Positions 1-64,000 of a stretch of DNA of 64,000 nt are shown here, one piece after another (the first letter of the stretch is position 1; every line of letters starts with the position of its first letter). The stretch covers positions 1-64,000 of the forward strand of contig JAJZZD010000006.1 of assembly GCA_021797745.1 (NCBI GenBank), read 5' to 3'. This stretch comes from Microcaldota archaeon (GTDB taxonomy: Archaea > Micrarchaeota > Micrarchaeia > Micrarchaeales > CABMGC01). Below the pieces are notes generated by a model that was not told the origin of the DNA, searched no databases, and saw only the letters and a list, made by a program, of their open reading frames with translations. The position numbers and the translations under genes are program-made.

Positions 1-267
1 AGTCCCGAGAGTTAACATAATCCCCGTAGCGAGCATGAAACTTATAAACTGGGCTTCAATCAGCGAAATCACGAAGCCAGAAGCTATACCTGCAATAGTT
101 CCCCTTATTGTCTTATGATCACCGAATATTCTTTTGCCCAGGTACTTTTTTCCCAGATCCAGCGGTTTCCCTCCCCCAAATATCACTGGGGCGCCATTGG
201 CGACGTATGCCGGAAGAATAAATATTATTGGAAAAACGATGACCTCATAAAGAATATCCCACTGCAT
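1..267 (-). CDS. carS: CDP-archaeol synthase (CarS/DUF46), partial, C-terminus runs off the window
   Basis: Reverse-strand translation from ATG at 267: MQWDILYEVIVFPIIFILPAYVANGAPVIFGGGKPLDLGKKYLGKRIFGDHKTIRGTIAG..., with the CarS-type GGGKPLD and GDHKTIRGT motifs; not in the supplied ORF track because it is truncated. Confidence 0.88.
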   Translation of the reverse strand, partial: MQWDILYEVIVFPIIFILPAYVANGAPVIFGGGKPLDLGKKYLGKRIFGDHKTIRGTIAGIASGFVISLIEAQFISFMLATGIMLTLGT

Positions 268-297
268 AAAATCCTTTCAAAACATTGCAAATGCAAT

Positions 298-2961
298 TTA
301 TCCAATTATCCCAGCTGCAAATCTTTCGTTGCCGCCGCCCTTGAAATTCTTCGACAGAGCTTTCAATGTGGTCACCGCGCTCTTCCCGGATTTGCTCCCT
401 GCAATGCAAACTACCTGCTTGTCATTATTTCTCAGCACTACGACGCTGTTTGGATTTTTTTCAACGATTCTGTTTGCTATCTTTATCAGCAGTTCACTAG
501 GCATATCAAGCTCTCTTTCTACAATGTCCGCGTCCTTGTAGGCATCGGCTATCGCATCGGCGATTACGATGCTATTTTTCTCCGCCTCTTTGACCATTTT
601 CTTCATATTCTCCTTCATATCCTCTATTTTCAGGTTGATGTCTGGCATTTCTGAATTGAGCTGCTGAGTGGCATTAACAAGTATGTTGTGCTCGTTTCTG
701 AACCTTTTCAATGAGGCCTCACCCGCAACATATTCTATCCTATCGACGCCGTCTTGTTTTTTGTACGTGCTTATGATTTTCACGATTCCCATGGCGTGCT
801 CTATTCCTACCGCATGCAGGCCCCCGCATGCCTGCGCGTCTATGAATTTTCCGTCAAGGGACCTTATAGTTACAATCCTCATCGTCTTAGCAGGAACTCC
901 ATGCCCTTGATATATCGCAAATCCAAACTGACGTTCAGCATCGCCTCTATTCATTTCCTCTGACTTTACCTTTATCCCGTTTCTTATCCAGCCATTTACT
1001 AGCTCCTCGAGGTTTTGAACGTCATCGGGGCTCAACTTTTCATAATGGGCAACGTCAATGTGAGCTTTTTCAGGCTCTTTCTTTGCGCCTTCCTGCCATG
1101 CATGTTTTCCGAGTATCTGCCTTGCAGCAGCGCTCATCAGGTGCGTAGCCGTGTGATGCGCTATTATCATTCCTCTTCTCCTCGCATCGACCTTTGCGTC
1201 AACAATAGCTCCGTTCTTGAAAGCATGTGCATTTGCAAGCACATGCACTATTATTCCATTTATTTTCTGCGCGTCGACAACTTCACTGTCTTCAATAAAT
1301 CCTGTGTCGGCAACCTGCCCTCCGCCTTCCGGATAAAATGGCGTTTTGTCAAGCACTACATATTTCCCATCGGAAAACAGCACCTTGGCTTTTGATTCCG
1401 TGATGAAGTCATAGTATAACTGTTTAGTAGACTCGAGTTTTTCAGGCAGCTTCACGTCCAATCCCTTGTCTACCTCTTTCTTTACCAAATCCCCCACTAT
1501 CAAATCGGCGTAGTAGTTTTCAGGCAGTTCTACGCGCACTTTTTTTTCTTCTGCGATTTGCTCAATTAAATCAGGTGTTACCCCATTGCTTTCGTACAAA
1601 GTCCTGAGTTCACCTATGCCTATTTTATTGCTTTTCTGGAGCAGGATCTCAACCGACCTTTTGGCATTTTCCTTTGTGCGCTCGTATTTTTCTTTCTCTA
1701 TTTCAGTTACCTTCCTGAACAAACCTATTGCGTCTTTTAGCTCGGGATTTATGTCTTTGAACTCTTCGGCTATGAGTTCGGCTATTATGTCTATATCGGG
1801 TTTTATCGTGTATTCGTTTATGAAGTCAAGCGACCTCCTGAGTATCATTCTAAGGTTGTATCCTCCGCCTAGGTTCGAAGGAAGCGCGCCGTCGCTCAGT
1901 GCAAATAGCAATGTGCGCACGTGATCTGCAACTGCATACATTGCCTGTATCGGCTTTATTTTTGTAATGTAGTCTTTTTCACTTATTTTTGTTTCCTTCA
2001 ATATGCGTTGCATCTCTTGTTTTAGGTTCTTTACTTCGTCAGAGTTCAAACCTCCTGCAAATCGCGAAAACCTGCCGAACAGTTCGCTGTCGAAATCAAT
2101 TCCTGTTTCGTTTGCCATTTTGGCTATCGATTTTTTGAAAACAGCCTGGAATGCGCTGTCGTATCCTGTATAAAACCACAAAAGCCTGGCATCGAACCCC
2201 CAGCCTACATCCACAACTTTAGCCTCAAGTTCACGCGTTTGACCGTTTACGTATTCAAACTGAGTAAACACGCTATTTACAAGTTCAAGTCCGTTTGCAA
2301 AACTCTCAAGACAAGGGCCGAATTCGGAGAAGTCAGGCATCGCCCAAACGTCCTCGTGATAAATCAAATCTTCTTTCTTTACGCCCACTATTTCTGTCAG
2401 CATCTTGTAATTCAGTTCTATGGTCCTGTCACGCCAATAGCCTTCCTTTGGATAATTGAAGGCATGCTGTCCTGCCATCATGAAAGACGTGAAGTGCCTG
2501 CCGGTAACGCCAACGTTTGCTATGTCTCCGAATCTGAGGCATATTTGAGGAACAATGAGCGGATTTGCTCCGTATTCGAAGCTCATTTTGCCATTTTCTA
2601 TCCGCTGGAAATCCTGTATGCTCGCAATTGTGAAGTAAAGGTCCTGCCTCCAGCGGCTCACGACAGGATACCTGTCAACGACCTCATGTCCATTCTTCTT
2701 GAAAAAATCCGCGAATTTTCTCCAGAAATCAGAGTAAGAAATAGAATTCGGCTTTTCCTTGAAAAAACTGTATGGCTTGTGCGCAGGTTCGCCGCAAATA
2801 TCTCTGTCTTCTATGCTCCAAAAGTTTTTACCGCAAATCTTGCACTTCTTGCGCGTAAAGCCCTCCTGCTCGAAAAGCTTCACTGAGTAATAATTCTTGT
2901 AATCATTGCCGAACTCCTTTCTAAGCGAGTCCTTGCTCATTTCTTTCGATGGCATTGACAT
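298..2961 (-). CDS. alaS: Alanyl-tRNA synthetase, archaeal type
   Basis: 887 aa; archaeal N-terminal Cys-rich extension, class II motifs (RWRQDLYFTIASIQDFQ), editing-domain HHTATHLM and C-terminal DHHA1 GGGNERFAAG. Confidence 0.97.
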   Translation of the reverse strand: MSMPSKEMSKDSLRKEFGNDYKNYYSVKLFEQEGFTRKKCKICGKNFWSIEDRDICGEPAHKPYSFFKEKPNSISYSDFWRKFADFFKKNGHEVVDRYPVVSRWRQDLYFTIASIQDFQRIENGKMSFEYGANPLIVPQICLRFGDIANVGVTGRHFTSFMMAGQHAFNYPKEGYWRDRTIELNYKMLTEIVGVKKEDLIYHEDVWAMPDFSEFGPCLESFANGLELVNSVFTQFEYVNGQTRELEAKVVDVGWGFDARLLWFYTGYDSAFQAVFKKSIAKMANETGIDFDSELFGRFSRFAGGLNSDEVKNLKQEMQRILKETKISEKDYITKIKPIQAMYAVADHVRTLLFALSDGALPSNLGGGYNLRMILRRSLDFINEYTIKPDIDIIAELIAEEFKDINPELKDAIGLFRKVTEIEKEKYERTKENAKRSVEILLQKSNKIGIGELRTLYESNGVTPDLIEQIAEEKKVRVELPENYYADLIVGDLVKKEVDKGLDVKLPEKLESTKQLYYDFITESKAKVLFSDGKYVVLDKTPFYPEGGGQVADTGFIEDSEVVDAQKINGIIVHVLANAHAFKNGAIVDAKVDARRRGMIIAHHTATHLMSAAARQILGKHAWQEGAKKEPEKAHIDVAHYEKLSPDDVQNLEELVNGWIRNGIKVKSEEMNRGDAERQFGFAIYQGHGVPAKTMRIVTIRSLDGKFIDAQACGGLHAVGIEHAMGIVKIISTYKKQDGVDRIEYVAGEASLKRFRNEHNILVNATQQLNSEMPDINLKIEDMKENMKKMVKEAEKNSIVIADAIADAYKDADIVERELDMPSELLIKIANRIVEKNPNSVVVLRNNDKQVVCIAGSKSGKSAVTTLKALSKNFKGGGNERFAAGIIG

Positions 2962-3212
2962 AAATATCCCACAATAAACCTATCTGTTTAATTGATGGCA
3001 CCATTATTGACATTATCTTTTTCTATATATTAATAAAAGCCTGTGTTAAGCGCAGTGACGCAGCACATCTTCCGATGTTGCTTCTATAGACAAAAAGAGC
3101 CTTTCAGTTGAAATATATTTAAGGGCATTTGATAAAATCTCAATCTGCGATGGAGTATTTGTCAACATATGAATGATCTAAATATTGTCTAAGGTCAAAC
3201 TTGCGAATCTGC

Positions 3213-4085
3213 TTATTTGTTCCACCATACCGTGCACTCCTTTCCGAAGAACTTGCATACGTTGCACTTCCATTTCTCCTGCTCCTGAACGGGCACGGAC
3301 TCACGCTCACCGTTCCAGTAATGCATCGCGTATATTATGTCCCTGCTTGCTGCCTGCTCGTCGTAGTTAAGCTTCACATTGAACCTTTCTTTGCCGTTGA
3401 ACCTGTCTATGTAAGACAGTTCCATTACGTTGCTTATCTCTGGAAGTGCATAAAGCTCGTTGAACATGAGCTTGAATATCTCCTGTATGCTTGCATACTC
3501 GTTTTTGATGCCCAATGCAAGTATCTCCCTCTGAAACGTGTCAGAGATCTTCATCTTGCTTATCTTGTACGACGCTTCAAAGTTCATGCCTGTGTATTTT
3601 TTTGTCTTCAAATCATCAAGCAGCTTTCTGTAAAGCATGACCTGTATAGAATGTGGTTTTGTCTTCACGCTGTTCAGCTCTTTTGTATTTTGGTCCACGG
3701 TCTTGACCTCCTTGACAACGACTTTTCCGTCTACCATCTTCAGCTCGTCTATCTTTCCGGATATTCTGTAGCCGTTTAGCGAGCCGTACAGCCTGAGCTC
3801 CCTGCACAGGCCTGTAGTGCGCAGGGTTCTGAGAGACATATAATTCTCATAGCCTGTTTTGTACATGTAGTCTTCGTATGTTACCGGCTCAACGATTAAC
3901 GGAATGTATATTTCTTCCTGCAGCTCCTCGTGCATCTGTGAACCCTTCCTCATGGCATAGGTTTCTTTCTTTCCGAAGAGGTAGTTAAGCTCCATTTGCC
4001 TTTCGCACCAGAACTGATTGGCTATGTCAGTAACAAGTATGCTGCTCTTGTGCAATTTTTTCAAAACGTTCTCATGAAATTCCAT
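3213..4085 (-). CDS. Exo5/Dem1-like (Cas4-related) PD-(D/E)XK Fe-S nuclease
   Basis: 290 aa; N-terminal VTDIANQFWCERQMELNY...GSQMHEELQ, central GKIDEL...VVVKEVKT nuclease core, C-terminal WKCNVCKFFGKEC Cys cluster. Confidence 0.72.
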   Translation of the reverse strand: MEFHENVLKKLHKSSILVTDIANQFWCERQMELNYLFGKKETYAMRKGSQMHEELQEEIYIPLIVEPVTYEDYMYKTGYENYMSLRTLRTTGLCRELRLYGSLNGYRISGKIDELKMVDGKVVVKEVKTVDQNTKELNSVKTKPHSIQVMLYRKLLDDLKTKKYTGMNFEASYKISKMKISDTFQREILALGIKNEYASIQEIFKLMFNELYALPEISNVMELSYIDRFNGKERFNVKLNYDEQAASRDIIYAMHYWNGERESVPVQEQEKWKCNVCKFFGKECTVWWNK

Positions 4086-4205
4086 TCAAGACACACACTT
4101 CAACCAAATGATTTTTCAGACTGCCTATCTGTCGTCACAGCGTTAGCTCAGCGATCACCGTTTTCATCACAATCTTTTTTATACGTTAAGAAACTTATTA
4201 ACGCT

Positions 4206-4835
4206 ATGCGCATTTTAGACAAATACGAATTGTTCATTTTCGACTGGGACAACACACTGAGCACATCCTCATTCCTTGTTAACGTCATTCCCCGCTTAAA
4301 GCATGCCTGCATAGGAGAACACAAAGTGCATAACACGGCAAGATACGACCATGTGATTGTTAAAAACTTCAAAATCGCAGAGACAGAAAACGAAATCAAA
4401 TCGATAATTTATGACCTGAATACGCGAATAATGAAGCCCAAATTGAAACCCAGTTCGGCCGAACTGATAAATCTGCTTAAAAGACGTCACAAAAAAATTG
4501 CCATATTCAGCAACGCGCAGCGCGACAGGCTAATCACTGAAATGCGCAGGCTTATGCCTGTAAACGATTTCGATTTCGTCCTGAGTGCAAGTTCGATTAA
4601 GGGGTATAAGCCCAATCCCCTCGGGCTTCTCATACTGATGAACAAATTTCGCATTGCCAAGTCAAAGACCCTATATGTAGGAGACGCAGTTGTCGACGTC
4701 GAAGCCGCAAAATATGCAGGAATAGACTGCGCCATAGTATGCGACGGCCTCGGAGCTTATGGAGAAATCAGGCAGGCTAAACCCGCATACATATTCAAGA
4801 GCGTATATGCGCTGCTAGAAAACCTTAAACAATAA
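4206..4835 (+). CDS. HAD-superfamily hydrolase
   Basis: FIFDWDNTLSTS (motif I), IAIFSNAQ (motif II), K at GYKPNP, LYVGDAVVDVEAAKYAG (motif IV); ATG at 4206 is a better start than the long ORF at 3996. Confidence 0.88.
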   Translation: MRILDKYELFIFDWDNTLSTSSFLVNVIPRLKHACIGEHKVHNTARYDHVIVKNFKIAETENEIKSIIYDLNTRIMKPKLKPSSAELINLLKRRHKKIAIFSNAQRDRLITEMRRLMPVNDFDFVLSASSIKGYKPNPLGLLILMNKFRIAKSKTLYVGDAVVDVEAAKYAGIDCAIVCDGLGAYGEIRQAKPAYIFKSVYALLENLKQ

Positions 4836-4908
4836 CAGATGCGCATGCCAGTTGTTTGACGTCTGTCATAACGATAAGTTTAAATAGGCAACACAGTATA
4901 TCATAATC

Positions 4909-4926
4909 CTGAAGTTTTGACTTCAG
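4909..4926 (+). promoter_or_regulatory. 5'-leader hairpin of the TRAM gene
   Basis: Perfect 7-bp stem CTGAAGT-TTTG-ACTTCAG followed directly by AGGAAAG and ATG at 4940; TATA-like TTTAAATA at about 4880. Confidence 0.55.
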
Positions 4927-4939
4927 AGGAAAGTATAAA

Positions 4940-5290
4940 ATGAACGGAAATGACGACAGAGGATACAGAGGAGAAAGAAGAGAAGGAGGCATGGGAAGAG
5001 GCCACGGGATGAACCCGAACTATTTCCTGCCAAAGCCTGTAAAGGTCGGAGACGTAGTGGAAGTTACAGTAGAAGGTACTGCTTCCCGTGGAGACGGAAT
5101 AGCGAAGAAGGACGGCTTTGTCATCTTCATAAAAGGTGCAAAGATCGGCGACAAGCTATCTGTGAAAATCACGGAGGTAAGGACCAAGTTCGCAATAGGC
5201 GAACCTGCGTCAGGAGCAGCAGAACCTCCGGCAGAACCTGCAGCAGAACCATCGTCAGACGAACCCTCGTCAGAAGATACGGCAGAATAA
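4940..5290 (+). CDS. TRAM-domain protein (RNA chaperone-like) with Glu/Pro-rich tail
   Basis: VKVGDVVEVTVEGTASRGDGIAKKDGFVIFIKGAKIGDKLSVKITEVRTKFAIGE is a TRAM domain. Confidence 0.88.
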   Translation: MNGNDDRGYRGERREGGMGRGHGMNPNYFLPKPVKVGDVVEVTVEGTASRGDGIAKKDGFVIFIKGAKIGDKLSVKITEVRTKFAIGEPASGAAEPPAEPAAEPSSDEPSSEDTAE

Positions 5291-5420
5291 CTAAGATCAG
5301 CTTATTCTAAATGCTGATATGCTGGTTAGTGCAAACTGGTTCGCATCACTGCGGCATGCACATTTTAATTCAACGCAAACCAGAAAGCTACAGCATGTCA
5401 GCACACGCATATCGCACTGT

Positions 5421-6077
5421 TTAGCTTGCTTCTTCCCACTCTTTCAGAAAATTTTCTAAATACTCCCTTGTCCGCATGTCCCTTTCAGCTGCAATTCTTC
5501 TGCCTTCTTTTGTATTCATCCTGTCTTTGAGAAGCAGCATCCTTTCGTAAAAATGGTTTATTGTAGTCGAATTTGAGTTTTTGTAGTCTTCAAAGGTTTT
5601 ATGATATTGCGCCTTGATGCCAGGCCTGTGCATCGGCCTTTTCTTGTATCCGCCGTATGCGAATGCCCTTGCCACGCCGATAGCGCCAATCGCATCGAGC
5701 CTGTCAGCATCTTGTACTATTTTGCCCTCCAGGCTTTTCATGTTGTCCTTTACGCCAGCTCCGCGGAACGATACATTTCTCACTATGTCGCACACTTTGC
5801 CTATGGTTTCTTCATCTACGCCTATTTTCTTAAGCCATGCCCCCGCTATGTCTGCACCCTTATCCATGCTTCCGCCGTTGAACTTCCAATCGGATATGTC
5901 GTGGAGAAGCGCACCGAGCTGCACTACGAACAAATCAGCTTTTTTCTCAGTCTTGCCTATTTTCACTGCCATTTTCCAGACACGATATGCATGCCACCAG
6001 TCATGTCCTGAACTGTCATTTTCCATTACTGTTTTAACATGCTCTGCAGTGAGCTTCACAATTTTTTCTTTGTCCAT
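5421..6077 (-). CDS. HD-domain phosphohydrolase
   Basis: 218 aa; GHDWWHAYRVWKMA...GALLHDISDWKF and VQDADRLDAIGAIGVARAFAYGG. Confidence 0.88.
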   Translation of the reverse strand: MDKEKIVKLTAEHVKTVMENDSSGHDWWHAYRVWKMAVKIGKTEKKADLFVVQLGALLHDISDWKFNGGSMDKGADIAGAWLKKIGVDEETIGKVCDIVRNVSFRGAGVKDNMKSLEGKIVQDADRLDAIGAIGVARAFAYGGYKKRPMHRPGIKAQYHKTFEDYKNSNSTTINHFYERMLLLKDRMNTKEGRRIAAERDMRTREYLENFLKEWEEAS

Positions 6078-6303
6078 TCAACCCTGTGCCTAACTTAAAC
6101 TTCAATTAGCCCTTTAATTTACAAACAATTATTTTTAACCTTTTCCAAAATTCTCAACATCTCAAGAATCCTACGGCTTCTAGAACAGGTTTTCGCGTGT
6201 TTTGCGGTTTTCTGGTGTTTGTCGTCGAATGGCAAAATTTGCCAATAACAAATTTGAAACCTTACTGAAATTCCGTTATCCTGGTTAATGTGCTTAAAGA
6301 ATA

Positions 6304-6388
6304 CGCTGGGTGAGGGAATCGAACCCTCGAAGGCCAAATCGGCCAAACAGCTTAGCAGGCTGCCGCCCTACCACTAGGCGAACCCAGC
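6304..6388 (-). tRNA. tRNA-Ser (anticodon GCT)
   Basis: Reverse complement GCTGGGTTCGCCTAGTGGTAGGGCGGCAGCCTGCTAAGCTGTTTGGCCGATTTGGCCTTCGAGGGTTCGATTCCCTCACCCAGCG; anticodon loop CTGCTAA, long type II variable arm, closed acceptor stem. Confidence 0.95.
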
Positions 6389-6416
6389 ACAGATATTATC
6401 TGAAAAATCTATCTAA

Positions 6417-7358
6417 TTAAAGTTTACTTTTAGATTTCGAAATGAACTTTGCCACTATGTTACTAACTTCTTCTTCATGATTTTCGAAAGAGTGTTTCGC
6501 ACCTTTAACTAAATGCGATTCAAAATATTCGGATTTTGTTCTTTCGCCAAGCATTTTCAAGTAAGTTTTTACCGGTTTTACTGCAAACTGCTCCCTACTA
6601 CCGAATACTGCCAATATTGGTATCTTTATTTTACTGAATTCATCAAGTTTCCCGTCATAATCAAATAACCGTGCTTCAACATTTTTTGTATCTGCCACAG
6701 ATAAAAACCTTTTAGCAGAGAAATTTGAAGTTAATACGCTCACTTCGTTTCCTTTTCGATTTTTAACCATAGTTTTCGCTGTTTTTACAACTTCTGCAAA
6801 TTTACTTCCTAACTCTTTTCTATGTAAGTTATAATCATCACAAGGCGCGAGAAGAACTAATGCAAGTACCTTCTTATTGCGCTTTTTATATTGATAGTAA
6901 GTTACTTTCTGGCAGCCTGTGCTATGGCCAATTAATATGAACTTTTTGAAATTCTTCTTTTCGATAATTTTTATTGCGCCATCGATATCAAGTACGCTAT
7001 CTTCAAATTTTTCAAAGTCAGTACCTCCGACCAACTTTATCTTCTTTCCGTTCTTGTATCCGTATATGCGCGCCGCCATATCGTGGCCCCTTGTGTTTAA
7101 AGTAAATAGCGCAGTATCTTTTTTTGCAAGTTTGTCTGCGATCAAGAATGGCAGATCAAAACCGTAAAAGTTACCTGTCATTCCATGTATGAATATCGCA
7201 CATGTTTGCGCTCTTTTCCTCCCTACTAAAAATCCGCTTAATCTTATTCCGTCTTTGGCATAGAAATTCACAAGTTTTCCATTGTAAATTTTGTTTTCTT
7301 TTTTCATGTAAATAACCAAATAAACCTTGCAGCAGAAGCACATTTGCACAACCAGCAA
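6417..7358 (-). CDS. Alpha/beta hydrolase
   Basis: AIFIHGMTGNFYGFD (oxyanion region), LIGHSTGCQ nucleophile elbow, GAKHSFENHEEEV catalytic His; true start may be the internal MKKENKIYNGKLV. Confidence 0.85.
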   Translation of the reverse strand: MLVVQMCFCCKVYLVIYMKKENKIYNGKLVNFYAKDGIRLSGFLVGRKRAQTCAIFIHGMTGNFYGFDLPFLIADKLAKKDTALFTLNTRGHDMAARIYGYKNGKKIKLVGGTDFEKFEDSVLDIDGAIKIIEKKNFKKFILIGHSTGCQKVTYYQYKKRNKKVLALVLLAPCDDYNLHRKELGSKFAEVVKTAKTMVKNRKGNEVSVLTSNFSAKRFLSVADTKNVEARLFDYDGKLDEFSKIKIPILAVFGSREQFAVKPVKTYLKMLGERTKSEYFESHLVKGAKHSFENHEEEVSNIVAKFISKSKSKL

Positions 7359-7419
7359 GCATAAAATTAACTCCGTATCTGCTCAGTTCTGTATTTTCAG
7401 AGCATGGCCTTTTGTACGT

Positions 7420-7648
7420 GGCGTATATTTAACGAAGTGCATAGCAATGCGCTGCATGTCCTACACGGCCACTATATACTTAGGGTTGCTCCTTCCGGCC
7501 TCGCCCGATTCATACGTAAGCGCCACCACTGAAAGCAAAACGTCGACGCTTCAACGAAGGTCTTATGCTTGCTGATAGCACGCCTGTGCATATGGCCCGC
7601 CTAATGGGGATTTGCGGTACAGGAAACCCCAAGCTTCCCGCCTTTCTG
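7420..7648 (-). ncRNA. Signal recognition particle RNA (7S RNA); ends approximate
   Basis: Reverse strand contains helix-8 motif GGGCGAGGCCGGAAGGAGCAACCC (7483-7506) with GGAA tetraloop and Alu-domain-like GGGGTTTCCTGTACCGCAAATCCCC (about 7606-7630); TATA-like TATTTAATTAA just upstream at about 7672-7685; no convincing ORF. Confidence 0.8.
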
Positions 7649-7756
7649 CTGCAGTAAAATTAGCATACTCTTAATTAAATACTTGTTGCGTGCCGAACTG
7701 CCTGCGAACTAATAAAATATGCTAATTGAAATTTATACTAACTTACCTCTGATGAA

Positions 7757-8773
7757 ATGCCAACTGAAATCGAAGAAAAAGACACAGTATATGAAAAGGC
7801 ACCTGCAGTCGTAAAGCTTCTTGGCGAACATGCATCGCTTTATGATAAAATTGCGGTTGCAGCTGCAGTAAGCATATATGCCGAGGCCACAGTGTCAAAA
7901 TACACCGAAGGACGATTCCTGATTGAATTGCCTGATTTTAAACTTTCCAAAGAATTCGGCGAGAAGCAGTTGAATGATTTATTTTCTGAATACAAGAAAC
8001 AAGACATTAAAACATATTATGAAACTTCGGCTTACGATAAAGTTATTTTGCCATACGCAACGATAGTTGCGCGTCTGCTTAATGAATTTGGTGAGCGCGT
8101 GTTGGGGCGTAAAGCCATTATTTCATCGAAGATACCTGCACAGAGCGGACTGGCAAGCAGCGGTGCATGCTCTACTGCATTTACCAAAGCACTAGTTAAA
8201 AGCGCAAAGCTGATTATCGAAGACCCAGAAATAATTGATGTGATCAGGGATGGGGAGCGGGTTTGCCATAAAAACAAAAATGCAGGAGGCATAGATGTCA
8301 ATACTTCTTATTTTGGCGGCATTGTTATGTTCGCCCCAAACAAAACTAAAAAAATTCAAATGGGACTCGATCTCACATTGCTTTTGGTCAATACTGGACC
8401 TAAAAAAAGCACTGCTGAGATGGTGGCGCATGTTGCTGAACTATATAAAAAGGACAAAGAGAATACGCAAAAAATACTTGATGCAATTGGCGAATGTTCG
8501 ATACAGGGAATTGAAGCTATCAAAAATTTGGATGTTGTTGCTTTAGGAGATGCAATGTTCAAAGACCACGAGCTTTTGAGACAGCTAGGTGTTTCGGCAA
8601 ACAAGCTGGACGAAGTTGTATACACTGCAAAGGAATCTGGAGAATTTGGGGCAAAACTCAGTGGAGGAGGAGGCGGCGGGATTGCGATAGTGTTGAGTAA
8701 AAATCCCGACCAGTTTTCCAGCAGAATGCAGAGGAAAAATTTAAAAGTTATGAAAACTAGCATATTAAACTAA
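7757..8773 (+). CDS. Mevalonate kinase-like GHMP kinase
   Basis: APAVVKLLGEHASLYD, IPAQSGLASSGACSTAF GHMP motif, KLSGGGGGGIAIVL motif 3; located in the mevalonate-pathway cluster. Confidence 0.82.
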   Translation: MPTEIEEKDTVYEKAPAVVKLLGEHASLYDKIAVAAAVSIYAEATVSKYTEGRFLIELPDFKLSKEFGEKQLNDLFSEYKKQDIKTYYETSAYDKVILPYATIVARLLNEFGERVLGRKAIISSKIPAQSGLASSGACSTAFTKALVKSAKLIIEDPEIIDVIRDGERVCHKNKNAGGIDVNTSYFGGIVMFAPNKTKKIQMGLDLTLLLVNTGPKKSTAEMVAHVAELYKKDKENTQKILDAIGECSIQGIEAIKNLDVVALGDAMFKDHELLRQLGVSANKLDEVVYTAKESGEFGAKLSGGGGGGIAIVLSKNPDQFSSRMQRKNLKVMKTSILN

Positions 8774-8798
8774 TACTGTTAAAATTGAAGTGTCATGC

Positions 8799-9779
8799 AT
8801 GAGAGCAAAAGCGATGGCGAACGCAAACATAGCCCTGATAAAATACTGGGGAAAACGAGACGATAAGCTGATTTTACCGCAGAATAGCAACATAGCCGTA
8901 AATCTGGCAGGGTTAACTGCAAAAACGTCTGTGACTTTTGATAAAAAATATAAAAAAGACAGTTTTTTGCTCGACGGAAAAACGCAATCAGGTGAAGAGC
9001 TAGCGCGAGTTGTCGATACGCTAAACAGAATAAGAAAACTGGCTAGAATAAAGGACAAAGCATTAGTGATGTCTGCAAACAACTTCCCAACTGCGGCAGG
9101 TCTAGCAAGTTCGGCTGCGGGTGGTTCTGCGTTGGTTCTCGCAGCGTCTAAAGCTGCAGGTCTTGACCTGAGCAATAGAGAACTGTCAATACTTGCGAGG
9201 ATGAACTCAGGTTCATCGTGCCGTTCTATAGACGGTGGGTTCGTGAAATGGGTTAAAGGGGTCAGGAAAGATGGCAAAGATAGCTACGGGAAACAGCTAT
9301 TCAATGAATTTTATTGGCCAGACTTTAGAATAATAGTAACTATTCTTTCAACAGCTCCTAAAAAAATCAAAAGCAGGGCCGGTATGAAAACAAGCGTAGA
9401 AAATTCACCTTTCTACAGAACATGGTCAGATGAATCAGAAAGATCCTGTGCCGATATGGAACGCGCGATAAAAAACAAAGATATTGCCGTGCTAGGAAGC
9501 TTGGCTGAGAAAAATGCAATAATGATGCATTGCGTAATGTTTGCCACTACGCCCTCTATAATATACTGGTCTCCGGAAACAGTCGAAGTCATCAATGCGG
9601 TTCATGAAATGAGAGAAAAAGGAATAAGGTGCTATTTTACAATGGACGCAGGTCCTCAAGTTAAGATAATCTGCCTGAAAAACGATGTCAAAAAAATAAA
9701 AAACCTCGTATTAAAAATCAAAGGAGTAAAAAACATAATTGTGTGCAGGCCTGGCACTGGAGCCAAGTTGATAGCATAA
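8799..9779 (+). CDS. mvaD: Diphosphomevalonate decarboxylase (MVD family)
   Basis: NANIALIKYWGKRDDKLILPQNSN, NNFPTAAGLASSAAG, SGSSCRSIDGGFVKW, FTMDAGPQVK; a GTG start at 8790 is also possible. Confidence 0.9.
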   Translation: MRAKAMANANIALIKYWGKRDDKLILPQNSNIAVNLAGLTAKTSVTFDKKYKKDSFLLDGKTQSGEELARVVDTLNRIRKLARIKDKALVMSANNFPTAAGLASSAAGGSALVLAASKAAGLDLSNRELSILARMNSGSSCRSIDGGFVKWVKGVRKDGKDSYGKQLFNEFYWPDFRIIVTILSTAPKKIKSRAGMKTSVENSPFYRTWSDESERSCADMERAIKNKDIAVLGSLAEKNAIMMHCVMFATTPSIIYWSPETVEVINAVHEMREKGIRCYFTMDAGPQVKIICLKNDVKKIKNLVLKIKGVKNIIVCRPGTGAKLIA

Positions 9780-9884
9780 GAGTACTGGTGTGATTATTTG
9801 CCGTGCCTGCGACTTTGCGACAAAAGTCGAATCCCACGATAAGCTTATTAAGTGTCAAAATAGGCCGTTTAAAACGGAATTACT

Positions 9885-11087
9885 ATGCAAGCAAAGGGAA
9901 TAACTGAAACCGATTCTAAAGCGCCAGGTAAAATTCTCTTTGTCGGTGGCTATTCTGTTTTAGAAAGGCCGAACCCTGGCTACGTAATCACTGCCGATTG
10001 CTTTGTGCACGCCAAGATAAGGCCAAGAGACGATAACCAAATAGAGATAAATGCACCCCAGCTCGAATCCTATGCTAAGGGCAAGGTTGACGTTGATATG
10101 GGAAAAGTGGACATAAACGTTCCAGAACCGCTTAAATTGGTGGCTACTGCAATTAGGCTCGTTGTCATGTATGCAAAAGCCACAGGAAGAGAAATCAGTG
10201 GCTTTACAATTACTACCCAAAGCGATCCTGAATTCGCTTACAGAATAAGTAACTCAAACTGCGGTACTGTGCTAACCAAAAGTGGTTTGGGAAGCAGCGC
10301 TGCAGTTACTGTTGCAACTGTGGGAGGTGTGCTAACTGCTTTAGGTATAAATGTGAACGAAAACGATTGTTTGCATAAGCTTTCTCAACTCGCGCATGCG
10401 ATTGCAACTGAAAAAGTAGGCAGCGGCTTCGATATTGCAGCAGCAACTTATGGCGATATAATATACTCCAGATACTCTCCCGAATTGATTAAAACCTTCC
10501 CAAAAGATTATTCAAAAGAAGATGTGCTTGAAGCAGTAAGAAAGCAGTGGGACTATTCAATAGAGCCACTTAAGTTTCCGCACTCACTAGAATTAATGTT
10601 CGCAAATTTTGTCGGAGAAGCCGCAGTAACTGTTTCGCTTGTTAAAGAAATAAATAAATTTAAAGAAAAAGACCCTGAAACATATTCTACTTTGATGAAA
10701 AAAATAAATTCAGCAAACGTTTCCGCCATCGCCGCACTGAGAAAAATCAGCGCAGGCAACTACGCCGAGCCAGATTTAAATGCGCTCAGAACTGCTTTAG
10801 TGGAAGGCAGAATTCTTACAAAAGAATTAGGTATCAAAAGCGGGATATGCATCGAACCAGATGATATCACAGATCTGATAAAAGAAAGCGAGAAAAGAGG
10901 CGCCTTTGTGGCAAAGTTGCCTGGTGCGGGCGGAAAGGACGCAATTATGGCCATATGCACAAATGGAACAGACAAAGCTAGACTTCACAAGTTTTGGAGT
11001 GCACAACCAACTCTTTCTGTACTTAAAATTAGACCAAATAACTCCGGCTTTTCATCAGTTTCTAAACCTGCCAGAGTGCGCGTGTAG
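9885..11087 (+). CDS. Phosphomevalonate kinase (ERG8-like), copy 1
   Basis: SKAPGKILFVGGYSVLE, KSGLGSSAAVTVATVGG, HAIATEKVGSGFDIAAATYG, KLPGAGGKDAI. Confidence 0.85.
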   Translation: MQAKGITETDSKAPGKILFVGGYSVLERPNPGYVITADCFVHAKIRPRDDNQIEINAPQLESYAKGKVDVDMGKVDINVPEPLKLVATAIRLVVMYAKATGREISGFTITTQSDPEFAYRISNSNCGTVLTKSGLGSSAAVTVATVGGVLTALGINVNENDCLHKLSQLAHAIATEKVGSGFDIAAATYGDIIYSRYSPELIKTFPKDYSKEDVLEAVRKQWDYSIEPLKFPHSLELMFANFVGEAAVTVSLVKEINKFKEKDPETYSTLMKKINSANVSAIAALRKISAGNYAEPDLNALRTALVEGRILTKELGIKSGICIEPDDITDLIKESEKRGAFVAKLPGAGGKDAIMAICTNGTDKARLHKFWSAQPTLSVLKIRPNNSGFSSVSKPARVRV

Positions 11088-11135
11088 CCTGAAAATATTG
11101 CTGCAATAAGCATCTAGTATTTTTGCTTTCTGCTC

Positions 11136-11320
11136 TGCAAAGGATTATACCGATTAAAAATACATTTTAATAAACCTACTTTATTTTCAAGTGTTAAAAT
11201 GGGTAATCAGGACGAAGAGTATGAAAAGCTCCTTTGACAGGCATTCTAAAAAATGCTCTCGCTTTCATAGGCCAAGGCGGACTTCGTTGTGCCTACGACT
11301 GGAAATCGCGTTGAGAAATT
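11136..11320 (+). pseudogene. Relic of duplicated aIF2-beta promoter and 5' coding region
   Basis: Near-identical to 13421-13600: CTGCAAAGGATTATA..GATTAAAAATACA...AATAAACCTACTTTATTTTCAAGTGTTAAAATGGGTAATCAGGACGAAGAGTATGAAAAGCTCCTT; a one-base insertion then gives TGA (MGNQDEEYEKLL*); similarity fades after about 11305. Confidence 0.9.
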
Positions 11321-11852
11321 TTCTGAAGTTTTTCTTTCCTATTTTTTCATAATTTAATCCATAATATGCGTAAACTTTGCTTGGGGATACATTGCCCACA
11401 GAGTTCCCTTTTATCGCGAGTAATTTGTAAGTTTCATTTACTGACTTTTCGCTAGGCCCTTCTATTTCAGTAACATATGGTATCCCCGGCCATTTGTCTA
11501 CTGTAACGAGAGTTTTATTGAACGAGTATTCTTCCCTTTCATTTTCTATATACAAACTTATCGCGAAAATCTTGCAGAATATTATGGCCGCATTTTCGAA
11601 ATTCAGCATCTTCATTTCATATTCTTGCGTATTACTTATGCCTTTACCGCTTTGTTCTTTAAGGGTGAACACAGTTGACTTCCCATCGGTTCTCAGTCTA
11701 CACCACGATTCGAAACTGCTATTTTTTTTAATCGGAAACAGTATCTGCCTGAAATTATATTTCGCCAGTTTTTTCGCATTTAGTTTTTTAAGCCTAGATA
11801 CTACTTCTTTTTTATCTATGCCTAATATCTTCAGTTCTATTTCGCTAGGCAC
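11265..11852 (-). CDS. CYTH-domain protein (class IV adenylate cyclase / triphosphatase-like)
   Basis: N-terminal EIELKILGIDK, alternating basic/acidic strands (CRLRTDGKSTVFTLKE, EYEMKM, VTVDKWPGIPYVTEIEG). Confidence 0.82.
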   Translation of the reverse strand: MPSEIELKILGIDKKEVVSRLKKLNAKKLAKYNFRQILFPIKKNSSFESWCRLRTDGKSTVFTLKEQSGKGISNTQEYEMKMLNFENAAIIFCKIFAISLYIENEREEYSFNKTLVTVDKWPGIPYVTEIEGPSEKSVNETYKLLAIKGNSVGNVSPSKVYAYYGLNYEKIGKKNFRKFLNAISSRRHNEVRLGL

Positions 11853-12107
11853 CGTATATCACCAATGAATTTATGACCTAGTACTTTTTAAAAGAAGAGG
11901 TTCAAATATAATTTTTACCTATCGATGCTCCAATTTCTTCGGTCATTAATTTAGGTCCGTCATGTCTAATATGGCAGGCACTTTAATGGCTTATCTATGT
12001 TTTTCTGAAGAATTTTCAAGTCGCATGCTATTGTGTCGAATCTAGAAGTTAAGTTTAAATAGGTGGTCGCAAAACTAACGTGCGATACAGGTTAAACTGA
12101 ATTAAAC

Positions 12108-13352
12108 ATGATTAGAGTTCAAATCGCTATTATGGTAAATGACATGTCCAATAACACACAAGAAATAGATTCTGAAGCGCCAGGTAAACTTTTGCTGTTT
12201 GGGCCATATCCTCTTTTGCAAAGGGAAAAATCATATCGCTGCTACGTTGTACCACTTGACTGCTTTGTTCATGTTCATATTACGCCGCGTAAAGATAATG
12301 TGGTGAAAATTAACGCACCTCAGTTCGAAGCATATGCAGAAGGCACCGTTGACACGTCAACTGGAAATGTGTTTGTGTCGGGTCCAGAATCACTTAATTT
12401 GGTAACTACTGCAATTGACCTGTCATTGACTTATGTAAAAGCATTGGGAAGAGACATTAATGGTTTTGAAATTACTACGAGAAACGATGATGCTTTTGTC
12501 TATCGAATAAAAAATCCAGGGGATAAAAAGGCATTTTCAAAAAGTGGTCTCGGAAGTAGCTCTGCGGCCATAGTTGCGACTGTGGGTGGAATACTGACTG
12601 CTTTCGGAGCAGATGTAAAAGAAAATGATTGTCTTTACAAACTCTCGCAGTTAACTTACGTGCGAACGACCGGCAAAGCCGGATATGGCTTCGATATCGC
12701 CACTGCCGTATTCGGTCCTATACAATATTCATTATATCCTGCAGAATCCGTTGAGAATTTTCCTAGAAACTGTTCTGGTAGAGATGTTCTTGCCGCAGTT
12801 AAAAAAGACTGGGGTTATTCTGTGGAGCCCCTACCATTTCCAACTAGTTTTAAATTGATTCTTGCAAATTTCATAAATGAAGCTACAATTACTGATTCAT
12901 TTGTTAAAAAGGTAAACGAATTCAAAAAAACGTATCCGACCGAATACAATCATTTAATAAATAAGATAAATTCAGCAGTCATTTTAGAAATTTATTATCT
13001 TAAAAAGATAAATGCCGGAGATAGAACAGCACACACTCTCGATGCTTTAAGGTCTGCGTTTAATGAAGAAAGAGCGTTGACAAAAACTTTGGGTGAAAAA
13101 AGCGGAGTAGAAATTGAATCTGCCGATAGTACTGCGCTGATAAACGAAGCTTGTCGAATCGGCGCTTTCGCGGCAAAACTGCCTGGCGCAGGAGGCAGAG
13201 ATTCAATAGTTGCGTTGTCTGACAGCGAGCATGAGAATGGAATACGAAAATTATGGCGTGGAAAGCCGAATCTCGACGTACTCGAGCTAAAGCCTGGCTC
13301 AACCGGTTTCTCTGTAAAAAAGGTAAATGAAGCAAACCGCATTCACGTGTGA
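12108..13352 (+). CDS. Phosphomevalonate kinase-like GHMP protein, copy 2 (divergent paralogue)
   Basis: Collinear with 9885-11087 over full length (SEAPGKLLLFGPYPLLQ, KSGLGSSSAAIVATVGG, GKAGYGFDIATAVFG, KLPGAGGRDSI). Confidence 0.85.
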   Translation: MIRVQIAIMVNDMSNNTQEIDSEAPGKLLLFGPYPLLQREKSYRCYVVPLDCFVHVHITPRKDNVVKINAPQFEAYAEGTVDTSTGNVFVSGPESLNLVTTAIDLSLTYVKALGRDINGFEITTRNDDAFVYRIKNPGDKKAFSKSGLGSSSAAIVATVGGILTAFGADVKENDCLYKLSQLTYVRTTGKAGYGFDIATAVFGPIQYSLYPAESVENFPRNCSGRDVLAAVKKDWGYSVEPLPFPTSFKLILANFINEATITDSFVKKVNEFKKTYPTEYNHLINKINSAVILEIYYLKKINAGDRTAHTLDALRSAFNEERALTKTLGEKSGVEIESADSTALINEACRIGAFAAKLPGAGGRDSIVALSDSEHENGIRKLWRGKPNLDVLELKPGSTGFSVKKVNEANRIHV

Positions 13353-13483
13353 ATTGAATTTAGATAGTATTTTAGTCCTGTGCGGTGCTGCTTTTTCAAT
13401 TCGTTTAAGCTCACTTTTCCTGCAAAGGATTATAAGGATTAAAAATACACTTGAATAAACCTACTTTATTTTCAAGTGTTAAA

Positions 13484-13906
13484 ATGGGTAATCAGGACGA
13501 AGAGTATGAAAAGCTCCTTGACCGAGCATTCGCGAAGATGCCTTCGCTTTCAGAGGCAAAGGTAGACTTTGTAGTGCCTGACGTTGATTCGATAATCCAG
13601 GGCTCAAAGACGATATTCAGGAATTTCTCAGTATTTGCGGATCTTGCCCGCAGGGAGAAGGATTCTATAGCAAAATTCCTAACAAAGGAGCTTGCTGTTC
13701 CTGTAAACATAGAGGACAACAAGCTGTCGATAAACGGGAAAGTTCAGAACAGCGTTCTGAACGAGAAGATAAAGAAATATTTCAGCACGTATGTCATATG
13801 CAAGGAATGTCACAAGCCGGACACCCGCGTCGAGGGCGTCGAACGCGGCTATGAAACAATAGTTTGTGAGGCGTGCGGTGCGCGATATACAGTAAAGCAT
13901 TCATGA
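13484..13906 (+). CDS. Translation initiation factor aIF2 subunit beta
   Basis: MGNQDEEYEKLLDRAFAKMP..., C-terminal zinc ribbon CKECHKPDTRVEGVERGYETIVCEACGARYTVK. Confidence 0.93.
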   Translation: MGNQDEEYEKLLDRAFAKMPSLSEAKVDFVVPDVDSIIQGSKTIFRNFSVFADLARREKDSIAKFLTKELAVPVNIEDNKLSINGKVQNSVLNEKIKKYFSTYVICKECHKPDTRVEGVERGYETIVCEACGARYTVKHS

Positions 13907-13913
13907 AAGGGTT

Positions 13914-14228
13914 ATGGTTATGGGATTCAACAGAAAAGGCGGAGTTCCTGTAGTGCAGGCGCTCAAGCTACCACAGCAGGGCGAGGTGCTCGGTGTTATT
14001 CTGCAGACTGTCGGTGCCTCAAATTTCAAGATACGCTGCTCTGACAGTTTCGAGAGGCTCTGCGGGATACCTGGCAGGCTTAAAAGGCGCTTCTGGATAA
14101 AGGAAGGCGACATAGTCATAGTGAAGCCGTGGGTCGTGCAGACTAACGAACGCGGCGACATAGTTTGGAGGTACAGCATTGGAGACAAGGAAAGGCTTAA
14201 GGCGAAAGGCTACGAAATACCAGAATAA
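13914..14228 (+). CDS. Translation initiation factor aIF1A (S1/OB fold)
   Basis: EVLGVILQTVGASNFKIRCSDSFERLCGIPGRLKRRFWIKEGDIVIVKPW. Confidence 0.94.
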   Translation: MVMGFNRKGGVPVVQALKLPQQGEVLGVILQTVGASNFKIRCSDSFERLCGIPGRLKRRFWIKEGDIVIVKPWVVQTNERGDIVWRYSIGDKERLKAKGYEIPE

Positions 14229-14989
14229 TCGCGGCCTGTAATGTCCTTAAAGGTTTTTTCAGTGTTTCTCTCTATCCCATAAGTTTTTTTGAAGTAAGTC
14301 AATATAGTGTTTATGTCCCTGTGCAGAAATTCCATCGCATTTCTGTGCTCCAAGACAACTGCTTGTCCGAAATCTATCAAATAGGGCGTGGATTTTTTCA
14401 TCAGCACGTTGTATTCGCTCAAATCAGCATGCACGAGGCCCATGCCATAAAGTTTTTTCACGTCTCCGAGTATCGTGTCGAGGGTTTCTTCAGGCATCTC
14501 CGTTTTCTCATCCTTCAGCGTTCTTGCCGGCATGCCATCTCTGCCTATGAATTCCATTGTCAAAATGTTGCCGCTGAATGCGTACGGCCGCGGAGCATGC
14601 ACGCCTGCCATCTCAGCTACCTTGAGATTGCCGAATTCCTTCTTGCACCATTCGTTCACCACAGAATGTATGTCGGATTTTATTCTTCCGAATCTCGGGT
14701 CTCCTGTTATGTACTGCATCCTGTTCCTGAATGTGGACGTTTCCGCCCTGAATACCTTGACAACCACAATGTCTTCCTTTACCTTAACTCCGGGAACCGC
14801 AAGGTATATGTCTGCCTCCTTTCCAGTTGCTATCTTGAAATGAAGTTCAGAGATTATCCCCCTGTCGAAAAGCTTGGAAAACCTCAGCATCGTTCTTGTG
14901 TCAAAGATATCCTCCTCTATCTTCATCTTTTCCTTGAGCCTGTAATCTTCTCTGTTTGGCTCCTTCCTTCTGCTTACTTTCCGCGCCAT
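14210..14989 (-). CDS. RIO1-type serine/threonine protein kinase
   Basis: GKEADIYLAV, KVFRAETSTFRNRMQYITGDPRF, GLVHADLSEYNVLM, PYLIDFGQAV; 19-nt convergent overlap with the aIF1A gene end. Confidence 0.93.
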   Translation of the reverse strand: MARKVSRRKEPNREDYRLKEKMKIEEDIFDTRTMLRFSKLFDRGIISELHFKIATGKEADIYLAVPGVKVKEDIVVVKVFRAETSTFRNRMQYITGDPRFGRIKSDIHSVVNEWCKKEFGNLKVAEMAGVHAPRPYAFSGNILTMEFIGRDGMPARTLKDEKTEMPEETLDTILGDVKKLYGMGLVHADLSEYNVLMKKSTPYLIDFGQAVVLEHRNAMEFLHRDINTILTYFKKTYGIERNTEKTFKDITGRDYSGIS

Positions 14990-15113
14990 GCTCTAAACTT
15001 GTGCGTTATGCTTTATCAATGTTGCTTCGATAAAACACAGATGCCTTTGAAGGCTTAAAGCAGTTAGAGGATACTGCACTATTTGTCTTTGCGGCTCCAG
15101 TGCTTGAGGCTCA

Positions 15114-15293
15114 ATGACAACATTAATATTCATGTCATTCGATATAAATCATAAATCACGCGGCCGCCCTGTGGCCGTAACTCAAGCGGTAGTTGAAGTG
15201 GAAAAATACAAAATCTATCAGCAGCTTGCCGGAATAGGTATGCTCTTAATGCTCTTGCTTTTGTCATATTTCCAATACATTAACGGAATTTAA
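15114..15293 (+). CDS. Small single-TM protein, 59 aa
   Basis: Own translation: MTTLIFMSFDINHKSRGRPVAVTQAVVEVEKYKIYQQLAGIGMLLMLLLLSYFQYINGI*; below ORF-track cutoff. Confidence 0.4.
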   Translation: MTTLIFMSFDINHKSRGRPVAVTQAVVEVEKYKIYQQLAGIGMLLMLLLLSYFQYINGI

Positions 15294-15422
15294 CTGCATG
15301 TACTTGACATAAATGTTAAACTTGTTCTTTAATGTCAGTTGCTGCATAAACTGTGGATCGCCGAAGTGCTACAATAACGTTAAATATCTCCAAATTAAAT
15401 ATCTGAAATGTGAATTAGCTTT

Positions 15423-16070
15423 ATGGAAAAAGTAAAAATCATAGTCGACAACAGGGAGAAAAACGCAGAGCTGCTGGAGCTCCTTTCAGGTAAAGGCGTA
15501 GAGCTGAGCTTCGCCCAGTTGCCAATAGGCGATTATATAGTATCTGACAGGATGTGCATAGAGAGAAAAACAGCCCAGGATTTCGAGAATTCGATCATGA
15601 ACGGCAGGCTTTTCGAGCAGGTAGAACGCATGTGCGCCAGTTTTCCCAAGCCTGTTTTGCTGCTTGAATCGCAAGAGCATGAATTCACCCTAAGTCCCAA
15701 CGTGATAACGGGCGCAATCGCCGCCATATTCGCCGATTACAATACTCAAGTGATACGTTCTTGTGGCGTAGAGGAAACCGCCACGATAATAGAAAAAATA
15801 GCAAAAAGAGAGCAGAGCAAGGAAAAAAGGGAGCCTAAGGTAGTCGGCAGGAAGAAAGCGTACACGATTCCGGAATGGCAAATGCTCATGCTCAGCTCAG
15901 TGCCGGGAGTAGGCCCCAAACTGGCACGCTCTTTGCTCAGGCATTTCCACAGCATAAAAAACGTGTCTAACGCCAGCGCAGAGGACCTGGAAAAAGTAGA
16001 CAAGGTAGGCGAAAAAAAGGCCGCTATGCTGTTCAGCGTTTTTAACGAGCAGTTCAAAGAGCAAGAATGA
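15423..16070 (+). CDS. XPF/ERCC4-family structure-specific endonuclease (nuclease + HhH2)
   Basis: VDNREKNAELLELL, GDYIVSDRMCIERKTAQDFENSI and C-terminal LSSVPGVGPKLARSLLRHF HhH. Confidence 0.92.
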   Translation: MEKVKIIVDNREKNAELLELLSGKGVELSFAQLPIGDYIVSDRMCIERKTAQDFENSIMNGRLFEQVERMCASFPKPVLLLESQEHEFTLSPNVITGAIAAIFADYNTQVIRSCGVEETATIIEKIAKREQSKEKREPKVVGRKKAYTIPEWQMLMLSSVPGVGPKLARSLLRHFHSIKNVSNASAEDLEKVDKVGEKKAAMLFSVFNEQFKEQE

Positions 16071-16096
16071 AATGCACACCTGTTGCTGCGCTTTGT

Positions 16097-16540
16097 TTAC
16101 ATTCCCTGAGCAGCGATTTTCGCGGCCACATCGACGTCAAATGACAATTTCATCTTTTTCGTTTGCTTGATTTTGCCCTTTACTAGAAGTTTCTTGAATA
16201 GCTTCGCATCGGTGGAAAAGATTACGAATTCATCTCCAGGATTTTTATCGAATTCTGCAATGGCTTTGTCTATGTTCATTGTGCCGTTTATGAAAAGGAG
16301 CATTTCAGTTGGTATGCTTTTTGCCTTCGCGATGCCGCTTTTGCACCTTATGCATGCATTAAAGTAGGCTGGCAAAAGCATATTCTCAATGCCTTTTTTG
16401 CAGTCTGTCAAAAGCATGAATTCCTCATTTGCTGATATTTCATTTACCAGTTTCAGCAATTTATTCCGGTTTAATTCGCTACTGCAGACGTATGCTACTG
16501 GCTTTTTTCTAAGTTCTATTGGTTCTGTCATGTAATGCAC
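16097..16540 (-). CDS. Possible KEOPS subunit Cgi121-like protein
   Basis: 147 aa; KAKSIPTEMLLFINGTMNIDKAIAEF resembles the Cgi121 core (xLxxExLxYxxGxRxIxxAI); weak by eye. Confidence 0.5.
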   Translation of the reverse strand: MHYMTEPIELRKKPVAYVCSSELNRNKLLKLVNEISANEEFMLLTDCKKGIENMLLPAYFNACIRCKSGIAKAKSIPTEMLLFINGTMNIDKAIAEFDKNPGDEFVIFSTDAKLFKKLLVKGKIKQTKKMKLSFDVDVAAKIAAQGM

Positions 16541-16604
16541 AGCGATACAAAATGATTTAAAGCAATGTTCTATTAATATAATACGCGTTTTTATAAGTGA
16601 TTAG

Positions 16605-17012
16605 ATGAGTCAATTCGGAGTACAAGTGCACGCAAAATCGGACAGGAAAGCGACAGGCAACGGCAAGCCCCTTCGCAAGAGCCAGGACAAGAGAAGGCAT
16701 GAAATAGGGGGCTATTTTGTGGCGACAAAGCTCGGCGAGGCAAATGTAGTGAGAGCGAGCCGCGGAAGGGGGGCAAATTTTATCAACAAGCTGCATTATG
16801 CAGCATTTGCCAATGTTCTGACAAAAAATGGCTACAAGAAATCCAAGATCACTGCCGTTCTCACATCCCCTGACAACAGGAACTTCGCAAGATTGGCGAT
16901 AATAACAAAAGGAACGATAATAGACACTGAGCTGGGCCAGGCGCGTGTTAACAACAGACCCGGCAGGGAAGGCAGCATAAACGCAGTACTGACAGAGGAA
17001 GGCAAGAAATAA
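16605..17012 (+). CDS. rps8e: Ribosomal protein eS8
   Basis: SDRKATGNGKPLRKSQDKRRHEIG...TPDNRNFARLAIITKGTIIDTELGQARVNNRPGREGSINAVL. Confidence 0.94.
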   Translation: MSQFGVQVHAKSDRKATGNGKPLRKSQDKRRHEIGGYFVATKLGEANVVRASRGRGANFINKLHYAAFANVLTKNGYKKSKITAVLTSPDNRNFARLAIITKGTIIDTELGQARVNNRPGREGSINAVLTEEGKK

Positions 17013-17021
17013 AGTGACAAA

Positions 17022-17486
17022 ATGACAGCGCGCGTTTACTCTTTTGACGCATCCGAGGAAGAGACACTGAAGAAGCTGCTCGCCTACGACCCTTATCTTG
17101 ACACAAGCCTGATTCCAAACATTCCAAAGGACTGGAGTGACAAAAAATATATGGCAGCGCATCCCGAACTGAAGGATGAAATAGAAAGGAAGAAGAAAGA
17201 AGCCGAAGATGCAGCTGCGAAACTCAGGAGCGACCCCGAGGCAAACATAATTTTTGCGAGGCAGGACTACAAGATAAAGGACGGCAGGGCAGTGGGACTT
17301 GACGAGGGGAAAAGTTACCTGTATATCAGCGCGTCTGACGAATTCCTTAGTGGTGCCGAAGCAAAGCTAAAAAAGAACCTTAAAAGCATACTGCGTGCGA
17401 GCCCTGACGAAGAGAGGAAGGTGATAGCGTATGTTGAGGAGGAACGCGAGAAGTCAGAAGAAGGCCTTGGGCTTATATTCGGTTGA
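17022..17486 (+). CDS. Conserved-looking hypothetical protein downstream of eS8
   Basis: 154-aa ORF starting 9 nt after rps8e; no motif recognised. Confidence 0.75.
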   Translation: MTARVYSFDASEEETLKKLLAYDPYLDTSLIPNIPKDWSDKKYMAAHPELKDEIERKKKEAEDAAAKLRSDPEANIIFARQDYKIKDGRAVGLDEGKSYLYISASDEFLSGAEAKLKKNLKSILRASPDEERKVIAYVEEEREKSEEGLGLIFG

Positions 17487-17570
17487 TTATTTATTGTTTG
17501 CCAGAGAGTGTAATTTAGACTGCCGCACTGGCAGCATTAACCTATTGGCATCGTAGGTCAGAGTGTCATT

Positions 17571-18473
17571 ATGAACTTCATAAGCGTTGACGACGTTTCA
17601 AAGGAGCAGATTAACTCGATTTTTGAAATCGCAGACGACATAAAAAACGGCGAGGCTAAACTATCGATAAAGGAAAATGCTGTGCTTACTCTTCTTTTCC
17701 AAAAACCTTCTACTCGCACACGCGTGTCTTTTGAGGCGGCAATGGCGAAGCTTGACGGCAGGTCAATATACCTTGACATGAGCACGTCGCAGATGTCAAG
17801 GGGCGAGACGCTTGCGGACACGGCGCGCGTTCTCAGCGGCTATTCTGATTTCATCGCAGCGCGGCTGTTCAAGCACGACGACATAATAGAGCTTGCGAAC
17901 AACTCTTCAGTTCCGGTTATTAACGCGCTTACTGACATGGAGCATCCCACCCAGGCGCTGAGCGACCTTTACACGATACGTGAAATAAAAAACAAGATAA
18001 AAGGCATAAAGATAGCGTTCTTCGGCGACATAGCGCAGAATACAATCAATTCTCTGATGCTTGCAGGTGCAAAGCTAGGCGCTGAAATAGCCCTTGCTGG
18101 GCCGAAGGGCTATCAGCCTAACCCAAATTATCTAGTAAGAGCCAGGGAGTACGGACCTGTTGAAGTATATAACGATTCTGTCGAAGCCGCAGACGAAGCT
18201 GACGTGATATACACAGACACGTTCGTAAGCATGGGAAAAGAGGCTGAATCTGAAAAAAGAAAAGGAATGTTCAAGCCATATCAGGTGAACGCATCCCTCG
18301 TTGCCAAGGCAACTAGAGACGTAATTGTGATGCATCCTCTTCCTGCTTTCAGGGGCGAGGAGATAACAAAAGACGTGATAGACGGGCCTAAGAGTGTCGT
18401 ATGGCAGCAGTCAAAGAACAAGATGCTTATGGCCGAGTCGATAATCTTGTACTTGTCTGAAAAGAACATGTGA
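17571..18473 (+). CDS. Ornithine carbamoyltransferase-like transcarbamylase
   Basis: FQKPSTRTRVSFEAAM, HPTQALSDLYTI, TDTFVSMGKE, FKPYQVN, MHPLPAFRGEEI. Confidence 0.85.
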   Translation: MNFISVDDVSKEQINSIFEIADDIKNGEAKLSIKENAVLTLLFQKPSTRTRVSFEAAMAKLDGRSIYLDMSTSQMSRGETLADTARVLSGYSDFIAARLFKHDDIIELANNSSVPVINALTDMEHPTQALSDLYTIREIKNKIKGIKIAFFGDIAQNTINSLMLAGAKLGAEIALAGPKGYQPNPNYLVRAREYGPVEVYNDSVEAADEADVIYTDTFVSMGKEAESEKRKGMFKPYQVNASLVAKATRDVIVMHPLPAFRGEEITKDVIDGPKSVVWQQSKNKMLMAESIILYLSEKNM

Positions 18474-18501
18474 AGAAATAGTTTTTGCAGGCATTTAAAA
18501 T

Positions 18502-18780
18502 TCAGAAATCGAATTCTCCCGCGTCTTCGGAGTTGCCGTCATTCGGCATCGCCGCTGATTTGCCCGCAAATCTGCCTTTCGGAATAGTTACTTCTTTACC
18601 GTTTTTTAAGCCTTTGTCATTGGCATTATTTTCTTTCCCGTCCTGGTCCGCATATACGATTCTCCACATATTGTGGCTTTCTTCGACCCATTTCACTGGT
18701 CTGCCGTCGTCTATTTTACTTTCCTTTTCCAGTTTCCTGAGATTTTTTCTGTTTATTATTTTTGTCAGCCAGTTGCTCAT
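18502..18780 (-). CDS. Small hypothetical protein
   Basis: 92-aa ORF in an otherwise empty gap; acidic C-terminus. Confidence 0.55.
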   Translation of the reverse strand: MSNWLTKIINRKNLRKLEKESKIDDGRPVKWVEESHNMWRIVYADQDGKENNANDKGLKNGKEVTIPKGRFAGKSAAMPNDGNSEDAGEFDF

Positions 18781-18887
18781 GCATTACCGCCCTTTTCGAT
18801 GCTTTCTATACGCAAAATCGGTGCTTAACATTGAACTTAAACCATTTATTAACTTAACTGTTGAACACGATTTTTGTTAAAGGGAAT

Positions 18888-19637
18888 TCAGCCCCATACG
18901 TCTGCCTTTATTCTGCCCTTCTCCACTCCCAGCGAGGAAATCGCTTCGCTTACAGCCTTCACGAAGCCAAGCGGGCCGCATACGTAGAAAATGCGATCCG
19001 CGTAATCTGCGATGTGTCTTTTTATCATATTTGCATCAACATGACCCTTTTCACCGTCCCAAGGTGCGGCATCACTGCCTTCATCGGGCCTCGTAACAGT
19101 AATGACTATCTTTGCACCTATGCTGCTTTCAAAGCCGGCCAGCTCGTCTTTTTTTATTATCTCATCAGGGTATTTGACGCTGTAAAGCAGTGCAACATCA
19201 GTGCCTGTCCTGAGCCTGTTTATGTACCTCAGCATAGACATGAAAGGCGCCAGGCCCGTGCCTCCGGCAATGAACACTACCTTCTTGTCAGTTTCTGGCT
19301 TGAATCTGAATTGGCCGTGTGGACCAACAATCAAATATTTATCGCCTGATTTCGATTCTAGGAAATGTGTAGTGTGGTTGTCGTGCACCTTCACAACGAA
19401 AAGCTCCATTTCCTGCGCTGCCGGGTCTGACGCAACAGAAAATGCCCTGGCAACGTATGTCTTTCCGGTCTGCGCGTCGAGCCCCGAAATCATTATGAAC
19501 ATGCCTGGCTCGAAATCCAGCGCATGCATGTCTTCAGGGACAAGTTTCACCAAAGCCACTTCTGGAGTTTCGCTAGAAACGCTCGACAAGATGTAAATCT
19601 TCTTCTCTATTTTCTGTGTTTTTATTTCCTGCGTCAC
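18888..19637 (-). CDS. FAD/NAD(P)-binding oxidoreductase (ferredoxin-NADP reductase-like)
   Basis: YVARAFSVAS, GPHGQFRFKPETDKKVVFIAGGTGLAPFMSMLRY, DRIFYVCGPLGFVKAV. Confidence 0.88.
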   Translation of the reverse strand: MTQEIKTQKIEKKIYILSSVSSETPEVALVKLVPEDMHALDFEPGMFIMISGLDAQTGKTYVARAFSVASDPAAQEMELFVVKVHDNHTTHFLESKSGDKYLIVGPHGQFRFKPETDKKVVFIAGGTGLAPFMSMLRYINRLRTGTDVALLYSVKYPDEIIKKDELAGFESSIGAKIVITVTRPDEGSDAAPWDGEKGHVDANMIKRHIADYADRIFYVCGPLGFVKAVSEAISSLGVEKGRIKADVWG

Positions 19638-19710
19638 ACTATCACAACTATCTTATCAATATATTCGGAGCATGCGACCCGTCGACAGGCGTCTGATATG
19701 AAAAACTTTT

Positions 19711-20052
19711 TTATTCGGGCTTGGCCCCTGTCGCATTCTCGATAGTACGTTCAAGCTTGTCCAAAAGCTTTATCACATCTTTAAGCTTAGGATTTATCCC
19801 GTATCCCAGGTCGTAACCGCGCTCGGTCCTGATGTGAGTCGGCTGGAGCACATTCATGTTGATCGAAAGAGCTCTCAGCGTTATAATCAGCGTTTTCCTA
19901 GTAAAGCTCTTTCCCAGTATTGCATAAAGCTCCCTCGTGGTCCTTGGCGATTTTTCCATAAGAAGCTTCAGCACAGCATAGTTCGGCCTGCTCATGAGTT
20001 TCCTCAGCAACCATATCTCATCGCTCCCCTTTTCACGCCTTGATGCAGCCAT
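19711..20052 (-). CDS. Winged-helix transcriptional regulator, divergent from the pilus operon
   Basis: Internal start MAASRREKGSDEIWLLRKLMSRPNYAVLKLLMEKSPRTTRELYAILGKSFTRKTLIITLRALSINM; HTH pattern. Confidence 0.7.
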   Translation of the reverse strand: MAASRREKGSDEIWLLRKLMSRPNYAVLKLLMEKSPRTTRELYAILGKSFTRKTLIITLRALSINMNVLQPTHIRTERGYDLGYGINPKLKDVIKLLDKLERTIENATGAKPE

Positions 20053-20177
20053 ATTTATATTTAAGAACATCAAATAATATAAAGGTATACTTTTCTTTAC
20101 CTGCATCGCAGCTCAAAACCAGCAAATCGCGCAGTATGAGGGAAAAGTATATTAATTTCATTGTAGTAAAATAAATT

Positions 20178-21737
20178 ATGTTATACTTAAGTAAATATAA
20201 AGATACTTTAGTAAAAAAGATATTTCACGGTACGAAGGCCCCTCTGCAGAGTTGCAGCGGTGACGGCTTAACAGCCTATTCAAAAATGGGTTTCTCAGTG
20301 CTTGACTGCCAAGCACAGGAAAAAATAGAAGAAATAAGCGGCATAGTGCCTAAAGCCGTATTCAGGGAAAGGAACGCATTCTTTTACGTAGTGGGCTCAA
20401 GAAGCCCAGCCATATCAAATCCAGAAATTAGTTTCATGCAGCGTGCCAAGGCCAAAGTTGCCAGCACACTTGCAAGTGGCAATGACGACATATTGCTTTC
20501 GCTAATGCCTAACGCTGTCGCGATTGCCAGCTCCGAACTGCTGAAGTGCACTGACGTGCAGCGGGCCCAGTACTTGTCATATTTTGTTGCACACGATACT
20601 GTAGGTTACGGACCGCTGAGCATTCTGCTCGAGGACAAACATAATCTCGAGGAGATAGAAGTCAATGCGCTGAGTGCACAGATAGCTGTTTATCATATCA
20701 GATATGGCAGATGCCTGACAAATCTCAGATTCAACTCAGAACAGGCATTCAAACACGATATAAACAGGTTCATCTACGATGCCGAAAAGGAGATAGGGCC
20801 AGATGCTCCTGTGATAGACACGCAAGTAGGCAATGCGAGGGTGCATGCTCAGATAGCACCTTATGCGTTGGGCGGCGCATCGGCTTCTATAAGGTTGCAG
20901 GGCAACAAATCGGCAAGCCTCGATTATCTTGTCAAAAAAGGCACATTAAGCTGCGACGCACTTGCATACTTGTGGATGTCACTTGATGCCGGGCTCAACA
21001 TCGTAATAGCCGGTTCGCCTGCAAGCGGCAAAACCACTGTGCTGAGTGCGCTGATGCAGCTCATTCCAAAATACCAAAAGATTGTCACTATCGAAGAAGA
21101 GGTCAACGAGCTCAAGATAGACATCGACGTGAACAACACCGTGGCTCTGTATGGCACAAAATCCCGCGAAAAAATAGGCGTGCGCGAGCAGGTCCAGAAC
21201 GCTTTGCGCATGCGTCCCCAGAGAGTTATAGTTGGCGAGGTAAGGGGTGACGAGACGAGAGAACTGTTCTCCGCCTCAAACCTCGGTGTGCAGTTCATGA
21301 CTACAATGCACAGCAACGAAGGTGGTGCCGACACAATAAAAAGGCTGCTGTTAAGCCCCATGTCAGTAGAGCCAAGCGCAATCGGATTCCTTGACATAGT
21401 GGTGTACATGCAGCAGACCGACATAACAAAGCGGGTCGTTTCGCATGTTTACGAGTACAAATGGCTTAGCCGCGCCGAGACACTAAACGGAACGCTTGAA
21501 GTGGGAAACGGCGACTCCGTTGAAATCTGCGAATCGGTTTCGAATGCCGAATTAATCAAGGCATATCTGATGTATTCGAAAGTAGCCGATGCATTCTCGA
21601 AGAAATACGAAATATCAAAGAAGCTGGCAGTGAAAGAGCTCGAGCGCAGGTCAGCTTTCATCAAGAAGCTGTGCGATGAATGCAAAACACAGCACGACGC
21701 CATTGCACGCATAAACGATTACTCATTCGGTTTTTAA
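20178..21737 (+). CDS. Type II/IV secretion-system (pilus) ATPase, TadA/VirB11/ArlI-like
   Basis: GSPASGKTTVLSALMQLIP (Walker A), VTIEEEVNELK, RMRPQRVIVGEVRGDETRELFSASNLGVQFMTTMHSN. Confidence 0.95.
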   Translation: MLYLSKYKDTLVKKIFHGTKAPLQSCSGDGLTAYSKMGFSVLDCQAQEKIEEISGIVPKAVFRERNAFFYVVGSRSPAISNPEISFMQRAKAKVASTLASGNDDILLSLMPNAVAIASSELLKCTDVQRAQYLSYFVAHDTVGYGPLSILLEDKHNLEEIEVNALSAQIAVYHIRYGRCLTNLRFNSEQAFKHDINRFIYDAEKEIGPDAPVIDTQVGNARVHAQIAPYALGGASASIRLQGNKSASLDYLVKKGTLSCDALAYLWMSLDAGLNIVIAGSPASGKTTVLSALMQLIPKYQKIVTIEEEVNELKIDIDVNNTVALYGTKSREKIGVREQVQNALRMRPQRVIVGEVRGDETRELFSASNLGVQFMTTMHSNEGGADTIKRLLLSPMSVEPSAIGFLDIVVYMQQTDITKRVVSHVYEYKWLSRAETLNGTLEVGNGDSVEICESVSNAELIKAYLMYSKVADAFSKKYEISKKLAVKELERRSAFIKKLCDECKTQHDAIARINDYSFGF

Positions 21738-22460
21738 ATGCAAATACTGCTAAATACGATTTCGCGCATATCAAAAAAGGCAACGCGCCCATTAACGCTA
21801 CTTTTGTGCGCGGCAGCTATTGATTTGGTTTTTGTCAGTTCCAATTCCCTGAGCCGTATTTATCTGGTCGCATTCCTGCCTGTATTCATTTTCTTTGCGT
21901 ATGCAATATTTCTGTTTTTGTCTCTGAGCCGCAGGATGCGCAGCCTGAAATTCTTGAACGAGGGCTATATGCAGACTCTGCGCAGGCTTCAATACTTGCG
22001 ATCCCGCGGATTTCCTCTTTTCAGGTCTCTTGAGAAAATCGCAAAATCAGAAACAGACAGCGCTGCGGTCAAAGCAGCGTTTGATTATGTTTCAAAGGGC
22101 AGCAAGCTTGGCGTACCTTTTTCAAAATGCGTAGAAAACAGTCAAATTGCCATAGGCCTGAAAACTACCGGAACAAAAATAGACAACGACGATGCAAATG
22201 TCGCCGCAATGTTAAAGGAGCAATCGTATGTCGATTCCAGGCGTGTTTCAAAAATAGAAATCTCGGTTCAAAAATTCGCCACTCTAAAGATGTTTGTGTC
22301 CACGATTCTCCCAAGCTTCTTCGTTTTCTTGTTTGTAGGCAGCTCTGTGATATCGGGCAGCGGTTTCGGACTAGAATTCCTTAGCATATCTCTTTTGATT
22401 TTCGTGCCGCTGGCTTTTTCTGCCGTAAGTTTTTTGCACGACAGGTGTATATATGCTTGA
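21738..22460 (+). CDS. Pilus membrane platform protein, N-terminal T2SSF-like half
   Basis: 240 aa; two N-terminal TMs, RRLQYLRSRGFPLFRSLEKIAKSE...GVPFSKCVE, two C-terminal TMs; starts directly after the ATPase stop. Confidence 0.72.
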   Translation: MQILLNTISRISKKATRPLTLLLCAAAIDLVFVSSNSLSRIYLVAFLPVFIFFAYAIFLFLSLSRRMRSLKFLNEGYMQTLRRLQYLRSRGFPLFRSLEKIAKSETDSAAVKAAFDYVSKGSKLGVPFSKCVENSQIAIGLKTTGTKIDNDDANVAAMLKEQSYVDSRRVSKIEISVQKFATLKMFVSTILPSFFVFLFVGSSVISGSGFGLEFLSISLLIFVPLAFSAVSFLHDRCIYA

Positions 22461-23097
22461 TTTCCTGAAAAATAAAAACTCGCCGTCGAAGGAGCAGCTT
22501 GCGGCATTGGCGCTTCAGATATCGAAAGCGTTTGAAGATACTGGGTCTGTTCGGCGCGCCGTCGCATGTATCAAGAGCTATTCTGGAGCGATGCCAGGCA
22601 TAAATGTCCTGATAAAAATAAATTCGCTCGGCTGCAATCCGGAGGGCTTTATTCCGGCTGAGCTGGGAGCTGACGAAAAAGAACTGTTTTTCATACTGAG
22701 CATGAATGCATACAACTATTCCAACCCTGTGCAATCGCTAAACATGTATTCAGAACAGATGGATGCCGAAGCGGAAATTTTAAAGAAAATAAGCACAAAG
22801 ACAGGCAGCTCAAACGCGCTTACTACTATGGGAATGACAATATTCCTGCCGTTATTCAGCGGCATAAGTGCCGGAATAATCGGCACCGGCTCGTTTTTCG
22901 TCGCATCTGGCGGCCACCAAGCAAACGGGTTCCTGCTAATAATGGCAGCATATGTATTCGCTATACTCTACCTCTCTGCTTCGTTTAAGAACTGCTTCAG
23001 GTCATCATTCCGGAATTTACTTTCAGTAATCCCGTATTTTCTCATATCAGTCGCAGTTATGCTCTCCACATATGCTTACCTGCCTTATATTCTGTAA
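22453..23097 (+). CDS. Pilus membrane platform protein, C-terminal T2SSF-like half
   Basis: 214 aa; SKEQLAALALQISKAFEDTGSVRRAVACIKSY...PVQSLNMYSEQMDAE then TMs; overlaps previous ORF by 8 nt. Confidence 0.7.
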   Translation: MLDFLKNKNSPSKEQLAALALQISKAFEDTGSVRRAVACIKSYSGAMPGINVLIKINSLGCNPEGFIPAELGADEKELFFILSMNAYNYSNPVQSLNMYSEQMDAEAEILKKISTKTGSSNALTTMGMTIFLPLFSGISAGIIGTGSFFVASGGHQANGFLLIMAAYVFAILYLSASFKNCFRSSFRNLLSVIPYFLISVAVMLSTYAYLPYIL

Positions 23098-23107
23098 GGT
23101 GAAAAAA

Positions 23108-23443
23108 ATGAGACAAAAAACAAAACAAAAAACAAATAGCGGCATCATAGACGCTGCCAAAAGCATATCGGGAAAGGCATTGAATGCACTGTCAAAGATA
23201 CTGCCTTTTGAGTTCAGCGCTGTTTCAGCCTTGGCATCGCTGGCAAAAGCTAGGAAGGCGCAGAGCTCGTTGGAATACATAATGATGATATCCGCGGCTA
23301 GTATAGTGATAGTGCTGGCTTTGGCAATGGTCCTATCTCTGAAGGGTGCCGCGATGCACAGCATAGCAATCAACGGGAGCAACGTGAGCGTTTCACAGGC
23401 GATTTCGCAGCAGCTCAACAGCCTGTCGAGCAACGCAATATGA
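23108..23443 (+). CDS. Class III-signal-peptide archaeal pilin
   Basis: KARKAQSSLEYIMMISAASIVIVLALAMVLSLKG: canonical QSSLEY processing motif followed by TM; long leader before the motif. Confidence 0.85.
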   Translation: MRQKTKQKTNSGIIDAAKSISGKALNALSKILPFEFSAVSALASLAKARKAQSSLEYIMMISAASIVIVLALAMVLSLKGAAMHSIAINGSNVSVSQAISQQLNSLSSNAI

Positions 23444-23470
23444 AACCGGCAAGCCGCGCAGAGTGACAAA

Positions 23471-23845
23471 ATGAAGGTCAGGAAGTTACAGCTTTCCCTT
23501 GAGCTGCTGATTTACATCGCGCTTGCGTCGGTTTCTGCAGCCTTTGCGCTCGCGGCTCTGCGCAATACGACGTCTTTCAGCGGCAACTTCATTTCATCGT
23601 ACAAGATTTCGCAGTTCGTAGACACGATTAACGGCTACATGTTGAACGGAAGCTACGCGACGATACGCATTTTCGTGCCTGCTGGGCTCTGCAACGCGAC
23701 AGTTCACGGAAATGTGCTGTCTACGAGACTTGGCGATTTTTATTTTAGCGAGCCGGTTGTAATCGCGCAAAAATTATGTCCCGACAACTCGTTCGAGCAG
23801 CTTTCAGTTTATTCGGACAACGGCAGCGCAGCCATAGGTACTTAG
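23471..23845 (+). CDS. Class III-signal pilin-like protein
   Basis: MKVRKLQLSLELLIYIALASVSAAFALAALRN (QLSLEL + TM). Confidence 0.75.
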   Translation: MKVRKLQLSLELLIYIALASVSAAFALAALRNTTSFSGNFISSYKISQFVDTINGYMLNGSYATIRIFVPAGLCNATVHGNVLSTRLGDFYFSEPVVIAQKLCPDNSFEQLSVYSDNGSAAIGT

Positions 23846-23863
23846 CGGCGTTCAGGTGAAACA

Positions 23864-24055
23864 ATGAAATTGCAGGCAAGTCTTGAAATCCTTTTCAGCA
23901 TGTTGCTATCTTTGCTCATTGCTGTCTTTCTGCTGCATGCGTATGCCTTAATTGCCAATAGCAACAGGGCCGCAAGTGTTTCGAGCTTAATCAGTGATGC
24001 CGCGAATTATACTGCGCAGTTCAAAAGCGCATGTCAAGACTGTAATGTGCAGTGA
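23864..24055 (+). CDS. Short class III-signal pilin-like protein
   Basis: MKLQASLEILFSMLLSLLIAVFLLHAYALIA (QASLEI + TM), C-terminal CQDC. Confidence 0.72.
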   Translation: MKLQASLEILFSMLLSLLIAVFLLHAYALIANSNRAASVSSLISDAANYTAQFKSACQDCNVQ

Positions 24056-24080
24056 TGTTATATGCAATTTGATGGTTTGA

Positions 24081-24455
24081 ATGGCGAAACTTATGCTCAT
24101 ATCCCTTGACTTGCTGCTTGCACTGCCAGTTGCCGCAGTGTCATCACTTCTGCTGTTCAGTATAATCGAAAGCTCAGGCGCGTACATTTACGGCACTGCC
24201 AATTACCAGACTAAGCTCCTGCATTTGTATTCAAGCTCTCAGGCAGTAGCCAGCATGCTTTGCAATGCGAATCTCAGCTACGGAAATGCGTCGCGCGCAG
24301 TAAGCAGCTATTACAATTCAGGCGTAATTTCCCGGCTCGCCTTCGCGAACAGTTTTTCCTATTGTACTGATCGGCTTACGCTGTGCCGGTTTGTGGTCAT
24401 ATCAGGGAAAAATTACATTTTGGTGACCTACTATGAAAATGCAAACATCTCTTGA
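24081..24455 (+). CDS. Pilin-like minor protein
   Basis: MAKLMLISLDLLLALPVAAVSSLLLFSIIESSG (LISLDL + TM); overlaps next ORF by 23 nt. Confidence 0.65.
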   Translation: MAKLMLISLDLLLALPVAAVSSLLLFSIIESSGAYIYGTANYQTKLLHLYSSSQAVASMLCNANLSYGNASRAVSSYYNSGVISRLAFANSFSYCTDRLTLCRFVVISGKNYILVTYYENANIS

Positions 24456-25725
24456 ATTTCTTTTGATTCTTGGTGCGCTTTCGGCACTGAGCCTAAGTGT
24501 CATTTCCCTGTATGGCAAAACAGTTTTCTCCCAGAGCAGCCAAATATCCAATTCTTTATCGGCAGTCGCTTCCCACACCAACATCTCTTACAGCAATATG
24601 CTTAACCAGCAGACAGACGCGTATCTGTCGATGCCAGTCAACTCCATATTGGGTCAGGGCAGCGATTTGCAGATTGTAGTGTCTGGCTGCAGCAGCGGAA
24701 CTGCAGAAATAAATGTGAAATCCCAATCGCTGTTTTTTGCGGAGAAAAACGCAACTGTGGAAATAAAAGGCATTGGAGTGGAATCGCTCCAGTTCACTCC
24801 TGAGATGCCCGGTATTAACGAAGCCACTGTTTCGTTGAATATTACATGCGGCAATTACACTATGTCTAAATCATATTCACTGTCGACTTTTTCAACGTCA
24901 AAATCCTCTGCGTACAACGTTACTGGTTTAAGCGCACTCCTGGCGGCTAGCAACCAATCGATATTGTATGACAGCAATCCGCCAGAAAACGTGATAACTC
25001 TGAGTTCGCAGACGCACTGCACACTTGTCAACTTCTACTATAGACCGCTGGGTATAGCAGCGCAATGCGGCACGGCAAACGCATGGGAGTACGAAACCAG
25101 CGACATGAACTGCATAAACACCGCCTACGGCTCGTATACGCAAACCACTTGCATTTATCCGCACGACACCAGTTACTCGCTCATTTCACCAGATGCACAG
25201 GAACCACACTACCTGTTTAACGTTTCGTTGCTTGTCGGCATGCCATTGGGCGAAATTCGCTCAAACCTCAGCAGTGCAAAAACAGAAGCTCCTGCTCTGT
25301 TGAATGGTGTTCCCGTGGGAACTGCGAAAATAAGCAGCGTCAGTTCTGAAAACCAAGCATCTGGCCTTGTTGTGCTAGTAAACGTAAGCACATACAATTC
25401 AGTAAGCGCCAGCGTTTATGACGAATATACCCGTGCCGTTGGCAATCTCTACAGCACTCTTGGTTATTATAACACAACTCTTCAGTATTCAACGCAGATA
25501 GCTCAGGCAATTTATTCATACAACACAGCATACGGCCTTCTGGTCAACTCGAGCACAGGCGGCATAAACGGAAGCTGTAACGTCACATTATCCGGTTTCA
25601 CTTGCAAGCCTGCCCAACTTTCATACGTGATAAACCTTTATCTGTATGGCAATTTTTCTAAGAGCAGCGGCATTCAAAACCAGACGCTGGAATATCAAAC
25701 TTCAGAAATAAATTTAGTGACTTGA
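24433..25725 (+). CDS. Large class III-signal pilin-like surface protein (430 aa)
   Basis: MKMQTSLEFLLILGALSALSLSVISLYG (QTSLEF + TM), long Ser/Asn/Tyr-rich exodomain with multiple Cys and N-x-S/T sites. Confidence 0.78.
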   Translation: MKMQTSLEFLLILGALSALSLSVISLYGKTVFSQSSQISNSLSAVASHTNISYSNMLNQQTDAYLSMPVNSILGQGSDLQIVVSGCSSGTAEINVKSQSLFFAEKNATVEIKGIGVESLQFTPEMPGINEATVSLNITCGNYTMSKSYSLSTFSTSKSSAYNVTGLSALLAASNQSILYDSNPPENVITLSSQTHCTLVNFYYRPLGIAAQCGTANAWEYETSDMNCINTAYGSYTQTTCIYPHDTSYSLISPDAQEPHYLFNVSLLVGMPLGEIRSNLSSAKTEAPALLNGVPVGTAKISSVSSENQASGLVVLVNVSTYNSVSASVYDEYTRAVGNLYSTLGYYNTTLQYSTQIAQAIYSYNTAYGLLVNSSTGGINGSCNVTLSGFTCKPAQLSYVINLYLYGNFSKSSGIQNQTLEYQTSEINLVT

Positions 25726-25732
25726 TGAGACA

Positions 25733-26104
25733 ATGAACGCACAATTTGCCACAATCGAGGCCATTTTGGCATTTTTAGTTGTTCTTACTGCAGTGACATT
25801 CATATCGCTGTCACAGTCTCTGTTCAATTCGCAAGTTTACAACGCAAAGTCCAATCTTTCCGAGGCAATTGCACTTTACGACCTCAGCAACGAAATTCTG
25901 AAAAACTCAACAACTGGGTTATGCATTTCGTCGATCAACACAAACGCTAGTTGCGCATATGCCATTACTAAAATTTATCAAGAAATTTACGGCGTAAATA
26001 TTGAAATATATTCAAAGGGCGTCACTGTAGGCAATGCAGAAGCCGGCAGGACCGTATGCATGCTGGCTAAAGGCAATGTTATATGCATAACTTCTGGTGA
26101 GTGA
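25733..26104 (+). CDS. Pilin-like membrane-anchored protein
   Basis: MNAQFATIEAILAFLVVLTAVTFISLSQSLF; same operon and topology. Confidence 0.62.
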   Translation: MNAQFATIEAILAFLVVLTAVTFISLSQSLFNSQVYNAKSNLSEAIALYDLSNEILKNSTTGLCISSINTNASCAYAITKIYQEIYGVNIEIYSKGVTVGNAEAGRTVCMLAKGNVICITSGE

Positions 26105-26389
26105 ATGTCGTTTTTCGGGTTGTTTTTGACTTCAGTGTCTTTTATTACGTTATTGTACTTCGCAACATACGGCAGCAACCTGCATAACGCGGGTGCACTG
26201 TCTGCCGAGTATGGAAAAAGCAGCGCGTACGTGCAGCTCAGCACCTATCAAAACATCGCCAGTTTCGGGATATCTGCAAGTGGCATTGCAATGGCTGAAA
26301 ATGTCACAGGCATAAACATATCCGAATACGGAAGTATGTATCTGATAAGGTCGCAGCTGGGAAACTCGTATGCGATTTTTTCAAACTAG
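26105..26389 (+). CDS. Small pilus-operon membrane-anchored protein
   Basis: 94 aa; ATG directly abuts previous stop; single N-terminal TM. Confidence 0.6.
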   Translation: MSFFGLFLTSVSFITLLYFATYGSNLHNAGALSAEYGKSSAYVQLSTYQNIASFGISASGIAMAENVTGINISEYGSMYLIRSQLGNSYAIFSN

Positions 26390-26513
26390 CTTGTTTTTCC
26401 AACACGCTCACGCACGTGACCGGGCAGGGCAGGATTGCCGCCAATTTCAAGCTGCAAAAGGTATTAAATACATTTTTGCATAATATCCTTTGCATTCTTA
26501 ATTCATGTGGTAA

Positions 26514-28901
<2,388 letters not shown>

Positions 28902-28982
28902 ATCGGCAGAGCTCAGGGAAACTTATTTATTTACGTAAAATACAATGACAATGTCATTTCAAACGCTTATTTGGTGAATTTG

Positions 28983-29384
28983 ATGAAACTGGTGTATTCT
29001 GATAAAAAGACAGGGCTCACTGCGCAGGCAGAAATTCCTAAGGATAGAGAGTCTATTTTGATGGGAAAGATAATCGGAGATATAATCGACGGCTCGATAG
29101 CTGGGCTGGATGCCTACAAGCTTCAGATAACAGGTCTGAGCGATAAGACCGGCGCCCCGTCCAGGAAGGCGATAGATGGCAGCAGGAAGTCCTTCTCGCT
29201 GCTAGGTGGAGGCGTAGGAATAAGGAACGCCAAAAAGGGCTACCGCGCAAGGCGGTTGGTCAGGGGAAATGCAATATCTGCGGATACAGAGCAGGTAAAC
29301 GCCGTAATAACAGAGTACGGCACAAAGCCAGCGGCAGATATTTTCCCTAAGAAAGAAAAAGCAGAGAAAACAGAGAAAAAGTGA
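28983..29384 (+). CDS. rps6e: Ribosomal protein eS6
   Basis: MGKIIGDIIDGSIAGLDAYKLQITGLSDKTGAPSRKAIDGSRKSFSLLGGGVG..KKGYRARRLVRGN. Confidence 0.94.
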   Translation: MKLVYSDKKTGLTAQAEIPKDRESILMGKIIGDIIDGSIAGLDAYKLQITGLSDKTGAPSRKAIDGSRKSFSLLGGGVGIRNAKKGYRARRLVRGNAISADTEQVNAVITEYGTKPAADIFPKKEKAEKTEKK

Positions 29385-29433
29385 AGTCCGAAATTTATTA
29401 ACTCTCACACTTGCAGATTAATCGAATGGTTCG

Positions 29434-30648
29434 ATGAGCATCTCAAAACAAAGCCAGCTTAACATAGGTACATTGGGTCACGTGGACCATGGCAAAACCA
29501 CGCTCACTAACGCGATAACGCACGTTTGGACTGATGTGCACAGCGAAAGCGTGAAAAGAAGCATGACCATAAAGCTCGGCTATGCCGACGCTGTAATAGG
29601 CATTTGCGGAGACCCAGACGAAATAAGCTCATACACGACCGACGCCAAATGCGCAGACGGTAAGGAGGTAAAACCGGTTCTGCGCATTTCCCTGCTTGAC
29701 GCGCCAGGCCACGAAACGCTAATGACGACTGCAATAGCAGGTTCGAGCATAATAGACGCGGTTCTTTTTGTAATATCGGCAAGCGAGCCGTGCCCGATGC
29801 CACAAACAAAAGAGCATTTGATGATAATAAACGCACTCGGCATAAAGAACGTGATAATCGCGCAGACAAAAGTGGATGTCGTAGGAAAGGAAGGCGCAAA
29901 AAAGCACTATGCGCAGATAAAGCAGTTCATAAAAGGAAGCAGCATAGAGAACTGCAGGATAATACCGGTAATGGCAAACAAAGGGATAAATGTCGATGCG
30001 CTGCTTATGGAGATAACGAAGATCGAGCTGCCTAAACGCGACTTGCAGGCAGACCCAATAATGTACATAGCACGCTCTTTCGACGTGAACAGGCCGGGAA
30101 CGGGGATAGACGGGCTTAACGGTGGCGTTCTTGGCGGCTCTGTTGTGCGCGGCAATTTCAAGGTCGGAGATGAAATAGAGATAAGGCCAGGGATTTACAC
30201 GCAGAAGCAGAAAAAGGAGCAGAGCGACCCAATAATAACAAAAATAATTTCGATATCAACTAGGGACGAAAAGATCGAAGCCGCAATTCCGGGCGGTTTG
30301 ATAGCAATAGGAACAGACATAGACCCGGCTTACACGAAAGCCGACGCGCTCGTCGGCCAGATAATAGGTAAGGTCGGCAGGCTGCCGGATGTTCTGAACA
30401 GCATTACTATAAACTACACATCCCTGAACAGGGAGGACTTGCCAAAACAGGCTTTCAAGGCCGGGGAGCCGCTTCTTCTCGGCATAGGCACCGGCACAGT
30501 GATAGGATACGTAAAGGCAGCCAAAAAGAACACGCTCGAGCTTGAGCTGAGACACCCCGCATGCGTCGACAAACAGGCAAAGATATCTGTGCTCCGCACA
30601 TTCAGCCAGAGATGGAGACTTTCAGGATATGGCACCCTCGCGAATTAA
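29434..30648 (+). CDS. Translation initiation factor aIF2 subunit gamma
   Basis: LNIGTLGHVDHGKTTLTNAIT, LLDAPGHETLMTTAIAGSSIIDAVLFVISA, IIAQTKVDVV. Confidence 0.96.
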   Translation: MSISKQSQLNIGTLGHVDHGKTTLTNAITHVWTDVHSESVKRSMTIKLGYADAVIGICGDPDEISSYTTDAKCADGKEVKPVLRISLLDAPGHETLMTTAIAGSSIIDAVLFVISASEPCPMPQTKEHLMIINALGIKNVIIAQTKVDVVGKEGAKKHYAQIKQFIKGSSIENCRIIPVMANKGINVDALLMEITKIELPKRDLQADPIMYIARSFDVNRPGTGIDGLNGGVLGGSVVRGNFKVGDEIEIRPGIYTQKQKKEQSDPIITKIISISTRDEKIEAAIPGGLIAIGTDIDPAYTKADALVGQIIGKVGRLPDVLNSITINYTSLNREDLPKQAFKAGEPLLLGIGTGTVIGYVKAAKKNTLELELRHPACVDKQAKISVLRTFSQRWRLSGYGTLAN

Positions 30649-30655
30649 TCGGCGA

Positions 30656-31651
30656 CTAACATAGGCACAGCGATTTTGCTGCATCTTCTATTTCCTTGAG
30701 CAGCGACTTGCGACCGTGCTCAGTTTTAAGCCGATAGTCTTTTTTGAGAGTGAATCCGGCTGCGTGCGGATGCCCTCCGCCGCCAAGCACAGCTGCAAGT
30801 TTTGAAATGTCCTTGCCTGAATTTTTGCGGTTTCTTATGCTGCCTTTGCCTGTATCTGTGTCAACAAGCATCACTATGCTGTTTTTCCTCTTGTTTTTCA
30901 TTCTCATCAGTGCATTCTGCTTGTTCAGAAAATGCTTTCCTGAAATGAAAGCCACTGCTATGCCCTTGTCTGCATATTTCACCTGCTTTAAACAGGCTGC
31001 TATATTCCTGTCGCTTTCCAGTTCAAGTCTATCTGCTAATTTATTGTCAAATACGTGCACAAGCTTGTCTTTGCACACGAATGCGACAAGCCTGCGCAAT
31101 CCCATGTTCATCTTCGCAGCTCCGAACATATCATAATACACTATGAGCGTGCCGTATTTCTCAGTAAGCATGTTTTCTGCCTTGTCTCTCGCATATATCG
31201 CAAAATCTGCACGGTGTACTATGGCAACCATCTGACTGACTCCTGGCTCATTCAAATCCATTATTTTTGCAGCTATGTCTGTTGCGCACATGCTGCTCTC
31301 GCCGAATACTGCTAAGTTGCACAACTTTGCAATCCTTTCTGTGCTTTTTGGCCATGGATGATGGTCTAACCAAATCACATTCACGCCCCTTCTTCTGAGC
31401 GTCCCTATCACTTTCATAAAATACCTTTCGTGGTATTTTTCCGCGGCAAAATCAGTTATAAAAACGCTGTCCATTGACTTTGCAAGCTTTGACACGCGGC
31501 CAAAGGCATACCTGACTCTCGCATCGGAATAATCAGTGAAAAAAATATTATCAGTACTGGTGCCGTACTTCATGCGTACAAGCGCAGCGCTGCATATTCC
31601 GTCAAGGTCGTTTGCATGTGTGATTACAAAAATATTTTGCATGCTTAACAT
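30656..31651 (-). CDS. DHH/DHHA1-family phosphoesterase
   Basis: ITHANDLDGICSAALV, IWLDHHPWPK, GGGGHPHAAGFTLKKD. Confidence 0.92.
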   Translation of the reverse strand: MLSMQNIFVITHANDLDGICSAALVRMKYGTSTDNIFFTDYSDARVRYAFGRVSKLAKSMDSVFITDFAAEKYHERYFMKVIGTLRRRGVNVIWLDHHPWPKSTERIAKLCNLAVFGESSMCATDIAAKIMDLNEPGVSQMVAIVHRADFAIYARDKAENMLTEKYGTLIVYYDMFGAAKMNMGLRRLVAFVCKDKLVHVFDNKLADRLELESDRNIAACLKQVKYADKGIAVAFISGKHFLNKQNALMRMKNKRKNSIVMLVDTDTGKGSIRNRKNSGKDISKLAAVLGGGGHPHAAGFTLKKDYRLKTEHGRKSLLKEIEDAAKSLCLC

Positions 31652-31712
31652 TAAGCTTAAAACTTAAAAAGTAGAGAGCCTGCCACAAGACATGGCAGGC
31701 TCATACCTCTTA

Positions 31713-32204
31713 CTAGGGAGGTGATATAATGATGGTGTTCGCCTTGCCAGCATCAAATCTATAATAAATCTTGTGCCCAAGCTGGTGCTTGCTCAGCAAG
31801 CCTCGCTTGCACAGTGCATTCATCCTAGCGCATGCGGCATTTTTCCCCTTGTAATTCATATCTCGCTGTACGTCTTCCGCGCATGCCATGCCTTTTGTCT
31901 GGATGTAATTTATTACTTTAGCATCAACAGGCGACAAATCTATCTCAACAGAATTCGCCATAGCGTAATCTTCCTGTGTCGGCGCTAGCTCGAGAGCGCT
32001 TATCGCGGTTTTTACTGTTTTGTCTATGACATTAAGCCTGCTTGTCAGCTCCTGCAGTGTCCTGTTCGTATTCTCGCGCTCATCCAGTAGTTTCATGAGC
32101 AGCATCGATTCGCCATTAGAAATAGGCTCGAAGTTCTTCGAATAAATGTTTTTGAGCTCCTTTCTTATTTCAGTAAGCTCCTTTTCTATTTGGCTGCTAT
32201 CCAC
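31713..32204 (-). CDS. Coiled-coil plus winged-helix putative transcriptional regulator
   Basis: N-terminal helical region, C-terminal DAKVINYIQTKGMACAEDVQRDMNYKGKNAACARMNALCKRGLLSKHQLGHKIYYRFD. Confidence 0.65.
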   Translation of the reverse strand: MDSSQIEKELTEIRKELKNIYSKNFEPISNGESMLLMKLLDERENTNRTLQELTSRLNVIDKTVKTAISALELAPTQEDYAMANSVEIDLSPVDAKVINYIQTKGMACAEDVQRDMNYKGKNAACARMNALCKRGLLSKHQLGHKIYYRFDAGKANTIIISPP

Positions 32205-32419
32205 TCAAAGCACCTTCACGACACTCTCATGATTCTTGCGCGAACATTGCATGAAACAATCATGAAACAATCATATTGTGTTCAGATTAAATATATATAC
32301 ATTGCGCTTTAGTTCCATGCAGTAAATAGCATGCAACTTCATATGCAGAAGCATAGACTCAGGTTCAAATCCCGATGCAAATTCTATATTAAACCATACA
32401 GTATCATTCTGCTGATTTG

Positions 32420-32860
32420 ATGAAGCTGAACAAGCTCACAAAAGAAGAAGAAAAGGTAATCGTGCGCAAGGGCACAGAAGCGCCTTTCACAGGCAAGTAC
32501 GACAAGTTTTTCGAGCCAGGCATTTATGTTTGCAAAAGGTGCGGAGCCAAACTTTACCGCTCTGAAAACAAGTTTGACTCGGGCTGCGGCTGGCCGAGCT
32601 TCGACGCTGAAGTGAAAGGCGCAGTCAGACGCGTTCCGGACCCTGACGGTTCAAGAACTGAGATAGAATGTGCAATGTGCGGCGCGCACCTAGGCCATGT
32701 TTTCACCGGCGAAGGGTTCACCGCTAAGAATGTAAGGCACTGCGTAAACTCAATATCGCTGGAATTCATACCCTATGCGAAGGTCGGCGATAAGGTAAAA
32801 GGGAAAAAGCAGGCAACGTCAAAAGCCGCTATCAAAGGTCAAATAGCAAAAACCAACTGA
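32420..32860 (+). CDS. msrB: Peptide methionine-R-sulfoxide reductase MsrB
   Basis: GIYVCKRCGAKLYRSENKFDSGCGWPSF...CAMCGAHLGHVFTGEG...RHCVNSISLEF. Confidence 0.95.
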   Translation: MKLNKLTKEEEKVIVRKGTEAPFTGKYDKFFEPGIYVCKRCGAKLYRSENKFDSGCGWPSFDAEVKGAVRRVPDPDGSRTEIECAMCGAHLGHVFTGEGFTAKNVRHCVNSISLEFIPYAKVGDKVKGKKQATSKAAIKGQIAKTN

Positions 32861-32885
32861 CAAATGACAAATGTCAAATGACAAA
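32858..32885 (+). repeat. Heptamer tandem repeat (TGACAAA x4) at the msrB-msrA junction
   Basis: TGACAAA TGACAAA TGTCAAA TGACAAA; first TGA is the msrB stop; an ATG at 32871 inside the repeat is in frame with msrA. Confidence 0.9.
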
Positions 32886-32903
32886 TGGCGAATAGGTATT
32901 TGC

Positions 32904-33428
32904 ATGGTTAAAACTGAGACGGTCATTCTGGGCGGCGGCTGCTTTTGGTGCACAGAAGCCGTTTTCAGGATGTTCAAAGGCATAATTTCAACTACGCCAG
33001 GCTACGCAGGAGGAAATAAGTCGAATCCGACATATGAGCAAGTATGCAGCGGCAATACCGGGCACGCCGAAGTTCTGAAAGTCGAATACGACGCAGATAC
33101 GATATCCTTGGATAAAATACTGGAAATCTTTTTTAGCATGCACGACCCCACTTCTGCCGACAGGCAGGGCGCTGACGTGGGTTCGCAGTACCGTTCTATG
33201 ATACTTTACGAGTCAGAGAAACAAAAATATCTGATTCAAAAATTTGTAAAAATCGAGCAGAAGAAGTTCAGCAGGTCTATAATCACAGAAGTGAAGAAGC
33301 TCAGCGCTTTTTATCCTGCGGAAGACCACCACAAAGATTATTACGCAAAGAATCCTTTGCAGCCTTACTGCCTGCTAGTGATAGCGCCAAAGGTGCGCAA
33401 AATAAGGAAAGAGTTTTGCATCAAATGA
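32904..33428 (+). CDS. msrA: Peptide methionine-S-sulfoxide reductase MsrA
   Basis: LGGGCFWCTEAVF...GYAGG...GHAEVLKVEYD...DPTSADRQGADVGSQYRSMI; alternative in-frame start at 32871. Confidence 0.95.
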   Translation: MVKTETVILGGGCFWCTEAVFRMFKGIISTTPGYAGGNKSNPTYEQVCSGNTGHAEVLKVEYDADTISLDKILEIFFSMHDPTSADRQGADVGSQYRSMILYESEKQKYLIQKFVKIEQKKFSRSIITEVKKLSAFYPAEDHHKDYYAKNPLQPYCLLVIAPKVRKIRKEFCIK

Positions 33429-33521
33429 AATGCGTGCGTGTGTTTTTTTGGCGTCAGTGTGCAGCAATATGCAAATGTTTAAATATATTTCTAATCGTAA
33501 AGATGCAATCAGGATGGTATT

Positions 33522-33629
33522 ATGGCAAAAGACAAAGATGCTGAAGAAGAAGACGAAGATGAAGAAGACGAAGACTTCGACGAAGAAGACCTTGGCGACG
33601 AAGACGAAGAAGGCGGCGACGAGAGCTGA
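33522..33629 (+). CDS. Hyper-acidic 35-aa micro-ORF
   Basis: Own translation: MAKDKDAEEEDEDEEDEDFDEEDLGDEDEEGGDES*; 24/35 residues D/E; TTTAAATATATTT promoter-like element about 30-40 nt upstream. Confidence 0.6.
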   Translation: MAKDKDAEEEDEDEEDEDFDEEDLGDEDEEGGDES

Positions 33630-33683
33630 ATTTTGTAAAGCCGTTTTTTTCTTTTTTATCTTTATTTTTTGTTCCTGCTCTTT

Positions 33684-34796
33684 CTATTTTTTATCTTTTA
33701 CTTTTTTACCGGCAATGCTGTAATTTTTCTCTCTTGCAGCTACCTTTTCCTCATTTGCCTCACGCGTCAAAGTCATTTGGACAGCCCTTCTTACTGTCTT
33801 TTCGTCCAACTCGGCTTCGCCTGCCTTTCTGTTGTCGTTTGCATGTTCGGTAAGCTCAGCTATTAAATCATCATATGGTTTGCCGGCATTTTTCATGTAG
33901 CTGCTCAGCTCAGTTTCTTTCTTTTCATCAAGAAAATCTTTTATGTGCGGGCCCATCGCCTTTTCAGCCTTTTCGTTTTGCACCTTGTTCCATGCTATTG
34001 GAGCCAGTATCCATCCTATCGGGCCTGTAGCAGCTACTGCGACTGCCGTCTTTGCTAATTTGCTTGTTCTAGGTGCGCCCTCGTCGAATCTTTCCCTCAG
34101 TCCTTTCATCTCGCCTATCGCTGCCTTGTTTTTTTTGCTTTCCTCTTCTAAGCGTTTATTAAGTTCAGCAAGCACCAGATTCGCATCTTTCCTTCTCGCA
34201 TTTCCTGCCCCTGTTCCTGTAAATGCAGCAGCCGCCCCGGCGCCTAGCCCTAGTGCGCCTGCGACTCCTGAAAAGTTGAGATCCTGGAATCCTGCTCCGC
34301 GGCTTGCCGCCACGTTGCCTATTGCTTTGGAAAGAATCGTAGACATTTTCTTTTGGTATTCTGCGCCGCCAACGCCGCCCTTCCATAACTTCGCTCCTGT
34401 TTTTGTTGCAAGTTTTACCATCTTGCGGCCGCTTGTCCTGTCTGCCGCAAGGGTGCCCAAGAGGTTTGCCGGCTTGCCGCCCTTGTTCTTTCCAACTAGT
34501 GTCCCGAGACCAGCTCTAAGCGGGCTTTTTACCCCAGGAAGCGGACCTTTGCCTAAACGGTTCTTTAAAGGCGTGAGTGAAGCCTTTACAATTCTCTTCC
34601 TAAGCATGCCCTTCTGCCCTGCCGCGGTACCTGCTACTCCTGCCAGGAAGCCTATCCCGAACAGCTGGAAAATGTCGAAGCCGCGTGTTAATCCTGCCGC
34701 GGCTGCTATGAGTATCATTATTATTAGCAAAGGGATGAGTGAGTTTATCGCTCCAAGCGAAAGAGCAACAGGTATAACAGGTATAACTGCCAGCAT
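33684..34796 (-). CDS. Hypothetical membrane protein downstream of the 1882-aa exoprotein
   Basis: 370 aa; N-terminal hydrophobic segments then basic/Ala-Gly-rich soluble region; same strand, 94-nt gap from the giant ORF. Confidence 0.75.
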   Translation of the reverse strand: MLAVIPVIPVALSLGAINSLIPLLIIMILIAAAAGLTRGFDIFQLFGIGFLAGVAGTAAGQKGMLRKRIVKASLTPLKNRLGKGPLPGVKSPLRAGLGTLVGKNKGGKPANLLGTLAADRTSGRKMVKLATKTGAKLWKGGVGGAEYQKKMSTILSKAIGNVAASRGAGFQDLNFSGVAGALGLGAGAAAAFTGTGAGNARRKDANLVLAELNKRLEEESKKNKAAIGEMKGLRERFDEGAPRTSKLAKTAVAVAATGPIGWILAPIAWNKVQNEKAEKAMGPHIKDFLDEKKETELSSYMKNAGKPYDDLIAELTEHANDNRKAGEAELDEKTVRRAVQMTLTREANEEKVAAREKNYSIAGKKVKDKK

Positions 34797-34890
34797 GCAC
34801 TCGCGTCCTCAATGTTATTATGCCGTTTTTCCTTTATTAGCATTTCGGATTAAAAATCAGCGCACAGGTTTTGCAGCTATAATCATGCGC

Positions 34891-37800
34891 TTATGCTTTT
34901 TTCCTTGCGCGCGGCTTCTGCCTGCTTTTTTTCAAAAGTCCGTACATCGCCATTATTATTCCGATTATTGGTATGAGCGCGGTTGCCGCATACCCAAAGT
35001 TTCCGTATCCAAGCTCAAACAGTCCTATTGTAAATTGTGCAGTTGTGCTGTTAGGTTCTATTGTGTAGCTCGGCTCGTACTCGTTAACTGCTGCGGAAAG
35101 CTGCGCCTGACCGTTCAGCACGTTGGACTGCATGTATAACGGCAGCATGTGCACTGCAGTGGGTTGCATAGGGCTCCCGTAATATTTGGCGACCAGCTGC
35201 GCGTCTCCAAGGGTAGGCCCTGAGCCGCAGGCAGTGAAAGAAGCAGTGAACTGGCCGTTAGCATTAGTAACAAAATACGGCAGCTGACTGTTGGGGGTGT
35301 TGTTAGGTATCAAGCCTATCTGCGAGGTGCAGAATCCCTCGCCGTTGCTTGGGTTGATTTCCTGGCAGAACTGCTGCGACCCGTCGCCTGCACGTGGGCA
35401 TGTGTCAGGTGATCCTATGTTGTATATGTTGCATTCTGTGAATATGTGTGCGAGTAAATATGTCGGCGCCGGATTGCACTGGTTTGCGTTAACAGATTGC
35501 ATTTTTCCATTCACGATAACATTTGTGGTAGAGCTGTTGTATGACGGCGCGTAGGTTATCGTGTTCACGTTGTCAGTAAGACCCACATACGACGCATTTG
35601 CAAGCTCGCAGCTTTGAGGTATATTCTTATAAATCAACGGATTTCCGTAAGCGCAAAGTACTGCATCAACCGGGTCTGCGAACGCATCCAGTGCGTTCTG
35701 CGTAGGTGATGTAGTATGCGCGTAGTTTATGTCAGCACCATAATACAGGTATATGTCCGCTCCTGCCAGCGGCGTTGCCGTGTACTGCGGAAATGAAATT
35801 GAATATACGTTTCCAGTGACATATACATTTGTCTGGTTTGAGTTTGCCTGGTCAACTACGTTGTTGAACGAGAGTTTTATTATCACAGTATTCGCGATGT
35901 CGACTGGCATGGGTGCATAAACGGTATTGTTGAACCTGTCGTTCAACGTGTAGCTCAGCAGGTGGAATCCCAGCAGTTGTGGGCTTGCTACCTGAAGTTG
36001 CGCGCTGTCCATGTACGCAAGAGACTTGTAAAAATCGAAGAGGCCCTCTGTCTGGGGTGGCACTACTGGTTGATTTCCGTTGTCAATATACTTGAACGAC
36101 ACAAGTGCAGACAATAACGAAGGCTGGGTGTTTGGCGGCGTGAATGCGTTTACTGTTTCGAACCCACTGAAACCTGCGCCTGGAAGCTGGGTATATTGAT
36201 TTATCTTGTAATTTAGCACCGTGTTGCTTGCGATCTGTGCCTGTGCGTTATAGCTGCAGTCCTCATAAGGTATGTCTGCGTAAGGCGTGCCGGCAGGCCC
36301 TTGCGGCTGATAGCTGCATCCCAAGATTTCAGGAGGCCAAAACTGGCTGATTCCAGGCTGCGAACTTTCTGGCAGGCCGGTGACATTTATGCCTATGCTA
36401 CCCAAAACCCTATCTGTAAGTATGTTGTAAAACACCTGCGGCGGTATTATGCTTGCAGTCAGGTTAGGTTTGTAAAGCGTGCCGGTCAGCATATTCTTGA
36501 AATACGTGTCGCCTCCTTCAAGTTTTGCAGTAAGCACGCCTGATTCTGCGCTGGCAGTTGCGTAAGTGTAATAGGTAGTTGGCGGTATACTTGACGGTGT
36601 GGGCGTTGGCGGCGCAGGGCACATGCTTAAACTGCTGCTCACGACATATCCCGGCTTGGCGACAGATGGTGCAGCAGGGATGTTGCATATCGGAATAGAG
36701 CCGGGAGTGCATGTCGGGTTGGCAGAAGAAGGCTGAGGCCCAACTGTAGTGGGCACCGAGCCAGCAGAATAGCCTGGTGGGAATGTTACTGATGCAACAG
36801 TTTCGTATGTATACGCATAAGGCACAACAAGCAGGCCGCTTATCCACGAGTTGAGACTCGTCTGCTGGCCCGCCGGCGGCGTTTGCAGCGGCGTTGGAAC
36901 TGACGGCAAAATGGTATTGAGCGTGTATGCAGGGCATCCTGATATGTCATTTGTAGATCCATTTGTTACGTAGTTTTGGGCGCATAGTTGATTCACCGTG
37001 CCCGCGCCTCCCTGCGCAGTTGCGGCAGCTTCTGCAGAGCCTAGCAGGCCTGGAAGCGTATACGACTGCGTGGAGCCGAGGTTTTCCACGTAAGCAAACG
37101 GATTGCCCACAAGATATATTGGTGCGGATATGCTGTTTATGAAGTTACTTTCATAGCATCCCTGGTTTACTGAAGATGACCCCCAAGTTTGAGCTCCTGG
37201 CTCGTTGGTAAAGCATGTGTATGTGGGTCCACCTGTGTATACTTTGGTATAATTTGCAATTTTTATGTTAGCTAAGATAAGATTTGTGTAAGTGAACGAA
37301 GCAGAAACAGAAGACTGCTCAAGCAGCATTTGCACGCTGCCGTTTACCTCCGCGCTCAAATCCATGCCTGCCGGAGGTTTAGGGTTAATTGCCTGAATGT
37401 TAGGACCTAGCGGAGGATAACCGTTCTCGAAAACAGAAACTTGGCCGCCATATGCTGCGTTAGTTTCAGTACTCGCAGGGTTTAAGGCGCAGGAGCTAGA
37501 TGAACAAAATGTTACTTCGCAGGAATTGTTGTCGCAAGTGCCTGGAGTTGCTGTGCTTCCCTGACTCAGGTAAATCACATTTGCAGAAAGAAGCCAGCCA
37601 TAAGGCGGGTACGCATTGTTTATGTCCTGCGAGCCAGGGAGATAATACTGATTACTGGTTTTTAAATTTGAATTTAAGAGAGTAGACACCCGGCACGAAT
37701 AATCGTACGACGCAGAAGGGTCTTTGGCATATGTGCACTGTCCTCCGGTAGAAGTAGGAACGCATACCGAACCGCCGCTGCATAGGCCTGCTTGCGGAGA

Positions 37801-40539
37801 AGGTGCCGGATTACCATTTGAGTCTATTAACGAAGGGCTCGGAAATGTTGCTCCTGATGTACTTGCCGCGCCGCACATTTCATAATTGTTGGTGTTGAAG
37901 TTTGGTGCACATGTATGCTGCAAATACACGTCGTTTGTTTGTGTGGAATTTATCGGTATCTCGCCTCCGGTGGAATTAAATACTCGCAAAAATACTGTGT
38001 TGAAATACATAGTGCCTGTAGATTGTTGTGAGCTGCCTGTAGATTGTTGTGAGCTACCTGACGTTTCACCGGGGCACGTACCATATACTTGGTCATAGAA
38101 CGGACAACCCTGCTGTGTGACGACTGGCATAGTTGCTGATGACGGTAACGGTATTGTGACTGCAGGCCGCTGCCCTATTGTGACTGCAGGCTGCTGCCCT
38201 GTATTAAATGAAGCGCTGAAACTTCCATACCAGTTGTCCAAAACGTACAAATAGCCGTTCACGTCAGCAAGAGCCAGCGGATGGTGGTTATTTGCCGTGT
38301 CGAGCGAATTCAGGTCATATCCAGAAATCTGGGCAGCAGAGGACAATGACGGGTCTTTGTTTATCAGGTATTGCAGATATTGCGCTATTTCTATTGTGGA
38401 AGATTGGACTGTAGCTCCGCTGCTCAGCTGCACACCCTGGGAAGTGTACTGACTGCTGAAGCCTGGTCCGGGTGTTTCAGGGGTTGCACCAAATGCAAGA
38501 TTGAAAGCTCCAGTGTTTACTATGCATGTATTTTCTCCGCTTGGGCAGCCGCTCTGGCTTATTCCAAATTCATATACAGTTCCAACGAACGGATTAGCTG
38601 CAAATATTTGTTGGCCGTCAGGTGAAACGGCAATTTCAGAAAGAGCCGGTATTCCTGCGCAGTTACCCTCCTGTTGCATGCAATTTGGCGTCATGCTTAT
38701 CAGTTCTTCCGGGCTGCTCGAAGGATTTGGCGCTGTCGTATTTGTTATCTCTATTATTTCAGGATTTCCTGATTGTGATCCAATGATGCTGATGCCACCA
38801 CTTCTATACTGGGCACTATTGCCGTCGTAGTATCCTGCTATAAAGAGATCTCCTGAACTGTCTACACTTATGTTTAAAGGCCCGAAGTGCGTATCCATAT
38901 TTTCGTTCTGCATAAGCTGCGTGATATCTATTACACTAACGTTGTAAATTTCAAAATTCTGCAGAGTTATGACGTTGCTCCAGTACTGTTTCCATGCAGA
39001 AATAGCTTCCTGCTGCGTAGATTCGCTAGAAACAAGAGAAGGCTGGTAATTGCTTAAATTGTAGTCGCCTTGAGGCACCAGCCTGAAGATGTAAACTACA
39101 TAGTCTCCATTGGTGCTCTGGTTCAAAACGTAAATGTAATTATTGGGCGTTGCGGCTATGGATATGGGATTAACTATGTTGTTTTTTACTACCTGCGGCA
39201 CTGCTCCTGATGACGAAACCGCAGTTGTTATGTTCGCAACAGGTGTAAGCGAAACCTGAGAGTTAGTGTTCGGTACTGTGTAAAGTGTGTAAACCTGATT
39301 AGATGGCATATAATCCAACACATACTTGTTTTGTTGTTGCGTGTGATTAAACAGGAAAATTCCAGGCAGGTTCAGGGGCAGCATATCTTCACTCGTTTGC
39401 GGAGTGTAATAGTTCCACGGGCTGAAAATATCCTGGCTGCCTGAAAGGTTAAGATTTCCCAGTGTTTTAATCTGGTAATTGTACGTAAGGAACGGAACTG
39501 CGTTAGCGTTGAAAAAACTGGTTGTGGCAGCAAACGGGTTTACCTCCTCGAACGGAATGTAGGAATTGTGCACGTCAGTTACTATGGTATTTTCGCTGTA
39601 CGTGTACGGCCACTGGCATTCGAAATTGCTTGTCGTGCTGCTTGAGCATAATGTTTGATAAGGAGTGCACGGGCCAACCGCAGGTGGAGTAGGACACGAG
39701 TACTTTGTGCATTCAACTTCCAGGTTCCAGGTTACGCTTCCCTGCGTGATGTAGTTTGCGCTAACAACAGTATTTGCGTACAGCGGCAGCTCCTGCTGCT
39801 GCCAGTTTTGCGAGAAGTTTGCGATTACGCCGCTCCAAGTCCATATTGCCTGCTGCGTGTCTGATGGTATCTGTTGAAATATGTACGAATTCGACGAATA
39901 GCCGTTGGCTATGGTATTCGTGTTTCCATCCTGTACCTCTCTGGAATATGCGATGTCGTTGATTACGAGATAGGCTGCGTTGTTTATGCTGCCTGGCGAA
40001 ACTGTCGAAATTGGCCAGCTGTTGTCGTTCCATGAAGTGTATGTGTTCAGGCCGAAGCTGCTTGTAAGCGTTGGGCTCTGAGTGCATGCATTTCCAAGTA
40101 CGTTCTTGACCAGTCCTGTATAGAAAAATGCCTGGCCAGTGGGATTGGGATCTCTGTAAGGGTCAAGTGGACATGTGAGGAACCACCATGCATTATTTGT
40201 GTTATATGTGTTTACTTGCGCAACAGGTGAGTCTGCAGGATTGCTGACACTTTGCTGAGACTGCGAGCCCTGCGGAAAAAGCTCCGTCCCCGGCTGCGTA
40301 ACGACAGACTGGCTTATCTGACATTGAAAATTCGAGCCCGCATCACTGGTTACTGAGCATGTGTTATGTCCGGTATCCTGGCTTGCCTGCGAAAAAATCT
40401 GCAGATGAGAATTTGCTATTGCTGAAGTATTTGCATTCGAGCCGGCATCTGTCAAGGCCGTCAGAGACAGCGTGACAAGGATTGCCGCAATGGGCAGTAC
40501 TGCAAGCCATGCAGTGTTCTTGTGCGGCATGTGAAACAC
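34891..40539 (-). CDS. Giant secreted/cell-surface protein with N-terminal signal peptide and C-terminal TM anchor
   Basis: 1882-aa uninterrupted ORF; N-terminal MPHKNTAWLAVLPIAAILVTLSLTALTDAGS, C-terminal YAATALIPIIGIIMAMYGLLKKSRQKPRARKKA; Ser/Thr/Asn/Gln/Pro/Cys-rich; short segments (YIYVLNQSTNGDY, DGQQIFAANPFVGTVYEF) suggest beta-propeller blades. Confidence 0.9.
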   Translation of the reverse strand: MFHMPHKNTAWLAVLPIAAILVTLSLTALTDAGSNANTSAIANSHLQIFSQASQDTGHNTCSVTSDAGSNFQCQISQSVVTQPGTELFPQGSQSQQSVSNPADSPVAQVNTYNTNNAWWFLTCPLDPYRDPNPTGQAFFYTGLVKNVLGNACTQSPTLTSSFGLNTYTSWNDNSWPISTVSPGSINNAAYLVINDIAYSREVQDGNTNTIANGYSSNSYIFQQIPSDTQQAIWTWSGVIANFSQNWQQQELPLYANTVVSANYITQGSVTWNLEVECTKYSCPTPPAVGPCTPYQTLCSSSTTSNFECQWPYTYSENTIVTDVHNSYIPFEEVNPFAATTSFFNANAVPFLTYNYQIKTLGNLNLSGSQDIFSPWNYYTPQTSEDMLPLNLPGIFLFNHTQQQNKYVLDYMPSNQVYTLYTVPNTNSQVSLTPVANITTAVSSSGAVPQVVKNNIVNPISIAATPNNYIYVLNQSTNGDYVVYIFRLVPQGDYNLSNYQPSLVSSESTQQEAISAWKQYWSNVITLQNFEIYNVSVIDITQLMQNENMDTHFGPLNISVDSSGDLFIAGYYDGNSAQYRSGGISIIGSQSGNPEIIEITNTTAPNPSSSPEELISMTPNCMQQEGNCAGIPALSEIAVSPDGQQIFAANPFVGTVYEFGISQSGCPSGENTCIVNTGAFNLAFGATPETPGPGFSSQYTSQGVQLSSGATVQSSTIEIAQYLQYLINKDPSLSSAAQISGYDLNSLDTANNHHPLALADVNGYLYVLDNWYGSFSASFNTGQQPAVTIGQRPAVTIPLPSSATMPVVTQQGCPFYDQVYGTCPGETSGSSQQSTGSSQQSTGTMYFNTVFLRVFNSTGGEIPINSTQTNDVYLQHTCAPNFNTNNYEMCGAASTSGATFPSPSLIDSNGNPAPSPQAGLCSGGSVCVPTSTGGQCTYAKDPSASYDYSCRVSTLLNSNLKTSNQYYLPGSQDINNAYPPYGWLLSANVIYLSQGSTATPGTCDNNSCEVTFCSSSSCALNPASTETNAAYGGQVSVFENGYPPLGPNIQAINPKPPAGMDLSAEVNGSVQMLLEQSSVSASFTYTNLILANIKIANYTKVYTGGPTYTCFTNEPGAQTWGSSSVNQGCYESNFINSISAPIYLVGNPFAYVENLGSTQSYTLPGLLGSAEAAATAQGGAGTVNQLCAQNYVTNGSTNDISGCPAYTLNTILPSVPTPLQTPPAGQQTSLNSWISGLLVVPYAYTYETVASVTFPPGYSAGSVPTTVGPQPSSANPTCTPGSIPICNIPAAPSVAKPGYVVSSSLSMCPAPPTPTPSSIPPTTYYTYATASAESGVLTAKLEGGDTYFKNMLTGTLYKPNLTASIIPPQVFYNILTDRVLGSIGINVTGLPESSQPGISQFWPPEILGCSYQPQGPAGTPYADIPYEDCSYNAQAQIASNTVLNYKINQYTQLPGAGFSGFETVNAFTPPNTQPSLLSALVSFKYIDNGNQPVVPPQTEGLFDFYKSLAYMDSAQLQVASPQLLGFHLLSYTLNDRFNNTVYAPMPVDIANTVIIKLSFNNVVDQANSNQTNVYVTGNVYSISFPQYTATPLAGADIYLYYGADINYAHTTSPTQNALDAFADPVDAVLCAYGNPLIYKNIPQSCELANASYVGLTDNVNTITYAPSYNSSTTNVIVNGKMQSVNANQCNPAPTYLLAHIFTECNIYNIGSPDTCPRAGDGSQQFCQEINPSNGEGFCTSQIGLIPNNTPNSQLPYFVTNANGQFTASFTACGSGPTLGDAQLVAKYYGSPMQPTAVHMLPLYMQSNVLNGQAQLSAAVNEYEPSYTIEPNSTTAQFTIGLFELGYGNFGYAATALIPIIGIIMAMYGLLKKSRQKPRARKKA
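38014..38055 (-). repeat. 21-bp x2 in-frame tandem repeat (SSQQSTG) in the giant exoprotein gene
   Basis: GCCTGTAGATTGTTGTGAGCT repeated at 38014-38034 and 38035-38055 (last copy with one change). Confidence 0.9.
38153..38200 (-). repeat. 24-bp x2 in-frame tandem repeat (8-aa GQ[QR]PAVTI unit)
   Basis: ATTGTGACTGCAGG[C/T]... units at 38153-38176 and 38177-38200 differing at one base. Confidence 0.9.
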
Positions 40540-40604
40540 TGATAATTTTCCAATGCAAATTATAAATAGCTTTCAATGCGGAAAAACCAGGCAAGCTTGT
40601 ACTT

Positions 40605-41540
40605 CTATCCTACCATTTTTACGATTTCGCGCGCTATCTTAAGCAGCTCCTCGGGCTCCAGCTTGAAAGGACGCAGCTCATTCTCACTTATCGCGCCCGC
40701 TATCTCTCTGAGTCTTTTTTCGTCCACGCCCATTTTTTCATGCGAATCAAGCACTGCATTCCTGAGTGTTTTCTTCTTGTGCTGCATGATAAGCCCTATT
40801 ATCTTCATCTCCTCCTGCGTTATGGCAGCGTTTTTTGGTTTCAGGTATATCACGCAGGAATCTACCTTCGGTACAGGCCTGAAATTTCCTCTTGACACGT
40901 TTATAAGCTTCGTAGCGCTGAAGAACAGCTGTGTCGTCACGCTCAGCTTCGAGTATTTGTCAGTGCCTGCCTTCGCCAGCATGTGCGCCACAAATTCCTT
41001 CTGCATGCACAGGACTGCCTGCAGGCCGTTCCTGGCCAGGAATTCAATGGTCTTGCTAGATAAGCTGTAGGGTATGTTGGATATCACTATGTCGACAGCA
41101 TCCAGCTCCATTTCCTCGCTTGTTGCAGCGAGGAAGTCCTTGTTTATTATCTTCAGATTTTTAGCCTTTATTTCGTTCCTGAGCAGGTTGCATAGATTTT
41201 CATCTATCTCTACTGCAATTACCTTCTTTGCTTTCTTGCACAATTCACTTGTCAGCGTACCATATCCTGGCCCTATTTCAAGGACCACTTTGCCCGGCGC
41301 ATGTGCGGCTTCGATCTCGGCAATTTTCCTGTTTATGAGAAAATTCTGCCCGAGTGACTTCTTCGGCATTAGGAAAAAATTCTGGATGTTTCCCATTTTA
41401 TCACTCAAGCGGTTCACCGTGGTTCGTTCATCACGTCGCACCGTACTTTGCCAAGGAATGTATTGAAGGCTCTGCTTTAAAAGTTTCTCTGTGTCTAACC
41501 TTAATGTAAAATGCCGTAAAAAGCGCAAAGCATTTTTCAT
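40605..41540 (-). CDS. ksgA: rRNA adenine N6-dimethyltransferase (Dim1/KsgA)
   Basis: KKSLGQNFLINRKIAEIEAAHAPGKVVLEIGPGYGTLTSELCKKAKKVIAVEID...IVISNIPYSLSSKTIEFL; real start probably internal (near MGNIQNFFLMPKKSLGQ). Confidence 0.95.
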   Translation of the reverse strand: MKNALRFLRHFTLRLDTEKLLKQSLQYIPWQSTVRRDERTTVNRLSDKMGNIQNFFLMPKKSLGQNFLINRKIAEIEAAHAPGKVVLEIGPGYGTLTSELCKKAKKVIAVEIDENLCNLLRNEIKAKNLKIINKDFLAATSEEMELDAVDIVISNIPYSLSSKTIEFLARNGLQAVLCMQKEFVAHMLAKAGTDKYSKLSVTTQLFFSATKLINVSRGNFRPVPKVDSCVIYLKPKNAAITQEEMKIIGLIMQHKKKTLRNAVLDSHEKMGVDEKRLREIAGAISENELRPFKLEPEELLKIAREIVKMVG

Positions 41541-41551
41541 GGGATGTTCGC

Positions 41552-42604
41552 GTGTTCAAGCTTCAATCTGCGCTGGAATTTCTCGTTACCTATAGCTTCA
41601 TGTTCATAATCCTGGCAGTGGCGATGGCGATAATATTCTTCGTTGCGCTCCCGCCTTCTGCTGTGGTGTCTTCGCGGTGCAGCGGCTTCACAGGGCTGAA
41701 CTGTCTGTCTGCGCAGTACTTTTCCAATGACACGTACAACTATTCCATAGTATCATTCCTGCTGTCTAACGGCCAGAGCGTACCTCTTAACATAACCAAC
41801 ATTTCTGTTTTGATAAACGGCAAGACGGCAAAAGGGTACTGTGCGCCAAGATACCTGAATCCGGGCCAGGAGCTTACCTGTGCAGCGAACCTTACAGGGA
41901 CAGAGCCGCAGCTGACTTTCCTGCAGGGTTATTATGCGGTAAACGGGAAGTACTGCAACTACGGGATTTCCTACGGGCAGCCGCAGAACTGCACAAACCA
42001 GAACATAACCTATACTGGCTCATTCTCTTTGCAGACTTCTCTAAGCAGGCAGGTTGTATTCAGCGTAATTACAGCCAAGGGACCTGCAGCGCTTGGCCTT
42101 CCTGCATATCAATCAATTAACGCAATACCATCCATACCTTCGAATTATTCTGACCTTCAGAATGGGGACTGGCCTGCAGTCATCGTCGGAAAAACGATGT
42201 CATATGCTTTTGCAAGCGGAAACTATCTCGGCGGCAACTATCTTGGCTATGTGACAAAACCATTTCCTTCATCTACGTCACTGCTGAATAATGCGTTCAT
42301 TTCGTGCAGCATCCCGCACAATTCGCTTATGTCTCAGGCTTCGACTGTGATATTTGCCCCGATTGCGCTCGGTATGACTGTTAACATATACACGAGCAAC
42401 GCAATGGAAGTTTTTTACAAACCTGTTTCTTCAAACACGTTCAACAGCATATTCTCCGGCAGTGCGTGGAAGAACCAGGCTGCAACGCTGTACTCGAGTA
42501 ACGTTATTCAGCTTAGCAAAGGCCTTTACCAGATAGAGGTGTTTTGGTCGGATGAATGCGGTTCTGGCCTGCAGGCATTCCAGTTAAACGGGTCTGTGGG
42601 ATAA
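41552..42604 (+). CDS. Class III-signal-peptide surface/pilin-like protein (350 aa), GTG start
   Basis: MFKLQSALEFLVTYSFMFIILAVAMAIIFFVAL (QSALEF + TM), Cys- and N-glycosylation-site-rich exodomain. Confidence 0.78.
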   Translation: MFKLQSALEFLVTYSFMFIILAVAMAIIFFVALPPSAVVSSRCSGFTGLNCLSAQYFSNDTYNYSIVSFLLSNGQSVPLNITNISVLINGKTAKGYCAPRYLNPGQELTCAANLTGTEPQLTFLQGYYAVNGKYCNYGISYGQPQNCTNQNITYTGSFSLQTSLSRQVVFSVITAKGPAALGLPAYQSINAIPSIPSNYSDLQNGDWPAVIVGKTMSYAFASGNYLGGNYLGYVTKPFPSSTSLLNNAFISCSIPHNSLMSQASTVIFAPIALGMTVNIYTSNAMEVFYKPVSSNTFNSIFSGSAWKNQAATLYSSNVIQLSKGLYQIEVFWSDECGSGLQAFQLNGSVG

Positions 42605-42655
42605 TTATCCAAGCTAACATCGCCAAACGAAAATGGCAGCGAATTTGATTATTGA

Positions 42656-43702
42656 TTAAGCGTTTAGTTTCATCAGCCTTTTTCCTATTGCAGCAAGATT
42701 TCCGAAATTCTTGAGCTGAATGCCCGCGTCGTCCTCTGAGTTGAATATCTTTATGCTCACGTTCTGTGAATAAGCAGTGTCAAGCACTTTTTTTATTTCC
42801 TTGTCATTGATTACAGAATCGTTTACGAGTATAGCGCCTATCTTGTATTCCTTTAATCCTGTTTCTATGCTTTCTATGCCGCGGTAAGCGTCACCCAGCG
42901 AAAGCCCTTTCAGGAACGTGTTCAACAGCGTGAATTCCCTGCTTATCTTGTCGTTCTGCAGAAGCTTGTTCGCAGCCTCGCTCTGCAGCGCCTCCCTTAT
43001 GCCTGAACGCTCGGCGTCGTTAGCGCTCGCATAAGCAACCTTTTTCCCTATTTCTATTCCCTTTGATTTTATGTAATCCCTTAGGTTGTCTTTCATGAAG
43101 CCCGGCCCTGCAACTACGAACATGTCGACTTTCATCTGCTGCATTTTTTTTATTATTTCCAAAAAGAATTTTTCCTTCATCTTTTCATAATCGCTTGTTT
43201 TCATCCTTTTGCTCAGGCCGCTGTACAGCTCCGCATTCATGTCGATTCCGTACCCTCTTACGTACGCGCATGTCGCTTTTTCATCGTCAACGGCTATTAT
43301 GCCAAGTATTGGCTTCTTGGATTCAGCAACTGCCTGCTTCACCATGCCCAAAACGTATTCCTTGAATTCTTCCTTGCACAGGTCTATTGCTTCGCCTGTG
43401 CCTACGTTCAGCGTGTGGTAGCTTCCTATCGATATGAATTCCTCTGGCTTTCCGCTGATTATTTTGCCTGATATCCTGAGCTTGTCGGAATTCTTGTCAA
43501 GCTCTGTTTTTTCAACGCGTACTTTTATCCTGACTTCCTTTTGCTCGCCTACGTCGCCTTCGCTAGGTTTGAAGCGCCTGTAGCTTTTTGATTCCACCTT
43601 GTCGCCAGGTTCGACTATTCTCGCTATTAAGTACAAATCATCGAACGATTCCGGCACTAGCCTCAATGTGTTCGATACCTGGTTAAAACCCAATACCTTC
43701 AT
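42656..43702 (-). CDS. pelA: Pelota/Dom34-like mRNA surveillance protein
   Basis: MKVLGFNQVSNTLRLVPESFDDLYLIARIVEPGDKVESKSYRRF, central VVAGPGFMKDNLRDYIKSKG, C-terminal eRF1-3-like domain. Confidence 0.92.
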   Translation of the reverse strand: MKVLGFNQVSNTLRLVPESFDDLYLIARIVEPGDKVESKSYRRFKPSEGDVGEQKEVRIKVRVEKTELDKNSDKLRISGKIISGKPEEFISIGSYHTLNVGTGEAIDLCKEEFKEYVLGMVKQAVAESKKPILGIIAVDDEKATCAYVRGYGIDMNAELYSGLSKRMKTSDYEKMKEKFFLEIIKKMQQMKVDMFVVAGPGFMKDNLRDYIKSKGIEIGKKVAYASANDAERSGIREALQSEAANKLLQNDKISREFTLLNTFLKGLSLGDAYRGIESIETGLKEYKIGAILVNDSVINDKEIKKVLDTAYSQNVSIKIFNSEDDAGIQLKNFGNLAAIGKRLMKLNA

Positions 43703-43777
43703 TGGTTTCACTTGCCGCTCGCGTTTTGCTGGCGTTCTAATTGGAATCAATAAAAATTTATGCTTAGGTAATACCTT

Positions 43778-44437
43778 ATGCTTTGCCTGTTGTTCATGTC
43801 GCTGACAAACCTGCTCAATCTTACCTACGGCACAATACTTGGATTCATCTCAGCATACAGCTATCTTGCGATATTCATACTTCTCCTGCTTGAGGCAGCT
43901 TCGCTGCCAATCCCGAGCGAAGTGATTTTGCCCATGGTAGGTGCCCTGATAGGCATCGGTGCGCTCCGCACATTACCTGCATTTGCTGCTGTGATGCTTG
44001 GCGGCATAGTGGGCATGGGAATCGATTACTACATAGCCTATTTTCTAGGAAAGGACGTGGTCTACAGGCACCTCCACTTTTTCCACATAAAAAAAGCATC
44101 GGTGGTGGCATTTGACAAATGGTTCGAGAGAAACGGCACGTTTACTGTTTTTGTAGCCAGGCTGCTTCCAGTAATTCGCGGATTAATAAACTTCCCTGCA
44201 GGTTTTGCTCAGATGCCGCTTAAGAAATTCTACGCATACTCAATCGCAGGCACCGCAATATGGGACGCGACGCTTATGGCATTCGGGGTTTTTGCGATAG
44301 CGCTTGGGAACATATATCTCATATTCGCCGCTGTGGCTGCGTTGTCGATAGTACTGTTCCTTATGTATAGGTTCGCAGCCAGGCGGATGAAAAAAACAGG
44401 CGGAAGAAGCGGCAGAAGCGGCAAAATAAAAAAATAA
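43778..44437 (+). CDS. DedA-family membrane protein
   Basis: FILLLLEAASLPIPSEVILPMVGALIG...FVARLLPVIRGLINFPAGFAQMPLKKF; start may be the internal MSLTNLLN. Confidence 0.88.
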   Translation: MLCLLFMSLTNLLNLTYGTILGFISAYSYLAIFILLLLEAASLPIPSEVILPMVGALIGIGALRTLPAFAAVMLGGIVGMGIDYYIAYFLGKDVVYRHLHFFHIKKASVVAFDKWFERNGTFTVFVARLLPVIRGLINFPAGFAQMPLKKFYAYSIAGTAIWDATLMAFGVFAIALGNIYLIFAAVAALSIVLFLMYRFAARRMKKTGGRSGRSGKIKK

Positions 44438-44503
44438 CGCGCGCGGTTTTGGCGACATGCTGCCATTCTGCAATTCGGCGGTGATTTTGCAATATGATTC
44501 ATG

Positions 44504-44521
44504 AACAGACATTCGTCTGTT
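44504..44521. other. Perfect inverted repeat (7-bp stem, 4-nt loop)
   Basis: AACAGAC-ATTC-GTCTGTT. Confidence 0.8.
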
Positions 44522-45213
44522 TGCAAATTATGGCAAAGTAACTATCCAGTACTTTGTAGTTGTTCTCTTGTGCCACTTCCAACCGCGTATAACTTCGCGG
44601 TGTTGCTCAGCACAGAGCTGTATGTCGTGTTGCGTAGCGCTATTCCAGTGCCTGAACCCGCGCTCGCAGAAATTGCCCTGTTGCCCGCAATTCCGTGTTG
44701 CGCGCGTGTTGATAAGCAGTATGCTCGCGTTTGTCGACATGTTTGCGGTGTTGTTCAGTATGGCGCCGCATCTAGAATCTAAAACGCCTATCGCATAATT
44801 GCTGCGGCTGATGAGCACGTTGGCTAGCGCAATATCCATAGCTTCCCTAACTGCAATAAGCGTATATCACAGCCCTTCATTGACAGGCAGGAATTTGGGT
44901 ATGTATTCATTGCAATGTTGCTGCCCTGAGTTTTTATGGCATTGCGCGCGAAGGGCAAAGATCGTTATGTGCTGAATACATGAAATTTATACGATGATTC
45001 GGATATCCGTATCGAGTCTGTAACGTGTGCTATTGCCATGCACGCCTGTTTTAAGTCAACTTTTATGCAATAGCGATACTGATTGGTTTTAGCATTGACT
45101 CGACAATCTTGACGCCGCTCGTTATCGTTTTTATGCCGTTAACGGCTCTGCGACCATCACAGGTGCGGAAGCTTTATACACATTTGACGCTAGCAATGTA
45201 TTTATAATATCAC

Positions 45214-45237
45214 ATATTAGATATCGAATATTAGATA
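45214..45237. promoter_or_regulatory. Putative PadR operator: direct repeat ATATTAGATA x2 just upstream of the start codon
   Basis: ATATTAGATA at 45214-45223 and 45228-45237 (14-bp phase), immediately before the ATG at 45240. Confidence 0.5.
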
Positions 45238-45239
45238 AT

Positions 45240-45683
45240 ATGCGTGAAAATATGGACGGCGCGAGTAACGGCGAATGGGGCTTCAACTATAACTCTTGGA
45301 GGAGGCGCTTCGGACAGAAAGGATTCTTGAGGCCGTTCGTGCTTAAAATTCTGGAGGAGGGGCCGGTAAACGGTATAGGAATAATGGACAGAATGCAGGA
45401 GGTGAGCAGGGGTTGGTGGAGGCCATCTCCAGGTTCCATCTATCCTCTGTTAGAGCAGCTCGTGAATGAGGGAATGATAAGGAAGAGAGATGATGGCAGG
45501 TACGAACTCACGCGTAGGTACAAACGTGAGACACGCGGCGTTGGGGACGCTGACGAGGTGCTTATGATCCTGGAGAGCAACGTCTCCTACCTCGAGGAAC
45601 TGGCGGAGAGTGACAAGAAAAAGTTTGCATTGTATAAGGTTAGGATTAAGGATATAACTAAGAGGCTTTCAGAGCTGCAGTGA
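45240..45683 (+). CDS. PadR-family transcriptional regulator
   Basis: LRPFVLKILEEGPVNGIGIMDRMQEVSRGWWRPSPGSIYPLLEQLVNEGMIRKRDDGRYELT. Confidence 0.93.
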   Translation: MRENMDGASNGEWGFNYNSWRRRFGQKGFLRPFVLKILEEGPVNGIGIMDRMQEVSRGWWRPSPGSIYPLLEQLVNEGMIRKRDDGRYELTRRYKRETRGVGDADEVLMILESNVSYLEELAESDKKKFALYKVRIKDITKRLSELQ

Positions 45684-46687
45684 GTGGTTTCGTGATTATA
45701 GAAACAAAGGGACTTACAAAGCAGTTCGGCAACTTTAAGGCAGTGGACGGAATTTCGTTCGGTGTGTCCGAAGGCGAGATATTTGGTCTTCTAGGCCCGA
45801 ACGGCGCTGGAAAAACAACGACAATAAAAATGTTGATAACGCTCCTCGCTCCAACTTCTGGCGAAGCTTATATTGCTGGTGCAGATATAAAAAATAATAA
45901 AAGGAAAGTCAGGGAGAACATCGGGGTCGTGTTTCAGGATCCTTCGTTGGACGATGAGTTGACCGGCAGGGAGAATCTTCAGTTTCATGCAATACTGTAT
46001 AGGGTAGACAAAAGCAAAAGAGAGGGTAAGATACAAGAAATGCTTAAACTGGTTGAACTTGAGGACAAAGCAGACATCCTGGTCAAAAATTATTCAGGTG
46101 GCATGAAAAGAAGGCTGGAGATTGGCCGCGGTCTTCTGCACGAACCAAAAGTGCTGTTCCTTGACGAGCCCACCATAGGGCTTGACACGCAGACGAGGAG
46201 ACACATGTGGGAATACATAGAGCGACTGAACAAACAACACGGAACGACAATAATTTTAACAACCCACTATATAGAAGAAGCGGACTACTTATGCGACAGG
46301 GTAGCATTCGTAGACCACGGCAAGATAGTGGCGCTTGACACGCCTGACACTCTCAAGAAAAAAATGGGCGGCGACATAATAGCGCTCAAGGTAAAAGGCA
46401 GTCCCAACGTCGCTATTCGAAAATTTAACCGGATTTCTTGGATTAAGGCCGCGGCTATTCATGACGACCTTATCAATTTAACTGTAGAAAATGGGGATCG
46501 GCGCCTTCCCGAAATCGTGATATTCGCCCAAAAGCATGGCATAGCGGTAATCTCTACAGACATTAGAAAGCCCAGTCTTGAGGATGTGTTCATAAAATAT
46601 ACTGGAAAGACCATAAGGGATGAAGAAGGGAACTGGAAGGATGCGATGAGGCTTCGCCATGCAGCATGGAGCGGTGGTAGGAAATGA
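45680..46687 (+). CDS. ABC transporter ATP-binding protein (DrrA-like)
   Basis: LLGPNGAGKTTTIKML, NYSGGMKRRLEIGRGLLHEPKVLFLDEPTIGLD, TTHYIEEAD. Confidence 0.95.
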   Translation: MSGFVIIETKGLTKQFGNFKAVDGISFGVSEGEIFGLLGPNGAGKTTTIKMLITLLAPTSGEAYIAGADIKNNKRKVRENIGVVFQDPSLDDELTGRENLQFHAILYRVDKSKREGKIQEMLKLVELEDKADILVKNYSGGMKRRLEIGRGLLHEPKVLFLDEPTIGLDTQTRRHMWEYIERLNKQHGTTIILTTHYIEEADYLCDRVAFVDHGKIVALDTPDTLKKKMGGDIIALKVKGSPNVAIRKFNRISWIKAAAIHDDLINLTVENGDRRLPEIVIFAQKHGIAVISTDIRKPSLEDVFIKYTGKTIRDEEGNWKDAMRLRHAAWSGGRK

Positions 46688-47448
46688 TAGACTCAAACGC
46701 GATTTATGTTGTGTGGCTCAGAGAGATGAAGAGATTCGCAAGAGCGAGATCAAGGGTTATAGGCATTCTAGTGATGCCGTTATTCTTCTTATTAGGCTTG
46801 GGCATAGGCCTGGGCAGTTTGATAAGTCAGGAGATAGCAGGCGGAAGTTACTTGCAGTTCATAGTTCCTGGAATAATAGGGATGGCACTGATGTCAACCG
46901 CGTCGTCGTCCGGTTTTTCTACGATATGGGACAGACAATTTGGATTCTTGAAGGAGATAATGGTAACTCCGAATTCTCGGGCGTCAATTGTCGTTGGCCG
47001 AATGCTAGGTGGCTCGACAACAGCTATGGTATCTGCATTGATAGTTACTATGGTTTCGCTTCTGATAGGTTTCCGTATACAGTTTACCATAGCGATACTT
47101 CTTGCAATCGTATTTATGCTGCTGATAGCGTTGGTATTCATAAGCATAGGACTCATACTCGCATCTGTAATTACTGACCTTCAAGGATTCGGGATGATAA
47201 CCAGTTTCCTTACTATGCCATTGCTCTTCCTTTCGAATGGGCTGTTCCCACTTAGCCAGTTCCCAAAAGTCGTGCAGGAAATCGCATATTTCAACCCGCT
47301 CAGCTACGGAATAGACGGAATCAGGGGTGCACTTGGCGGTGTTTCAACGTTACCTATGACCACCGACCTTGGTGTCCTCGCGCTTTTTGTTGTGGTATTG
47401 GCATCAATCGCAGTTTATGCATTCAGCAAGAGCGAGGCTGGAGTGTAA
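46684..47448 (+). CDS. ABC-2 type transporter permease
   Basis: GIIGMALMSTASSSGFSTIWDRQFGFLKEIMVTPNSRASIVVGRMLGG...FNPLSYGIDGIRGAL. Confidence 0.93.
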   Translation: MIDSNAIYVVWLREMKRFARARSRVIGILVMPLFFLLGLGIGLGSLISQEIAGGSYLQFIVPGIIGMALMSTASSSGFSTIWDRQFGFLKEIMVTPNSRASIVVGRMLGGSTTAMVSALIVTMVSLLIGFRIQFTIAILLAIVFMLLIALVFISIGLILASVITDLQGFGMITSFLTMPLLFLSNGLFPLSQFPKVVQEIAYFNPLSYGIDGIRGALGGVSTLPMTTDLGVLALFVVVLASIAVYAFSKSEAGV

Positions 47449-48180
47449 GTGCTGGCTTAATTCATGAAGGATCGGCTTATTGCGATTCCAGATATGTCAG
47501 CGGCAATTTACTGTGTAAATTGAAGTAAGTGGCCTTAAGATAGCGTCACTTACGGCCGTCGAGTTTTCAGTATAGGCGAACCTGACTCTGGTTATCTTCG
47601 CAATCGTATAAGCTATCTATATTCTGATTCTTGTCCACAAGATTGTTCTTTTTATTACATCCTGACATTTTTCTATGATTATGAATGCAAATCTCCCGCT
47701 TTTGTTATTGTACAATACACTGACCTGTCCGACACTTTTCTACTTTGTCTATTATACAAATACCGCCCAGTAGCGTCGTAGTGTTTTTCATGTAATCAAT
47801 GAAAACATGCCACAGGCACTTAAAAATAGACTGTGTTAGTTTACTGTGAAGGTGTCGAAGTCAAGTTATAATAAGGGCGGCAGACAGTGCGTCTACTATG
47901 ATGCCGATTTCTGTGTCGTTACCTAATCCTACAGACTCAGGGTGGCAGTGCTCTGTGTAGCACAATTGTCTTTGAGATGTCGGTGAGAATATCCCGTTTA
48001 GACTTACTGCCGTAATAATCAGATAGTAAACAAGTTAAATTACCGAGAATATTAAGGTCACAATCAGGTATGTTTTTATCGAGCGTAGCTGCAGAACCTG
48101 CAATGTATCCTTGCTGTTGATTTCTGTTCCCGCATTTGCGTCTATAGTGTCAGCCAAATGCCGCTGCAAAATTTCAGGTT

Positions 48181-48495
48181 TCACAGCGTGTATTTCTTTA
48201 CTACCTTTATTACCTGCTCAATAGCCCTCTTGATGTCTGCTTCTGTTTTGGCGCCTGTGCATATTATCTTGCCGTTCTTGAAAAGAAGCAGAGCGACTTT
48301 CGGCTCATGTATCTTGTAAATGGCTCCAGGGAACTGCTCCGGTTCGTAGTCTACGTCCATCGAAGCCTTGGCTATTGCATACAAATCCAGCTCTACGCCA
48401 AGGTCTGCGCTTGCGACTATGTTCTCGATTTTGAAGTTAGCCTTTAGCTTAGGTTTCTTTCCTGCAGGTTTAACTGTTTTTTCCACTTTAGCCAT
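48181..48495 (-). CDS. TATA-binding protein, single-repeat ('half-TBP'), about 104 aa
   Basis: MAKVEKTVKPAGKKPKLKANFKIENIVASADLGVELDLYAIAKASMDVDYEPEQFPGAIYKIHEPKVALLLFKNGKIICTGAKTEADIKRAIEQVIKVVKKYTL*: exactly one TBP repeat; the sequence on either side in this frame shows no second repeat. Confidence 0.88.
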   Translation of the reverse strand: MAKVEKTVKPAGKKPKLKANFKIENIVASADLGVELDLYAIAKASMDVDYEPEQFPGAIYKIHEPKVALLLFKNGKIICTGAKTEADIKRAIEQVIKVVKKYTL

Positions 48496-48599
48496 AATAT
48501 CACGGCTTTTAATCTTCAATGGTAAGGTATTTAATGTTTTTATGTATATACCTTTTCGCCTTTTTGGGTTTTCACTGCAATCAGTATGAGGTTTTTCAC

Positions 48600-48887
48600 A
48601 TGAGCGAGCGTTCACACGGTCACCTGGCTAGCAGGACAAGATACCTTGCCAGGCACCACCAGCCTTCAAAGCTTGGCATAACGCAGCTTATCAAGCATTT
48701 CGAAAATGGCGACAAGGTCGCTATCGTCCCAAAGGGCGGCTCCAGGGACATTCCGCATCCCAGGTACAGGGGCAAGATAGGCGTCGTGAGGGAAAAGCGC
48801 GGCAATGCATATGTCGTTGAAATCGACGTTTCCAACAGGACAAAGAGAACCATCATAGTTCCGCAGAGGCACCTAGAAAAAGCCTGA
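48600..48887 (+). CDS. rpl21e: Ribosomal protein eL21
   Basis: MSERSHGHLASRTRYLARHHQPSKLGITQLIKHFENGDKVAIVPKGGSRDIPHPRYRGKIGVV. Confidence 0.93.
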   Translation: MSERSHGHLASRTRYLARHHQPSKLGITQLIKHFENGDKVAIVPKGGSRDIPHPRYRGKIGVVREKRGNAYVVEIDVSNRTKRTIIVPQRHLEKA

Positions 48888-48922
48888 AACTATTTTTCCT
48901 GCGAATTCAGATTTAAACACAA

Positions 48923-49513
48923 TTAGTACTGTTCTCTGTGCGGGGCCATTGGTTTGGTGAGCAGGTAGAACCTGCTGCCTCCTTTCAGCTCCTCTATTAC
49001 GCGCTCAGTTATTAGCTTCACCGGGTCCTGCAAAAGAGGCACCCTGTTAAGCAGGTCGCCGAAGCTCTCGAACTGTTTCTCGTCCCTTGCGGTCAGTATG
49101 GCTTCGAGATGCTTTTTTCCTATCCCTGGAAGAAGTTCCAGTGCGTGCATCCTGATATTGAGCGGACCGGCGTTGTTGAAAAATGCCAGGAATTTCTGCT
49201 CATTGCCTTTTACAATACTTTGTATCGCGTTCGGCAATTCTCTTTTTGCGGCGTCGGTGAGCTGGTCATAAGTTATTCTTTCCTTTATTAGCGCAACTTT
49301 GTCGCGCTCCCCTTTTCCTATGTATACCCTTTCCCCTATCGCCACATCCTTGGTTTTTGTCACTACTTCAAGAAGCGTGAATTTATTCTCGCCGAGCAGT
49401 TGCGCTGTCGGCTCCGACTTAAGCGCAGAAGACCTTCCGGTGGGCATAAAGTCCAGTACGATTGCGTATTCCTCAAGCTCTTCGTGTTTTTCACGTTCGT
49501 TCTCCATTTGCAT
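48923..49513 (-). CDS. DUF655-family protein
   Basis: EYAIVLDFMPTG...IYIGKGERDKVALIKERITYDQLTDAAKRELP...NIRMHALELLPGIGKKHLEAILTAR. Confidence 0.88.
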   Translation of the reverse strand: MQMENEREKHEELEEYAIVLDFMPTGRSSALKSEPTAQLLGENKFTLLEVVTKTKDVAIGERVYIGKGERDKVALIKERITYDQLTDAAKRELPNAIQSIVKGNEQKFLAFFNNAGPLNIRMHALELLPGIGKKHLEAILTARDEKQFESFGDLLNRVPLLQDPVKLITERVIEELKGGSRFYLLTKPMAPHREQY

Positions 49514-49538
49514 ATGCCCCGCACATACGTGCCCATTC

Positions 49539-49889
49539 TCATTTGCCCCTGTATTTTTCCAGTATGCCCATTATCTTCTTGCTCAGTTCTGTGTCTGCTG
49601 TTTCACTGCTTTTCCTAGATTCTATCGCAAGCGCCTGCTTCAGCTGCATGTCGTCAACAGGCATTATGTCTGCTACCTTAACGGCAGCAGCGGCGCTTAT
49701 TCCCAGTTCCTCAAGCTCATTTGTCAGCTTCTTTGCATCGCTGGCCTTGAGCTTGACAAATTTCTTCGCGTGCTCATAAGCAAGCTTCTGCTCGTAGCCA
49801 AGCTCTCCGTCTTCCTTTCTTTCCTCAAGTATCTCCTCTGCCTCGGCCATGCTTACTGGCTTCTTCGCCTGCTCGTTCTTTCCTATCAT
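49539..49889 (-). CDS. rpoF: RNA polymerase subunit F (Rpb4-like)
   Basis: SMAEAEEILEERKEDGELGYEQKLAYEHAKKFVKLKASDAKKLTNELEELGISAAAAVKVADIMPVDDMQLKQAL; upstream of DUF655. Confidence 0.88.
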   Translation of the reverse strand: MIGKNEQAKKPVSMAEAEEILEERKEDGELGYEQKLAYEHAKKFVKLKASDAKKLTNELEELGISAAAAVKVADIMPVDDMQLKQALAIESRKSSETADTELSKKIMGILEKYRGK

Positions 49890-50091
49890 AAACTCACAGT
49901 AATGTCATGAAAATGACGCTATGATATGCAGGTTTAATGCTTTAAAGCTTTTGCCCATGCGGCCGGCTTAATTCGCAACAAACAGAATTATTGTTATTAT
50001 AACTGTTTTATACGCAACTTCAGTCTTGACGCGGAATTTTGTACTACAGCATTGCGCCGTAGCCGTGCCATAGTTAAACTCTTTTAATTAT

Positions 50092-51078
50092 ATGCCCGCA
50101 AGTATTATCTGTGATATTCATAATATCATGTTACTGCTATTGATTGATAGCTTGTTATTAGGTGATGATGTGAATGCAAAAGATGCTTATCAAGCAGTTT
50201 TGGCTGAGATGAGAAAACACATTGCAGGACAGGACGAGGCAATGGAGCTCATGTTCATCTCGCTTGTGGCAAACGGCCACGCACTTCTCGAAGGAGTTCC
50301 AGGTGTGGCCAAGACCACAATGGCAAAGACGCTCGCTAACGCTGTGCAGGCAGAGTTCAAGCGCGTCCAGGGCACGCCAGACCTGCAGCCCAACGACATA
50401 ATAGGATACACATACCGCGACAGCGACAATTCTGTAAAGCTGAAAAAGGGCCCGGTGTTCACAAACATACTTCTAGTAGACGAACTGAACAGGACTCAGC
50501 CGAAGACTATGAGCGCCCTCCTGGAGACGCTCGAAGAGCGGCAGGTGTCAATCGCAGGCCAGGACCTCAAGCTGCCAAATCCGTTCATGGCCTTCGCAAC
50601 ACAAAACCCGCTTAATATAGAAGGCACGGTTCCTCTGCCTAAGGTGTTGGCAGACAGATTCATGGTAAAAATAGATGTGGGATATCCTAGCATGGAGCAG
50701 GAGGCTGAGATGCTCAGGATAAAGGAGAGTGAAATCGCTCTGGATGTAAAGAAGGTAATAGACACTAACGCGATTATGCAGATGCAGAACGACGCGAAAA
50801 GCATAATGATGCCGGACGACGTTGTGCAGTACATCACGAAAATAGTGGACGCCACAAGGAATGACATTCACGTGGTGATGGGCGCGAGCCCGCGCGCCGA
50901 CATAGCGTTCATGCAGTGCGGAAAGGCGAAATCGCTGATAGAAGGTAGGAAGGAAGTAACAATTAGCGACATAAAGTTCCTTGCAAAGCCTGTACTGAGC
51001 CACAGGATAGCAGTAAGGGCTACCGGAGGCATAGGCGTAAAGGGCATAATTGACGGAATCGTAGCCACGCTGCAGTAA
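50092..51078 (+). CDS. MoxR-family AAA+ ATPase
   Basis: HIAGQDEAMELMFISLVANGHALLEGVPGVAKTTMAKTLA...QGTPDLQPNDIIGY...LVDELNRTQPKTMSALLETLEERQVSI; start possibly internal. Confidence 0.94.
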   Translation: MPASIICDIHNIMLLLLIDSLLLGDDVNAKDAYQAVLAEMRKHIAGQDEAMELMFISLVANGHALLEGVPGVAKTTMAKTLANAVQAEFKRVQGTPDLQPNDIIGYTYRDSDNSVKLKKGPVFTNILLVDELNRTQPKTMSALLETLEERQVSIAGQDLKLPNPFMAFATQNPLNIEGTVPLPKVLADRFMVKIDVGYPSMEQEAEMLRIKESEIALDVKKVIDTNAIMQMQNDAKSIMMPDDVVQYITKIVDATRNDIHVVMGASPRADIAFMQCGKAKSLIEGRKEVTISDIKFLAKPVLSHRIAVRATGGIGVKGIIDGIVATLQ

Positions 51079-51158
51079 ACGCCACGGCTTGCGCGGTGCT
51101 TTCATAGAAAAGTATTTAAACCACCATTCTTCATTATGAGTATATTTCCGGTGAAGGA

Positions 51159-51524
51159 ATGAATTTCTCGAAATTGCAGATTTTATTGTACTCTTTCATA
51201 GTTATAAATTTAGTAAGTTTTGCCGCAGCACAGCTTCAAACCGCAGTTTCATCTCAGCTCTGCGGCATAGTGGATTTCGTCAAGGCGCTGGTTTTCATAC
51301 TTGCAATAGCACTTTTCCTTTTGGGCGGAGTTATGTACGCGATAAGCCACTTCATGCCTGTGTCAATGGAATTCAGGAAGAACCTTCAGGCATGGTCGAT
51401 GGGTATGCTTGTAGCGGCAGTGATAGCCGTGATACTTTATTTCATCGCGCAGCCTCTTATTACCTTAGTGGGCGGTTTCGGAAATGCCGTGGCAACCTCA
51501 AGCACCACGCTTGTCTTCTGCTAA
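51159..51524 (+). CDS. Two-TM small membrane protein with signal peptide, VirB2/TrbC (CedA1)-like pilin candidate
   Basis: MNFSKLQILLYSFIVINLVSFAAA / QLQTAVSSQLCGIVDFVKALVFILAIALFLLGGVMYAISHFMPVSMEFRKNLQAWSMGMLVAAVIAVILYFIAQPLITLVGG...; signal peptide plus two TMs separated by a short polar RKNxQAW loop. Confidence 0.6.
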   Translation: MNFSKLQILLYSFIVINLVSFAAAQLQTAVSSQLCGIVDFVKALVFILAIALFLLGGVMYAISHFMPVSMEFRKNLQAWSMGMLVAAVIAVILYFIAQPLITLVGGFGNAVATSSTTLVFC

Positions 51525-51574
51525 TTCGTGCGCAAGCAATGCTTTAAATTTTGTTTTCCCCTTTTCCTATTAGC

Positions 51575-53494
51575 ATGAACTTTGGCGGACTTGGCAGGTA
51601 TCATTTCGAGCTCTTCATACTTTTGTCTATAACTTTGGCAGCCTCTGGCATTTCCTACTACTTCTCTTTTCTTTCCGCTGCGGTTCTGCTTTTATTCTTG
51701 CTGATAACTCTTTGTTTTGTTGCTTTTTCGGTAGCTTTCGTTTTTTTAAGGAACGAAATTAAAGATACGCCCAAATTGCGGCCACACGGCAGCCCTCGGC
51801 TTCTGCTCCTAGATGCGTTATTCGTGCTTTCAATACTGACTTTTGTTATGATATTTTTTGTGGCGCACGAACTGCAGCCTGGAATAGCGCTTTCTTTTCT
51901 GGATTTCATCCTTGGCTTTCCTCTTTATTTCCTAGTTTTCCTGCCCTTATTCTTCCTTTCCCTGGCTGGCACGTACTTATTCATGTACAAAAAGGCTAAA
52001 CTGCCTGCTCTTGTCCTTTTTTCCGTCGTCTTCGCCATTCTGCTGCTTATTTTCGTTAGCGGAATGGCAATAAAATCGTTTTCGGCCGATGATGAGCTGC
52101 TCATAACTGCTTCCAGCATAAACTCGATGCTTCACGGAATCAATCCTTATTCAGCCTCATACGCAAATGTATTGTACGAAAACAGAAACCTGGGCCTTTC
52201 GCTTACCACGCAAAACAGGATAATGTCAACATTGGAATACCCGCCGCTGTTTCTACTGTCATTCATGCCTTTTTATTTCCTTTCAACCCCAACATTGTAC
52301 AACCTTGAGCATGTGGATTTCACTGACGAAGCCGCGGTGTTTTTGCTGATGCTTCTAATTGCCTTTTCTTTTTCGTTCGAGAAAAAAGATATTCTGAAGC
52401 CTTCTTTCTTTCTTTTCGCATTTTTCGTATTTGCAGTTTCGTTCATAGCGTCAATACAGACGTTCCTGATGATTGCAATACTCATGCTTGCGTATTCAAA
52501 GCTCGAAAGCAAATACATATGGCTGGCCCTGGGTGTCATCCTCGCATTTCAGGAAGAGTTGTGGCCAATGGCTCTGTTTCTGCTTCTGTACTCACTGAAC
52601 AACCAGGGAATCAGAAAAGGTCTATACAACATCTCGCTGTCCATTGCTGTGTTCCTGATTATCAGTGCATACTTCATGTTCCCGAATCCACTGCAGTATT
52701 TTTCATCAATACTCGCGCCTTCGACAGGTTTCATACTTCCCAACGGCTCAATGCCTTTCGGCTTCTTCCTTGTGTCAATTTTCCACGTCACGCTCTCAGC
52801 GCTTTTCCCTCTGTTCCTGATTTCACTGGCAATACTGTCGTTGCTTCTTCTGTACTTTAACAAAAAAGAATTCATACCTCTTTTTGCCCTTATCCCGTTT
52901 CTTTTCCTGTCGCACGGGCTGCCTTCATACCTTGCGACTTTTTCATTCCTGTTCCTTTTCGCAGTATACTCCAAGCCCGGCGTTTCAAGTACTGGAGAAA
53001 TCGGCAAGCTGCTGCGTAAAAACAAACAGGCATTTTATGCTGCACTGCTTTTGCTGATTGCGGTTTCAGCGGCGCTGCTGTATGACTCGCATTCTGCATA
53101 TGACAGAAACTTCAATATCAGCATAACTAATGAGACGCTTTCGTTCGATGCATCTGCGAACACACTATCACTAAACGCACAGCTCGATTACAACTCGCTT
53201 GAAAACAACACAGTGTTCATTTACGCCATCGCCTATGAAAACGGGAACACAGGCAGCTTTGGCCTGTTGAACCAGAGCATAATCCTCAATTCCCAGAAAT
53301 GCAGTGCCGATAACTACACGTGCCTGGTCAACGTAAACAAAATAGTGCTGGGCGGCAGCAGCGGCGCGTACGCGCTGAATGCGACGCTTGTAGCAAGCAA
53401 CGCATCTTCGCAGTATGTATCTGTCGCGCCGGCCATTTACAACGGCGAGTACTATTATCTAGGCAAGGCGTTGAGCCTGGTACATCGCGGCTGA
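51575..53494 (+). CDS. Polytopic membrane protein, GT-C glycosyltransferase-like
   Basis: About 13 hydrophobic segments; HGINPYSASYANVLY...STLEYPPLFLLSF resembles GT-C/GT87 motif loops; C-terminal exodomain. Confidence 0.55.
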   Translation: MNFGGLGRYHFELFILLSITLAASGISYYFSFLSAAVLLLFLLITLCFVAFSVAFVFLRNEIKDTPKLRPHGSPRLLLLDALFVLSILTFVMIFFVAHELQPGIALSFLDFILGFPLYFLVFLPLFFLSLAGTYLFMYKKAKLPALVLFSVVFAILLLIFVSGMAIKSFSADDELLITASSINSMLHGINPYSASYANVLYENRNLGLSLTTQNRIMSTLEYPPLFLLSFMPFYFLSTPTLYNLEHVDFTDEAAVFLLMLLIAFSFSFEKKDILKPSFFLFAFFVFAVSFIASIQTFLMIAILMLAYSKLESKYIWLALGVILAFQEELWPMALFLLLYSLNNQGIRKGLYNISLSIAVFLIISAYFMFPNPLQYFSSILAPSTGFILPNGSMPFGFFLVSIFHVTLSALFPLFLISLAILSLLLLYFNKKEFIPLFALIPFLFLSHGLPSYLATFSFLFLFAVYSKPGVSSTGEIGKLLRKNKQAFYAALLLLIAVSAALLYDSHSAYDRNFNISITNETLSFDASANTLSLNAQLDYNSLENNTVFIYAIAYENGNTGSFGLLNQSIILNSQKCSADNYTCLVNVNKIVLGGSSGAYALNATLVASNASSQYVSVAPAIYNGEYYYLGKALSLVHRG

Positions 53495-53572
53495 AAACTG
53501 AATGCACTGCCGCAGCAGTGCAAGAAAAAGCATCTTTTTATTTGTTATAGTGCAAGTTACATATGTAATTTC

Positions 53573-54304
53573 ATGGGCAACATACTCTCGAATACGCTTG
53601 AGACATATCTCTCAGACATAAAGCTCGTGCTACTTTTTGCGATACCTTTCATAATATCATTCCTGATTCCTCTCCTCACTCCGCTTCCTTCATATGTCGA
53701 CTCCGGCGCGATATTCCTCAGGAGCGCGAGCATATCATTCAACTTAAACCTCATTTCAATCGCTATAATAATACTGTCTGTGTTCTTCTCGCTGCTTTTC
53801 CTTAGCTTCGCTTTCGTGGCGATAAGCCTGATAGTTAAGGCGCGCAAGACCCACACAAAGCCTACCCAGGTAGTAATGCGCGGGATAGAGAAATACACGA
53901 GCCGCGTGTTTGCAGTGCTCCTTTTCTACCTTCTAGTGCTTGCCCTGGCAAGCACTCTCGGATATTATCTCGGTATCGAGACAGCGCTAACGGCAGTCAC
54001 AGGGTTCGTGGTTTTCATGCTGATTTTCTACGCTCCGACAGCCATCGTCATCGACGGCAAGGGAATAGGCCCTGCCTTGAAAAATAGCGTCGGCATGATA
54101 GCAAAGGCGCCGCAATATTTTCTGATGTGGCTTGTGTCACTGGTAATCATGCTTTCGTTTCTTGACTTTTTGTTCATCGCGTTGCTCGGAACGCCTTTTG
54201 CCGGATATCTGCTTCTTTTCGTAAACTCGCTGTTTGTGCTTCCGTATTTCGTTATATACCAGGCAGAAGCATACATGAAAAAATATCCGATCCTGAAACA
54301 CTGA
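53573..54304 (+). CDS. Polytopic membrane protein (about 6 TM)
   Basis: 243 aa; APTAIVIDGKGIGPALKNSVGMIAKAPQYF. Confidence 0.75.
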   Translation: MGNILSNTLETYLSDIKLVLLFAIPFIISFLIPLLTPLPSYVDSGAIFLRSASISFNLNLISIAIIILSVFFSLLFLSFAFVAISLIVKARKTHTKPTQVVMRGIEKYTSRVFAVLLFYLLVLALASTLGYYLGIETALTAVTGFVVFMLIFYAPTAIVIDGKGIGPALKNSVGMIAKAPQYFLMWLVSLVIMLSFLDFLFIALLGTPFAGYLLLFVNSLFVLPYFVIYQAEAYMKKYPILKH

Positions 54305-54404
54305 TTCGGCTCCGGTTTAAAGCTTAGGGCATCTGCCGATAACGCATGCCATGCAGACTAAGCATTGATTTTTATATATTCATAGCCGATAACTTACGAG
54401 GAGC

Positions 54405-55679
54405 ATGCGCGCAGGTATTGTCGCAGTAATCTTTTTGCTTTTGATGTCGCTAACTTTTCTTAGCCGCAGCTCATTTGCGCAGTCTTCTGTCAGCCAGTCG
54501 TCTTCTAATCCGTTCTGCCCTTCACTGAATCCGCTCCAGTCTTCTTCAAGCTCGACAGGTTCCTCTGGTTCGTCTGGCTCGTCGTCTATCCTTCAGCAGA
54601 ATCAGTTTAGCATTTTTACACTTATGCCGGCGATTATAGCCATTATGATATCTTTCATAGTGTTGGGTATAGGATACATAGTCAACAAGCTTATCCCAGG
54701 GATAGGCACCGGCTGGCTCCAGACAGAGTACTGGGAAGTAGCCAAGAGCGTGCTTCTTGTCGGTGGCATATTCAGCATCCTCTCGTTCCTGAGCAGCGTG
54801 GCATACGCACTCACCGGCAATACTGTTTCTTCCAATTTCCAGACCAATCAGCTGGGCCTTACTACCGTGGCTGAAAATTATCTTGGCGGAGTTGGCCAGA
54901 ATGTCTGCTTCGCAGCAATGACAGTCACGGGAATAAGCGTGGGCATCGGATTCTTCAACGGCTTTGACGTTCAGGCTGGAATACCGATAAACGTGCCTCT
55001 GGGTCCGTTTTCATTTGGATTTGCAACCGGGTTCAGCGCAACGCTTCTCGTAGAGCCGCTTTTGTTTACCGGGACTGGCGCGGCCAACTACCAGTCAGTG
55101 CTGAACGACGAAATAGCAATAATTGTGCTTCCGCTGTCTTTTCTGATAGGCGCGCAGCAGTTCCTGCTGCCTTTCATAATTCTAATGGGGCTTGCTGTGT
55201 TTTTGCCTCTCGGCCTGTTTTTCAGGGCTTTTCCTTTTACACGGAATGCGGGCGGCACGCTGGTAGCAATAAGCATAGGCCTTGCCATAGTGTATCCGTC
55301 TTTGCTTGCGCTGTTCAATGCTCCTATAACTAACTCGCAGTACATAGTACCGTACACGCCTGATTATCAACAGACTAGTGTGACTAACGCGCTTAACACT
55401 TACGCACAAAATTCCGGCACCCCGCTGCTTGGCGCTCTGGTGACTGACGCTATTGACTTAATATATCCGAAAGCCACTGCAGCATCTGTAAGCCTGGGCG
55501 CGTTAAACGACATATATTCGATACTGAACGTGCTGTCCGACTTCAACCTTTATCTTGTGATACAGTACATATTGATATTATTCGACATCCTGATATTTTA
55601 CGCGATAGTCGACAGCATCGCAAAGGTGCTGGGCGGCTCGCTGAAGTTCAGCCTTACCGGCAAACTTAAACTAGGCTGA
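54405..55679 (+). CDS. VirB6/TrbL-like polytopic membrane protein, paralogue 1
   Basis: Signal peptide, TEYWEVAKS after first TM, signature LGLFFRAFPFTRNAGGTLVAISIGLAIVYPSLLAL, C-terminal SIAKVLGGSLKFSLTGKLKLG. Confidence 0.6.
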   Translation: MRAGIVAVIFLLLMSLTFLSRSSFAQSSVSQSSSNPFCPSLNPLQSSSSSTGSSGSSGSSSILQQNQFSIFTLMPAIIAIMISFIVLGIGYIVNKLIPGIGTGWLQTEYWEVAKSVLLVGGIFSILSFLSSVAYALTGNTVSSNFQTNQLGLTTVAENYLGGVGQNVCFAAMTVTGISVGIGFFNGFDVQAGIPINVPLGPFSFGFATGFSATLLVEPLLFTGTGAANYQSVLNDEIAIIVLPLSFLIGAQQFLLPFIILMGLAVFLPLGLFFRAFPFTRNAGGTLVAISIGLAIVYPSLLALFNAPITNSQYIVPYTPDYQQTSVTNALNTYAQNSGTPLLGALVTDAIDLIYPKATAASVSLGALNDIYSILNVLSDFNLYLVIQYILILFDILIFYAIVDSIAKVLGGSLKFSLTGKLKLG

Positions 55680-55695
55680 TTGCGGTGATTGAAAT

Positions 55696-56916
55696 ATGAG
55701 TGCACTGTTCGCGTTCGACGCAATTACTGCTTACTGCGGCAGCTTTGCTTCACTCAACCCGAACGACTGGATCAGCATAAGCATTCTAGTTGTGCTGGCA
55801 AGCATAACAATAGCCGCGCTGCTCTATGCGCTAAGCGGAGTCTTCCCGACTGAAAGGAGGGAGAAGCTCAAGAGCATAGTGAAATACGAGATGGGCAGCG
55901 CTGTCATAAGCCTTGTAATAATTGCCGCGCTCATAATGATGACGAATTTCACGTGCAGCCTCGGCGGCCTCGTCTCAGAGTCCATTCCTGCGCTGAATAC
56001 CAGCAACAACAATTACGCAGGCATATACAGCTTCGACCTTAACTATGTCGGCACGCTGCTTTTCTCGAGCGGCACTCAAATAGTCGCCGACCTTTACACC
56101 ACTGCGCTGCAGCTTACTGCACAGAGCAACCTTCTCGACAGTGCCGTGATATCGGCGCAGCAGGTTCTTAACAGCTTGCCAGGAGGCGGGGTTGCTGAAT
56201 TCATCGGCGGGCTTCCCTTCCCTGAGATATCAAAGATATTCAGCATATTCAACGACATACTTTACGGCTGGGGCGACGCTTTCATTGTAGTAGGCAACGG
56301 AGTGCTTTTCATCGTTTTCTTCCTTCTTATAATATTCGAGTCCATATCGCTTACTGTGCTGGTGCCAGTCGCTTTGGCTATGCGCTCTCTTGCTTTCACC
56401 GGCCCGCGGCTGAGGAGCGCTTCGAACGCGTTCCTGGCCCTTGGAATCGGCATGTATTTCGTATTTCCCCTGACTATTGCGTCAAATTCATACATCGCCA
56501 ACTGCCTGAACCTTAATGCATTCGTGCCTTCGCTCTCCGGCGGGCCGCCGTCTTCTTCGCAGACAGTAGGCTGCATCGGCCTCAGCAAGGCAGAATACAA
56601 AGGCATATCACCTTATCTCCCTTCGATATCGATCCCTACATCAAGTCTGTTTGAGTCGGGCGGCAGCCTGGACTTCCTGACAAATTTCTGGTCTTCAGCC
56701 ACATTCGCCGGCAACATACCAGTAGTCGGAATAATATTCAACCTAGCAAACGCATACAACACAATCAATTCATACGCAAACACCATAGCTGCATATATGC
56801 TTCTGTCAGTGATCCTGATATCTCTTGATTTGGCAATAACAATAGGATTCTCAGTTGGCCTTGCGAGGGGATTGGATTCCCTTGCGGATATAATGGGCGG
56901 TGAAAAGTTCTGGTAG
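55696..56916 (+). CDS. VirB6/TrbL-like polytopic membrane protein, paralogue 2
   Basis: LLYALSGVFPTERREKLKSIVKYEMGSAVISL, LAMRSLAFTGPRLRSASNAFLALGIGMYFVFPLTI, C-terminal DSLADIMGGEKFW. Confidence 0.58.
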   Translation: MSALFAFDAITAYCGSFASLNPNDWISISILVVLASITIAALLYALSGVFPTERREKLKSIVKYEMGSAVISLVIIAALIMMTNFTCSLGGLVSESIPALNTSNNNYAGIYSFDLNYVGTLLFSSGTQIVADLYTTALQLTAQSNLLDSAVISAQQVLNSLPGGGVAEFIGGLPFPEISKIFSIFNDILYGWGDAFIVVGNGVLFIVFFLLIIFESISLTVLVPVALAMRSLAFTGPRLRSASNAFLALGIGMYFVFPLTIASNSYIANCLNLNAFVPSLSGGPPSSSQTVGCIGLSKAEYKGISPYLPSISIPTSSLFESGGSLDFLTNFWSSATFAGNIPVVGIIFNLANAYNTINSYANTIAAYMLLSVILISLDLAITIGFSVGLARGLDSLADIMGGEKFW

Positions 56917-56940
56917 AAATAAGCACAATGATATGATTAT

Positions 56941-59868
56941 ATGGCAAGCTCCAACGCAATAAAATTGTACTGCGCGCTGTTCGCGTTCATGCTTATTCTT
57001 AACTCTGCATACGCGCAGCCGCCTAACTACGCCACGTTCCAGTCATGGCTTCCAATAGTGTTCCTTGCGATGCTCGCCAGCGTCAGCATGATAAGTGTGC
57101 ATTATGCCGTTGGCTTCGTGTTCCAGAACAACAAAGTAAAGGAAACTGCAAGAAACGAACTGATGCGCGCTTTCGGGACTGGGATACTGATTGTGATAAT
57201 ATTATGGCTTCTGAATTTCGTAGGCTCTCTGCAGTTTTCAGTTTCGTCGATAAGCAACGTATGCTCGCAGCTAGGCTCATCGCAGCTTGACATAGTAAAT
57301 AGCCAGTACTCGTTGAGCGCAGGTGATCTCTTCGACTCGCCTACTTACACTATCTGCAACAACATAATCCAGCCAATAGCAACAGGCAACACAGGCGGCG
57401 ACATAACGCCGAACCTGGATTACGGCCTCGCGGCAAGCGAGGTCGTGGTCGCGAATCTTACAAGCCAGGCGGCATCCAGCCTTAACGGACTGTACCTCTA
57501 CGAGGGCTGGATTAATTTCCTGAACCAGATGTCTGACACTGTAACAGTGTGCGCCGGAGCTGAAGGCTGCATATATACTTACGCCGCTGCAACGTACTTT
57601 TCGCTGAGCACTCCTTATTTCGCAGGATACAGTGCCCTTGAACAGATCTCGCCTGGATTGATTACCGCATACACCCTGTCGTTTTACCTTTTCGTGCTGG
57701 AAATGGATTTCATCAACATATTCCTCTATTCGTGGCCTTATCTTTTGGCAGCAGGTCTTATACTCAGTTCGTTTTTCCTGACTAGGAGAATTGGCGGATT
57801 GCTGATAGCAATAGCAATAGTTGCGCTGATAGTATTTCCTTCGCTGTTCCTATTCGAATATTCTTCACTGAGCTCTGGCACGCCGCTGTCGCCGATCGGC
57901 GCAAGCAGCTCCGGAAACATTCTTACCAGCCCCGAATTCGCGCCTGTAAACGGCGGCCCTCCGTGTTCAGTGGTAAGCACCGCAACTTATGTGCTTAACA
58001 TACCTGTCCTGCCCCTTTACCAGTTGCCTGCCGGTGGTGTATGCCAGAGCGCTGGAATTAGCACGCCTTCAATATCGCCATTAAATCCAACAATAGATAG
58101 CGGGCAAGGCGTGTCTTTTTCGTCCACATGGTCGGGCGGCACGCCGCCATACACCGCTTCATTGTACTCTTCATCCACTTCAACATGCGATTCAGGCAGC
58201 TCGCTCGTGGCGCAGAAACAGGACATACCAGGCGGCGGCGTAGTGTTTGATGCCGTGTACCCAACTAGCAATCCAACATGGCTGTGCGTAGTCGTTACCG
58301 ACTCAGCAGGCAATTCTGCCGTATCTGCGGCAAGCGAGGTTGCTGTAAATACTAATTTAATGGCTGGAGAAATCACGTCAATTTCACAGTCTGTTAGCAT
58401 CGGCAAGTCAGTGACTCTTAACGCAAATCCGTCAGGCGGCGAGCAGCCTCTTCATATCGCGTGGTATCAAACGACGGACACCGCAACCTCGGCAGAGCAG
58501 TGCGGCACAGGCGCATGGACGCCGATATCGGGCGCGTCATCGTATACATATTCCGCGTCCCCGACCGAAAATACATGGTACTGCTATGTAGTGACAGATT
58601 CGGCATCAACACCAGAATCTGCGCAGTCAGCAAGCGATTTGATAACTATATCATCGCAATCCTCGTCTTCGTCTCTCACCGCTCCGCCGCCGACATATGT
58701 GAACCCGAGCACCAGCCAGGCGACCTTCGGCGAATCAGGTCAAATTTGCAATCAGCAACAGGGCAGCCCGTCGCCGGGAGGGAGCAGCCAGCCGTCAGGC
58801 GGCTCTACGTCAGGCCTTGTCAGCTTTAAGGTTTCATACTGTTATGCATTCACTGCCAATCCCTCCGGAGGTACGACGCCATACACTTATTCGTGGTACT
58901 ATTCACCAAATCCGGCTACTTCATCTACCTGCTCATCCGGCACTCCGGGAATAGGAAACAAATATTATTTTGCGCTTTCCGGGGCAGGCCAGCTTTCGCA
59001 ACCCGAGTATGTATGCTACTGCGTAACAGACAGCGAGACTCCGTCCGTACAAGCATGTTCCGCTTCTACCGGAGTAAATGTTAATGCTGCTTCATCTTCC
59101 TCCATTTTTCCGCTTAGCGTAAGCCTGACCGCAGATGCTGGCGGCACAACATACCAAAGCGCCTATCCTTATACTGTAATAACGCTAACCCCTGGCCAGA
59201 GCGTAACCTTTACTGCCACCGCCTCCGGAGGCAGCGCGCCATATTCTTATGCCTGGTATTCAGAGCCGCAGACGCAGACATGCACATCATACGGCTGCTC
59301 ATCATTATCGTACACGCAGGTCCAGGGCTATTCATCGCCAAGCGAAACGTTCACTCCTACTGCGCTCACTAAATACTATGTTTCGGTTTCAGACTCTTCG
59401 GGTGCGTCTGTGCAGTCGGCAGTTTTTTGGGCAGAAGGCAATTATGCTTCAGTTCCTCAGGCGCAGACGCAGGCCGCAGCCCCAGTTGCATACCAGTATG
59501 CGCTGAATTCCTACGGCATAAACGTGTTCGTATTTCCTAACACTACGCAGATAGCGAACTTCTACGGCTGCATGCCCAATGCCCTTAACGGCCAGACGCC
59601 GTTGCTGTGGCCCCAGGAGCTGGCAACCGCAACCGAGCTTCTTATTCCAATTATCGGAGTAGGGCTTGGCGCTGTGCTTGCCCCTTGCAGCAACGTTGCA
59701 AATGCCGTGAGCACGACAATAGCCTTCGCAGATGCATACGGAATAATGTCTCTGGCCGGCTTCGTTTTGCCGCTGATAAATCTCATGATTGCGGTTTCGG
59801 CTGTCAAGGGCCTGTCTGGGCTTATGGGAGGAGAAACCACGTTGGTGGGTCTTGAAAGGTTGATATGA
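56941..59868 (+). CDS. VirB6/TrbL-like polytopic membrane protein with about four inserted Ig/PKD-like repeats, paralogue 3
   Basis: VHYAVGFVFQNNKVKETARNELMRAFGTGI, LILSSFFLTRRIGGLLIAIAIVALIVFPSLFLF, Ig-like units (SGGTPPYTASLY, SGGEQPLHIAWY, SGGTTPYTYSWYY, SGGSAPYSYAWY), then C-terminal TMs and VKGLSGLMGGETTLVGLERLI. Confidence 0.65.
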   Translation: MASSNAIKLYCALFAFMLILNSAYAQPPNYATFQSWLPIVFLAMLASVSMISVHYAVGFVFQNNKVKETARNELMRAFGTGILIVIILWLLNFVGSLQFSVSSISNVCSQLGSSQLDIVNSQYSLSAGDLFDSPTYTICNNIIQPIATGNTGGDITPNLDYGLAASEVVVANLTSQAASSLNGLYLYEGWINFLNQMSDTVTVCAGAEGCIYTYAAATYFSLSTPYFAGYSALEQISPGLITAYTLSFYLFVLEMDFINIFLYSWPYLLAAGLILSSFFLTRRIGGLLIAIAIVALIVFPSLFLFEYSSLSSGTPLSPIGASSSGNILTSPEFAPVNGGPPCSVVSTATYVLNIPVLPLYQLPAGGVCQSAGISTPSISPLNPTIDSGQGVSFSSTWSGGTPPYTASLYSSSTSTCDSGSSLVAQKQDIPGGGVVFDAVYPTSNPTWLCVVVTDSAGNSAVSAASEVAVNTNLMAGEITSISQSVSIGKSVTLNANPSGGEQPLHIAWYQTTDTATSAEQCGTGAWTPISGASSYTYSASPTENTWYCYVVTDSASTPESAQSASDLITISSQSSSSSLTAPPPTYVNPSTSQATFGESGQICNQQQGSPSPGGSSQPSGGSTSGLVSFKVSYCYAFTANPSGGTTPYTYSWYYSPNPATSSTCSSGTPGIGNKYYFALSGAGQLSQPEYVCYCVTDSETPSVQACSASTGVNVNAASSSSIFPLSVSLTADAGGTTYQSAYPYTVITLTPGQSVTFTATASGGSAPYSYAWYSEPQTQTCTSYGCSSLSYTQVQGYSSPSETFTPTALTKYYVSVSDSSGASVQSAVFWAEGNYASVPQAQTQAAAPVAYQYALNSYGINVFVFPNTTQIANFYGCMPNALNGQTPLLWPQELATATELLIPIIGVGLGAVLAPCSNVANAVSTTIAFADAYGIMSLAGFVLPLINLMIAVSAVKGLSGLMGGETTLVGLERLI

Positions 59869-61085
59869 TGAGAGCCAGAATATTCATGCCTGTTGCCGCT
59901 GCCGCAGCCGCATTTCTGATTGCACTGTCAAACGCACAGGCACAGGGAGTTTGTGCAACGCTTTTCCCGCAAGGCAGCGCATCCAGCAGCATTTCAGCAT
60001 CATCATATTCAGGAATAATCAGCATAACCTTCCTGATAATAATCGCGGTTCTGGTTTCGCTCGGGATCGTATACGCACTAGGCATGACGTTCGGCATAGA
60101 CAGCTTCAAGCGTTTCGTAAAAAGGGAATACCTGGAGCAGTTCGTGAATCTTGTACTACTTGTGGCAATTGCCGGGGGCATGGCCTTTGCCGGCAATGCA
60201 ATCGCCGCAGTGTCAAACGTGGCTCTGGTTAGCCTGTCTCCGTCGGCCAGCCCTGCGTCAAACTCTTCGTTCTCCACATTTTCGCAGCTTTGCAGCACTT
60301 ATGGCAGCGTGGCTTCTTACCTTATGGCTGGCTACCTGTCGCTGCAGTTGCCTTTGCTGGTAACTAACCTCTTCAATCTCGCATCGATTTCGGTGAGCCC
60401 TGGCCCGTTCCTGACTATTACGCTCCAGCCTTTGCAGGGGTCATACATATTCATACAAACAATCAACACAGAGCTTGGGGTGTACGGCGCAATGGCAGGC
60501 CTGAGCCTTGCTGTGATGTTTCTTCTTTTCCTGATATACACTATCTTCCCGCTGTTCCTGTATCTTGGCGTGCTTTTCCGCTCAATACCTTTTACTAGGT
60601 CAATAGGAGGGTCGCTGATATCCCTTTTCATATGCTTTTACATAATATTTCCCGCAATACTTGCTCCAATAAATGTGGCAACTCCCTACTTGTTCCAGGA
60701 CCTGCAACAGGCAAACATCAATGTATGCTCGGCATTTAACAGCACTCCAGAGTTTTCCCAGTTCTGTAGCAGCAATCCTGACCAGAACATATCTGAATTT
60801 TCTTCCTCTGCAGCTTTGTCGTCCAGCAGCATTACCTCCCTTGTCAGTGACACTATTTTAGCGTCACGCAGCAATATCGGAACCCTGCTAGGCAGTTTCA
60901 TAACTCTGAACCCGACTCCGCTGATAGAATCTTTCGTGTCTGCCGTGTCTATTTGGATGCTCCAGATACTTGCGATAATATTGGCATTTTTCATATCGTT
61001 CGACCTGCTCGAATATCTAAGCACTCTGCTTGGCGCAGAATCGATGAGAGGCAGGTCTAAAGACCTGTTTAAGAAATTAATATGA
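59865..61085 (+). CDS. VirB6/TrbL-like polytopic membrane protein, paralogue 4
   Basis: GIVYALGMTFGIDSFKRFVKREYLEQFVNLVLLV, LGVLFRSIPFTRSIGGSLISLFICFYIIFPAIL, C-terminal EYLSTLLGAESMRGRSKDLFKKLI; 4-nt ATGA overlap with paralogue 3. Confidence 0.6.
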   Translation: MMRARIFMPVAAAAAAFLIALSNAQAQGVCATLFPQGSASSSISASSYSGIISITFLIIIAVLVSLGIVYALGMTFGIDSFKRFVKREYLEQFVNLVLLVAIAGGMAFAGNAIAAVSNVALVSLSPSASPASNSSFSTFSQLCSTYGSVASYLMAGYLSLQLPLLVTNLFNLASISVSPGPFLTITLQPLQGSYIFIQTINTELGVYGAMAGLSLAVMFLLFLIYTIFPLFLYLGVLFRSIPFTRSIGGSLISLFICFYIIFPAILAPINVATPYLFQDLQQANINVCSAFNSTPEFSQFCSSNPDQNISEFSSSAALSSSSITSLVSDTILASRSNIGTLLGSFITLNPTPLIESFVSAVSIWMLQILAIILAFFISFDLLEYLSTLLGAESMRGRSKDLFKKLI

Positions 61086-61163
61086 GAGTTAATATGAGAA
61101 TTAATATTGGAGTTAGTATGATGGAAGTTAGTATGAGAGTTAATTTGCAATTTAATATGAAAG
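61077..61163 (+). repeat. Seven imperfect 12-nt tandem repeats (TTAATATGAGAG)
   Basis: TTAATATGAGAG TTAATATGAGAA TTAATATTGGAG TTAGTATGATGGAAG TTAGTATGAGAG TTAATTTGCAAT TTAATATGAAAG. Confidence 0.92.
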
Positions 61164-61231
61164 GCAACACTGAATTATGTGCGAAATGCAAAATGACATT
61201 CATGACAGTTGAAATAAAAGACGTGATATAA
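61082..61231 (+). CDS. 49-aa micro-ORF encoded by the 12-nt repeats, translationally coupled at both ends
   Basis: Own translation: MRVNMRINIGVSMMEVSMRVNLQFNMKGNTELCAKCKMTFMTVEIKDVI*; ATGA overlap with upstream stop and TAATG overlap with the downstream start at 61231. Confidence 0.5.
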   Translation: MRVNMRINIGVSMMEVSMRVNLQFNMKGNTELCAKCKMTFMTVEIKDVI

Positions 61232-62277
61232 TGCTTATGATGCTGCTGCAAATAGCACTTGACCCGTTCGTGTCGTGGTTCCCTATAGCTGCGGTGGGAG
61301 CAATAGCGATAATTGCTATTTTTTCATTAATATACGCCCTGAGCCCATTTCTCGGAAACGCAGCTAACGTAAGAATATGGTCAAAGATAAAAATATTCGA
61401 GACAGTGCTTGCCCTTGCGCTTATGGCGATTTTCCTTATTTTCATAAACCTGTTCCAGAATGCGGCTGTGACACAGGCCTACACGTCTGCAGGATATGTC
61501 CCAAGTTCTTGTCAGGCATCCGCCGACCTGACCACGCTGGCAATATGCAACATAAATTATTTCTCGCAAACCGCAGCGAACTTGAACGGCCAGATGTTCT
61601 TGGCCGGGCTGCTGATTAGCTTTGCGCCTTCTCCAAGGCTTTCCACCTCGTCCATCATACAGACTCCTGTCTTCGAGGCGTCGACGATATTGAAGCCCGC
61701 GTCAACGGGTCCTGACGATGTGATAGGAATGGTCCTTGGCGTCACGTTCCCGTTTTACGTGCTCAGCAGGATTCAGGTATACCTTCTGTCTGCCTCGCTG
61801 ATCCTGTTTCCTATACTGATGATAATAGGAATGCTTTCCAGGATTTTCGTGATAACCCGGAGCTTCGGCGGTGCGATGATAGCGCTTGCTATGGGGCTTG
61901 GTCTCATATACCCTATGCTTGCCGCCCTGATGTATGGATTCATAGATGTGCAAGTGCAGGCGCTTAATTTCAGCGCTCTTACGCTCATATTTCCAATAGC
62001 CGCACTTTTGTCACCCGCTGCTTTCATGATCTTAGCGTCTATTCCTTCGGTTGGCCCCGCCGTAGCCCTTATTGGGGCTTCTGCAATATTTGCCGGTGGA
62101 GCTGCCGGGCTGTGGATCAGTTTAACACCTATCATAGTTTATGCCGGGAATGTGGCGCTCGGGCTGATATTCGTGCCGATGTTCGTGTTCCTGCTTGTTG
62201 ACATATTTGTGATTGACTTTTCAAAAACGCTGGGACAGCAGACTGACTTCATGTCCCTGCTGACAGGCATGATCTAG
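61231..62277 (+). CDS. VirB6/TrbL-like polytopic membrane protein, paralogue 5
   Basis: SLIYALSPFLGNAANVRIWSKIKIFETVLALAL, IGMLSRIFVITRSFGGAMIALAMGLGLIYPMLAALMY. Confidence 0.6.
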   Translation: MLMMLLQIALDPFVSWFPIAAVGAIAIIAIFSLIYALSPFLGNAANVRIWSKIKIFETVLALALMAIFLIFINLFQNAAVTQAYTSAGYVPSSCQASADLTTLAICNINYFSQTAANLNGQMFLAGLLISFAPSPRLSTSSIIQTPVFEASTILKPASTGPDDVIGMVLGVTFPFYVLSRIQVYLLSASLILFPILMIIGMLSRIFVITRSFGGAMIALAMGLGLIYPMLAALMYGFIDVQVQALNFSALTLIFPIAALLSPAAFMILASIPSVGPAVALIGASAIFAGGAAGLWISLTPIIVYAGNVALGLIFVPMFVFLLVDIFVIDFSKTLGQQTDFMSLLTGMI

Positions 62278-62348
62278 TAAATTAAAATATAAAAATAAAA
62301 TAAACAGAAAAATAAAAGATTTAAAAAATAAAACAAAACAAAATGTGA

Positions 62349-63527
62349 ATGCCAATGATAAATCAGCATAAATCAGTGTCGCCTCTGTCAAGGTCGCGCA
62401 AATTCTCCTTGATAATGTTGGCATCTCTTGCGATGCTCGTATCAGCGATGCTGCTTTCGCTTCCAGGAAGTACGGCTAACGCGCAGACGTCACAGTCGCC
62501 CGAAACACTGCAGAGCCCGTGTCAGAATGAGGCATATCTCAACAACTATCTTTCTGGAAACGTGCCCTGGTACTGCAACAACATAGACCAGCAGACTGCT
62601 GCTGTGTGGTCAAAATGGCTTCCTATTGCAGTAATTGCGCTTATGGCGTCATTCTCCATAGCCACATTGATACTGATTATGGGCCTGGTTTTCAGGAGCG
62701 AAAAACTTAGGAATTTCGGCATAGCTGAATTTTACGAGTCAACGGCCACCGCAATAATAGTGATACTGTTCCTGTCTATTACCGGAACACTTTTTGGCAC
62801 CTTGCCAAGCATAATTGTGGGCCCTTACAATCCTTACGAAACCGTGCTGTACAGCATGAATGCTGAAATGCTCAACGTAAGTTCGACAATAAACACGTAT
62901 ATCTCAGAAATCCAGGTTCCTGCAGAAGCTGCAGGCACTAAAACATCGTTGACAGGATGCGTAGCAGAGGTATGCACAGGCCTGAACATAACATCTGCTT
63001 TGGCTTCGGCGATTCTGAATATATATGGCGCAATAGTTGTGACTCCGCTGGAGACTGTGCTGCCTCTTCTGGTTGACGGGCTCCTGGCGCTGTCGATGCA
63101 ATTCTACATGATTTTGTTTTTCATGCAGGCTGCACTTCCGATTTTCCTTATCCCTGGAATAATATTCAGGGCATTCCTGCCTACTAGGAGCGTGGGCGGG
63201 ATGCTGATTGCGATAGCAATAGGCACGTATCTCATAATGCCCATCATGTACGCAATCGCGTTTTCATTCACTTCGCAAGGCGTCATATCAAACATGGGAA
63301 GCGCTCTCAACCTTGCCGATCAACCATCTGCGTCGCTTACAAGCACTGTGTACAACCTCGCTTCAGGGCTTCAGACGATACAGTCTGGCATGGGTACTTT
63401 CTGGTTGGGAATACTGTTTTATCCGGCGCTAATCCTGGCGCTTACGTATTCGATGATAAGGGAAATTGCAGGATTCATAGGGGGTTCTGCACATGTGAGC
63501 GGCAAGCTGAAAATGATAGCAAGCTGA
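62349..63527 (+). CDS. VirB6/TrbL-like polytopic membrane protein, paralogue 6
   Basis: LIMGLVFRSEKLRNFGIAEFYESTATAIIVI, PGIIFRAFLPTRSVGGMLIAIAIGTYLIMPIMYAI, C-terminal IAGFIGGSAHVSGKLKMIAS. Confidence 0.6.
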   Translation: MPMINQHKSVSPLSRSRKFSLIMLASLAMLVSAMLLSLPGSTANAQTSQSPETLQSPCQNEAYLNNYLSGNVPWYCNNIDQQTAAVWSKWLPIAVIALMASFSIATLILIMGLVFRSEKLRNFGIAEFYESTATAIIVILFLSITGTLFGTLPSIIVGPYNPYETVLYSMNAEMLNVSSTINTYISEIQVPAEAAGTKTSLTGCVAEVCTGLNITSALASAILNIYGAIVVTPLETVLPLLVDGLLALSMQFYMILFFMQAALPIFLIPGIIFRAFLPTRSVGGMLIAIAIGTYLIMPIMYAIAFSFTSQGVISNMGSALNLADQPSASLTSTVYNLASGLQTIQSGMGTFWLGILFYPALILALTYSMIREIAGFIGGSAHVSGKLKMIAS

Positions 63528-63640
63528 AACGATATGATATTAGACTATGAACTATTGTGACACAGTGCGCGGTATAAACAATTTTAAACCTCGTTTCGCA
63601 ATACATAAGTGTAATTAAATACAAATAAACCAGTGATATT

Positions 63641-64000
63641 TTGGCCAGCTCCCCAAGAACGCTTTTCGCAATTCTGATCGTAGCTGCACTGCTGCTTGTA
63701 CTTATTCTTTATGTGCTTCCCCTACCTGGCTTCGTAAAAGGAATAATGGCAATTATATCAATAGCAATTGCAGTGCTTGGCTTTACCACAAAATACTATT
63801 CCTATATTTTCATACCTGCCCTTAAGATGAAAAACAGGACAATAGTGCTTAACGAGAACGAGGTTTTCGTGATGTCGCCTGCGCAGAATTCCATAGTGGT
63901 CAGAAAGGGGGAGGACGTTTACGCCAGCGCATTCGTCAGAATACCCGTCTATAGGTCGGCAACGGAGATGAATGAACAGGAGCGCATTGAATTCTCGAAG
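63641..64000 (+). CDS. Partial ORF with two N-terminal TMs and start of a soluble domain (PrgI/VirB4-adjacent type possible); runs off the window
   Basis: TTG start: (M)ASSPRTLFAILIVAALLLVLILYVLPLPGFVKGIMAIISIAIAVLGFTTKYYSYIFIPALKMKNRTIVLNENEVFVMSPAQNSIVVRKGEDVYASAFVRIPVYRSATEMNEQERIEFSK... Confidence 0.65.
   Translation, partial: MASSPRTLFAILIVAALLLVLILYVLPLPGFVKGIMAIISIAIAVLGFTTKYYSYIFIPALKMKNRTIVLNENEVFVMSPAQNSIVVRKGEDVYASAFVRIPVYRSATEMNEQERIEFSK

Follow-up and report, generated by a model that had tools for sequence, protein, structure and literature searches.

The window we examined, a 64,000-nucleotide stretch of contig JAJZZD010000006.1 (positions 1 to 64,000) from the Microcaldota archaeon assembly GCA_021797745.1, contains at 48181–48495 on the minus strand an ORF of 104 codons running from ATG to stop. 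A Pfam search matched the TBP profile PF00352 once and over its full length (positions 1–85 of 85, 108 bits, E 1.7e-31) to residues 20–102 (48190–48438), while residues 1–19 (48439–48495) form a Lys-rich N-terminal tail which is poorly conserved and modelled with low confidence. Within the single lobe, the YEPEQFPG stirrup (48325–48348) includes two Glu residues expected to contact TFB (E51 and E53) and the intercalating Phe F55, and LLLFKNGK (48268–48291) includes the second intercalating Phe F72 and a KNGK turn shared by Micrarchaeia lobes. On the other strand, the gene for ribosomal protein L21e (48588–48887, plus strand; PF01157) starts about 100 bp away and leaves no room upstream for a further lobe, and is followed by genes for a DUF655 protein (48923–49513, minus strand; PF04919) and an RNA polymerase Rpb4/RpoF-like subunit (49539–49889, minus strand; PF03874, E 3.8e-5, just under its cut-off). 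The divergent intergenic region (48496–48599) holds the TBP and L21e promoters, and from the sequence and the motif model of the genome (gAAAnn-TWTWWAWA) we infer a candidate TBP-side BRE/TATA, CGAAAAGG-TATATACA, with the palindromic GTATATAC at 48544–48551. Downstream of the half-TBP gene, about 700 bp (47449–48157) contain no ORF of 50 aa or more and no Rfam match, which is unusually long for a compact genome.

Comparison with PDB sequences placed archaeal TBPs first (Pyrococcus woesei, 7e-44), and the query could be aligned with both P. woesei lobes (83.7 bits for the C lobe and 69 bits for the N lobe). The best AlphaFold model of the monomer was of one TBP lobe (pLDDT 84.8), although the four further models were of low confidence (57–68), and a Foldseek search with the model returned TBPs as best hits at about 3e-8 and only TBPs below E 1e-5. 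A read-through six-frame search of the whole window at maximum sensitivity found no second lobe, intact or decayed by frameshift, and a profile search of the whole genome (806,443 bases in 9 contigs, 90.6% complete) found a single PF00352 place. The observation made in the earlier note, that this is a TATA-binding protein reduced to one repeat with both Phe positions retained, is therefore confirmed, and the full-length TBP which would have argued against it was not found in this assembly.

This single-lobe form is a trait of the lineage. In the window's family (f1) and the other family of its order (f2), every place listed was single-lobe apart from one two-lobe gene in an f2 bin (G162, contig C43) which also has half-TBPs; the best PDB hit of this gene is the Sulfolobus acidocaldarius TBP and it is probably on a foreign contig. 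The named relatives are Candidatus Micrarchaeota, and f2 includes a genome whose TBP place coincides with that of the closed genome of Ca. Micrarchaeum sp. A_DKE, which has two half-TBP genes and no full one. Elsewhere in the class (Micrarchaeia), single-lobe genes were also seen in families f4, f5, f6, f7, f9, f11, f13, f15, f16, f17, f18 and f21, whereas f3, f8, f10, f12, f14, f19, f22, f23, f26 and f27 show two lobes in one frame of about 185–260 aa. Family f7 genomes carry two or three half-TBP genes (among them G074), and in one of these (G082) two lie on one contig about 1 kb apart. No TBP lobe was found at all in four assemblies of 87–92% completeness (G057 of f2, G191 of f1, G088 and G091), probably because of missing contigs.

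Near-identical tandem repeats can collapse in short-read assemblies, and as some relatives have very similar lobes, we considered whether a second repeat might have been hidden by an assembly or annotation artefact. This is very unlikely, as half-length genes recur in dozens of independent assemblies, in the closed A_DKE genome and in four single-contig genomes (G028, G042, G048 and G058), and here the stop codon and neighbouring genes follow directly.

In most of the loci examined the TBP gene is divergent from L21e with RpoF and DUF655 next to it, and this holds both for the single-lobe copy found in our window (copy A) and for the two-lobe genes of sister families. The half-TBP is thus the positional orthologue of a normal TBP and, given that archaea in general have two lobes, is derived. 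The earlier note had named a complete two-repeat gene at this locus in relatives as grounds for refutation, and while such genes are present in other families, the single form is conserved family-wide and is not an error. What this synteny does not support is the suggestion that the protein resembles the proposed pre-duplication ancestor in the sense of being a relic.

Many relatives carry a second half-gene (copy B) at a separate, unlinked place, including nearly all f2 genomes and more than half of the f1 genera, with A_DKE having both A and B. In contrast, genera g1 (this genome), g2, g3, g10, g11, g17, g19, g24 and g25 show A only. A tree of L21e, DUF655 and RpoF placed our genome (G000) with G016, G028, G002, G188 and G189 (support 92/88), and each of these six genomes has A alone, including G028 in a single 771,545-bp contig and G002 at 97% completeness. 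B forms one clade across f1 and f2, so A/B is older than the two families and B was most likely lost in the A-only lineages. It should be noted that a partner gene missing from the 9% of our genome not assembled is not formally excluded for this genome alone, and an A–B heterodimer as suggested for relatives could then be envisaged. We regard this as improbable, as B is missing from all six genomes of the clade (79–97% complete), for which the chance that each assembly would lack it if it were present in all is about 1e-6 by simple multiplication of incompleteness, and B is also missing in g2, g10, g11, g19, g24 and g25.

The origin of A and B is less certain. A and B group together against all canonical lobes with support of 100/97, a tree 17 log-likelihood units better than one in which A is the old N lobe and B the old C lobe of a split TBP, and this favours duplication within the lineage over gene fission followed by loss of B in the A-only lineages. 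However, the fission tree is not rejected (p-AU 0.115), and one lobe marker fits it, as the residue before the S1 Asn is E in f1 A (39/39) and canonical N lobes (7/9) but Q in f1 B (9/9) and canonical C lobes (8/9). Half-TBPs of other families had no B-like copy in the searches made, and fission remains possible but is the less favoured reading. Profile comparison of lobe segments, undertaken to look for the N-lobe start and C-lobe end expected if one repeat had been deleted by recombination, had half-TBPs leaning C-like at both ends, though leave-family-out controls separated N from C lobes poorly.

All 81 half-TBPs compared keep N25, V27, F55 and F72, including both intercalating Phe and the minor-groove Asn of the first strand (S1), and the Glu pair of the YEPE motif (C.L3.2 and C.L3.4, the C-lobe TFB signature described in PMC7221094) is present in all f1 copies and in all but one half-TBP overall, with a D in one f2 B. 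The full YEPEQFPG stirrup is invariant in f1 copies. In canonical two-lobe TBPs, the first Glu is fixed only in the C lobe (9/9) and is mixed in the N lobe (D4 E2 N2 H1). On the basis of these residues, each half could both bend DNA and hold TFB, as a sole TBP would need to do. The genome has one canonical TFB of 381 aa with a Zn ribbon and two cyclin folds on contig C9, as do most relatives checked, and this gene is flanked by two possible TFB-like paralogues, a 334-aa protein with a Zn-ribbon-like start and a 205-aa one whose frame is cut by the contig end (the three lie at L175:463–1467, L175:1474–2619 and L177:1081–1698, L175 and L177 being loci on this contig).

A motif model of 342 upstream regions from the genome gave gAAAnn-TWTWWAWA, most often about 30 bp before the start codon. 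The TATA core is close to palindromic and carries about 0.9 bit of orientation information, with about 3 bits in the flanks, which is what a symmetric TBP with direction set by the BRE would predict. However, the two two-lobe relatives compared (G070 and G147) have equally palindromic cores, and BRE-set orientation is also normal in archaea (PMC7289017), so this is consistent with but not diagnostic of a dimer. We also considered that the protein might act as a monomer, with one lobe on a half-site held by TFB, since some archaeal TBPs need TFB for stable bending (PMC4041446). This seems unlikely, as the motif is a full 8-bp symmetric box, and the first strand, which is the lobe–lobe seam of TBP, is invariant at N25, V27 and A28.

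Two-lobe TBPs in this class have unusually similar lobes, with 67–75% identity in f12, f3, f26, f10 and f8 compared to 42–55% in P. woesei, S. acidocaldarius and Methanocaldococcus (M.) jannaschii. In 8 of 13 such genes tested, codons for shared residues are identical far above codon-usage expectation (e.g. 45 of 54 against 20.9), with examples from f12, f3, f10, f8 and f19, and this means gene conversion or recent duplication in a universal transcription factor. We infer that symmetric lobes are a natural preadaptation for dropping one, and that recombination between them can delete or add a lobe. In one genome (G017, at the end of contig C39; L024:1495–1897, the same as L079:1–412), an in-frame partial second lobe with 98 nt identical to the 3' part of the gene lies directly before a complete half-TBP, and is either a fresh tandem re-duplication or an assembly artefact. 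Parsimony on the neighbour-gene tree requires two changes between one- and two-lobe states, which with a two-lobe root reads as one loss and one regain, but placing all two-lobe genomes on one side is not rejected (p 0.43). Lobe trees, which were based on only 86 columns and had many open forks, gave borderline rejection of Micrarchaeia N lobes being held with canonical N lobes (p 0.049) but did not reject N lobes as one clade (p 0.28). Re-duplication is therefore a serious possibility but not a result. A more speculative and tentative scenario is that TBP in this class switches between two lobes and one by recombination between homogenised repeats, in which the stem lineage fell to a single self-pairing lobe, one clade re-duplicated this into a new two-lobe TBP (re-running the ancient duplication), and another split the job between unlinked A and B half-genes before some members returned to A alone.

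Taken together, we are fairly confident that the gene encodes the general TBP of this archaeon, reduced to one lobe and most likely acting as a homodimer. In this view, two copies of the 104-aa protein would pair edge to edge through their first β strands to rebuild the ten-stranded saddle, each half supplying two Phe and one Asn to the minor groove of a near-palindromic 8-bp TATA box and each offering the Glu pair, with a single canonical TFB binding one of the two equivalent stirrups and the BRE flank deciding which side and hence the direction of transcription; in the wider order, an A–B heterodimer is likely where B is present. Our analyses establish the single lobe, its status as the only TBP found in the genome, the conserved key residues, the synteny and the distribution of A and B, whereas dimerisation, the binding and bending of TATA DNA, TFB binding and the loss of B are inferences. 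The interpretation offered in the earlier note is thus partly supported, as homodimerisation is the natural inference here though probably not universal among relatives, and two-fold symmetric TATA binding with direction left to TFB/BRE agrees with the promoters without being demonstrated by them.

TBP is treated as an obligatory two-lobe saddle in archaea and eukaryotes, yet the duplicated saddle appears to be dispensable in these tiny archaea. A lineage whose only TBP is one lobe makes the long-discussed question of how a pre-duplication TBP could work, and what sets promoter direction when the protein itself is symmetric, directly testable in living organisms, and the A-only, A+B and two-lobe forms in one class provide a natural series that includes a member with a closed genome (A_DKE, with A+B). 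The existence of single-lobe archaeal TBPs is already known in passing, as a 2020 paper (PMC7221094) mentions them in one sentence of its main text, giving no organism or function and citing what we take to be Brindefalk et al. 2013. Our literature searches found nothing else, and as far as we could check, the lineage-wide replacement, A/B pairs, shared locus, palindromic promoters and lobe homogenisation have not been described.

The versions mentioned in PMC7221094 share with our protein a single lobe and an archaeal origin. Archaeal two-lobe TBPs (e.g. P. woesei 1PCZ, M. jannaschii 2Z8U and S. acidocaldarius 1MP9) share the lobe fold, the Phe pairs, Asn, Thr and the YEPE motif, but the half-TBP has only one lobe per chain rather than two in tandem, an FKNGK turn instead of F-x-SGK, and the TFB motif on every lobe. 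A complete two-lobe TBP is also encoded by an 84-kb uncultivated viral contig from IMG/VR (L296:1989–2546), next to a phosphoesterase-like protein which, judged by eye, resembles a DNA polymerase D small subunit. The two-lobe TBPs of the sister families in Micrarchaeia are found at the same locus beside L21e, rpoF and DUF655 where examined, and have the same FKNGK turn and YEPE in both lobes, but differ in having two lobes in one chain. Finally, the single TBP lobe of bacteria, as in the RNase HIII N-domain, has only a distantly similar fold (Foldseek E 0.13) and is fused to a nuclease, with the TFB-contact Glu not conserved in bacterial lobes according to PMC7221094, whereas the protein described here stands alone at 104 aa.
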